From assembly GCA_902518705.1 (NCBI GenBank), contig CABYHW010000001.1, positions 50,270-114,269 of the forward strand: a DNA stretch of 64,000 nucleotides. Reading direction: 5' to 3'. A model generated the notes under the pieces. That model was given only the letters and a program-made list of their open reading frames with translations, had not been told where the DNA came from and did no database searches. This document shows positions 1 to 64,000 of the stretch, piece after piece. Each line of letters opens with the position of its first letter. The stretch's first letter is position 1. The DNA is from an uncultured Alphaproteobacteria bacterium (GTDB lineage: Bacteria; Pseudomonadota; Alphaproteobacteria; HIMB59; GCA-002718135). Both the position numbers and the translations under genes were made by a program.

Positions 1-1
1 T

Positions 2-505
2 GCATTCGCAGATAAATCAGAATTAAATGGCAGATATGTTGATACCACAAAGGATAATTTTATTAATTGTTTGGAAATATCATGTTTTTCATTAACTAGT
101 CTTGCAAGAAGTTTTGAAACTATAATGAATGATGGAGGAAGTATTCTTACCCTTACTTTTTATGGCTCAAATAAAGTTATACCAAATTATAATTTAATGG
201 GAATTGCAAAAGCTGCTTTAGAAACAAGTGTAAAATACTTGAGTGTAGATTTAGGCAAAAAAAATATTCGTGTTAATGCAATATCAGCAGGACCTATGAG
301 AACAATTGCTGGTGCAGCAATAAACAATGCTAGAGAGGTGTTTAAATTTACAGAAGAACATTCAGCATTGAAACGAAATGCACAACTAGATGAAATTGGT
401 AAATCTGCTTTATACTTTGTTAGTGATTTATCTTCTGCAGTTACTGGTGAAGTACATTATGTTGACTGTGGTTACAATATTATTGGGATGCCCAATAAGT
501 TCTAA
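2..505 (+). CDS. fabI: Enoyl-ACP reductase FabI, C-terminal part (5' end outside window)
   Basis: The reading frame runs open to the window start (AFADKSELNGRYVDTTKDNFINCLEISCFSLTSL...) and continues with ...YNLMGIAKAALETSVKYLSVDLGKKNIRVNAISAGPMRT, typical of the FabI SDR family. Confidence 0.9.
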   Translation, partial: AFADKSELNGRYVDTTKDNFINCLEISCFSLTSLARSFETIMNDGGSILTLTFYGSNKVIPNYNLMGIAKAALETSVKYLSVDLGKKNIRVNAISAGPMRTIAGAAINNAREVFKFTEEHSALKRNAQLDEIGKSALYFVSDLSSAVTGEVHYVDCGYNIIGMPNKF

Positions 506-1257
506 AATTTTCCCAATAAATCTATTGGATTATCAACAAATATACTATCTACACCTATTGAGAAAATATCATTAGCACTAGATAAATTTATATTTTTATC
601 TGAATAAACAGTAATTGAAATATTTGATTTTTTAATTTTTTTTATAATATCAGCTGTAATAAGATCTATATTTAATCCACAAATTTTTAAATCATTATTA
701 ATTGAGATATTAATTAAATCATCAATATTATATTCTTTAAAATCATCTAATAAAAAGCTTCGGAAAGACTGAGGGTAAATTTTTGATATTTCTAAAATAG
801 AAGTCATATCAAATGACGAGAAAAAAATTTCTACTTTGTTGATATTTTTTGTGAGTTTATAAATTTGATAAGTATTTTCTTTTTCAAAATTTTTATTGGG
901 TTTTAATTCAATATTTAAATTACCATTTTTATTATTACACAGAGTTAGAATATCTTCTAGCTTAGGAACAAAAATATTTGTATTTTTTTTATAAAAAAAT
1001 CTTCCCGCATCAAGTTTTTTTATGCTCTCATAATCATAATCAATTGCAAGTCCACTTCCATCAGTAGTTCTATCTAAAGTGTCGTCATGTAATAAAATTG
1101 GTACTTTGTCTCTAGAAATCTTAACATCTATCTCAACAAAATTTAACCCTATTTCGAATGCCCTAGCAATAGATTCTAAAGTGTTTTCTGGACACAGATC
1201 TTTTACACCTCTGTGTCCAATTAATTTAGGTAATTTAAGCGTTTTCTTCTGCGTCAA
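502..1257 (-). CDS. Glycerophosphodiester phosphodiesterase (GDPD/UgpQ family)
   Basis: [57 protein letters not shown]: classic GDPD motif. Confidence 0.93.
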
Positions 1258-3328
1258 CTGCTTTCATAGAAAGTTTTATTTTTCCTCTTGAATCGATATC
1301 CAGTACTTTTACTTTAACCATATCTCCTTCGCTAATAACATCTTCAACTTTCTCAACTCTTTCATTTTTTAATTGACTAATATGGACAAGGCCATCTGTA
1401 GATCCCATGAAATTAACAAAAGCACCGAAGTCCATTATCTTTATAACTTTACCATCATAAATTTTCCCAATCTCTGGTTCTTCGACAATACCTTTGATCC
1501 ATTCTAATGCATCATTTCCAGATTTTTGATCTACAGCAGCAATACTCACTAAACCTTCATCATTAATTTCGATTTTAGCTCCAGTTGTTTCAGATATTTC
1601 TCTGATAACTGCTCCTCCTTTACCAATAACTTCTCTAATTTTATCTTTATTAATTTGAAGATTAGTTATTGTTGGTGCGTATTTCGAAATTGATTGGTTA
1701 GGCTTGTCTATTGCTTTAGCCATTTCGCCAAGTATGTGGAATCGTCCATCTTTAGCTTGTGCTAATGCTTCTTCCATAATTTCAGCTGTAATACTAGTTA
1801 TTTTAATATCCATTTGTAATGAAGTTATTCCTTCAGAAGTTCCAGCAACTTTAAAATCCATATCACCAAGATGATCTTCATCACCAAGTATGTCTGATAA
1901 TATTACATATTTATCATTTTCTTTTATTAATCCCATCGCAATACCAGCTACTGGTCTTTCTAAAGGCACTCCTGCATCCATTAAAGACATTGAGGTACCA
2001 CAAACAGTTGCCATAGAGCTAGAGCCATTAGATTCTGTAATTTCAGATACAACTCTATAAGTATAAGGAAATTTTTCTTTAGAAGGTAACATTGGGTGAA
2101 TAGCTCTCCAGGCTAATTTTCCATGTCCTATTTCTCTTCTACTGGTTGAACCTATTCTTCCAACTTCTCCAACTGAGTAAGGTGGAAAATTGTAGTGCAA
2201 CATAAAATTCTCTGTATATTCGCCATCTATTGCATCTATTCTTTGCTCGTCTTGTCCAGTTCCTAAAGTTGAAACTACAAGAGCTTGTGTTTCTCCTCTT
2301 GTAAATAATGCTGATCCATGAGTTCTTTCTAAAACTCCCGTTTCACACACAATTGGACGTACTGTTTTTGTATCTCTTCCATCAATTCTATTCCCAGTAT
2401 TAATTAATTCTCCTCTAACTATATCTTTTTCTACATTTTTTATTGCATCAGAAACTAGTACTGGTGAGAGTGTTTCACTTACAAATTTTTCAGAAATTTC
2501 ATTTCTTAATGAAGATAGTTTTTCTGATCTTTTTTGTTTTTCAGTAATTTTATATGCATCTATAAACTCTTTACCAAATTCTTTATCAATCTTGGATGGT
2601 AAACTTTTAATTTCTTCATCTTTTTCTTTAAGGTCCCAAGGTTCTTTTGCAGCTTTTTTAGCTAAGGAGATTATTGCTTCGATCACTGATTTATAATTTT
2701 CTTGACCGAGAACTACTGCATCTAACATTTGTTTTTCTGAAAGCTCATGAGCTTCAGACTCGATCATTAGTACACCTTCCTTAGTCCCTGCCAATACTAA
2801 TTCTAGTTTAGAATTTGATAATTGACTCTTGCTGGGGTTAACAACAAACTCGTCATCTATAAAACCAATCTTAATTGCTCCAAGTGGGCCTAAAAATGGT
2901 AATCCGGATAAAGTTAATGCAGCACTTGCTGCTACCATTGCTACAATGTCTGAGTCATTTTCTTGATCATGTGATAATACAGTACAAGTAACTTGAGTTT
3001 CATTTTTAAAATCTTTATGAAATAATGGTCTAACTGGTCTATCAATCAATCGTGAAACTAATGTTTCTTTTTCAGTTGGTCTAGCCTCTCTTTTAAAAAA
3101 ACCACCTGGTATTTTTCCTACAGAATAATATTTTTCTTGATAATTTACTGTTAAAGGAAAAAAATCCATATCTGGATTTGCTTCTTTTGCAGCAACTACA
3201 TTACACATAACTGTTGTTCCACCATAAGTGGCTATAACTGTTGAGTCAGCCTGTCTTGCTATTTTTCCAGTCTCTAATTTAAGTTTTTTCCCAGCCCATT
3301 CAATTTCTACATTCTTTACATCAAACAT
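1235..3328 (-). CDS. pnp: Polyribonucleotide nucleotidyltransferase
   Basis: 697 aa, two RNase PH domains, KH ([24 protein letters not shown]) and S1 domains; next to rpsO. Confidence 0.98.
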
Positions 3329-3351
3329 AATTATTATTTTTCCTCTTTTTT

Positions 3352-3621
3352 TTAACCTCTGATATTTAATTTTTTTATTAAATCTGAATATTCAGATTTA
3401 TTTTTTCTAGATAAATAATTTAATAATTTTTTTCTTTTATTTACCAATGATACTAACCCTCTTTTTGAGTGGTTATCTTTGTTATGAGATTTAAAATGTT
3501 CAGTTAAATTTTTTATTCTTTCTGTTAAAACTGCTATTTGAACACCTGTTGATCCAGTATCTTTATCATTTTTAGAAAATTCATTAATGAGATTTTTTTT
3601 ATTTTCTTTAGTAATCGACAT
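3352..3621 (-). CDS. rpsO: 30S ribosomal protein S15
   Basis: 89 aa, [36 protein letters not shown]. Confidence 0.98.
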
Positions 3622-3629
3622 CAGTTCTC

Positions 3630-4535
3630 CTATATTAGTATTTTATTTGGTTTAAACAAATTACCATCTAATTTGCCTATTGAGACAATGTCTCCTTTCT
3701 TAAATAAAAAAATATTTTTTTTATCTAAGTTTATTGACGAAGAATTTATGATTTTTTCTTCATCAATTTTAATAGATCTCCCAAAAGATAAATTTTTAAT
3801 ATCCATTTTTTCTTCAATTTCATAAGCCAAGATGTCGTCCAGCATAGAAATTGTAGGAGAGATAAAATTAATTCCTTCGTGCATTTGTCCTATTTTAAGC
3901 AGATCGTCCAGTAAAATCGAAGTTTTTTCTCTAAATTTACCTACTTTTGACCTTTTCAGTGAAGAAATATGACCATATGTTTTTAGGTCTAAAGCAAAAT
4001 CACGAGCAAAACTTCTAACATAAAAACCTTTTCCGCATAAAATTTTAAATAATGTTTTGTCTGTACTGTGTTTAGTGATACTTAAGTTTTCAACAAAAAC
4101 TTTTTTGGGCTCAATTGTAAATGTTTCGTTTTCTCTAAATAATTTATAAGCTCTTTCACCATTGATTTTAACTGCAGAAACTTTTGGCGGTGTCTGGGTA
4201 ATATAACCTAAGTAATTAATTATTTTGTTCTCTATTTCATTTTTTGTTGGGAAATAATTTGATTCAAATAGAATTTTACCACCTGAATCATCTGTTGTTG
4301 TTTGACTGCCCCAAGTTATTGTGAACTCATATTCTTTTTTCATAATACTAATATATGGAATCAACTTAGTTGCTTTTCCTATAGCAATAGGTAATACTCC
4401 CTCAGCCATAGGGTCTAGAGTGCCTGCATGACCAATTTTGTTAATTGAAAATTTTTTTTTAATAGAGTTTATGGCTTTAAAAGATGTAATATTTTTAGGT
4501 TTATATAAATTGATCCAACCCTGTTTTGAAATCAT
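3630..4535 (-). CDS. truB: tRNA pseudouridine(55) synthase
   Basis: [24 protein letters not shown] motif, operon position. Confidence 0.96.
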
Positions 4536-4900
4536 TACTTAATATCTCTAAGGACATTTTTATTTAATAAAAGGTTTTCAATTTTTTCTGCTTCATCAAA
4601 TGTATCATCTAAATAAAAAGCAAGTTTTGGTGTAAATTTTGAATTGATTTTTGCTTTTGATAGAAATTTTTGAAAAATATATTTTCTTTCTTTTAAAACT
4701 TCTAAAATTTGGATTTTGTTCTTACCACCTAGAGGCATAAAATAGACGTTTGCAATTTTTAAATCCTTAGACATTCTAACAAATGATATTGTAATAGATG
4801 CAGAATTAAGATTTTCGTCAAAAAAATCTTCTTTTAATAAACAATCACTTAGTAATGACCTTATCAATTCACCAAATCTAATTTGCCTTTGTGTATCCAT
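4535..4900 (-). CDS. rbfA: Ribosome-binding factor A
   Basis: Size, RQIRFGELIRSLLSD start, position between infB and truB. Confidence 0.9.
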   Translation of the reverse strand: MDTQRQIRFGELIRSLLSDCLLKEDFFDENLNSASITISFVRMSKDLKIANVYFMPLGGKNKIQILEVLKERKYIFQKFLSKAKINSKFTPKLAFYLDDTFDEAEKIENLLLNKNVLRDIK

Positions 4901-4912
4901 CGTAAAAAAACA

Positions 4913-7153
4913 TTATAACTTTCTGCTTGTAGAAACTTCTTCAAATGTTTCAATAATATCACCGACTTTTATATCACTATAATTATCTAACATTACACCG
5001 CACTCAAAACCTGACTTAACTTCAGATACTTCTTCTTTAAATCTTTTAAGGCTGCTAATTTGACCTTTATGTATTACAATATTATCTCTTAAAATTCTAA
5101 TCTGTGATTTTCTTGAAATATGACCATCTTTAACCATGCACCCAGCAATATTTCCAACTTTAGATATATTGAATACTTCTCTAATCTCTACGTTACCTGT
5201 AATATTTTCAGAAATATCTGGTTTCAATAGACCAGTTAAAAGATTTTTTACATCATCAATAAGTTCATAAATAATTGAATAATATTTAATATCTACACCA
5301 TCCCTTTTAGCTATATCTCTAGCATGAGGTAGTGCTCTAACATTAAAACCAACAATAAAACCTTTTCCTGAACCAGCTAACGTAACATCACTCTCAGTAA
5401 TAGCACCTACACCTTTGTAAATGACATTTACCCTTACTTCATCAGTTGATAGTTTGGTTATTGAATTTTCAATTGCTTCTGCAGAACCCTGAACATCAGT
5501 TTTGATTACTACAGGTAGAGTTGTTGCTTCGCCTTTATTAATTTGAGCAAACATTTCCTCAACATTAGATTTAGCAACTGTATTTTTTTGAATTTGAATT
5601 TTACTTGATCTAAATTCTGCAATTTTTCTAGCAATACCCTCATTTTCAACGACAATAAAATCGTCCCCAGCTAATGGATTAGAATCAAATCCTAAAACTT
5701 CAACCGGTACTGATGGTTCAGCTTGCTTAATATTTTTACCTTTATCATCTATTAAAGCTTTTACTTTTCCCCACTCAGACCCCGATACGAAAATATCACT
5801 AACTTTTAATGTTCCTTTTTGAACTAATACTGTTGCAACTGAACCTCGGCCTTTTTCTAGCTTTGATTCAATAACAGAGCCTCTAGCTTTTCTATCAGGA
5901 TTTGCTTTAAGGTTAAGTAAATCGGCTTGTAAATGGATAGCCTCTTCTAGTTTATCTAAATTCGTTCCTTTAGTTGCGGATACTTCAATATCTAAAACTT
6001 CACCACTTAGTTTTTCAACAATTATCTCATGACTAAGTAATTCATTCCTAACCTTATCAGGGTCAGCTCCCGGAAGATCTATTTTGTTGATAGCAACTAT
6101 TATTGGTACTTCCGCAGATTTTGCATGAGCTATAGATTCAATAGTCTGAGGTTTAATTCCGTCATCTGCAGCTACAACAAGTATAACTATATCAGTTGTT
6201 TTAGATCCTCTAGCTCTCATGTTTGAGAAAGCAGCATGGCCAGGAGTATCAATAAATGTAATCTTTTTATTATTATTATTAATTTGGTAAGCGCCAATAT
6301 GCTGTGTAATACCGCCTGCTTCACCAGATACTACATTACTTTCTCTAAAAGCATCAAGTAGAGAAGTTTTTCCATGATCAACATGGCCCATAATTGTTAC
6401 TACAGGAGCTCTTTTTATAAGACTATCTTCATGGTCTTCAAAATCATTAATATCATTCAATACATCTTCATCTTTAACTACAGTCACTTTATGACCTAAT
6501 TCTTCTGCAACTAATTGAGCTGTATCAGACTCTAAAGATTGAGTAGCATTTGCCATAACACCCATTTTCATTAAGACTTTAACTACATCAGCAGTTTTTT
6601 CTGCCATTCTGTTGGCTAAATCTTGGACAGTAATGAAATCAGGAATGGAAATTTCTCTAGAAATTTTGCTTTCCTCTGATTCGTTTGCAGATTTTAGTTT
6701 TTCTTTTTCTCTAGCTCTTTTAATTTTGGCTAAACTTGGAAATTTATCAAATTCTTGTTCTTCTTGTTCTAATATTTTCTTTGCATCAGATTTACTAAAA
6801 TCATCTTCAAGTGGTCTTAGAGTTGATTTTTTTTGTTGGGTTTTTTTATCTACACTTTTCTTGTTTTTATTTTCAAAATTTCTAGTTTTATTTGGGGAGG
6901 AAAAATTTGGTTGTGGTGATGAATTTATTCCTGGCCTTGGTGTTCTTAGACTAGACGATCCTCTAAAGTTAGATTGGGCTGTAGATGAACTCTTCTGCTG
7001 ATTGTTTTTATTTTTAAAAACAATTTGTATTGTTTTTTTACTACCACTAGATCTTGCTTTATCACCTGCGGGACCAAGATTTTTTCTTATCTGTAATCTT
7101 CCAGATGAGGATAATTTTAGTGGTTTTTTTTTATTTCCTTTATTTTTTTCCAA
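4913..7153 (-). CDS. infB: Translation initiation factor IF-2
   Basis: [23 protein letters not shown], GTPase and C-terminal IF-2 domains. Confidence 0.98.
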
Positions 7154-7155
7154 TT

Positions 7156-8694
7156 TTAATCCTTAGTATTTTCAGTAAACCAGCTCTCTCTAGCTTTCAT
7201 AATCATTTTATTAACTGCTTCCTCGTCTATATCGATATTTTTTAAAATACCTTCGTCTTTATCAACTAGTTCAAATGTAGCTAGATCTGCAAAGTCATCT
7301 TTGGTTAAAATATTTGATCTAGCAAGTTGTGCTAATATTGCTGAAGTCATACCATCTAATTTTTTTAATTCTTCATCTTTGATTTTTTCATTTATAATTT
7401 TGTTATTTTCTTCATCCAATTCTTTTAAATAATTTTTTGCTCTTTCCAGGATTTCGCCTGCTAAAGCAGAGTCAAAACCTTCAATTTTTTCTATGTTTTC
7501 TATTGTTTCAAATGCAATTGAATCAATTGTTGTATAACCGTCTGTAACTAAAAGTTGAGCAATAACATCCTCAACATCCAATAACTCTGAAATTAATGAA
7601 CTTTTCTCTTTAAATTCTTGCTGTCTTCTCTCAGATTCTTCCTCTTCCGTTAGAATATCTATTTCAAGGTTTGTTAAGTTAGAAGCCAACTTTACATTTT
7701 GACCTTTTCTTCCTATTGCGAGACTTAGTTGATCATCTGGTATGACAACTTCAACTTTACTTTTTTCTTCAAATAGAAAAATTTTGGTAACCTCAGCTGG
7801 AGCCAAGGCATTAGCAAGAAAAGTCGCTTGATTTTCTGACCAAGTAACAATATCAATTTTTTCTCCTTGTAACTCGTTTACAACTGCCTGTACTCTTGAC
7901 CCCCTCATACCAACACAGGCTCCTACAGGGTCTATAGTTGAATCTTCTGTATAAACACTGATTTTTGCTCTAGAACCAGGGTCTCTAGCAACACTTTTGA
8001 CAATAATTATACCTTCATAAATTTCAGGGACTTCCTGAAAAAACAATTTTGATAAAAATTGAGGATGTGTTCTTGATAAAAAAACTTGATAACCTTTCAA
8101 ATCATTTTTTACTTCGTATATATATGCTCTAACTCTATCGCCATTTTTAAAAGTCTCTCTAGGAATTAATTCCTCTCTTTTGATTATTGCTTCGCTTTTG
8201 CCTAGGTCTAAAATTAAATTTCCAAATTCAATTCGTTTAACAATTCCAACTGCAATTTCCCCAACTTTGTCTTTATACTCTTCGTATTGTTTTGATTTAT
8301 CTGCTTCTCTAACTTTTTGAATGATAACGCCTTTGGCGTTTTGTGCAGCAACTCTTCCAAGTTCGATAGGAGGTAAATCTTTTATAATAAACTCCCCAAG
8401 ATTAATATTTGGATTAATCTCTTTTGCTTCATCTAAAAGAATTTGTCTTGATTGAAAAACTTCATCCAGTACTTGAACAACCTCTAAATATGATTTTAAT
8501 GAAATATCACCTGTAGATCTGTCAATTGAAACTCTGATATCAATTTCTTGCCCATATTTAACTCTTGCAGCTTTTTCTAATGCTTGTTCCATCGCTGAAA
8601 AAACTGAGTCTTGTTCAATGTTTTTTTCTAGCGCTACATTAGAAGCCACCTGAAGCATTTCTTCTCTAATTACGTTATATTTTTTTTTAGCCAT
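7156..8694 (-). CDS. nusA: Transcription termination/antitermination factor NusA
   Basis: S1/KH domains (VGMRGSRVQAVVNELQGEKIDIV; LAIGRKGQNVKLASNLT). Confidence 0.97.
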   Translation of the reverse strand: MAKKKYNVIREEMLQVASNVALEKNIEQDSVFSAMEQALEKAARVKYGQEIDIRVSIDRSTGDISLKSYLEVVQVLDEVFQSRQILLDEAKEINPNINLGEFIIKDLPPIELGRVAAQNAKGVIIQKVREADKSKQYEEYKDKVGEIAVGIVKRIEFGNLILDLGKSEAIIKREELIPRETFKNGDRVRAYIYEVKNDLKGYQVFLSRTHPQFLSKLFFQEVPEIYEGIIIVKSVARDPGSRAKISVYTEDSTIDPVGACVGMRGSRVQAVVNELQGEKIDIVTWSENQATFLANALAPAEVTKIFLFEEKSKVEVVIPDDQLSLAIGRKGQNVKLASNLTNLEIDILTEEEESERRQQEFKEKSSLISELLDVEDVIAQLLVTDGYTTIDSIAFETIENIEKIEGFDSALAGEILERAKNYLKELDEENNKIINEKIKDEELKKLDGMTSAILAQLARSNILTKDDFADLATFELVDKDEGILKNIDIDEEAVNKMIMKARESWFTENTKD

Positions 8695-8698
8695 AGTT

Positions 8699-8726
8699 AT
8701 AAAAAAAAGGTGGGATAACCCACCTT
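8699..8726 (-). terminator. Rho-independent terminator-like hairpin directly upstream of nusA
   Basis: Minus strand AAGGTGGG-TTAT-CCCACCTT followed by a T tract; perfect 8-bp stem, ending about 5 nt from the nusA ATG. Confidence 0.8.
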
Positions 8727-8766
8727 AATAATACTGCGTATATTAATATTTTACAAAATTTCAAGC

Positions 8767-9423
8767 TTATAATTTTCTCAAAATGAATAAAGATGGTTTT
8801 CTTTGAGAATTAATTGCTTTTTTATAATATTTTGTCTCAATATCAAAATAGTCTTTTATGTGTAAATTCATTTCTGATTGATTTAGCCATAAAAAATAAT
8901 CCTTACAATTGTAAATTGAATTTAAAATAAATCTTACATATATTGTTGAATCTGTAGCTATGTGTATTTCAGAACTCTGTTTTAAAACTTTATGAAGTTT
9001 TATTAAAAATTTACTTGTTATCAATCTTCTCTTAGCATGTCTATTTTTTGGCCATGGGTCAGGAAAAAATATCCATACAAGGTCAAAACATTTTCTATGT
9101 ATAGATTCTAAAATATCATATACATTTCCGTTATGTAATCGAATATTTTTTATTTTATTCTTTTCAATGTTTTTAAGTAAAATTATATTTCCATCAATGT
9201 ATTTTTCACAAGATATAACAACTTTATCTAAAAATTTATTTGCAAGAAATATACTAGTTTCACCATAACCAGTACCAATATCTAAAATATAATTTATTTT
9301 TTCATCGCAATTTTGAAACTGATATTTAGCTACTGTTTGATGATATTTTTTTAAATTAATTTTTTTCTTGCTTCTACCTCTTGTTCTTCCAAATAAACGA
9401 TTTCCATAATTCTTACTAAGCAT
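8767..9423 (-). CDS. trmB: tRNA (guanosine(46)-N7)-methyltransferase
   Basis: DIGTGYGETSIFLA and FPDPWPKNRHAKRRL motif. Confidence 0.96.
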   Translation of the reverse strand: MLSKNYGNRLFGRTRGRSKKKINLKKYHQTVAKYQFQNCDEKINYILDIGTGYGETSIFLANKFLDKVVISCEKYIDGNIILLKNIEKNKIKNIRLHNGNVYDILESIHRKCFDLVWIFFPDPWPKNRHAKRRLITSKFLIKLHKVLKQSSEIHIATDSTIYVRFILNSIYNCKDYFLWLNQSEMNLHIKDYFDIETKYYKKAINSQRKPSLFILRKL

Positions 9424-10867
9424 TTTTTCTTAAATAATAGAAAATACTAAATATAAAAATAATGAAAAAATATATTTTTAATATTGAATGAAAATTAATG
9501 AAATTATTATTTTTTTTAAATGATAATTTATAATTAAAATTTTCAGTTTTATTAAATTGGGTTCTAATTAGTACAGCGCCATTATTGTCTATCACTGCAG
9601 ATATTCCATTATTAGAAACACGAATAATTGGCTTATTAAATTCTGCAGCTCTAATTTTGGTGAGATAGAAATGTTGATAAGGACCTAGATAATCACCAAA
9701 CCAAAAATCATTCGTAATATTTACAATAAAATTACTTTCATTATTCAATTTATTTAATAGCTTCCAGTAAAAAACAATTTCATAACAAATGACAGGAATA
9801 AAACTCATATTATCAGATAGATTGATTATTCTTTCAACTTTACCTTTTGAATAATCATTTTGACCCACAATACTTTCTAAAAAAGTTAGTGAATCTCTTA
9901 ATGGAAGAAACTCTCCAAAGGGAACAAGTATTTTTTTATCAAAGTAAGTTACATTTACTAAATTAATATTTATTAAACTATTATAATATTTACTATTTTC
10001 ATATCTTGTAGCTCCAATAATTAATGTTTGATTTTCTTTTAAAGAATCTTTTATGATTTTAAGTTCAAGATCATCTAAAAGATAAGGAAAGTTATTTTCA
10101 CCAAAAATAAGCAATTCTGCAGTACTTTCATCTATATGTTTAATTATTCTTTGAAGTTTTTTTTCTGGTGTCAAAAATTGGTCATTATTTTTAAAATTTA
10201 ATTGGAAAATTTCCATATTAATTGTTTTAATTTTAGAATTATTTTTTTCTAGGCTAAAATTTGCAATTAATAAACTAATTATTGGCAGAGAAATAAACAG
10301 TCCTAGATATTTCAATTCTTGTTTAAAGTTTTCTTTAGTTAAAAAAATAAAAGGGATGCAAAATATCTGAATAACTAAATAACTTGAAAATAATGTTCCA
10401 AATGATTTTATTGAAAATAGTAAATATTCATTACTAGAGAGTAATAATGAAAATGTAAACCAAGGAAATCCATAAAAAAATATGGATATTATATATTCAC
10501 TAGATGTGAACATAAGTGGAATAAGAATGATTATTGGAATTTTTTTTCCTAATTTAAAAATTATTGTAAAGATTAAACCTAAAATTACAGATAAGAATAT
10601 TATCAGTAGTAAAAAAACCAGAAAAAATTTTTTAGTTTCTTCAAAAACAAAAAAAGGATTTTTGATCCAAAATAAATAACTAATAAAAAAACCAAACCCA
10701 AATATTGATAATTTAATAAAAATGTTTTTATCACTATAATTTTCTCTATTTGAATCTAATAAGAAACAAAGACATGGAAATATAATGAAACCTAGTGGTA
10801 AAAAAAAATATGGAGGAAATAAAAGTGAGGTTAAAAGTCCTAAGATAAAGTAAATTAAAATACTCAA
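9416..10867 (-). CDS. lnt: Apolipoprotein N-acyltransferase
   Basis: Multi-TM N-terminus plus CN-hydrolase domain (LIFGENNFPYLL, VPVICYEIVF-like, NITNDFWFGDYLGPYQH). Confidence 0.93.
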   Translation of the reverse strand: MSILIYFILGLLTSLLFPPYFFLPLGFIIFPCLCFLLDSNRENYSDKNIFIKLSIFGFGFFISYLFWIKNPFFVFEETKKFFLVFLLLIIFLSVILGLIFTIIFKLGKKIPIIILIPLMFTSSEYIISIFFYGFPWFTFSLLLSSNEYLLFSIKSFGTLFSSYLVIQIFCIPFIFLTKENFKQELKYLGLFISLPIISLLIANFSLEKNNSKIKTINMEIFQLNFKNNDQFLTPEKKLQRIIKHIDESTAELLIFGENNFPYLLDDLELKIIKDSLKENQTLIIGATRYENSKYYNSLININLVNVTYFDKKILVPFGEFLPLRDSLTFLESIVGQNDYSKGKVERIINLSDNMSFIPVICYEIVFYWKLLNKLNNESNFIVNITNDFWFGDYLGPYQHFYLTKIRAAEFNKPIIRVSNNGISAVIDNNGAVLIRTQFNKTENFNYKLSFKKNNNFINFHSILKIYFFIIFIFSIFYYLRKNA

Positions 10868-11713
10868 TTATTTTTATTTACTTCAACTATTTCAATTTTT
10901 CTATTGTTTGATTTAATAATCTTGATCCTAAGATCATTATTAAAATCAATTACTTCATTATTGTTTGGTATCCTATTTATTTTTTCATATACAAGCCCAC
11001 CTACAGAAGAGGTTTCATCATCTTCATTTCTTGGAATATTAATTGAAAAAAAATTCTTCCAAATCTTCTACTCTATAACTAGCATCCACAGTTATTGAAT
11101 TATCTGATTTTTTATAAACTAATTCTTCATCATCTTCTGCGTCATGTTCATCTTCAATCTCACCAACAATTTCTTCAACTAAGTCTTCTATCGTTACCAA
11201 TCCATCAACACCTCCAACTCCATCAACAACTAGCCCTATATGAATCCTAGATGATCTCATGGTTTTCAGTAAATCTAAAATCGGAGATTTGGGAGCAACA
11301 TATAATACATCTCTTATTATTTCACTCATCTGAAATGTATCCTGTGAAGATTTAATAAAATCTTTTATGTGAAAAAAACCAATTACATTATCAATATTTT
11401 TTTTAAATACTGGAATTCTCGAATGTCCCTCTTCCTTAATAACTTCTAAAATTTCGTTGTAAGATTTATCATGGTCTAAGGCTACTATTTCACTTCTAGG
11501 TATCATTAAATCTTCAACACTTTTTTCATTCAAATTTACGATGTTTTTAATTAGATTTTTCTCATTATTATCATTTAGATCGTCAATATTTTTATTATCT
11601 TCATCATTAGCTATAAAATTTAAAATATCTTCTTTTGTTGAATCATTGGATAATAATTTTTTAATTATCCAATTTTTCCAGCTCGATGATTTATCAGCGT
11701 TATTTGTGTTCAT
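10864..11713 (-). pseudogene. corC: CorC/HlyC-like CBS-domain transporter-associated protein, apparently frameshifted in an 8-nt homopolymer
   Basis: ORF 11039-11713 has the CBS pair and ends ...VEDLEEFFFN*. Removing one T from the T8 run (plus-strand A8 at 11046-11053) continues the frame as EEFFSINIPRNEDDETSSVGGLVYEKINRIPNN...VEVNKNN*, whose TGA overlaps the lnt ATG. Whether it is truly non-functional is unknown. Confidence 0.8.
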
Positions 11714-12192
11714 TAAATTGTGTAAGGATTGTTAATTCCAAATAATCCTAAAATTTTTATCTCCTCTCTTTTCATTTTTTTAAATTCTAAATTTTTTTTA
11801 TGATTATATCCATTAATATGCAATAAACTATGGATTAATAGATGGTTAAAATGATCATATATGCTAATTTTATTCCTACGTATATATTTTTCAATAGTAT
11901 CAATTGAGAAAAAAATATCACAATATAAAATTTTTCCAACATTTTTATTTGAGTTCTTTGTAATAAAAGTAAGAACATCAGTATCTGTTTGTTTATTTTT
12001 ATAGGTTTTATTAAGTTTAATCATTTTTGATTTATCTGTTAAAATTATATTCAGTTCAAATTTATGATCTCTTTTAAAATAAGAGTTCATTTTATTTATA
12101 GTCTTTTTTGTAATAGTCTTAATTTTAGGTATTCGCCTTGACCATTTTTTTGATTCAGAAAAAAAATCAACTTTTATGTTTTTCATATGCAT
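11713..12192 (-). CDS. ybeY: Endoribonuclease YbeY
   Basis: HLLIHSLLHINGYNH motif, between phoH and corC. Confidence 0.93.
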   Translation of the reverse strand: MHMKNIKVDFFSESKKWSRRIPKIKTITKKTINKMNSYFKRDHKFELNIILTDKSKMIKLNKTYKNKQTDTDVLTFITKNSNKNVGKILYCDIFFSIDTIEKYIRRNKISIYDHFNHLLIHSLLHINGYNHKKNLEFKKMKREEIKILGLFGINNPYTI

Positions 12193-13126
12193 TAATAATT
12201 TTTTTGACTAAATCATGTCTAACGACATCCTTTTCTGATAATTCGATAAAACCTATATCGTTAACTTTATTTAATTTTTTTAATGCATCCTTAAGCCCGG
12301 AATCTTTTTCACTTACAAGATCGATTTGTGTAATATCTCCTACAACCACCATTTGACTATTTTTACCTAATCTAGTTAAAAACATTTTCATTTGTGTTTT
12401 TGTTGTATTTTGAGCTTCATCCAAAATTATAAAACAATCTTCAAGAGTTCTTCCTCTCATAAAGGCAATTGGTGCTATTTCTATTGTGTTGTTAAGTAAT
12501 TTTTTTTCAACCTGTTCATAGGGTAGCATTGAATATAAAGCATCATAGATAGGTCTCAAAAAAGGATCTACTTTTTCTTTTAAATCTCCAGGAAGAAAAC
12601 CTAATTTTTCTCCAGCTTCAACAGCTGGTCTGGATAAAATAATTTTATTTACTTTGCCATCTTGAAGGGCTGAAACTGCTTTAGCAACAGCAAGATAAGT
12701 CTTTCCTGTCCCAGCAGGACCAATAGCAAATGTAATATTTTTGGTATTTAGTAATTGAAGATATTTATTTTGTATTTCAGTTCTTGGTATAATTTTTCTT
12801 TTTTTAGTTTGAATAAATAAATCCATCTGTTTGTCTGACTTAATATTCATAGATATTAAACTTTTATTATCTCTAATTCTATCCTCATCTATTTCAGCAC
12901 CATTTTGTGCTTCTTTAAATAAGTTAAGAATAGTTTTCTTAGTTTCAAAAATTGATTTTTTATTACCTGATATTTTAATTTTATTTCCACGGTATTGGAT
13001 TTTAACTTGATTAATTTGTTCTATAAGAGATAAGTTTCTATCATTGATACCAAATAAGTTACTTAAAATTGTATTATCTTCTAATTCTAATTCTAAATTT
13101 TCGTTTTTATTTACTATATCTGACAT
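12167..13126 (-). CDS. phoH: PhoH family ATPase
   Basis: FAIGPAGTGKTYLAVAKAV and SRPAVEAGEKLGFLPGD. Confidence 0.95.
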   Translation of the reverse strand: MSDIVNKNENLELELEDNTILSNLFGINDRNLSLIEQINQVKIQYRGNKIKISGNKKSIFETKKTILNLFKEAQNGAEIDEDRIRDNKSLISMNIKSDKQMDLFIQTKKRKIIPRTEIQNKYLQLLNTKNITFAIGPAGTGKTYLAVAKAVSALQDGKVNKIILSRPAVEAGEKLGFLPGDLKEKVDPFLRPIYDALYSMLPYEQVEKKLLNNTIEIAPIAFMRGRTLEDCFIILDEAQNTTKTQMKMFLTRLGKNSQMVVVGDITQIDLVSEKDSGLKDALKKLNKVNDIGFIELSEKDVVRHDLVKKIINAYEKHKS

Positions 13127-14415
13127 TCAAGTGCAAAGTTAGTTGAGTTTGTAATTTTCACATTCATAATTTGATTTAAGAGATCTTTTTTAGAGTTAAT
13201 AAATGTACTTTGATTGTAGATTGTACGACCTATAAATTGATCTTTATGCCTGCCTACCTTTTCAAATAATACTTCCATCCCTTTATTAACAAATGATTTA
13301 TTAAAATTTATTTGTTGTTGTGTAAGTAAAGATTGCAAAGCGCTTAACCGAGCTTTTTTATCTAACAAACTAATATTATCTTTGTTTTGAGCAGGTGTTC
13401 CTGGTCTTGGACTATAAATAAATGAATAAGCAATAACAAAATTTACTTTTTCAATAAATTTCATTGTATGTTCAAAATCATTATCTGTTTCTTCCGGGAA
13501 ACCGACAATAAAATCTGATGAAAGAGCAATGTCAGGGCGAACATTTCTTATTTTTTCAACTATTCTTAAATAATCATCAACTGAATGTTTTCTGTTCATT
13601 TTTTTTAAAATTTTATCTGAGCCAGATTGAATGGGTAGATGAAGAAAAGGCATAAGTTTTGAATTATCAGCATGGGCATTTATGAGGGAATCTTTCATAT
13701 CTATAGGGTGGGATGTCATATATCTAATCCTTTTTATTTCTTCGATTTCACTGATTTTATTAATTAAGTAAGCTAGATCTTTTGATTTTCCATCTGATGC
13801 TACACCGTGGTAAGCATTAACATTTTGACCTAGCAAAATTATTTCTTTAATACCATTTGATACATATTTTTTTGTTTCTTCTACTATATCATCAACTGGT
13901 CTAGAAAATTCAGGTCCTCTTGTATATGGCACTACACAAAAAGAACAAAACTTATCACACCCTTCTTGAATAGATAAAAATTCAGAAGATAAATTAGAAG
14001 AATTGAAAATTAAGTTTTTAAATTTTTCATTTTGTAAAAACTCACTATTTTCAATTTCATCGACTTTATCAATCATATCAGGTAATTTGTGATAAGATTG
14101 AGGTCCAACGACATAATCAACTGAAGGAGATCTTTTTTTTATTTCAAGACCTTCAGCTTGAGCTACACAACCGGCAACTACTAATTTCATATTTTGTTTT
14201 TTGTCTTTAATTTTTTTTACTCTACCAATATCAGAATAAACTTTTTCAACTGCCTTTTCTCTAATATGACAAGTATTCAAAACAGTTAAATCTGCTTTAG
14301 AAATATCTTTTGTTATTTTATATCCCTTATTTGAGAACAAATCTTTAATACGATTACTATCATATACATTCATCTGACAGCCATAAGATTTTATATAAAT
14401 ATATTTATCAATCAT
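13114..14415 (-). CDS. miaB: tRNA-2-methylthio-N6-dimethylallyladenosine synthase
   Basis: [13 protein letters not shown], radical [18 protein letters not shown]. Confidence 0.97.
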
Positions 14416-14887
14416 TATTAATATTTTTTATGAAGCATTTAGCATGAATATTTTTGTCATTATACCTATAATAGTTATGTCTAAAATTTAAAAAGACAAA
14501 GTTGTTTTTTTGATAAAAATTTATTGCTTCTACATTATCTTCAGCAACTTCAATGAAAATCTTTGAAAAATTAAGATTATTTGTTTCAATATAATTTAAT
14601 AATTTTGTTGCAATTTTTTTTCTTCTTTGATGTTTTGATACAAATAAAATATGTAATTCTAAATTATATTCTTTATCATTTTTAATTGTATCACCAATTA
14701 AGACTCCTACAAGATTATTATCCTTAAAATATCCAAGAGAGTAATTATTATTTTTGCTAAAATGACTTTCAATATTTTTTATATTCCATCCTATGTTTTT
14801 AAAATAATTAAATTCATCACTATTATCATTTATAAAATTGATTATTGATAATAAGTGTTCTTTATTTATTAAACTAATTCTATTCAA
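14408..14887 (-). CDS. rimI: GNAT N-acetyltransferase, RimI-like
   Basis: [23 protein letters not shown] motif A; overlaps tsaB. Confidence 0.75.
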
Positions 14888-15495
14888 TTTAGTAATTGAT
14901 TATTTGATATATATATTGGTTCAATAATAATATTTTTTTTAAACGTAAAATTATTGTAATTGTTGTAAAATTCTTCAAAAAAAGAAAACTTCATTTGTTC
15001 TAGTTCATTTTTTTCATTTATTTTACTTTTATTAAAAAGAATCAAATCGATATTTTTTGGAATTGAATATTTATTATTTTCAATTTTATAGTATTTCATG
15101 TTGTGATCTTTAGTTTTATAACAAAAAAATTTCTGATTATTAGAAGAGGTTATAAAAACTCCCAAATTTTTTTTGAAATGTTTTATTGCGTTAAAGTTTA
15201 AGATATCCTCAATAGTTAGTGGGTAATAAGGAATATTACGGGAAATCATAAGACCAGAAATAAATGCCGAACCAACCCTTAAACTTGTGTAAGAACCAGG
15301 ACCAATAGTTGTAGAAATTTTTTTGAGATTTTTAGTTAAATTTAATCGTTTATCTATTTCTATATAGGATTGTATTATATTATCACTTAACTTATCTGTT
15401 TCAGATTTAGTAATTTTCTGTTGTAATATTATTTTGTTGTCATCAATTACACAAAATTCTGGTATTGATGATATAATATCTAGAAATAACAACAT
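14884..15495 (-). CDS. tsaB: tRNA threonylcarbamoyladenosine biosynthesis protein TsaB
   Basis: LFLDIISS..., [23 protein letters not shown]. Confidence 0.88.
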
Positions 15496-16525
15496 ATGAA
15501 ATTACATAACTACATTTTATTGCTATTTTTAAAAAGTATTTCTTTAATTTTTTTATTAGTAAGTAGTGCTTTTGCTAATGAAGTAAAAAAACTCAGCAAC
15601 TGTATTTATGTATCATAAATTTGGAGTTTCTAAATATCCCTCAACAAGTGTAACCATTGACCAACTTAATAGTCATATTGAAGAATTAACTAAAGAAAAA
15701 TATACTATTAAATCATTAGATTTTATTATTGATACAATTATTAATGATGGTGATCTTCCAGCAAATACTATTGGCATAAGTGTAGATGATGCTGATAAGT
15801 CTTTTTTAGAAGTGGGATGGCCTTTATTTAAAGAAAATAATATTCCCGTAACGTTATTTGTAACAACAGGGACGATTTCAAATAATAAAAAATATATTAA
15901 CTGGGATCAAATAAGAAAACTGAGAGAAGAAGGCGTAGTAATTGGTGCACACTCTCATACACATGCCCACATGCCAGATATTAGTATTGAAGAAGTAAGA
16001 GATGAAATAGAAACATCTAATAGAATCTTCTTAAAAGAGCTTGGGGAGATACCAACTTTATTTGCATTTCCTTATGGTGAGACAACAGATGAAATAATTG
16101 AATTAGTAAAAGAATTTAAATTTAAGGTTGCTTTTGGTCAGCATTCAGGAATAATTAATGAAACTTCTAACATGTATTATTTACCGAGATTTTCATTAAA
16201 TGAAAGGTATGGTGAAATAGATAGAGTAAAATTTGCTGCTTCTTCTAAAGGATTAGGAGTTTATGACTTTATACCTCAAAATCCAACTATTAAACAAAAC
16301 CCACCATTCATAGGTTTCTCTCTTCTAGATGATAAAAAAGTTAAATCTCTAGATTGTTTTATATTTGATAGCAAAGGGCAAGTTGATAGAGAAATTTATA
16401 AATTTAACGAAAGAATTGAAATAAGACTTTCACGAGAATTAACACCTGGAAGATCTAGAATGAATTGTACTGTTAAAGATGGTGAAGGTAATTGGAGATG
16501 GTTTGGTCACCAATTTTATTTTTAA
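15496..16525 (+). CDS. Polysaccharide deacetylase family protein; signal-peptide part is separated from the catalytic ORF by an apparent frameshift
   Basis: Catalytic ORF 15608-16525 has MYHKFG...GISVDDADKSF...IGAHSHTHAHM...FAFPYGE. An ATG at 15496 encodes MKLHNYILLLFLKSISLIFLLVSSAFANEVKK (signal peptide). The two frames join if one A is removed from the A7 run at 15585-15591. Confidence 0.85.
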
Positions 16526-17509
16526 TTAATAAGAAATAGTTTTTTGATCAAAGATAGCAAAGTTATTAGTTTTAATAACTTGTCTTATTGTTTTAATATA
16601 ATTTTCATCTTCTGCGTAAGTGCTTAATTCATTAACAAGTAAGTTAACATTGGAAAAATTATTTCTTTTTCTCATAATATTCCGGATATCACGAAAATCT
16701 TCATATGCATAATGAGAGTTAATATTATCAAAATATGATTCAACACTGTTACTATATGAGCTAAATGATTTGATTAGATGAGTATCACCATTTTCTCTTT
16801 CAAGTGGGATAACGCCTTCCGAGTCATCATAAGTGTATTCCCCAAAAAGTGCGTTGTATTCTTTTGCAAATCTAGACTTACCCCATCCGCTTTCAATTAC
16901 TGCTTGGGCTAATACTATTGAATTAGGTATTACATCAACGTTTGAAAGTATTTCGTCAACTAAATCTAGTTTGTGTTTATTTTGATACTTAATATTATAC
17001 TTTTGAGCAATATCATTAAGTTTTCTTATTTCATTATTATTGAGAGTTCTAAAAGTTTCTAACTTACCTTTGAGCTCATTAACGAAACTTCTAATCATTA
17101 AAATATTTTGATTTTCATTGATAATTATTGGTAAAACAGTTTTTACGAATTCTTTTTTATTTGAATCAAGGTAATCAAAGTCTTTATCTGATAATGTTAA
17201 CTGCAAACTGGGATTGTTTTGCTCTTCAATCTTTGAAGTGATAATAGGATTAATAGGCTTTATTCTTACTTTAACAATTAATTTTTCATTCACTATTTCT
17301 GTAATAGGAGGGCCCTTAAGGGTAATTTCCTTTTCAGATGGTGTAATTTCTTTTTCAGAATATAATTTGTTTATTTGATTTGCGGTTTGAATGTTATTCT
17401 TACTATTGACAGTGTTATTTTCTACAAAGCCAACAAAGCCATTGCTTATAAAAATTAATCCAAGAAGTAATAGAGGAAAGCAAAAAAAATTATACAGTCT
17501 ATCCATCAA
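16526..17509 (-). CDS. Bax-like / glucosaminidase-domain membrane-anchored protein
   Basis: SIVLAQAVIESGWGKSRFAKEYNALFGEYTY...SFSSYSNSVESYFDNINSHYAYEDFR; N-terminal TM. Confidence 0.85.
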   Translation of the reverse strand: MMDRLYNFFCFPLLLLGLIFISNGFVGFVENNTVNSKNNIQTANQINKLYSEKEITPSEKEITLKGPPITEIVNEKLIVKVRIKPINPIITSKIEEQNNPSLQLTLSDKDFDYLDSNKKEFVKTVLPIIINENQNILMIRSFVNELKGKLETFRTLNNNEIRKLNDIAQKYNIKYQNKHKLDLVDEILSNVDVIPNSIVLAQAVIESGWGKSRFAKEYNALFGEYTYDDSEGVIPLERENGDTHLIKSFSSYSNSVESYFDNINSHYAYEDFRDIRNIMRKRNNFSNVNLLVNELSTYAEDENYIKTIRQVIKTNNFAIFDQKTISY

Positions 17510-18068
17510 TAGGCCTTACTTCTTGTACTTCTGGAACATAGTGCTTTAGCATATTTTCGATACCCATTTTTAAAGTAGCAGTTGAACTTGGACAACCTGA
17601 ACAAGCACCTTGCATGTGGAGATATACGACACCATCCTTAAAACTATCATAAATAATATCACCGCCATCCATAGCAACAGCTGGTCTTACTCGTGTATCC
17701 AGTAATTCTTTAATTTGTTTTACAATATCGGTATCGTTTTCATCAATCTCTAATGATTTATCTTCACCTTTTTTAGTAATATTGATTGTTGCATCTCCAG
17801 AATTATAATGATCCATTATTGAACCTAAGATTAACGGCTTCATAACTTGCCAATCTAAAGATTGATTTTTTGTAATAGTAATAAAATCACTTCCAAAAAA
17901 CACTCCTTCAACTCCCTCGACATCAAATAAGCGTTTTGCAAATGGTGAGTCAGCTGCTTCATCAATATTTTGGAAAAAGGCCGTGCCATCATCCATAACA
18001 ACCTTACCGGGTAGAAATTTTAATGTTTGTGGATTCGGAGTTTGTTCAGTTTGTATAAACATATGCAC
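17499..18068 (-). CDS. NifU family Fe-S scaffold protein (Nfu-N + NifU domain)
   Basis: MFIQTEQTPNPQTLKFLPGK and MQGACSGCPSSTATLKMGIENML. Confidence 0.94.
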   Translation of the reverse strand: MHMFIQTEQTPNPQTLKFLPGKVVMDDGTAFFQNIDEAADSPFAKRLFDVEGVEGVFFGSDFITITKNQSLDWQVMKPLILGSIMDHYNSGDATINITKKGEDKSLEIDENDTDIVKQIKELLDTRVRPAVAMDGGDIIYDSFKDGVVYLHMQGACSGCPSSTATLKMGIENMLKHYVPEVQEVRPIDG

Positions 18069-18135
18069 TATATATAGTTATTAATATGTCTTTAGTATGA
18101 ATTTTCTAAAAAAAAATTTAAAATTTGGGGAATTT

Positions 18136-19143
18136 TTAGGACAAAAAACCAATAATTTCTTTAGTTTTTTGCAAAACAGGTTCTGCTACTGCTATAGCAT
18201 TCTCTTTACCCTGATTTAAAATAGAATCGATGTAAGAAACATCACTCATGAGTTTATTCATTTCACTCGTAATGGGCTCTAATTTAGATACAGATAAATC
18301 GGCTAAATCTTTTTTAAAGGTGGAAAATTCTTTCCCTGCATAATCTTTTATAATACTCTCAATAGATGTGTCTTGTAAAGAAGCAAAAATCGAGATTAGG
18401 TTTTCAGCTTCTGGTCTTTTTTCTAAACCAGTTTTATCTTGTGGTAATGGTTCAGGATCTGTTTTAGCTTTTTTAATCTTTTGTGTAATATTTTCTGCTG
18501 TATCAGTTAACATGATTCTGGAATAATCAGAAGGATCTGATTTACTCATTTTTTTTGACCCATCGCGGAGACTCATCACTCTTGTAGCCTCTCCTAAAAT
18601 TAATGGTTCAGGAATAGGAAAAAAATCTGTCTTAAAATCATTATTAAATTTTTGTGCAATATCTCTTGTTAACTCTAAATGTTGTTTTTGATCATCACCT
18701 ACAGGAACGTGTGTTGCTAAATAAATTAATATATCTGCTGCCATTAATGTTGGATATGAAAATAAACCAACAGAAACATTCTCACTATTCTTTCCGGCCT
18801 TATCTTTAAATTGTGTCATGCGGTTTAACCATCCCATCCTCGCAACACAATTAAACAACCATCCAAGTTGTGCATGTTGAGGAACTTGTGATTGAACAAA
18901 AATATTATTTTTTTTTGGATCAATACCAGAGGCAATAAAAGCTGCAGTTACTTCTCGTGTTTTATTTGCTAAAACTTTAGGGTCTTGCCAAACGGTAATG
19001 GCATGTAAATCAACAACACAAAAAAAACATTCGTATTCTTTTTGAAGAGTAACAAAATTTTTTATGGCACCAAGATAATTTCCTAAATGGAGATCACCAG
19101 ATGGTTGAACGCCGGATAAAATTCTTTTTGTTGGTTTTTCCAT
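18136..19143 (-). CDS. trpS: Tryptophan--tRNA ligase
   Basis: [27 protein letters not shown]. Confidence 0.98.
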
Positions 19144-19144
19144 T

Positions 19145-20692
19145 TTATTTTTTTAAATATTCTCTTAACTGATTTACCGATAGGACTTTTAACACAATTA
19201 CTAATCCAAAATAAATAATTATAGCTAAAAAGATAATCAGAAGTAAAAGCGCGGAGTTTAATAACACTGAATTACCGCTAATATTAGTAAAGAACAGTCC
19301 ATTTAATAAGTATATTCCTACAAATAATAGGGACGAACTTAGTAAAATTTTAATGGAATTCCTTACTAATAGATCATCAAATTTCATATGATTCCTAATA
19401 GCTAAAAAGAGGTATAATAATAATGCATTTATCCATGCACTAATTGCTGTTGCAACAGCAATACCCATTTCTCTCATTGATCCAATTAAAAGTAGCGATA
19501 AGACAACGTTAGTAATCACACTGACAATAGATATGTATAGTGGTGATTTAGTATCTTCTCTTGCAAAGAAACAAGAAACTAAAACTTTAATTATAATGTA
19601 TGCAGGTAGACCTAAGGCAAAGTAACTTAATACTTTAGCAGTATAAAAAGTATCTTCTGCTACAAAGGCACCTCGTTCAAATAAAATTTGGATAATGGGT
19701 TCCGCTAAAATAAATAATCCAATGGCTGATGGTAAAGAAATTAATAACGAAAATTCAATAGATCTATTTTGAATATTATTTGTTGTTTCGTGATCTGATT
19801 GTTTAATAGCTTTTGATAAACTTGGTAAAAGAACTATGCCAAGTGCTATTCCAAATATAGCAAGTGGTAATTGGTTAAGACGATCCGCATAATAAATATG
19901 ACTGATTGCACCAACGGGTAAAAAAGAAGCAATAATAGTTCCAATAACAATATTTAATTGAATAACACCTGAACCAACAACACCTGGTAAAAATAATTTG
20001 AAAAACTTTTTTAATTTTTCATTTAAAACTGGAAGGATAATACGTGGTCGATAAAAATTTAAAACCGCTCTGTATAAATATAAAAATTGTAAAACTCCTC
20101 CTATTAATACACCATACGATAATGCGTGACCTGCAGTTGTCACAAAAGGTGTTAAAAAGAATAATGACAGAATAAAACTTATATTTAAAATAGCAGGAGC
20201 AAATGCACCAGCGGCGAAACGTTCATGAACATTATTAATTGAAGCAAAGTGAGCAGCTAAGGATATAAAAATAATATAGGGGAAAATTATTTTTCCAAAA
20301 TGCACAGCAAGTTCATAGGCTTCTTTATTATCAGTAAAACCAGGTGCTAAAACTTGAATGATATAAGGCATCCCAAAGAAGAAAATGATCGTTAAAACGA
20401 CCGTAGCAAATAGTAACATTGAGGTTGTGTTTTCAACAAAATCAGAAGCCTCGCGTTCATCTTTTGGATTGAGAACAACACCTGAGAAAACAGGGATTAA
20501 TGCAGCACTGTATGCTCCTTCTGCTAGGACACGACGAAAGAAATTAGGAATACGAAATGCTACGAAGAATGCGTCAGCAATGACTGTCGATCCAAGATAT
20601 CTTGCTATTAATATGTCTCGAATAAAACCTAATACTCGACTTAAAAATGTATAGAAGCTGACAGTAAAGAATGATCTAAAAAGACTCTTCAT
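19145..20692 (-). CDS. murJ: Lipid II flippase MurJ
   Basis: MVIN family: [55 protein letters not shown]. Confidence 0.96.
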
Positions 20693-20746
20693 ATGGTGGT
20701 TTTATAGTTTGGTAAGTGATTTGTATAAGTGAAATTTATGGCTTAA

Positions 20747-21430
20747 TTACGAGCCAAAACAATATCCTGCTGATCTCACGGTTCTTATAAAATCTTCTTT
20801 TACGTCATTATTAATGGCCTTTCGCAGTCTTCTTATATGAACATCAACTGTTCGAGGTTCTACATGGGCCTCATTTTTCCAAACATGATTAAGTAATTGT
20901 TCGCGGCTAAAGACACGACCAATATTTTCCATGAAGAAAGCTAATAAATTAAATTCTGTTGGACCAAGATGAAGAGTTTCTCCATCTCGTGATGCTGAGT
21001 GAGATACAAGGTCAATTACTATTCCTTTATAAGTTAAAACTTCATCTACAAACATTGGTCTAATTCGTCGAAGAACAGCTTTTACTCTTGCCACTAATTC
21101 GTTAACCGAAAAAGGTTTTGTTATGTAATCATCTGCTCCAGTTTCTAAGCCACGAAGTTTATCTTCTTCTTCGCCTTTTGCTGTTAACATTATGATAGGA
21201 ATATTCTTATGTTCTTTATTTTTTCTAATTCTTCTACAAAGTTCAATTCCTGATAGTTTAGGTAACATCCAATCAAGAATAATTATGTCAGGTGGTTTAT
21301 ATAATATTTTTTCTAAAGCAGTTTCACCGTCCGTTGCAGTATCTATTTTATATCCTTCTTTATTAAAATTAAATTTAAGAAGATCTAGTAATGCTTCTTC
21401 ATCTTCGACGATAAGCATTTTTAGTTTCAT
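20747..21430 (-). CDS. phoB: Phosphate regulon response regulator PhoB
   Basis: REC + winged-helix, RPMFVDEVLTYKGIVIDL...RTVDVHIRRLRKAINNDVKEDFIRTVRSAGYCF; downstream of phoU. Confidence 0.95.
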   Translation of the reverse strand: MKLKMLIVEDEEALLDLLKFNFNKEGYKIDTATDGETALEKILYKPPDIIILDWMLPKLSGIELCRRIRKNKEHKNIPIIMLTAKGEEEDKLRGLETGADDYITKPFSVNELVARVKAVLRRIRPMFVDEVLTYKGIVIDLVSHSASRDGETLHLGPTEFNLLAFFMENIGRVFSREQLLNHVWKNEAHVEPRTVDVHIRRLRKAINNDVKEDFIRTVRSAGYCFGS

Positions 21431-21452
21431 GAATCTCTACTATTAAATTTTT

Positions 21453-21470
21453 GTTACAATTCTATTACAA
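21453..21470 (-). promoter_or_regulatory. Pho-box-like site upstream of phoB
   Basis: Minus strand TTGTAAT-AGAA-TTGTAAC, 7-4-7 direct repeat between phoU stop and phoB start. Confidence 0.6.
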
Positions 21471-21471
21471 T

Positions 21472-22182
21472 TTATTTTTTCTTTGGAAGAATTGCTTCCC
21501 AGGTTGGGTCTGGATTACCATCAAATAGGGGCTCACCAGAAACTGCATAATAAATATCTTCAGCTATATTTTGTACATAATCACCAATTCGCTCTAGGTC
21601 TTTAACCATATATAAAAGACTTGTACATGCTGTGATTCTTTTTGGTTCTTCCATCATGTAGGTTAATAGTTGTCTTAATATTCCAAGATATTCTTCATCA
21701 ATTTGTCTATCCATTAACCAAACTTTTTTTGCGGCTTGATCTGAAAATTCTAAAAAAGCTTTTATTACTTCACTAATCATTATATTTACTTGTGCACCCA
21801 TATTAATAATATCTCTCGAAGGTTTTTCTGGCAAAACTATTTCTGCTACTGCTACTCTTTTGGCAATATTTGTTGCATGATCTCCTATTCTTTCTAGATC
21901 TTTATTGATTTTAATTGCTGAAAAAATTGTTCGTAAGTCTGCAGCCATCGGTTGTCTTTTGCCAAGTATTTCAACTAAGCTTTGATCAAGAGTATTATAT
22001 GCTTTATCAATTACATCATCGTTTTCTATAATTTTTTCTGCAAATTCTGTATCTTTATCCTTTAAACATTGAAGTGAGTCTTTTAGTTGATTTTCAACTA
22101 AACTGCCCATATCAACAATATTATTTTTAATGTCTCTAATTTCTTCATCATATGATTTTACAATATGTCCTTCTTGTTTCAT
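21472..22182 (-). CDS. phoU: Phosphate signalling complex protein PhoU
   Basis: Two PhoU repeats; directly after pstB. Confidence 0.95.
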   Translation of the reverse strand: MKQEGHIVKSYDEEIRDIKNNIVDMGSLVENQLKDSLQCLKDKDTEFAEKIIENDDVIDKAYNTLDQSLVEILGKRQPMAADLRTIFSAIKINKDLERIGDHATNIAKRVAVAEIVLPEKPSRDIINMGAQVNIMISEVIKAFLEFSDQAAKKVWLMDRQIDEEYLGILRQLLTYMMEEPKRITACTSLLYMVKDLERIGDYVQNIAEDIYYAVSGEPLFDGNPDPTWEAILPKKK

Positions 22183-22943
22183 TAACCAAATCTCCCTGTA
22201 ATGTAATCCTGTGTTTTTGTATTATCAGGATTTGTAAAAATTTTGTTTGTCTCACCCGTTTCTATTAATTCTCCTAAATGGAAGAAACATGTTTTCTGCG
22301 AAACCCTGGCTGCCTGTTGCATAGAATGAGTTACTATAATAATTGTATAGTTTAATCTTAACTCATCAATTAATTCTTCTATAATAGCAGTTGCTATTGG
22401 ATCTAAAGCAGAGCAAGGTTCATCCATTAGGATTATTTCAGGATTAACAGCAATTGCTCTTGCAATACATAATCGTTGTTGTTGACCGCCTGATAAACTT
22501 GTTCCAGGTTCATTTAATCGATCTTTTACTTCATCAAATAGACCTGCCTTTTTTAATGATGAATGTACAATTTCTTCTAATTCATTTTTTGAGTCAACTA
22601 AACCATGTATAGTTGGGCCATAAGCAACATTATCAAAAATAGATTTAGGAAAAGGATTTGGTTTTTGAAATACCATTCCAATTTTAGATCTTAGACTTAC
22701 AACATCGGTTTTTTCACTAATAATTTCTTCGTTATCTACTTTTATTGATCCCGATACTTTACATATTTCAATTAAATCATTCATTCTGTTTATACATCTT
22801 AAGAAAGTTGATTTACCACATCCTGAAGGACCGATTAATGCCGTAACTTCTTTCTCCTTGATATCCATTGAGATTCCAAAAAGAGCTTGTTTGGATCCAT
22901 AATATACATCTACACCATTTGCCAATATTTTAGAGTTACTCAT
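22182..22943 (-). CDS. pstB: Phosphate ABC transporter ATP-binding protein
   Basis: [38 protein letters not shown]. Confidence 0.97.
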
Positions 22944-22946
22944 GTT

Positions 22947-24227
22947 TTACCACTTCCTTTCAAATCTATTTCTTAAGAACACTGCAATGGCATTCATCAT
23001 AAACAAAAATATTAAAATTACCATTATTGCTGCGGCTGATTTTTCTTGAAAACCTCTTTCTGCACTTTCCACCCAAAGATATATTTGAACAGGTAGTGCT
23101 GCTGAAGGTTCTGTTAAACCAGTTGGAATATTAGGAATAAATGCAATCATGCCAATCATTATTAGTGGTGCTGTTTCTCCTAATGCTTGTGCTAATCCAA
23201 TAATAGTCCCTGTTAAAGTCCCTGGTAGTGCAAGGGGTACGACATGATGAAATACCGCTTGTGTTTTTGTTGCTCCAACTGCAAGTGCTCCTTCTTTAAT
23301 TGAAGGAGGAACAGCTTTCAATGAAGCTCGACAGGCAATGATAATGGTTGGTAACGTCATTAAGGCTAATACGGACCCTCCAACTAACGGTGTACTCCTT
23401 GGAAGACCAAAAACATTAAGCAATACCCCCAACCCAAGTAGTCCAAAAACTATTGATGGGACTGCTGCTAGATTTGAAATATTTACTTCTATTAATTCAG
23501 TTATTCTATTTTTTGGAGCAAATTCCTCAAGATAAACAGACGCTCCTATAGCAATTGGAAAAGATAAAATAAAAACAGTAAAAAGAGTAAATAATGATCC
23601 CATAAATGAACCAGCTACACCAGCAATTTCAGGATGCCTTGAATCTGCTTTAGTAAAAAAGAAATTATTAAAAACTTGTTTAACTCTATTTTCTTCAACT
23701 AATTGATCAACATAACTTAATTGAATATCATTTAATTTTCTTCTATCTTCTGGCACATCCCTTCTTGAATTACCTTTTAATAGTTGATCCACATCACTAT
23801 GGGCGGTTACCCAAATTTGTTGCTTAGTATTAATAACTTCAGGATTATCTAAGAAGTAGTCTTTAATTTCCTTATCTACATTTATAGAAAATAATTTTTT
23901 TACTAATTTAATATCTGATTTTGAGAGATCAGGGAAAAAATTTTCAATAGCCTGTTTTTTAACTCTAAAAAATTTTCCTTTTTCCATATCTTCATCTGAA
24001 GAGTCAGGTGTTAGTTTTAAAACCTCTTGATTATAATCAACTTCTAGGAGAACAATTGTTTTTTGAAAAGCAGTGTATCCTTTAGAAAATATTGTATACA
24101 AAAGAAAAACTAAAACTGCTAAAGATAAACACATAGCTGTAAAGCCGTAATACTTAAATCGCATATCTTCTAAGCTTCTCTTTTTTCTCAAAGAAACAAT
24201 TTTTTCTTTAGCAATAGAATTATTCAT
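22947..24227 (-). CDS. pstA: Phosphate ABC transporter permease PstA (with N-terminal DUF3333-like extension)
   Basis: PstA permease motifs (LTGTIIGLAQALGETAPLIMIGM), long N-terminal extension. Confidence 0.94.
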   Translation of the reverse strand: MNNSIAKEKIVSLRKKRSLEDMRFKYYGFTAMCLSLAVLVFLLYTIFSKGYTAFQKTIVLLEVDYNQEVLKLTPDSSDEDMEKGKFFRVKKQAIENFFPDLSKSDIKLVKKLFSINVDKEIKDYFLDNPEVINTKQQIWVTAHSDVDQLLKGNSRRDVPEDRRKLNDIQLSYVDQLVEENRVKQVFNNFFFTKADSRHPEIAGVAGSFMGSLFTLFTVFILSFPIAIGASVYLEEFAPKNRITELIEVNISNLAAVPSIVFGLLGLGVLLNVFGLPRSTPLVGGSVLALMTLPTIIIACRASLKAVPPSIKEGALAVGATKTQAVFHHVVPLALPGTLTGTIIGLAQALGETAPLIMIGMIAFIPNIPTGLTEPSAALPVQIYLWVESAERGFQEKSAAAIMVILIFLFMMNAIAVFLRNRFERKW

Positions 24228-25593
24228 AACGCTCCCTGTATCTCTTTACTATTTGTAGAGCTATAATGTTAAGAAATAATGTAATAACAAATAAAACTAA
24301 TCCTAAAGCAAATGCTGATAATGTTCTTGGGTTATCAAATTCTTGATCACCTATTAAGGCCACAACAATTTGAACTGTAACTGTTGTTACGTTTTCAAAA
24401 GGATTGCCCGTAAGATTGGGGGCTGTGCCTGCTGCAACTACAACAATCATAGTCTCCCCTATCGCTCTGGATATTGCTAATAAAAATGCTCCTACAATTC
24501 CAGGTAAAGCTGCTGGTAAAATTACTTTTTTAATAGTTTCTGCTTTATTAGCGCCAATACCAAGAGATGCTTCCCTTAGACTTTGTGGAACAGAGTTTAT
24601 TACATCATCAGATAAAGAAGAAATAAAAGGAATAATCATAACCCCCATTACCATGCCGGCTGCAAGAGCGCTTGTTGGTGAAGCATCAATTCCAATTGAT
24701 TGTCCAAATGCTTTAACGAAAGGTGCAACACTAACAAAAGCAAAGAACCCGTAAACTATTGTTGGTATCCCTGCCAAAATTTCGAGAAGAGGTTTAACTA
24801 TTTTTCTAACTCTTTGACTTGCGTATTCTGCTAAATAAATTGCTGTTAATAATCCAAGAGGTGCCGCAACACACATGGCTACTACCATTACTAAAAATGT
24901 TCCAGCAAATATTGGTACTGCACCAAAGGATCCCTCTGCAGCTGTTTGACCTTCTCTAATTGGAATAAAAGGATACCACTCAGTACTAAATAAAAATTCG
25001 AAGATTGATACTTCTGCAAAAAAGCGAAGGCTTTCAAATATTAGTGAAAAAACTATTCCTATTGTAGTGAAAATAGCAACAGATGAACAAAATATAAGTA
25101 TATATTGAATATATTTTTCAATTGTATGTTGAGCATGAAATTCTGGTTTTAATTTTTGTGAAGCGTATAAGGCTCCAAGTAACATTATAATGATTATTGA
25201 GGTATAAAAAGATATTTGACTTATTTGTCTTAAGGAAGAATAATGAGATGCAGCATTAATTATTTCTATAGATTTACCATCAGCAAAAGAAGGGTTATTA
25301 GCAACATTTCTAATCTCTGCTAACAATAATCCTTCGTTGTAAACTGCGCCCTCAATAAATTCAAAGTTACTAATAACTATGTTTTGAATAATCTGTTCTT
25401 GAAAAATAGCCCATGAAAAATAAACAATTAGTGCAGGAAACAAACACCACATTAAAACGTATTGTGCATAATAATTGGGAAGAGATTTGCTTTTCGTACC
25501 TTGTTTTTTAGAATTTAATTTAATTCTTGATCTTCCGTATATAAAGGATGAGAAAATTCCGACTGCAATTAAAACTAAAGACCAAAAAAACAT
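24220..25593 (-). CDS. pstC: Phosphate ABC transporter permease PstC
   Basis: LLEILAGIPTIVYGFFAF; AISRAIGETMIVVVAAG. Confidence 0.94.
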   Translation of the reverse strand: MFFWSLVLIAVGIFSSFIYGRSRIKLNSKKQGTKSKSLPNYYAQYVLMWCLFPALIVYFSWAIFQEQIIQNIVISNFEFIEGAVYNEGLLLAEIRNVANNPSFADGKSIEIINAASHYSSLRQISQISFYTSIIIIMLLGALYASQKLKPEFHAQHTIEKYIQYILIFCSSVAIFTTIGIVFSLIFESLRFFAEVSIFEFLFSTEWYPFIPIREGQTAAEGSFGAVPIFAGTFLVMVVAMCVAAPLGLLTAIYLAEYASQRVRKIVKPLLEILAGIPTIVYGFFAFVSVAPFVKAFGQSIGIDASPTSALAAGMVMGVMIIPFISSLSDDVINSVPQSLREASLGIGANKAETIKKVILPAALPGIVGAFLLAISRAIGETMIVVVAAGTAPNLTGNPFENVTTVTVQIVVALIGDQEFDNPRTLSAFALGLVLFVITLFLNIIALQIVKRYRERYE

Positions 25594-25608
25594 TTATAAC
25601 TTAGTATT

Positions 25609-25634
25609 AAAAAAAAGGGGGCTTGTATGCCCCC
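25609..25634 (-). terminator. Intrinsic terminator/attenuator between pstS and pstC
   Basis: Minus strand GGGGGC-ATACAA-GCCCCC followed by a T tract. Confidence 0.85.
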
Positions 25635-25656
25635 ATTTTATAAAAATTTAAGATTT

Positions 25657-26664
25657 TTATTTATAATTTGTTTGATTAGAAATAGCATCAAGAACAGCTG
25701 CTCTATCCGCAGGACTTAGTTGAACAAGTCCAGCATCTAGTAAGTAACCTTCTGTTGCTTCTTCACTTACAAACTCATTAACATAATCCATTAAACCAGG
25801 AATAACACCAATGTGTGCTTTTTTAATGTAGAAGAATAAAGGTCTTGCTATTGGATATGAATAATCTTGGATACCTTCCATAGAGATTTCAACACCGTTA
25901 ATCATTGACGCTTTAACTTTATCAGAATTGTTAGATACAAAACTATAACCAAAGATACCGAATGCACCTTGTTCTTTAGTTATATGCTCAACATACAGTT
26001 CATCATTTTCACCACCTTCAATAACATGGCCATCTTCACGATACGCTTGACAATCACCGTCAGCAACTAACATATCTTTAACACAACCCTTTTTCATTAC
26101 AAGTGAGTCAAATGCATCTCTTGTTCCAGAAGTTGGAGGAGGTGCCATGATAGAAATTTCAACTTTTGGTAATCTTTTATCTATTTCATACCAAGTTGTT
26201 GGAGCATTTGCATTATCTCTAGCCATTGCCTGCCAGATTTCTTCTTTAGTTAAATCAATGCCACCTTTCATTGTAGCACCGTTAGTATATTTCCATTCAT
26301 AATCTGCAGCGTATGCAAAAGCTATACCATCATTACCAACTCTAACTTCGATGATATCGGTTACACCACCATCTTGACAAAGTTTGAATTCTTTATCTTT
26401 TTGTGCTCTTGAAGAGTTAGTGATATCTGGATGTTCAACTCCAACACCTGCACAAAATAATTTGTGTCCTCCACCAGAACCAGTTGATTCAATTACGGGT
26501 GCTTTCATTCCTTCTGATGCCATTTTTTCAGCAACTAAAGTAGCGAAAGGATAAACTGTAGAAGATCCTACAATTGAAATATAGTCTCTTGCTGAAACTG
26601 AAGTAGTTCCAAATAAAGCAAGGACAGCAATTAATTTGATTACATTTTTCATATTAAGCCTCAT
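25657..26664 (-). CDS. pstS: Phosphate ABC transporter substrate-binding protein PstS
   Basis: Signal peptide, ISIVGSSTVYPFATLVAEKM, STGSGGGHKLFC. Confidence 0.95.
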   Translation of the reverse strand: MRLNMKNVIKLIAVLALFGTTSVSARDYISIVGSSTVYPFATLVAEKMASEGMKAPVIESTGSGGGHKLFCAGVGVEHPDITNSSRAQKDKEFKLCQDGGVTDIIEVRVGNDGIAFAYAADYEWKYTNGATMKGGIDLTKEEIWQAMARDNANAPTTWYEIDKRLPKVEISIMAPPPTSGTRDAFDSLVMKKGCVKDMLVADGDCQAYREDGHVIEGGENDELYVEHITKEQGAFGIFGYSFVSNNSDKVKASMINGVEISMEGIQDYSYPIARPLFFYIKKAHIGVIPGLMDYVNEFVSEEATEGYLLDAGLVQLSPADRAAVLDAISNQTNYK

Positions 26665-26694
26665 TTAAAATAAGGTTGTCCTACAGAATATATA

Positions 26695-27747
26695 TTAAGG
26701 ATTTATTACAGTTTGCTGAAATACTGGTAAAGAAATAGTAAATGTTGAACCCTTATCTACCTTGCTTTTTATCGATAATTTACCATTATGCCTATTAGTT
26801 ATATGTTTAACAATAGATAAACCCAAACCCGTACCGCCTTGATTTCGAGATCTATTTTTATCTACTCTATAAAATCTTTCAGTAAGTCTAGTTAAATGCT
26901 CTTTCGATATGCCTTCTCCCTTATCTATAAAACTTATTTGGCAAAAGGTGGTATTGTCATCAATTACACTCTCAAGCTCAATTTCAATAGTAGAATTTTC
27001 TTTGCTATATTTGATTGCATTATCAGTTAGATTTAAAAAAACTTGAATCAAAGCATCTTTGTTTGCTGATATTGTAGACTTATCAAAATCATCCTTGATT
27101 TGAACTTCAATTTTTTTTGCCATTAACTTGTTTTGTAAATTATCTACTACGCCATCAATTAATTGCCTTATATTCGCTTCTTGAAATTCTATCGGCTTAT
27201 CTTCAGTCTCATATTTACTTAGTAATAATAAATCTTCGACTAATCTAGTCATACGCCAAGCCTGATCTTCCATTGTGTCTAAAAATTTACCAACCGTTTT
27301 GTCTTTGTTCTTATCTTCATTGAGTGAATTTTTAATTGTTTCAACATAGCCTAGAATTGAGGAAAGAGGAGTTCTCAATTCATGGCTTACATTAGCCACA
27401 AAATCTGTTCGCATTTGTTCGTAGTTTTTAAGAAGACTTTGATCGTTTAGTGATATTAATAATTCTTCATAATCTTTTTCAACAAATATTAAGTCAGCAA
27501 TAAAATACATATCACTAAAATTAGATGGGGTGAATTCAAACCTAAAATCTTCTTTCTCCCTAAAGGCTTTATCAATAAAAGTATTTAACTCTGTTGATCT
27601 AATAATATTATTGAGATCTCTTCCTTCATCGATAAATAAAAATTTTTGTTTAGCTGCATTATTGTAAAAAATTATTTCCTTATTTGTATCAATTGCAATA
27701 ATAATCGAAGGTATCTTACTTAGACTTAGTCTTAGTTTTTTTTTCAT
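26695..27747 (-). CDS. phoR: PhoR-like sensor histidine kinase (PAS-like N-terminus, no obvious TM segment)
   Basis: VANVSHELRTPLSSILGYVETI; NAIKYSKENS; GGTGLGLSIVKHI; next to pstS. Confidence 0.88.
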   Translation of the reverse strand: MKKKLRLSLSKIPSIIIAIDTNKEIIFYNNAAKQKFLFIDEGRDLNNIIRSTELNTFIDKAFREKEDFRFEFTPSNFSDMYFIADLIFVEKDYEELLISLNDQSLLKNYEQMRTDFVANVSHELRTPLSSILGYVETIKNSLNEDKNKDKTVGKFLDTMEDQAWRMTRLVEDLLLLSKYETEDKPIEFQEANIRQLIDGVVDNLQNKLMAKKIEVQIKDDFDKSTISANKDALIQVFLNLTDNAIKYSKENSTIEIELESVIDDNTTFCQISFIDKGEGISKEHLTRLTERFYRVDKNRSRNQGGTGLGLSIVKHITNRHNGKLSIKSKVDKGSTFTISLPVFQQTVINP

Positions 27748-28216
27748 ATTTTTTTAATTTTGGCCAATCATTGTCACTTAAAATATAACCTACACAATTT
27801 CTAGAACCACACTTACAAATGTGATCCACAAAATCTGTATCAAAAGGATAACCATAGTTATAGAAAAGTTCGTCTCCTTTTTTTATTCGTTTAATGGAAG
27901 AAATCCAAATCTCATTATCTATGATGTCTACTTCACAATTCGGATTGCATGAATGATTAATAAATTTTGCAAAGTTATAATCAACATCACCGTCTATGTC
28001 GTATCGCTTGTTTAGTTCAAAAACATAGACCATGCCGTTATTTTTATCTTTTTTTGCTTTGCGGATTTGTTTATCTGCTCTTTTGTCACCCTCTCTTTTA
28101 GTAACTTTATCACCAATATATTGGATTACTTTCTGGCCTTTTTTAATATTAGTTTTTGCAAATAATCCAGAACCGTGAAGGGGTGATTTTTTTTTAAACC
28201 AAATTTTCTGCGTCAT
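27716..28216 (-). CDS. SET domain-containing protein (start re-assigned to the internal ATG at 28214-28216)
   Basis: KKSPLHGSGLFAKTNIKKGQKVIQYIGDKV...KFINHSCNPNCEV...ELFYNYGYPFD...CKCGSRNCVGYI (SET + post-SET cysteines). Confidence 0.92.
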   Translation of the reverse strand: MTQKIWFKKKSPLHGSGLFAKTNIKKGQKVIQYIGDKVTKREGDKRADKQIRKAKKDKNNGMVYVFELNKRYDIDGDVDYNFAKFINHSCNPNCEVDIIDNEIWISSIKRIKKGDELFYNYGYPFDTDFVDHICKCGSRNCVGYILSDNDWPKLKKYEKKTKTKSK

Positions 28217-28302
28217 ACTGTTATTTTTATACAATACACACATATAATAATAAATTGTATTATAAAATGATACTTTTATGTATAAGAACAAATCTTTAAT
28301 TA

Positions 28303-29115
28303 ATGAAATTTGAAAGTAATAAAAAATTTTACCGCACAATTTGCATTTCGGATACCCACCTAGGAACCAGTGGTTGTAAAAGCAAAATGCTTTTAGAATT
28401 CTTAGAAGAAACAGATTCGGAATATTTATTTTTAGTAGGCGACATTGTTGATGGATGGCGCATGCGTAAGAAAATGTATTGGCCACAAGAACATAACGAC
28501 GTGGTTCAAAAAGTTTTAAAGAAAGCGAAAAATGGAACTAAGGTAGTGCTTATCCCAGGAAATCATGATGAAGTATTAAAAGATTTTACAAATTTTTCCT
28601 TTGGAGAAATTTCAATAAAAAATGAAGATACGCATCAATTAGCTGATGGAAGGAAAGTGCTGATTACACACGGAGATGAATTTGATGCTGTGATCATTAA
28701 TGCGAGGTGGTTAGCCAAAGTGGGATCAGCACTTTATGAATATTTACTAAAGTTAAATAATGTATTCAATTTTATTCGACGAAAGATGGGCTTGTCTTAT
28801 TGGTCACTGTCTCAATATTTAAAAAAGAAAACTAAGCATGCAACAAACTTTATTAGTAATTTTGAGTTTGCTGTATCTGACAGAGCTAGAAGAGAAAATG
28901 CCGATGTTGTTGTGTGCGGGCATATACATAGACCAGAAATAAAGGAATTAAATGGTGTTCTCTATTGTAATGATGGTGACTGGATTGAAAGTTGCACAGC
29001 ACTCGTTGAAGATGAAATTGGCAATTTATCAATTCTTAATTGGCCCGAAGAAAGAGAAAAATTAAAATTAATTTCTTTAGAAGAAAGACGAAAAATAAAA
29101 GAGGATGCAGCCTAA
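28303..29115 (+). CDS. plcP: Calcineurin-like metallophosphoesterase, PlcP-like (LpxH-related)
   Basis: ISDTHLGTSGCKSKMLLEFLEETDSEYLFLVGDIVDGWRM, IPGNHDEVL, THGDEFDAVI, VCGHIHRPEI; overlaps a GT4 glycosyltransferase as in known plcP-agt pairs. Confidence 0.82.
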   Translation: MKFESNKKFYRTICISDTHLGTSGCKSKMLLEFLEETDSEYLFLVGDIVDGWRMRKKMYWPQEHNDVVQKVLKKAKNGTKVVLIPGNHDEVLKDFTNFSFGEISIKNEDTHQLADGRKVLITHGDEFDAVIINARWLAKVGSALYEYLLKLNNVFNFIRRKMGLSYWSLSQYLKKKTKHATNFISNFEFAVSDRARRENADVVVCGHIHRPEIKELNGVLYCNDGDWIESCTALVEDEIGNLSILNWPEEREKLKLISLEERRKIKEDAA

Positions 29116-30106
29116 AAAAATCGCATTAATTAGTGATGCGTGGGTTCCTCAGGTAAATGGCGTAGTTACGACATTTCAAAGCGTTATACCTATTCTAGAA
29201 AAAAAAGGTTTTGAAATTAAAATATTACATCCTGAGATGTTTAATAATTTTAGTTATCCTAGGTACAAAGAAATAAAGATTTCTTACAACACTAAGAAAG
29301 TTACTGAAAAATTTTTTAAAGAATTTAATCCAGATATTGTTCATATAATGACTGAAGGTCCAGTAGGTTTTGCTGGTCGTAAGTACTGTCTTAATAATAA
29401 ACTACAATATACTTCTTCCTTTCACACTCGTTTTCCTGATTATATTAAACAAAGAGCTTTTATTCCAAAGAGATTTACTTATTCCATATTAAGAAAACTA
29501 CATAGTGATTCTGAAAGAGTTCTTGTTCCATCAGTTTCAATGCTAAATGAGTTAAAAAAATATAATTTTAAAAATTTAGTAGTTTGGAACAGAGGTGTTG
29601 ATACAGAATTATTTAATCCAAATAAAAGAGATATAAACAGCAAGGATACTCAGCTGACTTATGTTGGAAGAGTAGCAATTGAAAAAAATATTGAAGAATT
29701 TTTAAAACTTAAAGGAAATTATAATAAAATAGTTGTGGGGGATGGTCCTGAATTAGAAAAATATACTAATAAGTATCCTGAAGTAAATTTTGTTGGTTTA
29801 AAAACCGGAGAAGAATTAGCAAAGTATTATGCAAACGCAGATGTGTTTGTATTTCCTTCTAAGACAGACACTTTAGGAAATGTAATACTTGAAGCATTGG
29901 CTAGTGGAACACCAGTTGCTGCATATCCAGTAACTGGGCCTATAGATGTATTAACAGATGAGAAGATTAACACTTTAGATAATGACTTATTACAATCAAT
30001 TAAAAAAGCGCTTAAAGTAAAAAGGGTTGATTGTAGAAATTTTACACTTAATTTAACATGGGATAAATGTGTGAAAGAATTTTTAGAATACATGGTAAAC
30101 GTCTAG
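29105..30106 (+). CDS. agt: GT4 glycosyltransferase, Agt/SQD2-like glycolipid synthase
   Basis: DAWVPQVNGVVTTFQSV; YVGRVAIEKNIEEFLKL; VFPSKTDTLGNVILEALASGTPVAAYPVTGP. Confidence 0.82.
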   Translation: MQPKKIALISDAWVPQVNGVVTTFQSVIPILEKKGFEIKILHPEMFNNFSYPRYKEIKISYNTKKVTEKFFKEFNPDIVHIMTEGPVGFAGRKYCLNNKLQYTSSFHTRFPDYIKQRAFIPKRFTYSILRKLHSDSERVLVPSVSMLNELKKYNFKNLVVWNRGVDTELFNPNKRDINSKDTQLTYVGRVAIEKNIEEFLKLKGNYNKIVVGDGPELEKYTNKYPEVNFVGLKTGEELAKYYANADVFVFPSKTDTLGNVILEALASGTPVAAYPVTGPIDVLTDEKINTLDNDLLQSIKKALKVKRVDCRNFTLNLTWDKCVKEFLEYMVNV

Positions 30107-30126
30107 TTATTTAGGGTAATTTTGTA

Positions 30127-30783
30127 ATGACATATTCTTTAAGACAAAAAATACTAGCAGAATTTATTGGGACATATTTTCTTGTACTAACAGTTGTAGG
30201 TAGTGGAATTATGGGAGAGTTAATGTCAAATGACCTTGGTATAATATTACTAGGAAACACAATTGCAACAGGTGCCATTTTATTTGTAATTATTTCTATG
30301 TTTATTAATATCTCAGGGGCATACTTTAATCCTGCTGTTGTATTAAGTGATATTATTCAAAAAAATATTCCTATTAATTATGGAATAATTTTTATTTTTA
30401 CTCAGATTATTGCTGGTATATTTGGTTGTTTAACTGCAAATTGGTATTTTGAATATCCCATAATTGAATGGTCACTCAATGAAAGAGTTGGTGTATTTAA
30501 ATTCTTTTCAGAAATAATTGCAACTGTTGGATTATTATTAACTATTTTTATATTAAAAGAGGTAAACAAGGAAAGAATAGCTATTGGTGTCGCTCTATTT
30601 ATTACTGCAGGATATTGGTTTACATCATCAACAAGTTTTGCAAATCCAGCAGTAACCATAGGAAGAATGTTTACAGATAGTTTTAGTGGAATAAGTCCAT
30701 CAAGCGTTATAGGTTTTATTTTAGCTCAGATTATTGGGGCTCTTATTGCTACAGTTACTGTTAGATTGTTTTTTAAAAATTAA
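30127..30783 (+). CDS. Aquaporin / MIP family channel
   Basis: Two NPA boxes: AYFNPAVVLSD and SFANPAVTIGRMFTD; six-TM-like hydrophobicity. Confidence 0.93.
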   Translation: MTYSLRQKILAEFIGTYFLVLTVVGSGIMGELMSNDLGIILLGNTIATGAILFVIISMFINISGAYFNPAVVLSDIIQKNIPINYGIIFIFTQIIAGIFGCLTANWYFEYPIIEWSLNERVGVFKFFSEIIATVGLLLTIFILKEVNKERIAIGVALFITAGYWFTSSTSFANPAVTIGRMFTDSFSGISPSSVIGFILAQIIGALIATVTVRLFFKN

Positions 30784-31676
30784 TTCAACATATCATGTAA
30801 ATAACCTTCACGAATTCCATATCTTACAAAAATAATATTTTTAATATTATAAAATGAAGCAAGGCTAAATAAAATATATGTAGATAATTTTAATTTATCT
30901 AATCGATTGGGTTGAACAACATTCAATTTTTTAATTTGTTTTTTATCCATAGAGTATAATTTGTGATAGAATATTTCTAACTCTGAAAATGGTATCAGGT
31001 AGCCATGTAGTTTATTTTTCTTGATGCCATTTAGATGTAAATGTAGTTTTGCAAGATTGCGCCACATGCCTCCAATAACATAAATATTTCCTACGTTTTT
31101 AGAAAATTTAAGAGATTGGTTTTTAAATTTCGAAAATAAAAAATTATCAAATTTAATTTTAGTATTTTTGTACATATCAGATTCACTTCTTAAGATGCCA
31201 ATTTTTAAACTTTTAGTCTCAAGTATGTTCTTATTTTTTATTGAACTAAGTTCTAAACTTCCACCTCCCAAGTCTGCAACTAAACCGATTGGATTTTTTA
31301 TTGAACTAATTACACCTAGGGATCCACATTTAGCCTCATTTTTTGGTGAGAGTACTTCTACTCTTACTGACTTTCTTTTCTTGAAAGGTTCAATAATTTC
31401 TTTTCCATTTATTGTTTCACGAATTGCGGCCGTTGCAATTATATGAATATCTAAGGACTCATAATCTTTTGCAATCTTAATATATTCTTCTAAGCATTTT
31501 ATAGCTTCTTTTATTTTTATCGATGGGAGTTTACCTGTGTTAATACTTTCACCTAATTTTAAAAATTCTCTTTTTTGATAAAGTATTGGAAAAGGATAAA
31601 TAGCTTGCGCATATATAACCAGTCTAAATGTATTAGAACCTAGATCAATCACTGTTATGGGATTTTTGTTTTTCAT
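30780..31676 (-). CDS. ppx: Ppx/GppA family exopolyphosphatase
   Basis: VIDLGSNTFRLVIY; ATAAIRETING; VADLGGGSLELS. Confidence 0.94.
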   Translation of the reverse strand: MKNKNPITVIDLGSNTFRLVIYAQAIYPFPILYQKREFLKLGESINTGKLPSIKIKEAIKCLEEYIKIAKDYESLDIHIIATAAIRETINGKEIIEPFKKRKSVRVEVLSPKNEAKCGSLGVISSIKNPIGLVADLGGGSLELSSIKNKNILETKSLKIGILRSESDMYKNTKIKFDNFLFSKFKNQSLKFSKNVGNIYVIGGMWRNLAKLHLHLNGIKKNKLHGYLIPFSELEIFYHKLYSMDKKQIKKLNVVQPNRLDKLKLSTYILFSLASFYNIKNIIFVRYGIREGYLHDMLN

Positions 31677-31717
31677 TTTAGCCTTGGAAATGTATATATC
31701 TAAAGTATTAAACTCGA

Positions 31718-32176
31718 ATGCTACAAGTTTATTTATTACGTCATGCCAAATCTAGTTGGGATAATTTAGAGCTTGATGACATTGATAGACCTCTCAATAA
31801 AAGAGGTATGAGAAATGCAAAACAATTTTCTAAAATATTAGATAAAAGAAAATTTCAAATTGGTCAGATAATATGTTCTCCTTCTAAAAGAACAACTAGC
31901 ACATATAATATAATTTCTAACTCGTTTGATCGCTCAGTAAAATTTACAATTGATAACGATATTTATGAATGTCCATCAAATATACTTGTAAGAAAAATTA
32001 AAAAATTAAAAAAAAATACTCTTATCATTGGGCACAACCCTAGTTTGATAGAGTCAATTAATATTTTATGTAATTCAAATATTGAACATTTTCCGACCTG
32101 TGCTTTTGCTATAATATCCTTTAAAAATAGCTGGACTATTGATAAAATTTTAAAACCAAAAAATAAAAATTATTAA
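31718..32176 (+). CDS. sixA: SixA-like phosphohistidine phosphatase
   Basis: VYLLRHAKSSWDNLELDDIDRPLNKRG; LIIGHNPSL. Confidence 0.9.
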   Translation: MLQVYLLRHAKSSWDNLELDDIDRPLNKRGMRNAKQFSKILDKRKFQIGQIICSPSKRTTSTYNIISNSFDRSVKFTIDNDIYECPSNILVRKIKKLKKNTLIIGHNPSLIESINILCNSNIEHFPTCAFAIISFKNSWTIDKILKPKNKNY

Positions 32177-32236
32177 AGAAATATGAATTTTTTATGAACA
32201 TGTTTTTTTTATACCTAAAAAATATAAAAAAAAATT

Positions 32237-34336
32237 ATGTTAAAAAAAAATACCACTTATAACTATGCAAACAGGGAATTGTCTTGGCTAAAATTCAATG
32301 AAAGAGTCTTAAGTCAGACATCTGATAGTAAAATTCCACTTTTAGAAAGGGTTAGATTTTTATCAATAGCATTCTCTAATTTAGATGAATTTTTTATGGT
32401 TAGAGTAGCAGGATTGAATGTTCAAAAATTTTCACGAAATAAAAGTTTTGATGGATTAACACCACAACAACAACTCAAGCTGATAGATAAAGAAACATCG
32501 AAGATGATTTCAAATATAAAATCAATATGGATAGATTTACTAAGAGAGCTTTCAGAAAACAAAATCCATATAGATGTAGAAAAAACACTGAAAACAAAAG
32601 ATAAAACATTTATTAAAAATTATTTAGAAGAAAATAATTGGGGGGTTTTAACGCCAATTATTATTGATCCATCTCACCCATTTCCTTTTATACCAAATAA
32701 AGAAACAACCTTAGTATGTCGTTTAATGAATAATAAAAAAACTTTTTATGGAATACTAAGAGTGCCAGAGGGATTAGAAAAATTTATTAAATTACCTGGT
32801 AAAAAAACACGTTTTGTATCTATGGAGACAGCCCTACTTATTTCTTTAAAAGAAATTTTCCAGTGTGATAGGGTTTTGGATAAAGGTATTTTTAGACCAA
32901 TTAGGAATAGTGAATTAGAATTAGGGGGTGAAGGAGAAGATTTATTTTTAGTATTTCAAAAAGCTATTTTTGAGAGAAGAAGACAAGAGGTAATAAGAAT
33001 TGATTTTGATGAAAGTATATCTAGTCACTTAATTAAATTCATAAATAAAAAACTTAACTATAAGGATGTAAATACATATAAACTGCCAATACCCGTTAAT
33101 CTTTCGAGTATAGAGTCAATTTTTTTGAAAGATTTTAAAAAATTATTTTTTCCAAAATTTAAGGTACGATTTCCTGAAAGAATTAAAGATTTTAAAAATG
33201 ATTATTTTAAAGCTATAGCAAATAAAGATATTGTTATTCATCACCCTTTTGAATCTTTTGAAGTAGTGACGCAGTTTATTGATCAAGCTGCAGATGATCC
33301 AAAAGTCTTATCAATAAAACATACTTTATACCGAACTACTGATGACTCACCAATAGAAGCAGGTTTAGTTAGAGCAGCACAAAAAGGAAAATTAGTAACT
33401 GTCATTATAGAGTTGCAAGCACGTTTTGATGAAGAGCGTAACTTAAAATGGGCAAAAGAATTAGAATTAGCTGGAGCGCAAGTTGTTTTTGGCAATATTG
33501 ATATGAAAACTCATGCAAAAATTACACTTGTAACAAGAAAGCAAATGAATTCTGTTGTAAATTACGCACATTATGGAACAGGTAATTATCACCCGAGAAA
33601 TGCAAGAGTTTATATGGATTTATCTTACTTCACCTGTGACAAAACATTAACAAATGATGCTGCAAAAATGTTTAATTATTTAACTAGTTATTCTGAACCA
33701 ACAACAATAAAAAAAATAGTATATTCTCCAATAACTGCAAGAAACAAATTAAATGAACTAATTAGAAATGAAATTACAAATGCTGGAAAAAATAAACCAT
33801 CTGGAATAGTATGTAAGTGTAATGCTCTTGTTGATAAACAAATTATTGATGAATTTTATAAAGCATCTCAAAAAAATGTAAAAATTGAATTGTTGATAAG
33901 AGGAATTTGCTCTCTAATACCTGGTAAAGAAAATCTATCAGAAAATATAGTTGTTAAAAGCATAATTGGTCGTTTTTTAGAACATACGAGAATATATTGT
34001 TTTTATAATGGTCATAAATTCCCTCATAGAAAAAATATCTTGTTTATTTCTTCTGCCGATTTAATGCAAAGAAATCTAGATAGGCGGGTTGAAACATTTA
34101 TTCCTATTGAAAATGAAACTGTACATGAACAAATATTAAATCAGATCTTAATTGCCAGTATGACAGATAATACAAATTCTTGGCAAATGTTAAGTAATGG
34201 CAATTATCAGAAAAAAGAAATATCAAGCAAAGAGAAAAAATTTTCCTCTCACAATTTTTTTATCAAAAATCCAAGCTTGTCTGGGAGGGGTTCAGCAAAA
34301 CTCAAATCTAGAGCTAAGTCTAATTTAAAAATTTGA
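32237..34336 (+). CDS. ppk: Polyphosphate kinase 1
   Basis: 699 aa, NRELSWLKFNERVL; ITLVTRKQ...YAHYGTGNYHPRNARVYMDLS; RGICSLIPG. Confidence 0.97.
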   Translation: MLKKNTTYNYANRELSWLKFNERVLSQTSDSKIPLLERVRFLSIAFSNLDEFFMVRVAGLNVQKFSRNKSFDGLTPQQQLKLIDKETSKMISNIKSIWIDLLRELSENKIHIDVEKTLKTKDKTFIKNYLEENNWGVLTPIIIDPSHPFPFIPNKETTLVCRLMNNKKTFYGILRVPEGLEKFIKLPGKKTRFVSMETALLISLKEIFQCDRVLDKGIFRPIRNSELELGGEGEDLFLVFQKAIFERRRQEVIRIDFDESISSHLIKFINKKLNYKDVNTYKLPIPVNLSSIESIFLKDFKKLFFPKFKVRFPERIKDFKNDYFKAIANKDIVIHHPFESFEVVTQFIDQAADDPKVLSIKHTLYRTTDDSPIEAGLVRAAQKGKLVTVIIELQARFDEERNLKWAKELELAGAQVVFGNIDMKTHAKITLVTRKQMNSVVNYAHYGTGNYHPRNARVYMDLSYFTCDKTLTNDAAKMFNYLTSYSEPTTIKKIVYSPITARNKLNELIRNEITNAGKNKPSGIVCKCNALVDKQIIDEFYKASQKNVKIELLIRGICSLIPGKENLSENIVVKSIIGRFLEHTRIYCFYNGHKFPHRKNILFISSADLMQRNLDRRVETFIPIENETVHEQILNQILIASMTDNTNSWQMLSNGNYQKKEISSKEKKFSSHNFFIKNPSLSGRGSAKLKSRAKSNLKI

Positions 34337-34345
34337 AAATAGAAT

Positions 34346-34540
34346 TTAATCCCACTCACAACAATTGGACATAGCAGGAAGAAATAATATTGTGAGTGGT
34401 AAAGAGTATTTAAATTTTATTTTTTACAGACGTGTTAATAGAATATTAAGTTTTTATAAATTAAACTTATTTTTAAATTTATTAGTTTTCAAATAAATTT
34501 TTTAGTTCTTTCAATTTAATAAAAATTAAGTCTCTTACTT
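34346..34540. repeat. Direct repeat copy A (~190 bp): hairpin element + relic of arsC 3' end
   Basis: Aligns end-to-end with 37356-37551; shared blocks CCCACTCACA, AGCAGGA(A/G)GAAAT, GTGAGTGGTAA, TTTAAATTTTATT, GAATATTAA(G/A)TTTTTATAAA, CAAATAAATTTTTTAGTTCTTTCAATTTA, TCTCTTACTT. Confidence 0.93.
34352..34399. other. Hairpin: CCACTCACAA / TTGTGAGTGG, 28-nt loop (copy A)
   Basis: Perfect 10-bp inverted repeat. Confidence 0.75.
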
Positions 34541-34541
34541 T
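34482..34541 (-). pseudogene. Relic of arsC C-terminus (VRDLIFIKLKELKNLFEN*)
   Basis: In-frame match to the intact arsC tail VRDSIFDKLKELKNLFEN* encoded at 37493-37551. Confidence 0.85.
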
Positions 34542-34562
34542 TTAGTAACTATAATTTTAAAA

Positions 34563-35558
34563 TTAATTTTTTGCATTTACAATATTTGATAGAAATTGAT
34601 TTGCACATTTATCCCAAGTAAATTGCATTGCAAATTTTCTACAATCATTTCTATCAATCTTTAAAGCTTTTTTAAGTGATTTTTCAATATTGTTATCAAG
34701 GGTGTCAATTACTGTGTTTTTTAAAATATCTATAGGACCTGTTACTGGATATGCTGCCACTGGTGTGCCAGATGCTAATGACTCTAAAATTACATTTCCA
34801 AATGTATCTGTTTTAGATGGGAATACCAAGGTTTCAGCATTTGCATAATATTTTGCTAAGTCTTGACCTTTTTTCATACCTACAAAAGAAACGTAAGGAT
34901 ATTTCTTTTGTAATCGTTGTTTTTCTGGACCATCTCCAACAACAATTTTATCCATTTTGGTTTTAATTTCTAGGAATGCTTCAATATTTTTTTCTAGAGC
35001 AACTCTACCGATGTAAACAATGTACTTTTTCATTCCTTTTCTTCTTTTTAAAGGATGAAATAATTCAGTATTAACACCTCTTGACCAAATTTTAAGATTT
35101 TGAAATTGATATTTCGTTAATTCGTCACGCATAGATACTGTTGGGACCAATACATTGCATGCATTTTTATGAAAATTTTTTAAAAATGAATACCCAATTA
35201 TTTTTGGTATCATTATTCTTTGCTCTAAATATTCTGGAAATCTCGTATGAAAAGAGGTTGTATATCTCAACTTATTATTCTCACAAAATTTTTTCCCCGC
35301 TATTCCAACTGGTCCTTCAGTAGCGATATGTATAAAATCTGGATCAAAATTATTAAAAAAATTTTCTGTTATTTTTTTTGTATTAATTGCTAGTTTTATT
35401 TCTTTATACCAGGGATAGCTAAAATTAGTAAACATCATTGGGTGAAGTATGTCTATTTCATTCTTTTCTTTTAAAAATGGATTAATATGTTGATATGTAT
35501 TTACCACACCATTAACTTGGGGAAGCCAAGCATCGGTAATGATTGCTAATTTTTTCAC
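34563..35558 (-). CDS. agt: GT4 glycosyltransferase, second Agt-like paralogue
   Basis: Closely similar throughout to 29105-30106 (DAWLPQVNGVV..., VFPSKTDTFGNVILESLASGTPVAAYPVTGPIDIL). Confidence 0.82.
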   Translation of the reverse strand: MKKLAIITDAWLPQVNGVVNTYQHINPFLKEKNEIDILHPMMFTNFSYPWYKEIKLAINTKKITENFFNNFDPDFIHIATEGPVGIAGKKFCENNKLRYTTSFHTRFPEYLEQRIMIPKIIGYSFLKNFHKNACNVLVPTVSMRDELTKYQFQNLKIWSRGVNTELFHPLKRRKGMKKYIVYIGRVALEKNIEAFLEIKTKMDKIVVGDGPEKQRLQKKYPYVSFVGMKKGQDLAKYYANAETLVFPSKTDTFGNVILESLASGTPVAAYPVTGPIDILKNTVIDTLDNNIEKSLKKALKIDRNDCRKFAMQFTWDKCANQFLSNIVNAKN

Positions 35559-36361
35559 ACTGCTACACTTTCTGGTATTTTGTTATATTTGTTGTGAAAA
35601 ATTTTTTCTCTTTCAATCGACCAGTCAATAAGAGATAATTGTCCCTCTTTATTTTCCACTAGCGCAGAACAACTCTCAACCCAATCACCATCATTGCAAT
35701 ATAACACTCCATTTAATTTTTTTATAACGGGCTTATGAATATGGCCGCAAACAACAACATCGGCATTTACTCTTTTAGCACTATCAGATACGGCAAACTC
35801 AAAGTTAGAAATAAAATTCGTGGCTCTTTTTGTTTGATGTTTGAGAAATTGAGATAATGACCAATAAGATAAACCTAGTTTTCTTCTGACAAAATTTAGA
35901 TAGTTATTCAACTTTAATATAAATTCGTATAGGGATGACCCAATACTTGCCAGCCATTTAGCGTTTAATATAACTGCATCAAATTCATCACCATGTAAAA
36001 CAAGGGCTTTTCTCCCATCAGCTAATTTGTGTGTAAACTTATTTTTTATTGATATATTCCCTAGTGAAAAACTTGTGTAACTTTTTACTAGTTCGTCATG
36101 ATTACCTGGGATAAATATTACTTTTGTGCCTTTTCTTGCTTTACGCAAAATCTTCTGGATAATGTCATTATGAGTTTGATGCCAATAAATTTTTTTTTTC
36201 ATTCTCCATGCATCAATAATATCGCCAACTAAAAATAAATATTTTGAATCTGTTGATCTCAAAAATTCAAGAAGCATTTCACTCTTGCTATTTTCTGTTC
36301 CAAGATGAAGATCAGATATCCATATAGTTCTATAATATGAAACTGATTGCTGATCTTTCAT
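35555..36361 (-). CDS. plcP: Calcineurin-like metallophosphoesterase, second PlcP-like paralogue
   Basis: Closely similar throughout to 28303-29115 (ISDLHLGTENSKSEMLLEFLRSTDSKYLFLVGDIIDAWRM). Confidence 0.82.
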   Translation of the reverse strand: MKDQQSVSYYRTIWISDLHLGTENSKSEMLLEFLRSTDSKYLFLVGDIIDAWRMKKKIYWHQTHNDIIQKILRKARKGTKVIFIPGNHDELVKSYTSFSLGNISIKNKFTHKLADGRKALVLHGDEFDAVILNAKWLASIGSSLYEFILKLNNYLNFVRRKLGLSYWSLSQFLKHQTKRATNFISNFEFAVSDSAKRVNADVVVCGHIHKPVIKKLNGVLYCNDGDWVESCSALVENKEGQLSLIDWSIEREKIFHNKYNKIPESVAV

Positions 36362-36438
36362 TTTATTAATAAATAATAGAAAGAATTTGTTAAAATTTTA
36401 TTTCAATTACATTAACTAACTTTTTTTTTACAGAAGTA

Positions 36439-37281
36439 TTAATTAAATATTGAGTTTTTATTACTTGGATCTAATCTATAAGTGCTATTCCTTAAAAATT
36501 TTGTAATCTCAATAAGATTGCCAATTTCTTTTATGGTTTCAAAGGATATTCTTTGTCCAATATGAACATCAATTTTTTTTCCCATTCTTCTTTTAAGTTC
36601 ATATATCATTAAAGAATATCGAAAGACTTGCCCAATTTTATCAGCAACATGAAAAAGTTCGCTATTTTGTCCTTCAAAAAAAATTGGGAGGACAGGTGAT
36701 TGAGTTTTCATTATTATTTTTGAAGTAAATTGTTTCCATTCACGATCTATTGCTTTGATTCCTTTTTTTAATTTTGGTTTCGTTGAAACTGATCCTGATG
36801 GAAAAATGATTAGTGCCCCATTATTTCTTAAGTGTTCTTCGCATTCTTTACGTGCAGCGATATTATTTATTAAAGCATTTCTATTTTTTGAAAAATCAAG
36901 AGGAATAATTTTATTCTTAATAAGATCTGCTCCTTGTAAAACTTTATGCGTAATAATTTTGTAATCTTGTCTAATTTTACTAATTAAAGAGCATATTGTA
37001 AGACCATCAGCTATTCCAAATGCATGGTTAGCGATTACGACAAGTTTGCCATTTTTAGGAATATTACTTTTAGAATGATAATGTGTCTGAATACGGAGAC
37101 CTAATCTTTCAATTGCATCATGCCAAAAATTCTCTGGAGGTAAATTTTCTCTTAAATAATCCTCATACAACTTACGTAACTTAATTTTACCCGTTCCCAA
37201 TTCGGTTAATTGAATAATAATCTTTCCAACAGGATTAACTTCGGAGTTAGAAAAGGTAAGCGCTGGTTTATTAATTTTCAT
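36439..37281 (-). CDS. PlsC-like lysophospholipid / lyso-ornithine-lipid type acyltransferase
   Basis: VIANHAFGIADG (NHx4D), LIIFPSGSVSTKP motif; same strand as plcP2-agt2. Confidence 0.8.
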   Translation of the reverse strand: MKINKPALTFSNSEVNPVGKIIIQLTELGTGKIKLRKLYEDYLRENLPPENFWHDAIERLGLRIQTHYHSKSNIPKNGKLVVIANHAFGIADGLTICSLISKIRQDYKIITHKVLQGADLIKNKIIPLDFSKNRNALINNIAARKECEEHLRNNGALIIFPSGSVSTKPKLKKGIKAIDREWKQFTSKIIMKTQSPVLPIFFEGQNSELFHVADKIGQVFRYSLMIYELKRRMGKKIDVHIGQRISFETIKEIGNLIEITKFLRNSTYRLDPSNKNSIFN

Positions 37282-37312
37282 AAAATTTACTTTAAATTCT
37301 TAATTTTATAAT

Positions 37313-37330
37313 GTTAAACAATTGTTAAAG
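37313..37330 (-). promoter_or_regulatory. Pho-box-like site upstream of acyltransferase-plcP2-agt2
   Basis: Minus strand CTTTAAC-AATT-GTTTAAC, degenerate 7-4-7 repeat ~32 bp before the start. Confidence 0.35.
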
Positions 37331-37355
37331 TACTCGAAAAAGGAGAAATAAAAAA

Positions 37356-37551
37356 TTAATCCCACTCACAATTATTGGTAATTAGCAGGAGGAAATACTA
37401 CTGTGAGTGGTAAGAAACATTTAAATTTTATTGTTTACAAATAGATTAATGGAATATTAAATTTTTATAAATTTAATTAATTTTTAACTTCATTAATTCT
37501 CAAATAAATTTTTTAGTTCTTTCAATTTATCAAAAATTGAATCTCTTACTT
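37356..37551. repeat. Direct repeat copy B (~190 bp): hairpin element + arsC 3' end
   Basis: See copy A at 34346-34540. Confidence 0.93.
37362..37410. other. Hairpin: CCACTCACA / TGTGAGTGG (copy B)
   Basis: Perfect 9-bp inverted repeat; loop shares the AGCAGGAGGAAAT block with copy A. Confidence 0.75.
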
Positions 37552-37912
37552 CTCTAAATTTATCTAATTGGTTTGAACTAAAATGATCTGATGCCGGATC
37601 ATCAAATGGTATTGAAAATATCTGAGCTTTGGAATTTAAAACTGGACATACCTCTTCTTTACAAAGCGTAAAAACGGTATTTAATTCATCTCTAAATTTG
37701 TTGTCTAAGCTTTCAAAATCTTTTGAATAATGTTTTGATATATCAATATCGATTTCACCCATAACCTCGATAGCATTAGGATTAACTTCTTTGGGCACTG
37801 ATCCTGCACTTTGAATAATGCAATTAGGATATAATTTTTTTGCAATTCCTTCAGCCATTTGACTTCTTGCTGAATTAGCAACACACATAAAAAGAATATT
37901 TTTATTTTTCAT
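37493..37912 (-). CDS. arsC: Low-molecular-weight phosphatase / thioredoxin-type arsenate reductase (ArsC)
   Basis: ILFMCVANSARSQMAEGIAKKLYP (CX5R-S), VFTLCKEEVCPV. Confidence 0.88.
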   Translation of the reverse strand: MKNKNILFMCVANSARSQMAEGIAKKLYPNCIIQSAGSVPKEVNPNAIEVMGEIDIDISKHYSKDFESLDNKFRDELNTVFTLCKEEVCPVLNSKAQIFSIPFDDPASDHFSSNQLDKFREVRDSIFDKLKELKNLFEN

Positions 37913-38136
37913 GTTAGCAAATAAATATATCCAAAAATAAATAGTGGGAGTTGTAAACCAAAGTTTGTGAGCAGAGCTCTATCTTTTGTCATATAACCAA
38001 CAATTGACCAACCAACAGCACCTGTACCGTGAATAATTATGTTAATTGGATACGCATTTAAATTGGTTAATAATATTCCTGATAAAATTAACGCGGTGCT
38101 AAACCACTTAATTCTATTAATTGATAAATCTGTCAT
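37909..38136 (-). CDS. Small (75 aa) membrane protein, unknown function
   Basis: ORF overlapping the arsC start; two or more hydrophobic segments. Confidence 0.6.
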   Translation of the reverse strand: MTDLSINRIKWFSTALILSGILLTNLNAYPINIIIHGTGAVGWSIVGYMTKDRALLTNFGLQLPLFIFGYIYLLT

Positions 38137-38202
38137 ATCTTCTCCTAAATTCTATAGATTGCGAATATTACACTTTACTTAAAGATAAAGATATTAATCA
38201 AA

Positions 38203-38220
38203 TTGTAACAAAAATTTAAC
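38203..38220 (+). promoter_or_regulatory. Pho-box-like site upstream of DUF47-PiT operon
   Basis: TTGTAAC-AAAA-ATTTAAC, ~40 bp before the ATG at 38260. Confidence 0.5.
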
Positions 38221-38259
38221 ATTTCTTTCTTTTTTTTTGAAAAGTTCTATAAGCACGCC

Positions 38260-38922
38260 ATGTTTGGATTAAAAAGTGCATCATTATTTGGTGATACCAA
38301 AAAGCTTGAAAGAGAAATTGATGAGTTTGTTGATATTGTCTCTGAAGTGGGCTTAGTATTTAAATCGATAGTTCCAACTTATCTCAATCATTCCGCCAAT
38401 GGTAAATTTGAGGAAATGGTTGAAAAAGTTAAAGAAATGGAAAGTAAGGCCGACAAAATTACAAAAGATGTTGAGCATACTCTTTATGAAGAAACACTAA
38501 TCCCAGATGCAAGAAGTGATGTGTTACGACTTCTAGAACACATCGACGAATTAATTGGAATGTACCAAGGAAATTGCTATCACTTCTCTATTCAAAAACC
38601 TAATTTTCCAAAAGAATTTCATGAAGATCTTATTGAGTTAACAGAGACTGTTGTAAATTGTGTTGAGTCACTTTGTTTGACTGTCCGATCATTTTTTAGA
38701 GATATTAAATCTGTTAGAGATAATGCTCATAAAGTAACTTTTTATGAAAAAGAATCTGATATAAAATTTAGTTCACTTGCAAGAAGAATTTTTGATTCTG
38801 AATTACCTCTAGATCAAAAAATGCATCTTCGATATTTTGTAGAAAAGATTGATCGTATTTGTGATCAAGCAGAAGACATAGCTGACGAGGTTCAAATTTA
38901 CGCTATTAAACGTTCCATTTAA
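38260..38922 (+). CDS. DUF47 / PhoU-like (Pit accessory) protein
   Basis: Helical DUF47-type sequence directly upstream of the PiT transporter. Confidence 0.92.
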   Translation: MFGLKSASLFGDTKKLEREIDEFVDIVSEVGLVFKSIVPTYLNHSANGKFEEMVEKVKEMESKADKITKDVEHTLYEETLIPDARSDVLRLLEHIDELIGMYQGNCYHFSIQKPNFPKEFHEDLIELTETVVNCVESLCLTVRSFFRDIKSVRDNAHKVTFYEKESDIKFSSLARRIFDSELPLDQKMHLRYFVEKIDRICDQAEDIADEVQIYAIKRSI

Positions 38923-38928
38923 TTTTCA

Positions 38929-39981
38929 ATGGAAATTACAATTCTAATTTTTTTATTTGGTGGTCTTTTTTTAGGTTGGTCACTTGGTGCCAATGATGCA
39001 GCAAATGTTTTTGGAACTGCAGTTGGAACACGAATGGTTAGTTTCACAAGTGCAGCAATAATTTGTAGTGTCTTTGTTATTCTAGGTGCAATTATTAGCG
39101 GAGCAGGTACAACAGAAACCTTAGGAAAGTTAGGTGCTATTAATGCATTGCCTGGTGCTTTTGCAGCATGTGTTGCTGCAGGAATATCTGTTTATTTAAT
39201 GACTAAAGTTGGCTTGCCTGTTTCAACAACGCAAGCGATTGTTGGAGCAATTGTTGGTTGGAATTTATACACGGGATCTTCAACTAATCTTCAAGTTTTA
39301 ATTACTATTTTAGGAACATGGATACTCTGTCCTATTATTGCAGGAGTTATTGCAATGGGTTTATTTACTTTTACAAAAAGAGTTATACTCAATAGAAAGT
39401 TACATATTCTCAGACTTGATGCCTATACAAGAACAGCTTTACTTTTAGCGGGTGCTTTTGGTGCTTATAGTTTAGGTGCAAACAATATTGCCAATGTAAT
39501 GGGTGTCTTCGTACCTATATCACCGTTTACTGATGTTACTATTGGAAATTTATTTGTCTTTTCCTCAAAAGAACAATTATTTCTGCTGGGTGGTTTAGCA
39601 ATAGCTGTTGGTGTTTTTACTTACTCGAAAAGAGTTATGTTTACCGTGGGTAATGATCTCTTAAAAATGACACCAGTGGCAGCATTTATTGTTGTTATAT
39701 CGCATTCTATTGTTTTATTTTTATTTGCATCCCAGGGTATAAGTGCTTTTTTACAATCTATAAATCTTCCCTCTATACCTTTGGTACCAGTATCAAGTTC
39801 CCAAGCTGTTGTCGGCGGCGTAATTGGAATTGGTCTTTTAAAAGGAGGAAAAGAGGTTCAATGGTCAATTGCAGGTAGAATTTCTTTGGGTTGGATGACG
39901 CTACCTATAATTGCAGCTTTAATTTCTTTAATTGTTTTATTTATTCTAGAAAATATTTTTAATTTAACGGTCTCTTTTTAA
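38929..39981 (+). CDS. pit: Inorganic phosphate transporter, PiT family
   Basis: GWSLGANDAANVFGTAVG; VGLPVSTTQAIVGAIVG; SLGANNIANVMGVF. Confidence 0.95.
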   Translation: MEITILIFLFGGLFLGWSLGANDAANVFGTAVGTRMVSFTSAAIICSVFVILGAIISGAGTTETLGKLGAINALPGAFAACVAAGISVYLMTKVGLPVSTTQAIVGAIVGWNLYTGSSTNLQVLITILGTWILCPIIAGVIAMGLFTFTKRVILNRKLHILRLDAYTRTALLLAGAFGAYSLGANNIANVMGVFVPISPFTDVTIGNLFVFSSKEQLFLLGGLAIAVGVFTYSKRVMFTVGNDLLKMTPVAAFIVVISHSIVLFLFASQGISAFLQSINLPSIPLVPVSSSQAVVGGVIGIGLLKGGKEVQWSIAGRISLGWMTLPIIAALISLIVLFILENIFNLTVSF

Positions 39982-40502
39982 TTAACTGCTCGATAAGAAA
40001 AAATAAAATCTTCTTGGATTTTTGACTCAATAGCTCCTTTTCTTCTTGATCGTACTAGATCAATAGCTTCTTGTTTTTCATAATTAAATTCAACAAGTAA
40101 AATAGCAGCTATAGTGCCAGCTCTTCCTTTTCCTCCACGGCAATGTAAAACTATGTTTTTATCATCTATCAATTCGTTCTTTAATAAAACTTTTGTTGTT
40201 TCCCATTTATATTTAAAATCTTTATCTGGTGCTCCCATGTCATAAATGGGTAAATGGTACCAATGTAATTTATGTTCATAAATATTTTTGACAAACAAAG
40301 TTTTATCACACAATTTTTCAAATTCGCTATCTTCAACAAAAGAAGTAATAGAACTACAATTATTATTTTTAAATATTTCTAATTCGTTTGCTAAAATTGT
40401 TTCTTCAAATAAACCATTAGAGTTAAGACCTGGGAAAGAAGTTAATATAATTTTGCCTGCAAATGACTTAGAGTCAATAAAATCATAATTGCTAAATTGC
40501 AT
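39978..40502 (-). CDS. Dual-specificity/tyrosine phosphatase-like protein (CDKN3-like)
   Basis: VLHCRGGKGRAGTIAAILLVE: HCX5R signature. Confidence 0.85.
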   Translation of the reverse strand: MQFSNYDFIDSKSFAGKIILTSFPGLNSNGLFEETILANELEIFKNNNCSSITSFVEDSEFEKLCDKTLFVKNIYEHKLHWYHLPIYDMGAPDKDFKYKWETTKVLLKNELIDDKNIVLHCRGGKGRAGTIAAILLVEFNYEKQEAIDLVRSRRKGAIESKIQEDFIFSYRAVN

Positions 40503-41078
40503 TTACGCTTGTTTAGCTAAAAAAGACTGTCTTGCTTCTTCTAAATAGGGGCGGAAATGTTCAACATCGGGAGTTTTTTTATCTAGAATTTTTGCTAAAT
40601 CATCAAATCTTCTAAGCTCTACTGCTTCATCCATAAAAGGTTTGCTTATAAACGCATCTGCTTCTTCTTTTGTGAAAGGACCACCTTGAACTTTTAACGA
40701 AAGTTTCGATGCTTCTGATAGACTATCATAATAACCTTCTTCAACACTTGATAAATATCTTTTTGAGTCAACATGTGCTCTAATTGGTAGAATAACATCC
40801 TCACCAAAATATTTTTTTAAAAAATCAGCACCTAAATTTTCATGATGACCATCTTTCCCTTCATGAATGGGATCGCCGTCCTCATAGATAAGGTGGCCAA
40901 CATCATGCAGTAATGCTGCAGCAATTGTTGGTCCTGGTAATTTATGTTTTTCAGCAAGTTCAGCACATTGGAGTGCGTGCTCAAGCTGGGTCACATCCTC
41001 ATTACCATATTGAATATCAGCACCTTTTGTTTTCAAAAGATGTAAGAGATAGTCTACAATATTTTCTTCCATTTTCAT
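40503..41078 (-). CDS. phnZ: PhnZ/TmpB-like HD-domain oxygenase (phosphonate operon-associated HDIG protein)
   Basis: QYGNEDVTQLEHALQCAELAEKH..AAALLHDVGHL...HENLGADFL...PIRAHVDSKRYL...LSEASKLSLKVQGGP...AVELRRFDDLAK; adjacent to phnW. Confidence 0.85.
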   Translation of the reverse strand: MKMEENIVDYLLHLLKTKGADIQYGNEDVTQLEHALQCAELAEKHKLPGPTIAAALLHDVGHLIYEDGDPIHEGKDGHHENLGADFLKKYFGEDVILPIRAHVDSKRYLSSVEEGYYDSLSEASKLSLKVQGGPFTKEEADAFISKPFMDEAVELRRFDDLAKILDKKTPDVEHFRPYLEEARQSFLAKQA

Positions 41079-41166
41079 TTATAATTAACTTATTAGAAAA
41101 TAAATTCAATTCCAACTTTAATAAGATTGATCAAATTTATAATAATATTTATTAAGTAAATATTTA

Positions 41167-42264
41167 ATGGATAAAAAATTATTAACCCCTGGTCCTCTCA
41201 CGACATCGATGTCAACAAAAGAGGCTATGCTTCATGATTGGGGTTCGAGAGATACAAAATTTATTGATCTCAATGCATCAATTAGAGATTCCCTTGTTAA
41301 ATTAATAGACGGTGAAGATAAATATCAATGTGTTCCAATGCAGGGAAGTGGAACTTTTGCCGTAGAGTCGATGGTAAGCTCTCTTACTCAAAAAGATTCT
41401 AAAATTCTGATTCTGATCAATGGTGCTTACGGACAAAGAATGAAAAAAATGTGCACATATTTAGGGAGAGATTTTATTGAATATGAAGTTGCTGAACATG
41501 AAGTACATGACATCAATAAAATTGAAGACTTAATTGATAGCAACAACTTAACACACGTCTTTGCTGTATATTGTGAAACAACATCGGGTATTTTAAATCC
41601 TATTGAAGACATTGCAAAATTGGTTGAGGGGAAAAATTTATCGTTATTCATCGATGCAATGAGTGCCTTTGGTGCATTACCCTTAAGTTCTAAAACAATT
41701 ACTTTTGATGCTGTAGCCGCTTCATCAAACAAATGCTTAGAAGGTGTGCCAGGTGTTGGTTTCATTCTTGTTAAAAATGAAGTTATTCAAAATGCAAAAG
41801 GCAATAGTCACTCACTAAGTCTAGACTTGTATGATCAATGGCAAGCAATGGAAAAAAATAAACAATGGCGATTTACACCTCCAACACACGTATTAGCTGC
41901 ATTCAACCAAGCTATTGAAGAACATAAAGAACAAGGCGGTGTAAAAGGAAGAGGTAAAAGATATAAAAAAAATTGTGAAATTATTTGTAATGGAATGAAA
42001 GAGTTGGGATTTGAGCAACTACTTCCTGATAATTTACAAGCACCAATTATTATTACGTTTAAACAACCTAATGATCCTAAATTTAACTTTGAGAAATTTT
42101 ATAATGCTCTTAGTGAAAAAGATTTTTTAATTTATCCAGGAAAACTAACAGTGGCAGAAACTTTTAGAATTGGGTGTATTGGTAATTTAGATGAACAAGA
42201 CATGATGGATACAATAAAAGCTGTAAAAGAAGTCGTTACTGAATTGGGATTAACATTAAACTAA
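41167..42264 (+). CDS. phnW: 2-aminoethylphosphonate--pyruvate transaminase
   Basis: LLTPGPLTTSMSTKEAMLHDWGSRD; AVAASSNKCLEGVPGVGFI (PLP Lys); FLIYPGKLTVAETFRIGCIG. Confidence 0.94.
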   Translation: MDKKLLTPGPLTTSMSTKEAMLHDWGSRDTKFIDLNASIRDSLVKLIDGEDKYQCVPMQGSGTFAVESMVSSLTQKDSKILILINGAYGQRMKKMCTYLGRDFIEYEVAEHEVHDINKIEDLIDSNNLTHVFAVYCETTSGILNPIEDIAKLVEGKNLSLFIDAMSAFGALPLSSKTITFDAVAASSNKCLEGVPGVGFILVKNEVIQNAKGNSHSLSLDLYDQWQAMEKNKQWRFTPPTHVLAAFNQAIEEHKEQGGVKGRGKRYKKNCEIICNGMKELGFEQLLPDNLQAPIIITFKQPNDPKFNFEKFYNALSEKDFLIYPGKLTVAETFRIGCIGNLDEQDMMDTIKAVKEVVTELGLTLN

Positions 42265-42271
42265 CAAAATA

Positions 42272-42904
42272 ATGACAAAAGAAATTGAAATACCATTAGT
42301 TAAAGCAACAAATGAAAATCTTAAAGGATACGGATATTTAATCGATAGTTTTGAAAATAGTGATATTGAAATTGTTACTTGGCCAAAACAAGGATGGCGC
42401 GACATAGAAGAGGGAACTGGTAATGAAGGTGGAACTACCGAAGGTTCTTTTGATACCTGGTGGCAAGGTGATGTGCTTTATGGACAAAATAATGCTGTCC
42501 AACATAAGAGCGATTATGAAGTAGATGGAAAATATATACTGGGTTATGCCAATAACCCCGATCAAGAATTGCAAAAAGATAAATATTCAGATCCAACAAA
42601 AATATTTCTATGGCATGCAAATTATCATCCTGATGGAGGTCAGCTTTTTTTTCCTGCAGAAAATAAACCATTTATTTGTCCTTTAGCTTTACCAACAGAC
42701 GACATCGAACCAGAACATTTCAAAGCATTTTATTGTGATGGATCAAAAGGTTTGTATATTCATCCAAACATTTGGCATGAAGGGGTGTTTCCAGTTAAAG
42801 AAAAACAATCATTTCATGGAAAACAAGGTAAAGTACATGCAAGAGTTAGCATCGACTTAAAAGAGGAATTTAATAAGTATATTTATTTTAAAACTGCGAT
42901 CTAA
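42272..42904 (+). CDS. Ureidoglycolate lyase (AllA)-like cupin protein
   Basis: LVKATNENLKGYGYLID...HPDGGQLFFP...GLYIHPNIWHEGVFPV; AllA-type double-stranded beta-helix pattern. Confidence 0.7.
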   Translation: MTKEIEIPLVKATNENLKGYGYLIDSFENSDIEIVTWPKQGWRDIEEGTGNEGGTTEGSFDTWWQGDVLYGQNNAVQHKSDYEVDGKYILGYANNPDQELQKDKYSDPTKIFLWHANYHPDGGQLFFPAENKPFICPLALPTDDIEPEHFKAFYCDGSKGLYIHPNIWHEGVFPVKEKQSFHGKQGKVHARVSIDLKEEFNKYIYFKTAI

Positions 42905-42912
42905 TTATAAAT

Positions 42913-43713
42913 TTGTATAAAATAATGAAAATTATTCATCTTTCAGACCCTCATATTTATATAGATAAGATTCATGGCATAGATCCTGTCAGTAAATTTA
43001 AAAAAGCATTAAGTCATATAAAAAATAATCATGGTGATGCGGATTTATTTGCCATCACTGGTGATATTACAGACTTAGGTGATAAAGATTCTTATCAGTT
43101 ATTTACAAAAATAATTGATGAAGCAGATCTGCCAAAGAATTTAAATCCTCAACTAATTATAGGTAATCATGATAACAGAGATGAGTTTAAAATAAACTTT
43201 CCTAATATTGAAACCGATCCAAATGGATTTATTCAATACTTTAAGGATATAGATAATAAACGTTTAATTTTTATAGATACTAATCTGATTAACACTCACC
43301 AAGGACATTACTGTGAAGAGAGGCAAGAATGGTTAAATAATATTTTAAGTAAGACTAATACAGATACGTATATCTTTATGCATCATAATCCACTAGCATT
43401 AGTAAAAGAGGAAAGTGATGGAATAGGATTACAACAAAAAAAAGAGTTTCAACAAATTTTAACTAAAAATAACAAGATAATAAAACATATTTTTTTTGGT
43501 CATCAACACATTACAAGTTCTGGCTCTTATTGTGGTATTACTTTTTCTTCCCCAAGAAGTACTTGGTCTCCTCTAATACCTAACTTTTCAAATGAATATC
43601 GTTTAGGAACTGCTAATACAGATACAAATTATAATGTTGCAATAATTCGATCTGACGCCTTAATTATTCATACAGAGGATTTTTTAAAAACAGAAATTAA
43701 TTGGTTTAAATAA
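42913..43713 (+). CDS. Calcineurin-like phosphodiesterase (CpdA/GpdQ-like class)
   Basis: IIHLSDPHIY; FAITGDITDLGD; IIGNHDNRD; MHHNPL; FGHQH. ORF start may be the second Met, MKIIHLSDPH. Confidence 0.85.
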   Translation: MYKIMKIIHLSDPHIYIDKIHGIDPVSKFKKALSHIKNNHGDADLFAITGDITDLGDKDSYQLFTKIIDEADLPKNLNPQLIIGNHDNRDEFKINFPNIETDPNGFIQYFKDIDNKRLIFIDTNLINTHQGHYCEERQEWLNNILSKTNTDTYIFMHHNPLALVKEESDGIGLQQKKEFQQILTKNNKIIKHIFFGHQHITSSGSYCGITFSSPRSTWSPLIPNFSNEYRLGTANTDTNYNVAIIRSDALIIHTEDFLKTEINWFK

Positions 43714-43717
43714 AAAA

Positions 43718-44824
43718 TTATTTTTTTTCGATTACAAATATTTCATTGTTAAAATAAAGACCTTTATTTTTAGCAACAATGTTTTGAACAATTTTTTCAT
43801 AGTTTTTGGTTTTTTCTACTTTCATTACTTTTTCGTCATCCATTTGATTGACATATATGGAGGCATTCCAAGCAGAAAAAACTAATGATGTCGCTATACC
43901 TCCGCTGATTTCTGTTGGTAGAGCTCTCAATTTACATTTGATAATTCTTTTTTCTCCAAAAGATAAACCTCTTAATAAATCTTTATCTAAATTTTTCTTA
44001 AGATAAGAAATGATGCTATTTCCAAGAGAAGGAAATGGGTCTTCTTTTGGCCAAATTTTACGAATTATTTCATTAGCAGGATCTTTTCCTGAAGCATGAA
44101 TAGTTAATAATTTCCCTTTTGATTTTAACGCTCTAATCATTGGTTCGATGACATATTTTGATTTCTTTTCTGCTGTGATTCTTGAACGATAAGGCTGTGA
44201 AGCAATAATAAGATCAAATTTATTATCTGATTTTTTTTTGGTAGGTATTAATTCATTTACATTAAATTCTTGATCTTCGCGGTAGATAACCATGACTGAA
44301 GGCTCTTTATAAGTATGGTTACCTGACTTTTTATTAATTTCTATATTCCATTTTTTTTCTAAAAATTCATTTTGTTTTCTTAATTGTTGGGCAAATTCAA
44401 GAGAAGTGTCACCTTTTAATTTAATAATATTCCAATTAATTTTTTTCTGTTTAACTTCATTTTTTGATTTTAGGTTTGCGGCTTCAGCGTAGTGTAGATT
44501 TGAAATAACAAAAACAGTATTCTTATGTTCAACAAACCTATCGGGTAATTTTTCTAAACCTAATCTTACATCTTCTATGCTTATTTCTTTTGTGCAAACT
44601 AATAAAGGTACGTTAGGATTAGCCTCGTGGCACTGACGCATAACATTCATAAGTAAGGAACCATCACCCATACCAGCATCAAATATTTTTATACCAGGTT
44701 TTTGAGGTTTAATTTTATTTACGTGAGGGCGTATCGCATCAGCAATTTGATTTTTTTCATTTGTTGTTGTGACAAATAATAAGTATTTTTGTCTGTTATC
44801 ATAAAACCTGAAATTTTTTTTCAT
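43718..44824 (-). CDS. SAM-dependent methyltransferase-like protein
   Basis: IKIFDAGMGDGSLLMNVMRQ glycine-rich motif and FDLIIASQPYR; family otherwise not recognised. Confidence 0.6.
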   Translation of the reverse strand: MKKNFRFYDNRQKYLLFVTTTNEKNQIADAIRPHVNKIKPQKPGIKIFDAGMGDGSLLMNVMRQCHEANPNVPLLVCTKEISIEDVRLGLEKLPDRFVEHKNTVFVISNLHYAEAANLKSKNEVKQKKINWNIIKLKGDTSLEFAQQLRKQNEFLEKKWNIEINKKSGNHTYKEPSVMVIYREDQEFNVNELIPTKKKSDNKFDLIIASQPYRSRITAEKKSKYVIEPMIRALKSKGKLLTIHASGKDPANEIIRKIWPKEDPFPSLGNSIISYLKKNLDKDLLRGLSFGEKRIIKCKLRALPTEISGGIATSLVFSAWNASIYVNQMDDEKVMKVEKTKNYEKIVQNIVAKNKGLYFNNEIFVIEKK

Positions 44825-44826
44825 TA

Positions 44827-45939
44827 CTAATAAAGTCCCATTGATTTAGCAGAAGAGATGAAGGCTTCTTTATTGCCAATAAAGTTTTTACCTCGTTCCC
44901 CTAAAAACGCATCATCTACTATATTATTCCATTCTTGAACAGGAACTTTTATTTCATTTAAGTTAAGAGGAACCTCTAAAGAACGCATAAATTCACTCAG
45001 ATGATTTGCGGCATTCTCTAGGTTATCGTTAAAAATTAGTTTTAGTCTTTCTTCAGCTACACTATCAATTCCAACCATACTTTTAGTAATCATGGGTAAT
45101 GTAAATGAGCAAGCAATACCATGTTGAATGCCGTAATTGAGCGTCACAGGGTATGATAGATTATGCGCAATAGCAGTTTTTGTATTGGAAAATGCTAAGC
45201 CAGCATGAACGCATGCCAGTGCAATGTTTGAACGTAATTCAACGCTTCTTAAATCTTTAGCGAGAAGTGGTAAATTTTCTAATACTAATTTTGATGCTTG
45301 TATTGCATGAGAAGCAGAAATTGGGTTTGCATTAATATTCCAAATACTTTCCATTGAATGAGAGAGAGCATCTAAACCTGTTGAAATGGTCAAGCCTAAA
45401 GGCTTATCAACCATAATTGATGGATCGATAATTGCTTTTTCTGCATAAAGAGACTTATGCGCCAAAGATAATTTATTGTTTTTTTCTTTATCCCAAATTG
45501 TGGCCCAACACGTAAGCTCACTTGATGTTCCTGAAGTTGTAGGTATTGCGATAATCTTGATTGGATTTTCGACTCTTGGACTTTTCTTATTGCGAACGAA
45601 ATCTGTTAGATATTCTTGTTTATCTTTAAAAGCAGCAATTGCTTTAGCTGTGTCTGTAACAGAGCCACCACCTATAGCTAAAATATAATCTACCGATTCA
45701 TTGATTGAAGAAAATTTTTTTTGTAGCTCTAAAATATCCTTATAATCTGGATTAGGCTGAACATCCGTCATAATGGATAGTGGTGGATTTGAAGAAGATT
45801 TTAATTCATCGCTATATTTTTTAAAAATTTCTTCTGGATGAGTGATTATGATGTAGTTCTTATTTTTAAGAGCATCATGTACTTCTTTAAATCTATTTTC
45901 TCCAAAGATAATTTCAACAGGATTAAAATAATTCCACAT
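44827..45939 (-). CDS. Iron-containing (group III) alcohol dehydrogenase, PhpC / phosphonoacetaldehyde reductase-like
   Basis: YILAIGGGSVTDTAKAIAAF; IPTTSGTSSELTCWATIWD; GLDALSHSMESIW; AHNLSYPVTLNYGIQHGIACSF. Confidence 0.82.
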   Translation of the reverse strand: MWNYFNPVEIIFGENRFKEVHDALKNKNYIIITHPEEIFKKYSDELKSSSNPPLSIMTDVQPNPDYKDILELQKKFSSINESVDYILAIGGGSVTDTAKAIAAFKDKQEYLTDFVRNKKSPRVENPIKIIAIPTTSGTSSELTCWATIWDKEKNNKLSLAHKSLYAEKAIIDPSIMVDKPLGLTISTGLDALSHSMESIWNINANPISASHAIQASKLVLENLPLLAKDLRSVELRSNIALACVHAGLAFSNTKTAIAHNLSYPVTLNYGIQHGIACSFTLPMITKSMVGIDSVAEERLKLIFNDNLENAANHLSEFMRSLEVPLNLNEIKVPVQEWNNIVDDAFLGERGKNFIGNKEAFISSAKSMGLY

Positions 45940-45943
45940 TATA

Positions 45944-47023
45944 TTAAATTGATTTTGCCGCTTTAGTTAAAATTGTCATTTTCTCAATTGCTTGTTCTCG
46001 AGTAAAGAAACCTAAACCACAATCTGGTGCAGCTATTAAGCGGTGTTCATCAATATGTTCAAGTGAATCTTTGATACGAACTCTTACTTCTTCAACAGAT
46101 TCCATTCTGCTTTTTGCAATATCAATAAATCCAAAAATTACTTTTGTTTTAGTAAATTTTTCTAAAAGATTTAAATCATTATGCCTATGTGAATCTTCTA
46201 AAGATACTTCATCAATAGTTGAATCATCTACAAGTGATGCAATTCTATCATAAGCATCTAAATCAGCCTTTTTATAACCTGCTGAATCTAATGAATTAGG
46301 ATAACCACAACAAATATGGCAAACACGTTGCACTTCTTTAGGTATACCATGCATCATTCTTTCTAAATTTTCCATACCATATGAATGAGCTTCATCGGGC
46401 TTTCTAGCAAATACTGGTTCATCAATTTGAATATACTGACAACCTGCATCTACAAGTGCTTTAACTTCTTTATTAAGGGCTAATGCTAAATCAAAACCAA
46501 GTTTTTTCATGTCATCATAGTAGTTGTTCGCAATTGAATCTGTTATTGTCATTGGTCCAGGTAGGGTAATTTTAACTGGATTTTTTGTAAATTGTTGTGC
46601 GCTCTTCCAGTCTAGATGCATACGTATTTCTTTACTTGAAATCGGTGCAACAATAGTTGGAAGATCAGCTTCGAACGCGCCTTGTCTTACTGACTTATGT
46701 GTAACTTCTTTAAAGCTTACTCCATTTAAAAATCGACATTGATATAATACGTAACTCTCACGTCTGACTTCTCCATCTGTTGGAACATCAATACCCGCAT
46801 TTACCTGATCAGTTATAACTTCTTTAATTGCTGCTAAAAATAATTTTTCAGCATCTGCACCTGCAGACTCTAACGCTTTTTCATATGCGCCAGGTGACCA
46901 ATTTGATAATAATCCTTTTGACGCTTTTCTCTCTTCTTCTGATTTTGTCCCTAAAAACCAATCTTGAATAGGTGTTTGTTTCGGTTTTGGATAAGCACCT
47001 ATGGTAGTAGTTGTAAGAGGCAT
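45944..47023 (-). CDS. Cobalamin-independent methionine synthase-like, catalytic C-terminal domain only (core-MetE type)
   Basis: 359 aa; TTTIGAYPKPKQT..., YIQIDEPVFARKP, VCHICCGYPNS, LIAAPDCGLGFF; MetE N-terminal domain absent. Confidence 0.85.
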   Translation of the reverse strand: MPLTTTTIGAYPKPKQTPIQDWFLGTKSEEERKASKGLLSNWSPGAYEKALESAGADAEKLFLAAIKEVITDQVNAGIDVPTDGEVRRESYVLYQCRFLNGVSFKEVTHKSVRQGAFEADLPTIVAPISSKEIRMHLDWKSAQQFTKNPVKITLPGPMTITDSIANNYYDDMKKLGFDLALALNKEVKALVDAGCQYIQIDEPVFARKPDEAHSYGMENLERMMHGIPKEVQRVCHICCGYPNSLDSAGYKKADLDAYDRIASLVDDSTIDEVSLEDSHRHNDLNLLEKFTKTKVIFGFIDIAKSRMESVEEVRVRIKDSLEHIDEHRLIAAPDCGLGFFTREQAIEKMTILTKAAKSI

Positions 47024-47050
47024 CTATTTTTACTCCCATTTAAATTTAAA

Positions 47051-47080
47051 ATAAAACAGCGGCTTTTATAAAGCCGCTGT
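47051..47080 (-). terminator. Intrinsic terminator/attenuator between ugpB-like and metE-like genes
   Basis: ACAGCGGCTTT / AAAGCCGCTGT 11-bp perfect stem, T-rich downstream on minus strand. Confidence 0.8.
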
Positions 47081-47110
47081 AATAAAAAGTTAATAATAAA
47101 TAATCTCAAA

Positions 47111-48364
47111 TTACATAAGATCGTTTATTTCTTCCATCATTTCTTCTTGGAGATCACCCATATCATCAGCGTCGCCTGTAGCAATTTCTTCTGTGTAATC
47201 ATAGATTACCTGTGTAACAGCTAATCCATTTTCTCCAGGATATGCAAACCAATCTGCAAGAAGTGGAAGTTGTTCAACAGCAGTAAGTTTATTAGGGTTT
47301 TTACTATAGAAATCTCCTAATAATTCATTCGCTGCTTTGTTTGGTGGAACATATCCAGTTGTTTCAGCAACTAATGCAGCACCGATACCTGATGTAATGA
47401 ACTTTAAGAAAGTCCATGCAGCATCAACTCTTGCTGGATCATCAGATGTAGACACTAACATTGCAGCGTTTCCACCTGCTGGTAATCTTGCTGGTGTTCC
47501 ATTGTTAACTCCAGCCATTCCAGGGAATGGTGCAGTTTTTAAAACAAAGTCTGCCTTTGCAGCATTAACTGAACCCAAGCTTGAAGTAGACCAGAACATC
47601 ATACCAATAGTACCAGCGTTAAACGCAGCTTGACCATCAGCAATTGAATAGTTTGGCATATTACATCCGCTCATGATTGATTTCATTTGCTCTAACGTTG
47701 CAAGTCCTGCATCACCACCCATATTTACAGCTCCATCTTTAACCATTGGAACATTCTGAGTATGCATTAATGCTTGGTGGAACCAGTTACCTGTAATGTT
47801 CCAACCAAAGTATAGAGTTCCTTTACCTGCTGCTTCCAATTTATTACATGCTGCAATAACTTCGTCCCAGTTAGTTGGAATACTATCTACACCTGCTTCA
47901 GCTAATAGATCCATGTTATAATATCCAACTGGTGTTGATACAGAAAATGGTAATCCATAAACTTCACCACCGAATGTTGAAAGACTTAACATAGCAGAAT
48001 GGTAACCATCTTTTTCAAAAGCTGCCTCTTTTGCAATAAATGGCTCTAAAGACTTAGCAATACCTTTATCTACTAGAGGTGCTTGTCTGTTAAGACCTTG
48101 CATTGTTACATCTGGTAAATTACCTGAAGTAGACTCTCTGAAGATTGTTGCAGTTGCATCTTCATAGTTTTCATAAGTTGCTCTAAATTTAACTTGAATA
48201 TCTGGATGTGCTTTTTCAAACTCTGGCATAATAGCTTGAAACGTAACATCGAATAATCCTGAATAAGGATAAGCTACTTCTATTTCAATAGACTTAGCTG
48301 AATTAACAGAACCATAAAAACCGAAAGCTAATACGGCTGCCAATCCTGTAATTAATTTTTTCAT
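47111..48364 (-). CDS. ABC transporter substrate-binding protein, family 1 (UgpB-like)
   Basis: Signal peptide; IEVAYPYSGLFDVTFQAIMPEFEKAHPDIQVKFRATYENYED; GLPFSVSTPVGYYNMDLLAEAG. Confidence 0.88.
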   Translation of the reverse strand: MKKLITGLAAVLAFGFYGSVNSAKSIEIEVAYPYSGLFDVTFQAIMPEFEKAHPDIQVKFRATYENYEDATATIFRESTSGNLPDVTMQGLNRQAPLVDKGIAKSLEPFIAKEAAFEKDGYHSAMLSLSTFGGEVYGLPFSVSTPVGYYNMDLLAEAGVDSIPTNWDEVIAACNKLEAAGKGTLYFGWNITGNWFHQALMHTQNVPMVKDGAVNMGGDAGLATLEQMKSIMSGCNMPNYSIADGQAAFNAGTIGMMFWSTSSLGSVNAAKADFVLKTAPFPGMAGVNNGTPARLPAGGNAAMLVSTSDDPARVDAAWTFLKFITSGIGAALVAETTGYVPPNKAANELLGDFYSKNPNKLTAVEQLPLLADWFAYPGENGLAVTQVIYDYTEEIATGDADDMGDLQEEMMEEINDLM

Positions 48365-48416
48365 TTAATCCTCCCGATTGAATATAATAATTTAATCTAA
48401 CATGTAGCTAGAAAGG

Positions 48417-48434
48417 GTTACAATTTTATTACAA
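48417..48434 (-). promoter_or_regulatory. Pho-box-like site upstream of ugpB-like gene
   Basis: Minus strand TTGTAAT-AAAA-TTGTAAC, ~53 bp before the ATG. Confidence 0.6.
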
Positions 48435-48500
48435 AAATATTACTAAAAAATAAGCTTATTTTTCCACAGAAATAAAAAAATTAGAGAAAAACTTGTTTTT

Positions 48501-49943
48501 TTACCAAGGTAGTGAGAAAGTTTTTACATTAGTAAAGCTTTTCATTGCTTCAATTACACCTTCTTTATAACCAAGACCTGAATCTTTAATTCCTCCAAAA
48601 GGAGACATTTCAATTCTATAGCCTGGAACCTCCCAAATATTTACTGTACCAACATTTAAACCTTGAATATATTTTTTTGCTCGCATGAAGTTATTTGTAC
48701 ATACACCAGATGATAATCCGAATGCGGTTGAATTAGATATTTTCATTACAGCTTCATCGTCATTAGGCACACGAATGATTGGGATAACTGGACCAAATGT
48801 TTCTTCTAAAACTAATTCACTTTTAGGATCAACATGATCTACAACTATTGGAGGTAACAAAGCACCCTCTCTTCCAGGGTGGTATAAAATTTTTGCACCA
48901 TCTTCTTCTGCCATTGAAACTCTTTTATCAAAAAGTTCTGCAGCTTGAGCATTAACAACCGTACCTAAGTCTGTTTCCATATTCATGGGATCACCAAATT
49001 TAATTTTCTTAGCACGCTCAAGAGCCATTTCAACAAATTGATCTGCAATGGATTCTTGAACCAGTATTCTTTTAACAGCTGTACAACGTTGACCAGAGTT
49101 TTTCGTTGCTCCAGTAACAGCTAGCTCAACAGCTTTTTTAAGATCATCACCATCTAAGTCATTTAAAACAATTAATGGATCATTACCACCAAGCTCAAGA
49201 ACTGTTCTTTTGTATCCAGCTTGTTCAGCGATTAATTTTCCTACACCTACACTGCCTGTGAAAGTAATTAGATCAATGTTTGGATTTTTGATCATTTCTG
49301 ATCCGATATCTTGAGGCCAGCCTGTAACAACTGAAAACATTTCTGGTGGTAAACCAGCTTCATATAAAACATCAGCAAGAACCATTGCGGTTAAGGGAGT
49401 TAACTCTGTCTGCTTACAAACAGTACAATTGTTTGTTGCAATTGATGGAGCAATTTTATGTGCTACCATATTCAAAGGATGATTAAATGGAGTGATTGCT
49501 GAGATTGCCGTTAAAGGTTCTCTTATGGTAAATATTTTTCTGGCTTTTCCATGTGGAGTTAAATCACAAGAAAATATTTCTCCATCATCAAGAATACAAA
49601 GTTGAGCCGTTAATGAAAATACATCGAAAGCTCTTCCTACTTCGTATAAAGAATCTTGTTTTGAGATACCAAGTTCTAAAGTAATAATATCAGAAATTTC
49701 TTCTTTTCTTTTAACAAGTACTTCTGCAGCAGTTTGAAGAATTTTTTGTCTCTCATATCTTGTAAGTTTAGGTTGGTAATTTGCAGCAATATCTAGAGCC
49801 TTTCTTGCATGCTCAGCAGTACCGGCAGGGACCGTACCGATTACTTCACCTGTAAAAGGGTACTCAACATTTATTGTTTTATCAGAAGTAACTTTTTCTC
49901 CAGCAATACGCATTGCTTCATTAATCATTTTTTTGTGCATCAT
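48501..49943 (-). CDS. phnY: Phosphonoacetaldehyde dehydrogenase
   Basis: ALDH family ([27 protein letters not shown]); overlaps phnA. Confidence 0.88.
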
Positions 49944-51181
49944 AGGGCTCCGTTAATTGCATAGTAAAATGCATCATAGTTATATAATTGTTTGCTAGTA
50001 TCTATGTTTTGTAATTTTAAATTTGATATGAATGGCACTTCTCTTTCATGAAGTCCACCGTGTGAACGTAAAGGTTCATTTAATCCAGAAAGATTGTGTT
50101 TATCTTCCGATGAACCAATGGTCATAAATTCTGAAGACATACATATTATGTCTCCCATTCTATCAGGGGGTAAATTATAAGTAGAGCATCCTTCGTCTTT
50201 TGTTAAAACAACTTCTATATCTTTTATTTCTTTGATAGCATTTACAACTGAATCTATCTTACTTTTGTCTTCTAAATAAATTGTTGCAAAAGAACCAAGT
50301 GAACCATGATGTACGACATATGGATCTGTAATTGGTAGAATAACTTTAGCCATGTTTTGTTCAAATTTATTATCTAAATAATCTTGTAAAAATATTGCAT
50401 TGGGTGAACCATCTTCTTTTGATTTTGGTTTCATACCGTGATCTGCTGTAATAATTATAGAAACATTCTCCTTATTTAAAAGACCAATATATTTATCAAA
50501 CATTGCATAAAATTTATTTGCTGTTTCATTTCCTGGTGCATATTTGTGTTGAATGTAATCCGTAGTCGATAAATACATGATATTTGGTTTAAACTCTTCA
50601 AGAAGCTTTACACCTGCAGCCATTACAAATTCAGAAAGTCCTTCAGAATATACTTCTGGCACTGGCATCCCCAACCAATCGTTTACATTATCTATACCAT
50701 TAAGATCTTTTGATGCTTGATCAGATTTTTCAGCAGAAAAACAAATAGCTCTCTCATCATCAAAACTTAATCCGTTTCCTAAAAGTGTTCGCAGCTTATC
50801 TTTTGCAGTAACAAGAGCAATTTTAGAACCAGAATTGTAAAATTTTTCAAAAATAGTTGGTGCTCGCATATATTTTGGGTCATTCATCATTACTTCTTCA
50901 CCAGTCTCAGGTGTATAAAAGAAGTTTCCGCATATACCGTGAACAGAACTTGGTTGGCCTGTTACAATCGAAATGTTATTTGGATTTGTAAAACTTGGAA
51001 TAGCGCTGTGAACTAGTAGGTTTTCACCACTTGCAATTAGTTTATCAAGATTTGGTGTAAGATTGGATTTTGATGCTTCTTCGAGATACTCTTTTTGACT
51101 ACCATCAAGGCAAATCACAATAGCAGTTTTTGAGAAATTACTTGGATATTCTCTTTTATTAATTTCTAAGTTATCGGACAC
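49940..51181 (-). CDS. phnA: Phosphonoacetate hydrolase
   Basis: Alkaline phosphatase superfamily: [72 protein letters not shown]. Confidence 0.92.
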
Positions 51182-51258
51182 AATTTCATCTAATATATAT
51201 TATTAAAAATAAGAATTTATAGTTATCTGCTTGTTAAACTCAATGATAATTTGAATAT

Positions 51259-51291
51259 TTGTTAATAAAATTGAAATAAAACTGAAATAAA
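51259..51291 (+). promoter_or_regulatory. Three tandem 11-bp Pho-box-like units upstream of ugpC-like gene
   Basis: TTGTTAATAAA / ATTGAAATAAA / ACTGAAATAAA. Confidence 0.45.
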
Positions 51292-51357
51292 TAGATTTAA
51301 AATATTCTCAAATTTAATAAAATTTTGTAGATTAAAGTTAACATAGAGGGGGGATGA

Positions 51358-52491
51358 GTGGGGACTATATCACTTAAAAATATTTCAAAGTCATTTGGGT
51401 CTACACAAGTACTTAATAATTTGAATGTTGATATAAATGATGGAGAATTCTTAACATTAGTTGGTCCATCTGGTTGTGGTAAATCTACGTTACTTAGAAT
51501 AATTGCAGGATTGGAACAACAAACTTCAGGCGATGTTTTAATAGATAATAAAAATGTAAATAGAGTTAGAGCCAGTGAAAGAGATTTGGCAATGGTATTC
51601 CAGTCATATGCTCTTTATCCTCATCTTACAGTAAGAAGAAATTTGGAAACTCCATTAAGACTAAGAGATTATAATGCATTTGAAAGACTTCCCTTAATTG
51701 GTAATTTTTCTCCAAGCAAAAAAGAGAAAACAGAATCTATAAATCAATTAGTAAATAAAACTTCTGAAACTCTAAAAATTTCAGAACTATTAGATAGAAA
51801 ACCTGGACAATTGTCAGGCGGTCAAAGACAAAGAGTTGCTCTTGGTCGTGCTATGGTTAGAGAGCCTGTTGCCTTTTTAATGGATGAACCTCTTTCAAAT
51901 TTAGATGCAGCTTTGAGAGTTCACATGCGATCCGAACTATCTGAACTTCATAATTCACTTAAAACTACTTTTGTTTATGTAACACATGATCAAGCAGAAG
52001 CGTTAACTATGTCTTCTAGAATGGCTGTTATGATTGATGGAAATTTATTACAACTAGATACGCCTCAAGAAGTATATGACAATCCTTCCTCATTAAGTGT
52101 AGCTCAATTTGTTGGAAGTCCAAAAATAAATATATTTAAAGGAACTGCGGACTCTGGTGGGACGGTAAGTTTTCTCAACGTTAATCTTAAAAGAAAAAGT
52201 TCTGAAAGTAATACAGATTTACATATTGGTATTCGACCAGAACATTTAGAAATTACAAATGAAAGTAATGAAAATACATTTAGTGGAACGGTTGCATATA
52301 GAGAAAATTTAGGTTCAGATATTTTCTTTCATGTAAATATTGATGACGGTTCAAATAAAATAATTGTAAGGGGCTTACCACAATTTACACACCAAATTTC
52401 AAACGGTTCTAGTGTAAATATAAAAAGAGTTTCAGATAAAGCATTACTATTTAATCAAGCAGGAATGAGAGTTCAATTTACTAATGCATAA
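51358..52491 (+). CDS. ugpC: ABC transporter ATP-binding protein, UgpC/MalK type (GTG start)
   Basis: [40 protein letters not shown]-terminal TOBE-like IGIRPEHLEI. Confidence 0.88.
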   Translation: MGTISLKNISKSFGSTQVLNNLNVDINDGEFLTLVGPSGCGKSTLLRIIAGLEQQTSGDVLIDNKNVNRVRASERDLAMVFQSYALYPHLTVRRNLETPLRLRDYNAFERLPLIGNFSPSKKEKTESINQLVNKTSETLKISELLDRKPGQLSGGQRQRVALGRAMVREPVAFLMDEPLSNLDAALRVHMRSELSELHNSLKTTFVYVTHDQAEALTMSSRMAVMIDGNLLQLDTPQEVYDNPSSLSVAQFVGSPKINIFKGTADSGGTVSFLNVNLKRKSSESNTDLHIGIRPEHLEITNESNENTFSGTVAYRENLGSDIFFHVNIDDGSNKIIVRGLPQFTHQISNGSSVNIKRVSDKALLFNQAGMRVQFTNA

Positions 52492-53440
52492 TTCAAAAGC
52501 TCACATATGGTTTATTGCACCAGCAATCATACTGATGATAATTATTTTAATCTTTCCTCTTTTTCTTGCAGGAGGAATTTCTTTTACTGACTATAATTTA
52601 GGAAACAAAACATTCGAGTGGGTTGGACTAGAAAATTATGACAAAATGTTCAATCGAAAAACATATGTCAAAATGATTTGGGCCACAGCAACGTATGTTA
52701 TTGTTGTCGTTCCAATTTCTGTTGTACTTGGATTATGTGCTGCTATGCTCTTAAATTCACTAAGGTTTGGCGCTGATATATATAAAACAATTTTCTTTCT
52801 TCCAGTTATGGCAACTCTTCTTGCCATGGCAATTGCATGGGAATTTACTCTTCATCCAACATTAGGAATTGTAAATAGTTTTTTAGCAAATGGGTGTGGA
52901 GGAGTTAGAGAATTCATTCTTGGTTTTCATTGGTTACCGTGGGTAGACTCACAAGAAAGCTGGTATGCTGTAGCATGTGCAAACAACATGGATTTTCCAT
53001 ATTGGTTAAAACAAAAAAATACTGCGATTTGGACAGTATGTTTCATAGGAATTTGGCAGGCTTTTGGTTTTAACATGGTTTTATATTTAGCTGGCTTAAC
53101 AAGTATACCAAGAGAGTTATACCAAGCTGCAGAAATGGATGGAGCTAAATCTACTTGGGAGCAATTTAAACTTGTTACATGGCCAATGCTTGGTCCAACA
53201 ACGTTGTTTGTTGTCACTATTACTACAATTAGAACGTTTCAAGTATTTGATACCATCGAAATACTTACTAAAGGTGGTCCGTCAAAAACAACGTATGTCA
53301 TGATGTATGCAATCTTTGAAAAAGCTATTCAACAAAACTTAACAAGTATCGGCGCAGCAATCACTGTTGTCTTTATTGGATTTATTCTTGTGTTAACGTT
53401 TTTCCAAAGATATGTCATTGAGAAGAGGGTTCATTATTAA
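52484..53440 (+). CDS. ugpA: ABC transporter permease, UgpA/MalF type
   Basis: GLTSIPRELYQAAEMDGAKSTWEQFKLVTWPMLGPTTLF EAA loop. Confidence 0.88.
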   Translation: MHNSKAHIWFIAPAIILMIIILIFPLFLAGGISFTDYNLGNKTFEWVGLENYDKMFNRKTYVKMIWATATYVIVVVPISVVLGLCAAMLLNSLRFGADIYKTIFFLPVMATLLAMAIAWEFTLHPTLGIVNSFLANGCGGVREFILGFHWLPWVDSQESWYAVACANNMDFPYWLKQKNTAIWTVCFIGIWQAFGFNMVLYLAGLTSIPRELYQAAEMDGAKSTWEQFKLVTWPMLGPTTLFVVTITTIRTFQVFDTIEILTKGGPSKTTYVMMYAIFEKAIQQNLTSIGAAITVVFIGFILVLTFFQRYVIEKRVHY

Positions 53441-54333
53441 TGGAAGCTAAGCAATATATTGGAGAAGGTTGGAAACATGCAATCCTAATTATTGGTGCAA
53501 TCGTAGTGATGCTCCCTTTTTATATGATGGTTTCTATGTCATTAAAATCTCAGCAAGAAATCCAATCAATTTCTGGAGGTCTTATTGGTGCGCAAGAAAC
53601 TCAAACGTTTCCCGTATGTGTTAAAACTGGTTATTCAGAAGAAACATGTACAATGAAGCCATATCAATACAACTATTGGTTTGCTTTTGAAAAAGCTCCT
53701 ATTCCTAGATACTTAATGAATGGTGTCATTGTTACTTTATCAATCTTCATCATTCAGGTTTTAGTCGCTTTACCGTGCGCGTACGCACTTGCCAAGTTAC
53801 GGTTTTACGGACGAGAATTTGTTTTCTCGATGGTTTTATTTTGCTTGCTCATTCCTGTTCACGGAATTGCACTTCCATTGTATGTTATGTTGGCCCAGGC
53901 AGGATTAGTTGACACCTATTCCGCCTTAATACTCCCCTGGATCATATCGGTGTTTGGAATCTTTTTAATGCGGCAATTCTTTATGACTGTTCCAGATGAA
54001 TTAATTGATGCCGCCAGGATGGATGGCATGGGAGAGTACGCAATCGTATGGAAAGTAATGCTTCCAACTGCAATACCAGCGTTACTTGCTTTTGCAATAT
54101 TCTCAGTTGTTGCGCACTGGAATGATTATTTCTGGCCTCGAATGGTAATAACAGGAAATAGAGATCTCTTTACTCCGCCGCTTGGTATTAGAGAATTCAG
54201 AGGTGGAATTGATAGTGACGAATTTGGTCCAATGATGGCTTCAATAGTTACTGTAACTGTTCCTCTTATTGTTGCTTTTATAATCGCGCAAAAACGATTT
54301 ATTGAAGGAATTACTTTGACAGGCATGAAGTAA
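53440..54333 (+). CDS. ugpE: ABC transporter permease, UgpE/MalG type
   Basis: VPDELIDAARMDGMGEYAIVWKVMLPTAIPAL EAA loop. Confidence 0.88.
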   Translation: MEAKQYIGEGWKHAILIIGAIVVMLPFYMMVSMSLKSQQEIQSISGGLIGAQETQTFPVCVKTGYSEETCTMKPYQYNYWFAFEKAPIPRYLMNGVIVTLSIFIIQVLVALPCAYALAKLRFYGREFVFSMVLFCLLIPVHGIALPLYVMLAQAGLVDTYSALILPWIISVFGIFLMRQFFMTVPDELIDAARMDGMGEYAIVWKVMLPTAIPALLAFAIFSVVAHWNDYFWPRMVITGNRDLFTPPLGIREFRGGIDSDEFGPMMASIVTVTVPLIVAFIIAQKRFIEGITLTGMK

Positions 54334-54347
54334 ATTCTTATCTACTG

Positions 54348-55196
54348 ATGACATTGTCAGTAAATTTTATTTTTATCTTAATTCTTGTTTCTGCTCTATG
54401 TCATGCAGTTTGGAGTGCTATAATAAAATCAAGCAAGAACCCTTTATCGTTAATGGGTATAACATCTGTCTTGGAAGTTACTATTTTTTTACCTTTAACA
54501 TTTACTGTTCCATTTCCAACTTTAGAGGTTTGGTATTTTTTAATAGCAACCGTAATCATTCATGTCTTCTACAGACTAAATGTTATCTACTCATATAGGT
54601 ACGGTGATCTCTCTTACATATATCCAATTTCTAGAGGAAGTTCATGTTTGTTTGTAGCGATCATTAGTATTTTATTTTTAAGTTCTGATATTAGTGTTGC
54701 TGGTTTCGTAGGAATTTTAATTGTTTGTATTGGGTTATTTTTAATTTCTTATTCTAAAAATTTATCTTTTAACTTCAGAGGTTTTGCTCTCGCAATATCA
54801 ACGGCTATTCTAATTACTGCTTACACTTTAGTTGACGGAGTCGGGGTGAGACTTTCTGAAAATGGTTTTTCCTATATTTACTGGCTCTTCACACTTAATG
54901 GAATACCTTTGCTAATTATTGGTTTGATCTCGAAAGATGGTTTACGAAAAAGAGAAACATACACATTTAGATCGGGGATTGCTGCTGGTGTATTTGCAAC
55001 AAGTAGTTACGCAATTGTTGTTTGGAGTATGCAATTTATAGAAATAGCTTATGTCTCTAGTATTAGAGAAATAAGCATTGTGTTTGCTGCAATTATTGGA
55101 ATGCTTTTCTTATTTGAGAAGAATGCAAAATCTCGAATAATACCTTCTATTTTAATAGTGAGTGGTATTTCGGTTGTTTATTTTCAAATTCTTTAG
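54348..55196 (+). CDS. EamA/DMT family transporter
   Basis: 10-TM-like DMT pattern (SYRYGDLSYIYPISRGSSCLFVAIIS). Confidence 0.85.
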   Translation: MTLSVNFIFILILVSALCHAVWSAIIKSSKNPLSLMGITSVLEVTIFLPLTFTVPFPTLEVWYFLIATVIIHVFYRLNVIYSYRYGDLSYIYPISRGSSCLFVAIISILFLSSDISVAGFVGILIVCIGLFLISYSKNLSFNFRGFALAISTAILITAYTLVDGVGVRLSENGFSYIYWLFTLNGIPLLIIGLISKDGLRKRETYTFRSGIAAGVFATSSYAIVVWSMQFIEIAYVSSIREISIVFAAIIGMLFLFEKNAKSRIIPSILIVSGISVVYFQIL

Positions 55197-55231
55197 TTAA
55201 AAAACATAGACATTTTGGGTTAAAATTTTAT

Positions 55232-55402
55232 ATGAGTTTTATGGCAGATGATATTGTTGAAGTTGATCCTAAAACTGAAACTATCTCTTGCGATGGTGGT
55301 GAAGATGGTTTAGGACATCCCGCAGTTTATTATACCTTTAATAACGAGAACAAAATTGTCTGTGGTTATTGTGGTAAAATATTTATAAGAAAAGAAGAAT
55401 AA
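55232..55402 (+). CDS. Zinc-finger (zf-CHCC) domain protein, 56 aa
   Basis: MSFMADDIVEVDPKTETISCDGGEDGLGHPAVYYTFNNENKIVCGYCGKIFIRKEE; not in supplied ORF track. Confidence 0.85.
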   Translation: MSFMADDIVEVDPKTETISCDGGEDGLGHPAVYYTFNNENKIVCGYCGKIFIRKEE

Positions 55403-55403
55403 A

Positions 55404-55757
55404 ATGTACAAAGAATCCTGGGGTAATAAAAGAACGTGTCCGTGTAATAAGATACAATATTATGATCTTAATTTAGATAAAATGGATTGTCCTGAATGTG
55501 GTAAAGAAATTGAGGTAACAACACTAGCTAGACCACGTAGAGGTAGAAAACCAGGAAGTACAAATGCGGCGCCGCTCGCTAATCCAATTCCGCCAAAACC
55601 AAAAGAAAAGGATGATGATCTTGATATTGATAGTTTGGATGTAGATAACAATGAAGACAATCTTGAGGATGATACTGTTTTATTAGAAGACGAAACAGAA
55701 ATTGATCCAATAGCCGAAGGTATTAAGCCTAAAGACGACGGCGAAGAAGAATACTAA
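55404..55757 (+). CDS. TIGR02300/FYDLN-acid family protein
   Basis: KRTCPCNKIQYYDLNLDKMDCPECGKE followed by acidic tail. Confidence 0.88.
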   Translation: MYKESWGNKRTCPCNKIQYYDLNLDKMDCPECGKEIEVTTLARPRRGRKPGSTNAAPLANPIPPKPKEKDDDLDIDSLDVDNNEDNLEDDTVLLEDETEIDPIAEGIKPKDDGEEEY

Positions 55758-55779
55758 AATTTTAATAAAAATTTAGAAG

Positions 55780-57018
55780 ATGTTTAAGGTACTACAAAAC
55801 ACTTGGGCCCTTTTTTTTGGCTTTGCTTTAATTAGTCTTGGTCACGGTCTGCAAGGAACACTTATCGGTGTTCGTTCTGTTTTAGAGGGTTTTAGTTTTT
55901 TTGCATCAGGACTTATTATAGCTGGTTATTACGTTGGATACTTAACTGGCGCATTAACAATTCCAATTTTTTTACAACGTGTTGGTCACATAAGAGTTTT
56001 TGCCGCTTTAGCATCGCTTGCTTCTATCGCTATATTATTACACTCTGTATTTGTTCATCCGTATTCATGGATGTTTATACGAATATTAACTGGTTTAAGT
56101 CTTGCTGGGATTTATGTAATCATGGAGAGTTGGTTAAATGAAAAATCAACTAATCAAACTCGGGGTCAATTACTTTCCGTTTACATGATTATTACTTTTG
56201 TATTTGTTGGAGCAGGACAATTTTTATTAAATTTAGGCGATCCAGCTAAAGTTGATTTATTTATTTTAGTATCAATTTTATTATCATTCGCACTTCTTCC
56301 TATTCTTTTGTCTTCAACAGAACAACCTAATACAGAAAGTCCTAAATTTTTTTCTTTAAGAGAATTTTATACTGTTTCACCTCTAGGTTTTGTTGGCGCG
56401 TTAGCAACTGGTTTATCACATAGTGCAGTTTTTGGTTACGGTGCAATTTATGCATCATCTATTAATTTAAGCTTATTTGAAATTTCTCTCTATATGATGA
56501 TTATAACATCAGCTGGTGCCCTATCTCAATGGCCTATTGGATATTTGTCAGATAGAATTGATAGACGTGTTATTCTTATTGGTGTTTCTTTTATGGCTTC
56601 AGGTTTGAGTTTATTTTTTGTTTTTGCAAACTTTATGCCTCTAACGTTGTTCTTAATTTTTACTGGTCTTTTTTCAGTTGCATGTTTACCAATGTATTCA
56701 CTTACAGTTGCTCATACAAATGACTTCTTACAACCTAATGAGATAGTATCAGCAAGTGCAACCTTTGGTATACTGATTGGTATTGGATCAATTATCGGAC
56801 CTTTGTTTGTTTCTGGATTCATGGAAATTTTGGGAGCGGTAGGTTTTTACATTTATTTATTTTTAATACATGGACTACTAGGACTGTTTGGTTTGTATAG
56901 AATGACACAAAGAACTAAGCCACGTGATCTTGAATCACAATATAATCCTTTACCACGAAATATTAGTCCTGCCGGTATGGAAATGAACCCCGTCACTGAG
57001 CCAACTGAGGACGAGTAA
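55780..57018 (+). CDS. MFS transporter
   Basis: 12-TM-like; GYLSDRIDRRVILIG. Confidence 0.88.
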   Translation: MFKVLQNTWALFFGFALISLGHGLQGTLIGVRSVLEGFSFFASGLIIAGYYVGYLTGALTIPIFLQRVGHIRVFAALASLASIAILLHSVFVHPYSWMFIRILTGLSLAGIYVIMESWLNEKSTNQTRGQLLSVYMIITFVFVGAGQFLLNLGDPAKVDLFILVSILLSFALLPILLSSTEQPNTESPKFFSLREFYTVSPLGFVGALATGLSHSAVFGYGAIYASSINLSLFEISLYMMIITSAGALSQWPIGYLSDRIDRRVILIGVSFMASGLSLFFVFANFMPLTLFLIFTGLFSVACLPMYSLTVAHTNDFLQPNEIVSASATFGILIGIGSIIGPLFVSGFMEILGAVGFYIYLFLIHGLLGLFGLYRMTQRTKPRDLESQYNPLPRNISPAGMEMNPVTEPTEDE

Positions 57019-57598
57019 GTCTTTTAAATATTCTGTGAAGTAATAAGAGTATAATTATTCCCATATAAATGACTGGTTCAGTTTTATCAGCACGAACTAA
57101 AACATAAAAATGCAAACTAGCCAGAATGGCTACTGGGTAAATTAAATAATGAATTTTCTTCCATAATTTAAAACCTAATCGTTTAATCATATTGTTTGTT
57201 GAAGTGCTAGCGAGCGGGATTAAAAAAAGAAAACTTATAAAACCAAAAGTTATAAATGGTCTTTTTATAATATCTTGTATGATAAATTGCATATCTAGAA
57301 AATGATCTAGAATTATGTAAGTAGAGAAATGCAAACAAACATAATAGAACGCAAAAAGTCCAATCATTCTTCGTAATACAACTATCGATTTTATAGATTT
57401 AATATTTGATAGAGTAGTAATCATAAGAGTTATTATTATTAATCTGAGTGCCATTAGACCTAATTCATCCATTAGTTTTTCAATTGGATTTACTCCAAGA
57501 TTTCCAGTAACAAATTGAAACGCCCAAAGTAGACTTGGAAATAGAATTAAAATAAATAAGACAGGTTTACTGCGGTTAAAATTTTTTGTTGAAAACAT
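56993..57598 (-). CDS. msrQ: MsrQ, heme-binding membrane subunit of methionine sulfoxide reductase
   Basis: Ferric-reductase-like TM protein adjacent to msrP. Confidence 0.9.
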   Translation of the reverse strand: MFSTKNFNRSKPVLFILILFPSLLWAFQFVTGNLGVNPIEKLMDELGLMALRLIIITLMITTLSNIKSIKSIVVLRRMIGLFAFYYVCLHFSTYIILDHFLDMQFIIQDIIKRPFITFGFISFLFLIPLASTSTNNMIKRLGFKLWKKIHYLIYPVAILASLHFYVLVRADKTEPVIYMGIIILLLLHRIFKRLTRPQLAQ

Positions 57599-57601
57599 TC
57601 A

Positions 57602-58519
57602 TTAATAAAATTTAGTCAAATCTAAATCTTTATAGAGATGTGCTACTTCTTCTTCATAACCATTAAACATAAGTGTTTCTCTTCTTTTAAACTCTCCAAT
57701 TCGTCTCTCTGTTCCTTGACTCCACCTTGGATGATTAACATTAGGATTAACATTAGCATAAAAACCATATTCCCAAGGAGCTAAAGTTTCCCAAGATGTT
57801 TCAGGTTGAGTATCTAAAAATCTAATTTCTACAATTGATTTAATTGATTTGAAACCATACTTCCATGGAACAACTAATCTTATGGGTGCACCATTTTGAT
57901 TAGGCATTTCATGACCATACAATCCAGTTGCTAATATTGTTAGAGGATTCATTGCTTCATCCATTCGAAGCCCTTCTCTATATGGCCAAATGATTGTTCT
58001 CTTTTGCTGACCAGGCATTTCTTCCGGCCTGAATACAGTTACAAACTGAACATACTTTGCTGAACTTAAAGGTTCGGCCATTTTTATAAGTTCAGATAAC
58101 TGAAAACCCTGCCAAGGAATAACCATGGACCATGCTTCAACACATCTCAATCTATAAACCCTATCTTCTATTGTTACATTTGATAAAATTTTTTCTAAGT
58201 CAAATGTTTGAGGCTTTTTCACAAGACCATCTATTTTTATTGTCCATGGCCTAGGTTTAAAATTTCCAGAATTTAAATGAGGATGTTTTTTATGAGTCCC
58301 AAACTCATAAAAATTATTGTACGTTGTGATTTCTTCGTAAGAATTAAGTTTGTCGTTTTCATTTAGGTTTTTAGTATAAATTGAAAGACCACTATCGTGG
58401 TTTGCAAATGCTGTTGAGGTAACCGTTGCTAGCATGGCGCTAGCTAAAGATCCCTTTATAAACTTACGTCTATTTAAATATGTCTTATAGGGTGTGATTT
58501 CAGATCCTAAAATTTTCAT
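57602..58519 (-). CDS. msrP: MsrP, molybdopterin-dependent methionine sulfoxide reductase catalytic subunit
   Basis: Tat-like NRRKFIKGSLA; RLRCVEAWSMVIPWQGF; RLVVPWKYGFKSIKSIVEI. Confidence 0.95.
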   Translation of the reverse strand: MKILGSEITPYKTYLNRRKFIKGSLASAMLATVTSTAFANHDSGLSIYTKNLNENDKLNSYEEITTYNNFYEFGTHKKHPHLNSGNFKPRPWTIKIDGLVKKPQTFDLEKILSNVTIEDRVYRLRCVEAWSMVIPWQGFQLSELIKMAEPLSSAKYVQFVTVFRPEEMPGQQKRTIIWPYREGLRMDEAMNPLTILATGLYGHEMPNQNGAPIRLVVPWKYGFKSIKSIVEIRFLDTQPETSWETLAPWEYGFYANVNPNVNHPRWSQGTERRIGEFKRRETLMFNGYEEEVAHLYKDLDLTKFY

Positions 58520-58570
58520 AATAATAATATATATCTTAAATATTAAAATTGAAGATTTGCTTTAATAATC

Positions 58571-58978
58571 TTAGCTTTTAAAATGGGAGTTATATTTATT
58601 TAGTATCTTTTCTGGCCATGTACTTTTGATAAATTCAAGAATAGACCAAACATCTTCATCTGATAACGCATCATTACCAAGCATTTTACCTTCGTAATCA
58701 GGATTTGATTTTTTAAAACCATATTTAATGACATGAAATAATTGTGCAGGAGAGTGGTGCCAAGTATGCCCAGTGCCATTAAGAGGAGGTGCTCTTCTAT
58801 GACCATCTTCATCTAACGATTTATCCCACTCTTCATGACCTGCTAAATTACCCATATGACACCCTGCACAATTTTCAGCATATAGTTTCATACCTTTAAA
58901 AATATCAACTTCTGCTGCATGAATACTATGTCCAATAAATAATATTATAAGTACCGAAATTAATTTAAGGGTTTGCAT
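58571..58978 (-). CDS. Secreted c-type cytochrome
   Basis: Signal peptide, CAGCHMGN heme motif. Confidence 0.9.
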   Translation of the reverse strand: MQTLKLISVLIILFIGHSIHAAEVDIFKGMKLYAENCAGCHMGNLAGHEEWDKSLDEDGHRRAPPLNGTGHTWHHSPAQLFHVIKYGFKKSNPDYEGKMLGNDALSDEDVWSILEFIKSTWPEKILNKYNSHFKS

Positions 58979-59046
58979 TCTATTTATATAATTTTTTAAA
59001 TTTATATTTCATTACAAATCTATCTTTTTTTTGATAGGATATATTT

Positions 59047-60837
59047 ATGAAAAAATTTCTAATCGCATTTGCCATTTTAACTTCAATAATTGCACTTAAC
59101 AAACATGCGTACAGTGAAAAAGTTCACGGTATTGCAATGCATGGAACACCAAAGTATGCCAGTGATTTTGAAAATCTAGATTATGTAAACCCAAATGCAC
59201 CTAAAGGTGGGGTAGTAAAATTTGGATCATATGGTTCTTTTGATAATCTAAATAGAGTAGCTTTTAAAGGTTCTAAAGCTGCTGGTCTAGGGTATGTTAA
59301 TGATACGTTAATGAGAAGAGTATGGGATGAAGCATTCTCTCTCTATGGTTTAATAGCTGAAAAGGTAGAATTGCCTGAAGATAGATCGTCTATAACTTTT
59401 TATTTAAATTCAAATGCAACCTTTCATGATGGCTCACCAATAACACGCGATGATGTATTATTTAGTCTAGAAACGTTTCAAACAAAAGGTACTCCAAATC
59501 AGAAAAAAACTTATGGCAAAGTTATTAAAACTGAATTGATTGGAAATGATGGAATAAAAATGATTTTTGAAAATAATGAAGATAAAGAATTACCTCTTAT
59601 TATTGCAGGCTTTCTTCCAATCATTCCAAAAAAGTTTTATGAAAATCTTGATGTTACAAAAACATTTTTAGATATTCCTCTAGGCAGTGGTCCATACCAA
59701 GTTAATAGTCTCGATCCAGGACGTCAAATAAAATACAAACGCGTTGAAAATTATTGGGCAAAAGATTTACCGGTAAATAAAGGTCTCTATAATTTTGATA
59801 CAATTATTTATGATTATTACAAAGACTCAAATGTCTTAGTTGAAGCTTTTAAGGTTGGTGAATACGACTTTAGAAGAGAGTACAATGTTAAACGTTGGTT
59901 ATCAGAATATGATTTCAAAGCTGTCCAGAATGGTGAAGTAATATTGACAGAAATGAATAACGATAGACCTGTTGGAATGAATGGTCTTGTGATGAATACA
60001 AGACGTGACATATTTAATAATAGAAATGTAAGACTTGCTTTAAGTTATGCCTATGATCATGAATGGATTAATAAAACGATATATCAAAATGCTTATGTGA
60101 GAACAGATAGTTATTTTGATAATTCACCATTAGCTTCTTCAGGCTTACCGTCAAAAAATGAATTAGAATTGTTGAATGTATGGAAAGATGAAATTCCAGC
60201 AGAGGTATTTACGGAAACATTTACTCCACCTATTACGGATGGCAGTGGTAATGACCGTAAAAATTTATTGAAAGCAAAAGAAATACTTGAAAAAGAGGGA
60301 TGGTTTGTTGAAAATGGAAAACTGGTAAAAGATGGAAAAGAATTCAAGTTTGAGTTCTTGATTGTCAGTCCATCTGATGAGAAAATTGCCTTAGCCTATC
60401 AAAGTAATTTAAAAAAACTTGGCATTACAATGGATGTAAGAACTGTTGATTCATCACAGTATCAAGAACGTTTGTTAAGTTATGATTTTGATATGATTAA
60501 AAGATATTGGGGAGTCAGTTTAAGCCCAGGAAATGAGCAACAATTTTATTGGGGATCAGAAGTTGGTCAAAAAGATGGAAGCAGAAATTATCCTGGTATC
60601 AATAGTCCAGCAGTTGATGCATTAATTGAAAAACTAATTAGTGCAACAAATAGAGAAGAATTAACAACGGCGATCCACGCACTTGATAGAGTATTGTTAT
60701 GGGGTCACTATGTTGTTCCTCTTTATCATAGCAACAAAGACAGAATTGCTTATTGGGATTTTTTTGAATACCCAGACGAAATTCCACTTTACGGAATTGT
60801 AATTGAGTCTTGGTGGATTAATAAAGATAAACAATAA
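59047..60837 (+). CDS. Extracellular solute-binding protein family 5, YejA-like
   Basis: HGIAMHGTPKYASDFENLDYVNPNAPKGGVVKFGSYGSFDNLNR...TFHDGSPITRDDVLFSLE. Confidence 0.92.
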   Translation: MKKFLIAFAILTSIIALNKHAYSEKVHGIAMHGTPKYASDFENLDYVNPNAPKGGVVKFGSYGSFDNLNRVAFKGSKAAGLGYVNDTLMRRVWDEAFSLYGLIAEKVELPEDRSSITFYLNSNATFHDGSPITRDDVLFSLETFQTKGTPNQKKTYGKVIKTELIGNDGIKMIFENNEDKELPLIIAGFLPIIPKKFYENLDVTKTFLDIPLGSGPYQVNSLDPGRQIKYKRVENYWAKDLPVNKGLYNFDTIIYDYYKDSNVLVEAFKVGEYDFRREYNVKRWLSEYDFKAVQNGEVILTEMNNDRPVGMNGLVMNTRRDIFNNRNVRLALSYAYDHEWINKTIYQNAYVRTDSYFDNSPLASSGLPSKNELELLNVWKDEIPAEVFTETFTPPITDGSGNDRKNLLKAKEILEKEGWFVENGKLVKDGKEFKFEFLIVSPSDEKIALAYQSNLKKLGITMDVRTVDSSQYQERLLSYDFDMIKRYWGVSLSPGNEQQFYWGSEVGQKDGSRNYPGINSPAVDALIEKLISATNREELTTAIHALDRVLLWGHYVVPLYHSNKDRIAYWDFFEYPDEIPLYGIVIESWWINKDKQ

Positions 60838-60858
60838 AATAAGTAATCAAATATTTTT

Positions 60859-61743
60859 ATGAGTCATACAAGAGCTAACATACTCATTTTAATTGCCTCA
60901 CTTATATGGGGAACAGCTTTTGTCAGCCAAACTACTGGAATGGGAGCCATAGGTCCTTTTACTTTTAGCTTTGGAAGATTCTTTTTTGCTTTTTTAACAG
61001 TAATTCCATTTGCGATTTATCTAGAACAACAAAATATTGTTAAAATATTAATTGATAGAAAAAAAGTTTATCTTTGTTTAGCTACAGGTTTTTTTCTTTT
61101 TGGTGGTATGGGTCTTCAACAATACGCTTTACAAAAATCATTAATATCAAATGCTGCTTTTCTTAGCACTCTTTACGTTCCCTTTGTTGGTATAATTTCA
61201 AGATTCATAATTAAAAAACAGGTACACTGGATTATCTGGATTGCCATTTTACTTTGTTTGTATGGATCATATCTTTTGTCCTCTAATCAATCAGTTGAAA
61301 TTCAACAATCAGATTCACTCTTGTTTATTGCTGCTTTATTTTTTGCCTTACATATTATTTGTATCGATATTTTTATGAAAGAACTTAACAGTCCTTTTTT
61401 ATTTGGAAGTATTCAGTACTTCATTGTTTTTGTTTTATCTATGATCTTAGCTTTTATGTGGGAGGAACCAAAGCTGTCAAATATGCAAATTGAATGGTTT
61501 GAAATTTTATATACAGGTATTTTTTCTGCTGGCATTGGATATACACTTCAAATTATTGCTCAACATAAAGCTAATCCTGCTCCTGCTGCTATTATTTTAT
61601 CAATGGAGTCAGTCTTTGCTGCAATAGCAGGTTGGATACTTTTAAATCAAATTTTAGACACACAAAAAATACTTGGATGCCTTGCAATATTTGTTGGAGT
61701 CATTATAGTACAATTAGTACCTATAATAATTAAACAAAAATGA
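60859..61743 (+). CDS. EamA/DMT family transporter
   Basis: ANILILIASLIWGTAFVSQ; DMT duplication pattern. Confidence 0.9.
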   Translation: MSHTRANILILIASLIWGTAFVSQTTGMGAIGPFTFSFGRFFFAFLTVIPFAIYLEQQNIVKILIDRKKVYLCLATGFFLFGGMGLQQYALQKSLISNAAFLSTLYVPFVGIISRFIIKKQVHWIIWIAILLCLYGSYLLSSNQSVEIQQSDSLLFIAALFFALHIICIDIFMKELNSPFLFGSIQYFIVFVLSMILAFMWEEPKLSNMQIEWFEILYTGIFSAGIGYTLQIIAQHKANPAPAAIILSMESVFAAIAGWILLNQILDTQKILGCLAIFVGVIIVQLVPIIIKQK

Positions 61744-62714
61744 GTGATAAATTAGATGTAGTTGGAATTGGAAATGCTATGGTAGATGCCATAATTCCTT
61801 CCAATCAAAGTGAAATTGAAAAGCATGAAATTAATAGAGATTCTATGAATCTTATTGATGAAAACTTAAAAAATAATTTGCATGAAAGTTATTCCATCAG
61901 AGAAATGGCAGGCGGAGGTTCCCTTGGTAACTCCATGTTTGGTATTACCTCTTTTGGCGGCAATGGAAGTTTTATCGGAAAAATTAAAAATGATGAAGTT
62001 GGAATTTTTCTTCAAAAAGATATGGTCAGAGAAGGTTTACAATTTCCATTAGGGTTTACTTCGCCAGATATCTCTACAGGATGTTGCACAATTTTTGTTG
62101 AGGAAGATGGGACAAGAACAATGTGTACTTTTCTAGGTGCAGGAACTTTAATCGGACCAGATGATATTAATGATCAACACATAAAAAATCACAAAATAGC
62201 TTATTTAGAAGGTTACTTATGGGATAATGAAAATGCAAAAAAAGCGATGAAAAAAATGGTTGATATTTGTAAAGCAGACAATCAACAAATTGCTTTTACT
62301 TTGTCAGATTTATTTTGTGTTGATAGGCATAGAGATTCATTCAAAGAATTAATTGAGAACGATGTAGATATTCTTTTTGCAAACGAGGATGAGATTAAAG
62401 CTCAGTCTGAAGAAACTGACTTTGACAATGCTATTGAATATGCAAAATCATTAAATATGACTGTTGCAATTACAAGAGCAGAGAAAGGTTCAGTTATTGT
62501 AGAAAAAGATAACATAATTGAGATTAATCCAATTCAAGTTGACAAAGTTGTTGATACAACAGGAGCGGGTGATCTTTATGCAGCTGGACTTTTGTTTGGG
62601 ATTGCCAGAGGTAAAGATATTTCTACTTGTGGAAATTATGCTAGTGTTGCTGCTGCAGAAATAATTTCACATTATGGCGCAAGACCTTTAGTAAAATTAT
62701 CTAATTTAATTTAG
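61740..62714 (+). CDS. PfkB family carbohydrate/adenosine kinase
   Basis: MAGGGSLGNSMFGITSFGG; VDTTGAGDLYAAGLLFG. Confidence 0.93.
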   Translation: MSDKLDVVGIGNAMVDAIIPSNQSEIEKHEINRDSMNLIDENLKNNLHESYSIREMAGGGSLGNSMFGITSFGGNGSFIGKIKNDEVGIFLQKDMVREGLQFPLGFTSPDISTGCCTIFVEEDGTRTMCTFLGAGTLIGPDDINDQHIKNHKIAYLEGYLWDNENAKKAMKKMVDICKADNQQIAFTLSDLFCVDRHRDSFKELIENDVDILFANEDEIKAQSEETDFDNAIEYAKSLNMTVAITRAEKGSVIVEKDNIIEINPIQVDKVVDTTGAGDLYAAGLLFGIARGKDISTCGNYASVAAAEIISHYGARPLVKLSNLI

Positions 62715-63681
62715 ATAATAATTTATTTTTATTTTCTTCATCACAAAAAGAATACTTAATTGCGTTATGAGTAAGTGAAGTAAGTTCTTTTTCATTTAAA
62801 CCTAAATCTTCCATAACCTTATACTCACCGTTTATTGTTGCATTGAAAAAAGGAGGGTCATCCGAATTGACTGTTACTTTTACCCCTTGATCAAATAATG
62901 TTTTCACAGGATGATCTACATAATCTTCATAAATCTTAGTTGCAATATTACTTGTTGGACAAGTTTCTAGAATAATATCTTTCTCAATTATTTCTTTGAC
63001 TAAATCAGGATCCTCTATTGATCGAACTCCGTGACCTAATCTTGTTGGATGCAGAAGATTAATAGCATTTCTTATATTAACAGGACCATCCCATTCACCT
63101 GCATGAACAGTAATTGGAAAATTTTCTTTTTTTAACATATCAAATGTTTCAACGAATAAATTTGGTGGAAAATGCAATTCATCCCCAGCTAAACCAAAAC
63201 CAACTAAACAAGGATGAGGATTATTTAAAACTTCTTTTGCAGTTTCTTGTACTGACTCTGGTCCTAAATGTCTGATCCCATTCATTATATAACGTGAAAC
63301 AATACCAAAATCCTCTTCAGCTTTTTTGGAAGCTTCATAGACTCCTTCAATAAAAGAATGATAAGTCATGCCTTTTTCTTTAGCATGAGTTGAGGAAATC
63401 ATCGCTTCGACATAAAGAACATTATTAGAGGCACAATCTTTTAAATATTCATACGTTAATTCAAAATAATCTTCTGGCGTGTGTATGACAGAAGTAACTA
63501 CATCATATTTTTTTATAAAATCATAAAAATCATCCCATTGGTATGCGTACTTTGAGCCAAACATTTCTTCAGGTATTTCATGATTATTTCGTTTAGCAAA
63601 TTTCTTACATAAATCGGGCGTAATGGTTGCCTCTAAATGAACATGAATTTCTGCTTTTTTAACTGAATTAAAAATATTCAT
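62701..63681 (-). CDS. add: Adenosine deaminase family protein (start re-assigned to MNIFNSVKKAEIHVHLEA)
   Basis: KAEIHVHLEATITPDL; TVHAGEWDGP; RLGHGVRSIED; VTVNSDDPPFF. Confidence 0.93.
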   Translation of the reverse strand: MNIFNSVKKAEIHVHLEATITPDLCKKFAKRNNHEIPEEMFGSKYAYQWDDFYDFIKKYDVVTSVIHTPEDYFELTYEYLKDCASNNVLYVEAMISSTHAKEKGMTYHSFIEGVYEASKKAEEDFGIVSRYIMNGIRHLGPESVQETAKEVLNNPHPCLVGFGLAGDELHFPPNLFVETFDMLKKENFPITVHAGEWDGPVNIRNAINLLHPTRLGHGVRSIEDPDLVKEIIEKDIILETCPTSNIATKIYEDYVDHPVKTLFDQGVKVTVNSDDPPFFNATINGEYKVMEDLGLNEKELTSLTHNAIKYSFCDEENKNKLLSKLN

Positions 63682-63710
63682 ATAAATGAAATTACCTATA
63701 TAATAATAAT

Positions 63711-64000
63711 ATGGAAGCAAGAATAAATAGAAGAAGCTTTGTTTTTGGTGCAAGTTGCTCTTTATGTGGTTCGATGATTTTACCTTCTTGTACACAAGTA
63801 CCATTAACAAATAGAAGTCAGTTAAATTTGTATGATAGCAATCTACCTATAATTTTAATGGGTGGTGGTGTAGCAGGTCTTCCAAAAATTTATCCTAATG
63901 AAAAAGCTCTTAATCAAGAAGTTGATAAAACATATTCAAGATTTTTATCTAAAGCTAAAGAAGATAAAATTCTTTTAGATAACACAGATGAGTCAAAAAA
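63711..64000 (+). CDS. Putative M48-family metallopeptidase-like lipoprotein, N-terminal fragment (truncated by window end)
   Basis: MEARINRRSFVFGASCSLCGSMILPSCTQVPLTNRSQLNLYD; lipobox-like plus M48-style leader. Catalytic motif lies outside the window. Confidence 0.5.
   Translation, partial: MEARINRRSFVFGASCSLCGSMILPSCTQVPLTNRSQLNLYDSNLPIILMGGGVAGLPKIYPNEKALNQEVDKTYSRFLSKAKEDKILLDNTDESK

Follow-up and report, generated by a model that had tools for sequence, protein, structure and literature searches.

When DNA is deleted between direct repeats, one chimeric repeat is left behind, and a Campbell-type (single-crossover) insertion is flanked by duplicated gene 3' ends. We consider here how nutrient genes come and go, without the help of mobile elements, in abundant, streamlined ocean bacteria. 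A flexible phosphate island, fGIp-H, has been described by Molina-Pardines et al. 2023 (PMC10734472): according to the parts of that paper available to us, it contains ppk, ppx, SixA, GlpF, and paralogous "LpxH" and "RfaG" genes, and the set of genes differs between members of a species and follows phosphate. The same parts report no hallmarks at the island's boundaries; homologous recombination was inferred from its conserved position. In Prochlorococcus, patchy nutrient genes, such as those for nitrate assimilation, are explained by loss and homologous recombination in the available portion of PMC6370341.

The window (the whole 64,000-nucleotide stretch that we analyzed) comes from a 1.16-Mb genome of the GCA-002718135/AEGEAN-169 family, order HIMB59. 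In this family, ppk, ppx, sixA, glpF, and plcP/agt-like genes lie together at one place, which identifies it as fGIp-H, and the locus that we describe, between arsC and ppk, is inside this island. We compared the architecture of 51 loci from the genus and family, all of them from single-cell (MDA) assemblies; 49 comparable relatives were used to count the forms. One relative (L147) is AG-891-K05, the reference genome of Molina-Pardines et al. 2023. The features of the locus in the window are as follows.

32237-34336, forward strand: ppk (polyphosphate kinase), which converges on the cassette and whose 3' end gave rise to a relic in longer relatives
34346-34540, reverse strand: left (ppk-side, "P-type") repeat, with a relic and a hairpin; found by alignment and BLAST
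34352-34399, no strand: hairpin of the left repeat, from the exact pattern and folding
34482-34540, reverse strand: relic of the arsC 3' end (VRDLIFIKLKELKNLFEN*), with its frame intact in 8 of 31 cassette genomes and broken in 23
34563-35558, reverse strand: agt2, a GT4 glycosyltransferase (predicted glycolipid synthesis; Pfam PF13692/PF00534)
35555-36361, reverse strand: plcP2, a calcineurin-like phosphoesterase of the PlcP kind (predicted removal of phospholipid head groups; Pfam PF00149, E = 3e-12)
36362-36438, reverse strand: deletion junction, from comparison with longer relatives, which have about 1.8 kb here with a 470-amino-acid gene and a relic of the ppk 3' end
36421-36481, reverse strand: third, partial repeat copy (family D2), covering the last acyltransferase codons and the 3' flank, without the arsC tail or the hairpin
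36439-37281, reverse strand: O-acyltransferase that resembles GlsA and the N-terminal half of OlsF (aminolipid synthesis; Pfam PF19576, E = 8.5e-16)
37312-37329, reverse strand: candidate Pho-box-like site, TTTAACA-N4-TTTAACA, upstream of the acyltransferase; the only exact match in the genome
37356-37551, reverse strand: right (arsC-side, "A-type") repeat, with the arsC 3' end, an AT-rich stretch, and a hairpin
37362-37410, no strand: hairpin of the right repeat, CCACTCACA...TGTGAGTGG, with a loop of about 30 nt, from the exact pattern and folding
37493-37912, reverse strand: arsC (arsenate reductase, LMW-phosphatase family), whose last 18 codons are the start of the right repeat

A preliminary description of this DNA had proposed, by eye, that the two repeats align over their whole length. 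A global alignment bears this out: 165 of 196 columns are identical (84.2%), with one 1-bp gap, and the similarity begins at arsC codon -18, continues across the AT-rich stretch and the hairpin, and ends about 10 bp before the ppk stop, so the homology reaches beyond the hairpin. In a BLAST search against the window's own genome, the pair matched with E = 7e-56, no third full copy was found in the 1.16 Mb, and the next matches (E of at least 1.7e-5) were short and AT-rich. The third, partial copy scored 54 in local alignment in the window and 63 in longer relatives, against a background maximum of 36 across 3174 windows. As first described, the right copy holds the real end of arsC, and the left copy, on the minus strand, reads VRDLIFIKLKELKNLFEN* with no arsC body attached. 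Among the 31 cassette genomes, the window's included, 23 have lost the frame or the stop of this relic. An alignment of all repeat copies also showed that the junction between agt2 and the relic is identical in every cassette genome.

The hairpin has a folding energy of -14 to -16 kcal/mol, and its exact pattern occurs at two places in the window's genome. We rejected the idea that it is a dispersed element, because it reaches at most two copies per genome and only 50 of 162 genomes from the order have it. Rfam gave no RNA family at the repeats; two weak matches in the region were due to chance.

Among the genes of the cassette, plcP2 is followed by agt2, a metallophosphoesterase and a GT4 glycosyltransferase in one operon with a 4-bp overlap. 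The acyltransferase matched positions 52-271 of the NCBIfam model for OlsF (E = 2e-41) and the model for GlsA (E = 5e-25), both under the curated cut-offs, and no Acetyltransf_5 partner for it was found among the contigs of this 71%-complete genome. The neighboring arsC matched Pfam PF01451 (E = 7e-14) and the NCBIfam arsC pI258 family (E = 1e-26, under the curated cut-off). Judging from these families, the most likely role of the cassette genes is to replace phospholipids by glycolipids, and possibly by aminolipids as well, under phosphorus stress. Gain and loss of the cassette would therefore tune cells to the phosphate supply. The Pho-box-like site is only a candidate, because overall counts of the pattern in the genome are no higher than chance.

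Both forms of the locus coexist among the relatives: 30 of the 49 have two repeats and the cassette, while 17 have a single repeat (arsC-repeat-ppk). The other two have the acyltransferase only. In the outgroup genomes L149 and L157, the order is arsC-repeat-acyltransferase-ppk, with no plcP2-agt2. The two copies of the repeat, where present, are 3.0, 4.8, or 9.1 kb apart; a ugp-bearing form also occurs, and the longest form is that of L154. Six longer loci have a relic of the ppk 3' end upstream of plcP2 (57-63 bp, 84-93%), to the left of plcP2 and the counterpart of the arsC relic to the right of agt2. On this comparison, the window carries a trimmed composite cassette of 3 kb, a later deletion derivative of the longer forms.

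The preliminary description had viewed the repeats as the fossil of a duplication or recombination, and this holds for the two arsC tails with their hairpins, of which the left one is a decaying relic. It does not hold for a duplication that placed all three genes, nor for the gain of the three genes as one unit, because the outgroups have the acyltransferase without plcP2-agt2. Instead of the arsC tail, the whole arsC/ppk interval appears to have been duplicated with plcP2-agt2, as relics of both genes remain. No integrase was found in the window's form or in L154, and the preliminary description had seen neither a transposase nor an integrase.

We therefore favor, as probable on the sequence comparisons, a composite cassette in which plcP2-agt2 was gained by duplication of the interval, the result was trimmed, and the cassette can be lost by homologous recombination between the repeats. 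First, judging from the outgroups, the acyltransferase would have been at the locus before plcP2-agt2, together with the 470-amino-acid gene, between the arsC repeat and ppk. Second, plcP2-agt2, a lipid-remodeling pair originating in a different lineage of the family, would have entered once. Relics of the ppk tail and the arsC tail flank the pair, so its insertion probably duplicated the interval where arsC and ppk converge, which, as read from the junctions, extends roughly from arsC codon -18 to ppk codon -16; this would leave the ppk-tail relic to the left of plcP2-agt2 and the arsC-tail relic and a second repeat to the right. A homologous interval is indeed present on either side of the pair, in direct orientation, as after Campbell-type insertion of a circle. 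The route could have been integration of a circle bearing the interval or template switching during replication, either of which would give the same result. Third, as the comparison with longer relatives shows, deletion of the 470-amino-acid gene and the ppk relic produced the window's form. We also considered whether the arsC/ppk interval is a dedicated docking site for phosphorus-related modules, to which the acyltransferase, the 470-amino-acid gene, ugpBAEC, and plcP2-agt2 were added serially without an integrase, each round reusing the hairpin repeat as homology and leaving a copy; we regard this extension as unlikely.

The final step, loss of the cassette, had been suggested beforehand, and sequence scars in single-copy genomes show it. 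We found excision scars in 6 of the 17 single-repeat genomes (L115, L130, L135, L140, L142, and L144); L115 is AG-898-L16, and L130 is AG-913-B05. In five of them (E2; for example, L130), the repeat matches the arsC-side copy at 13 diagnostic sites and then the ppk-side copy at about 21; L130, L140, and L144 each have one switch from arsC side to ppk side, with 13 and then 21 sites and zero exceptions. The scar of L130 has no mismatches to a mosaic of the two repeats of L132, a cassette genome, but 13 mismatches to the best single parent. L135, L140, L142, and L144 have one mismatch each to the mosaic. The second type of scar is known from one cell (L115): it is a zero-mismatch mosaic, with 25 and then 9 sites, of repeats that co-occur in L112 and L116. 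The crossover points of the two types differ, one being in the AT tract and the other in the hairpin loop.

Carrier and empty genomes are nearly identical on both flanks of these scars. L130 and L132 differ at 11 bases in the 2.5 kb to the left of the scar and at 3 in the 2 kb to the right; in the same left stretch, L132 and the window have about 200 differences. The flanks of L115 are likewise close to L112 and L113. Thus, we observe empty sites whose one chimeric repeat joins both copies of a carrier genome, which is the product of deletion between direct repeats. On the evidence of these scars, the mechanism is ordinary homologous recombination between two repeats that are still 84% identical in the window. 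What remains after the loss is a single chimeric repeat between undamaged arsC and ppk genes, so the neighbors are not harmed. The same homology also permits the exchange of alleles between cells. The other eleven empty genomes (E1) have interspersed sites and four or more mismatches and fit either scar poorly; they look native, and the idea that they are simple excision products is unsupported.

Allelic exchange alone, in which a native empty allele crosses with a cassette allele within the repeat and yields a chimeric single repeat with no deletion between repeats, is an unlikely source of the scars. Allelic recombination among cells is heavy at this locus: in L136, the arsC flank is E1-like but the DNA is cassette-like from inside the repeat onward, and the right flank of L130 changes lineage about 2.2 kb from the scar. 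What looks like an excision scar could therefore stem from an empty allele, not yet seen, whose sequence resembles the ppk-side copy. However, the right half of the E2 scar carries derived ppk-side states (TTAACACG, CACAATATT, a one-base deletion in the loop, and AATTGT) that occur in no native-like empty genome, and it is identical to the left copy of L132 itself. L115 has the ppk-side state TTCCATTTTC.

We also asked about the source of plcP2-agt2. The genome has a second pair, plcP1 (28303-29115) and agt1, in the same island, 4 kb away and inverted, but a plain local duplication of this pair is very unlikely: plcP1 and plcP2 are just 70% identical, and agt1 and agt2 62% (protein), and the plcP tree places plcP2 with plcP of L149 and L157 (95/92), apart from plcP1. 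The placement of agt stays ambiguous.

A mobile island that integrates and excises site-specifically at the arsC 3' end, with the hairpin or the arsC tail as att and a recombinase encoded elsewhere, seems highly improbable. A gene 3' end duplicated around an insert does resemble att duplication, and the hairpin stem is strongly conserved and, in the window's genome, confined to the arsC/ppk locus. Against this, neither the window's form nor L154 encodes a recombinase, the two scars lack a fixed crossover core, the repeats are about 195 bp long and diverged, and at its other end the plcP2-agt2 insert has a ppk relic where an att copy would be expected. Carriage by phage was rejected because viral contigs contained no relative of plcP2 and no hairpin consensus (a looser hairpin pattern gave 71 matches).

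Finally, it is hardly credible that the left copy was retained as a functional RNA or peptide, so that the repeats say nothing about gain and loss: both copies preserve an intact or almost intact hairpin stem, which may act as a terminator for ppk, agt2, and arsC, but most cassette genomes have lost the frame or stop of the relic (23 of 31), single-copy genomes exist (17 of 49), and Rfam gave no match. A functional hairpin by itself may well exist and is compatible with the composite-cassette account.

Entry of the block can thus be read from the relics of both flanking genes, and its exit, with the neighbors unharmed, from chimeric repeats in sister cells. The repeats and scars are markers of a size suited to PCR or single reads, and therefore metagenomes from along phosphate gradients would allow a direct count of how often a phosphorus-saving trait is gained and lost.

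How does this locus compare with known systems? It belongs to the same island as fGIp-H and has the same genes: plcP and agt correspond to the genes named "LpxH" and "RfaG" in the available parts of PMC10734472. Those parts give no description for fGIp-H of the repeats, of either relic, of the empty and scarred forms, or of the ugp-bearing form; hallmarks are readable base by base here, where those parts reported none. The PlcP-Agt pairs of SAR11 and other marine bacteria (PMC4796936, PMC8231724) are likewise an adjacent metallophosphoesterase and GT4 glycosyltransferase; the difference is that two diverged predicted pairs occur in one genome here, one of which is polymorphic for presence or absence. 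As in Prochlorococcus, a nutrient block is lost within a species and homologous recombination occurs among close relatives, but a deletion scar bounded by repeats is not described in the available portion of PMC6370341, whereas here the crossover is readable in the DNA. Compared with textbook direct-repeat deletion and Campbell-type insertion, this locus is a natural, population-level case in a streamlined, uncultured marine bacterium.

As the preliminary description had claimed, two stretches of the window are repeats of each other: they are 84.2% identical when aligned (165 of 196 columns), with E = 7e-56 in a search of their own genome. The final 18 codons of arsC lie within the right copy, and the left copy has the same 18 codons as an arsC relic without a gene body, as had also been proposed. 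No third full copy was found in the genome (1.16 Mb searched). The features between and beside the repeats, with genes assigned by family match, are as follows:

34346-34540, left repeat, on the ppk side
agt2, GT4 glycosyltransferase
plcP2, PlcP-like phosphoesterase
36421-36481, partial third repeat copy, at the 3' end of the acyltransferase gene
acyltransferase, OlsF/GlsA-like O-acyltransferase
37356-37551, right repeat, on the arsC side
arsC, LMW phosphatase fold

The score of the partial copy is 54-63 and that of the background reaches 36 at most, which hints that the acyltransferase also entered with a repeat copy. Each full repeat has a hairpin, CCACTCACA...TGTGAGTGG, that occurs at only these two places in the genome; its stem is mostly retained in both copies, and it may be a terminator. 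The arsC frame or stop of the left copy is broken in 23 of 31 cassette genomes, so this copy is not a conserved peptide. In two genomes (L120 and L126), small segments within the ppk-side copy match the other repeat type or allele, which suggests gene conversion between copies or cells.

We used the arsC protein to retrieve relatives, which are single-cell genomes labelled "uncultured Alphaproteobacteria," and mapped the gene order of 51 related loci (L numbers). We could class 49 of these: 30 have two repeats and the cassette; 17 are empty, with arsC, a single repeat, and then ppk directly (an arsC-ppk gap of about 153 bp), and are the single-copy relatives that had been predicted; and two outgroup loci (L149 and L157) have arsC-repeat-acyltransferase-ppk. 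The unclassed loci are L156, which stops inside arsC, and L148, which has an aquaporin gene directly after arsC (L148:10417-11084); repeat, ppk, sixA, and ppx were not found there. A repeat search of 102 genomes from the genus, a set that overlaps the mapped loci, gave the same picture: 31 had two copies (3.0, 4.8, or 9.1 kb apart), 18 had one, and 53 had none.

Some of the empty loci carry scars of excision. When all repeat copies were aligned, those of cassette genomes split into an arsC-side type (A) and a ppk-side type (P). Five empty loci (L130, L135, L140, L142, and L144) have type A toward arsC and type P toward ppk. At the positions that differ between the A copy and the P copy (P23) of L132, three of them (L130, L140, and L144) have 13 A sites and then 21 P sites, with zero exceptions. 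L130 has 0 mismatches to the A/P mosaic and 13 to the best single parent, and the other four have one mismatch each to the mosaic; a control mosaic of P then A was no better than a single parent. L115 has 25 A sites and then 9 P sites, with 0 mismatches, and its parental types, A2 and P26/P27, co-occur in L116 and in L112. The crossover lies in the hairpin loop in L115 and in an AT tract in the five. On the arsC side, L130 and L132 have 11 differences in 2.5 kb, and on the ppk side they have 3 in 2 kb; the window and L132 have about 200 in the same arsC-side stretch. The flanks of L115 are similarly close to L112 and L113. The right-hand states of the five are absent from the outgroup and from native-like empty loci and are derived within the P lineage, so the scars descend from the two-copy form and are not ancestral. 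Judging from these chimeric single repeats and near-identical flanks (L130/L132; L115/L112 and L113), the cassette has been deleted by recombination between the repeats, as predicted, at least twice and at differing crossover points. The allele of the five afterwards spread by descent or allelic exchange (the far left flank of L144 differs).

The 11 native-like empty loci (L128, L129, L131, L133, L134, L137, L138, L139, L141, L143, and L145) fit the mosaic poorly: their sites are interspersed, with at least 4 mismatches. They have repeat states in common with the outgroup, and these cells may never have carried the cassette. L136 has an arsC flank like theirs and cassette DNA from inside the repeat onward, the pattern that uptake of the cassette by a native empty cell through homologous exchange would give. 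All three kinds of cell, those with the cassette, native-like empties, and scarred empties, occur on single-cell plate AG-893 alone.

The cassette itself was assembled in steps. Four loci (L146, L150, L151, and L159) have about 1.8 kb between acyltransferase and plcP2, and in these, L152, and L154, this stretch ends in a relic of the 3' end of ppk (57-63 bp, 84-93% identity). In L154, where we read the stretch in full, a 470-aa gene and a small terminator-like hairpin precede the relic. The product of this gene (L154:15902-17314) had no Pfam or NCBIfam match; it is acidic, glycine-rich, and predicted to be secreted, and by eye it resembles a beta-helix repeat protein. L154 also has ugpBAEC, a glycerol-3-phosphate transporter, between the arsC-side repeat and acyltransferase (L154:10554-14695), and L152 has a same-size insert at that position. 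In the outgroup loci, only the tail of the 470-aa gene remains, between acyltransferase and ppk. This gene order and the relics place plcP2-agt2 exactly between a copy of an outgroup-like locus that finishes with the ppk tail and a copy of an empty-like locus that starts with the arsC tail. The junction of agt2 with the arsC relic is identical in every cassette genome, so the insertion happened once. Entry could have been by single-crossover insertion of a circle bearing the interval or by template switching during replication; the data fit both. In the plcP tree, plcP2 groups with plcP of L149 and L157 (95/92), apart from the genome's own plcP1, so a different lineage of the family is its probable source; on this point the agt tree lacks resolution. 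The window's form is a deletion derivative that lost the 470-aa gene and the ppk relic. Thus, the earlier interpretation stands for the single-copy relatives and for loss by recombination, but not for gain as one 3-kb module: with ppk and arsC relics around plcP2-agt2 and acyltransferase already in the outgroup loci, a stepwise composite replaces it.

The stretch upstream of arsC is also variable, since L150-L154 and L159 lack pit and its PhoU-like partner (DUF47) between the dual-specificity phosphatase and DUF6552 genes. Two others have an additional 1 kb (L128:6907-7935) or 2.6 kb (L149:5287-7934) between the phosphatase gene and pit.

Passages in PMC8231724 and PMC4796936 describe how, in phosphate-starved marine bacteria, PlcP and Agt homologues swap phospholipids for glycolipids. 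The acyltransferase is most like aminolipid-synthesis enzymes, and no N-acyltransferase partner was found in its own genome (an incomplete assembly). TTTAACA-N4-TTTAACA occurs upstream of acyltransferase (37312-37329, exact) and upstream of the PhoU-like and pit genes (38204-38221, one mismatch); these are possible Pho boxes, although the pattern's genome-wide counts are at chance level. We infer that gain and loss of the cassette adjust cells to phosphate supply, which agrees with Molina-Pardines et al. 2023 (PMC10734472).

Overall, the underlying mechanism is ordinary homologous recombination, and the locus is a readable, markable case of it within an important uncultured group. L147 is AG-891-K05, the reference genome for family GCA-002718135 in Molina-Pardines et al. 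In its account of the region, that paper describes a flexible phosphate island (version H), states that the usual boundary hallmarks are lacking, and deduces homologous recombination from the conserved position. The paralogous "LpxH" and "RfaG" genes that it mentions there correspond to plcP and agt of this locus.
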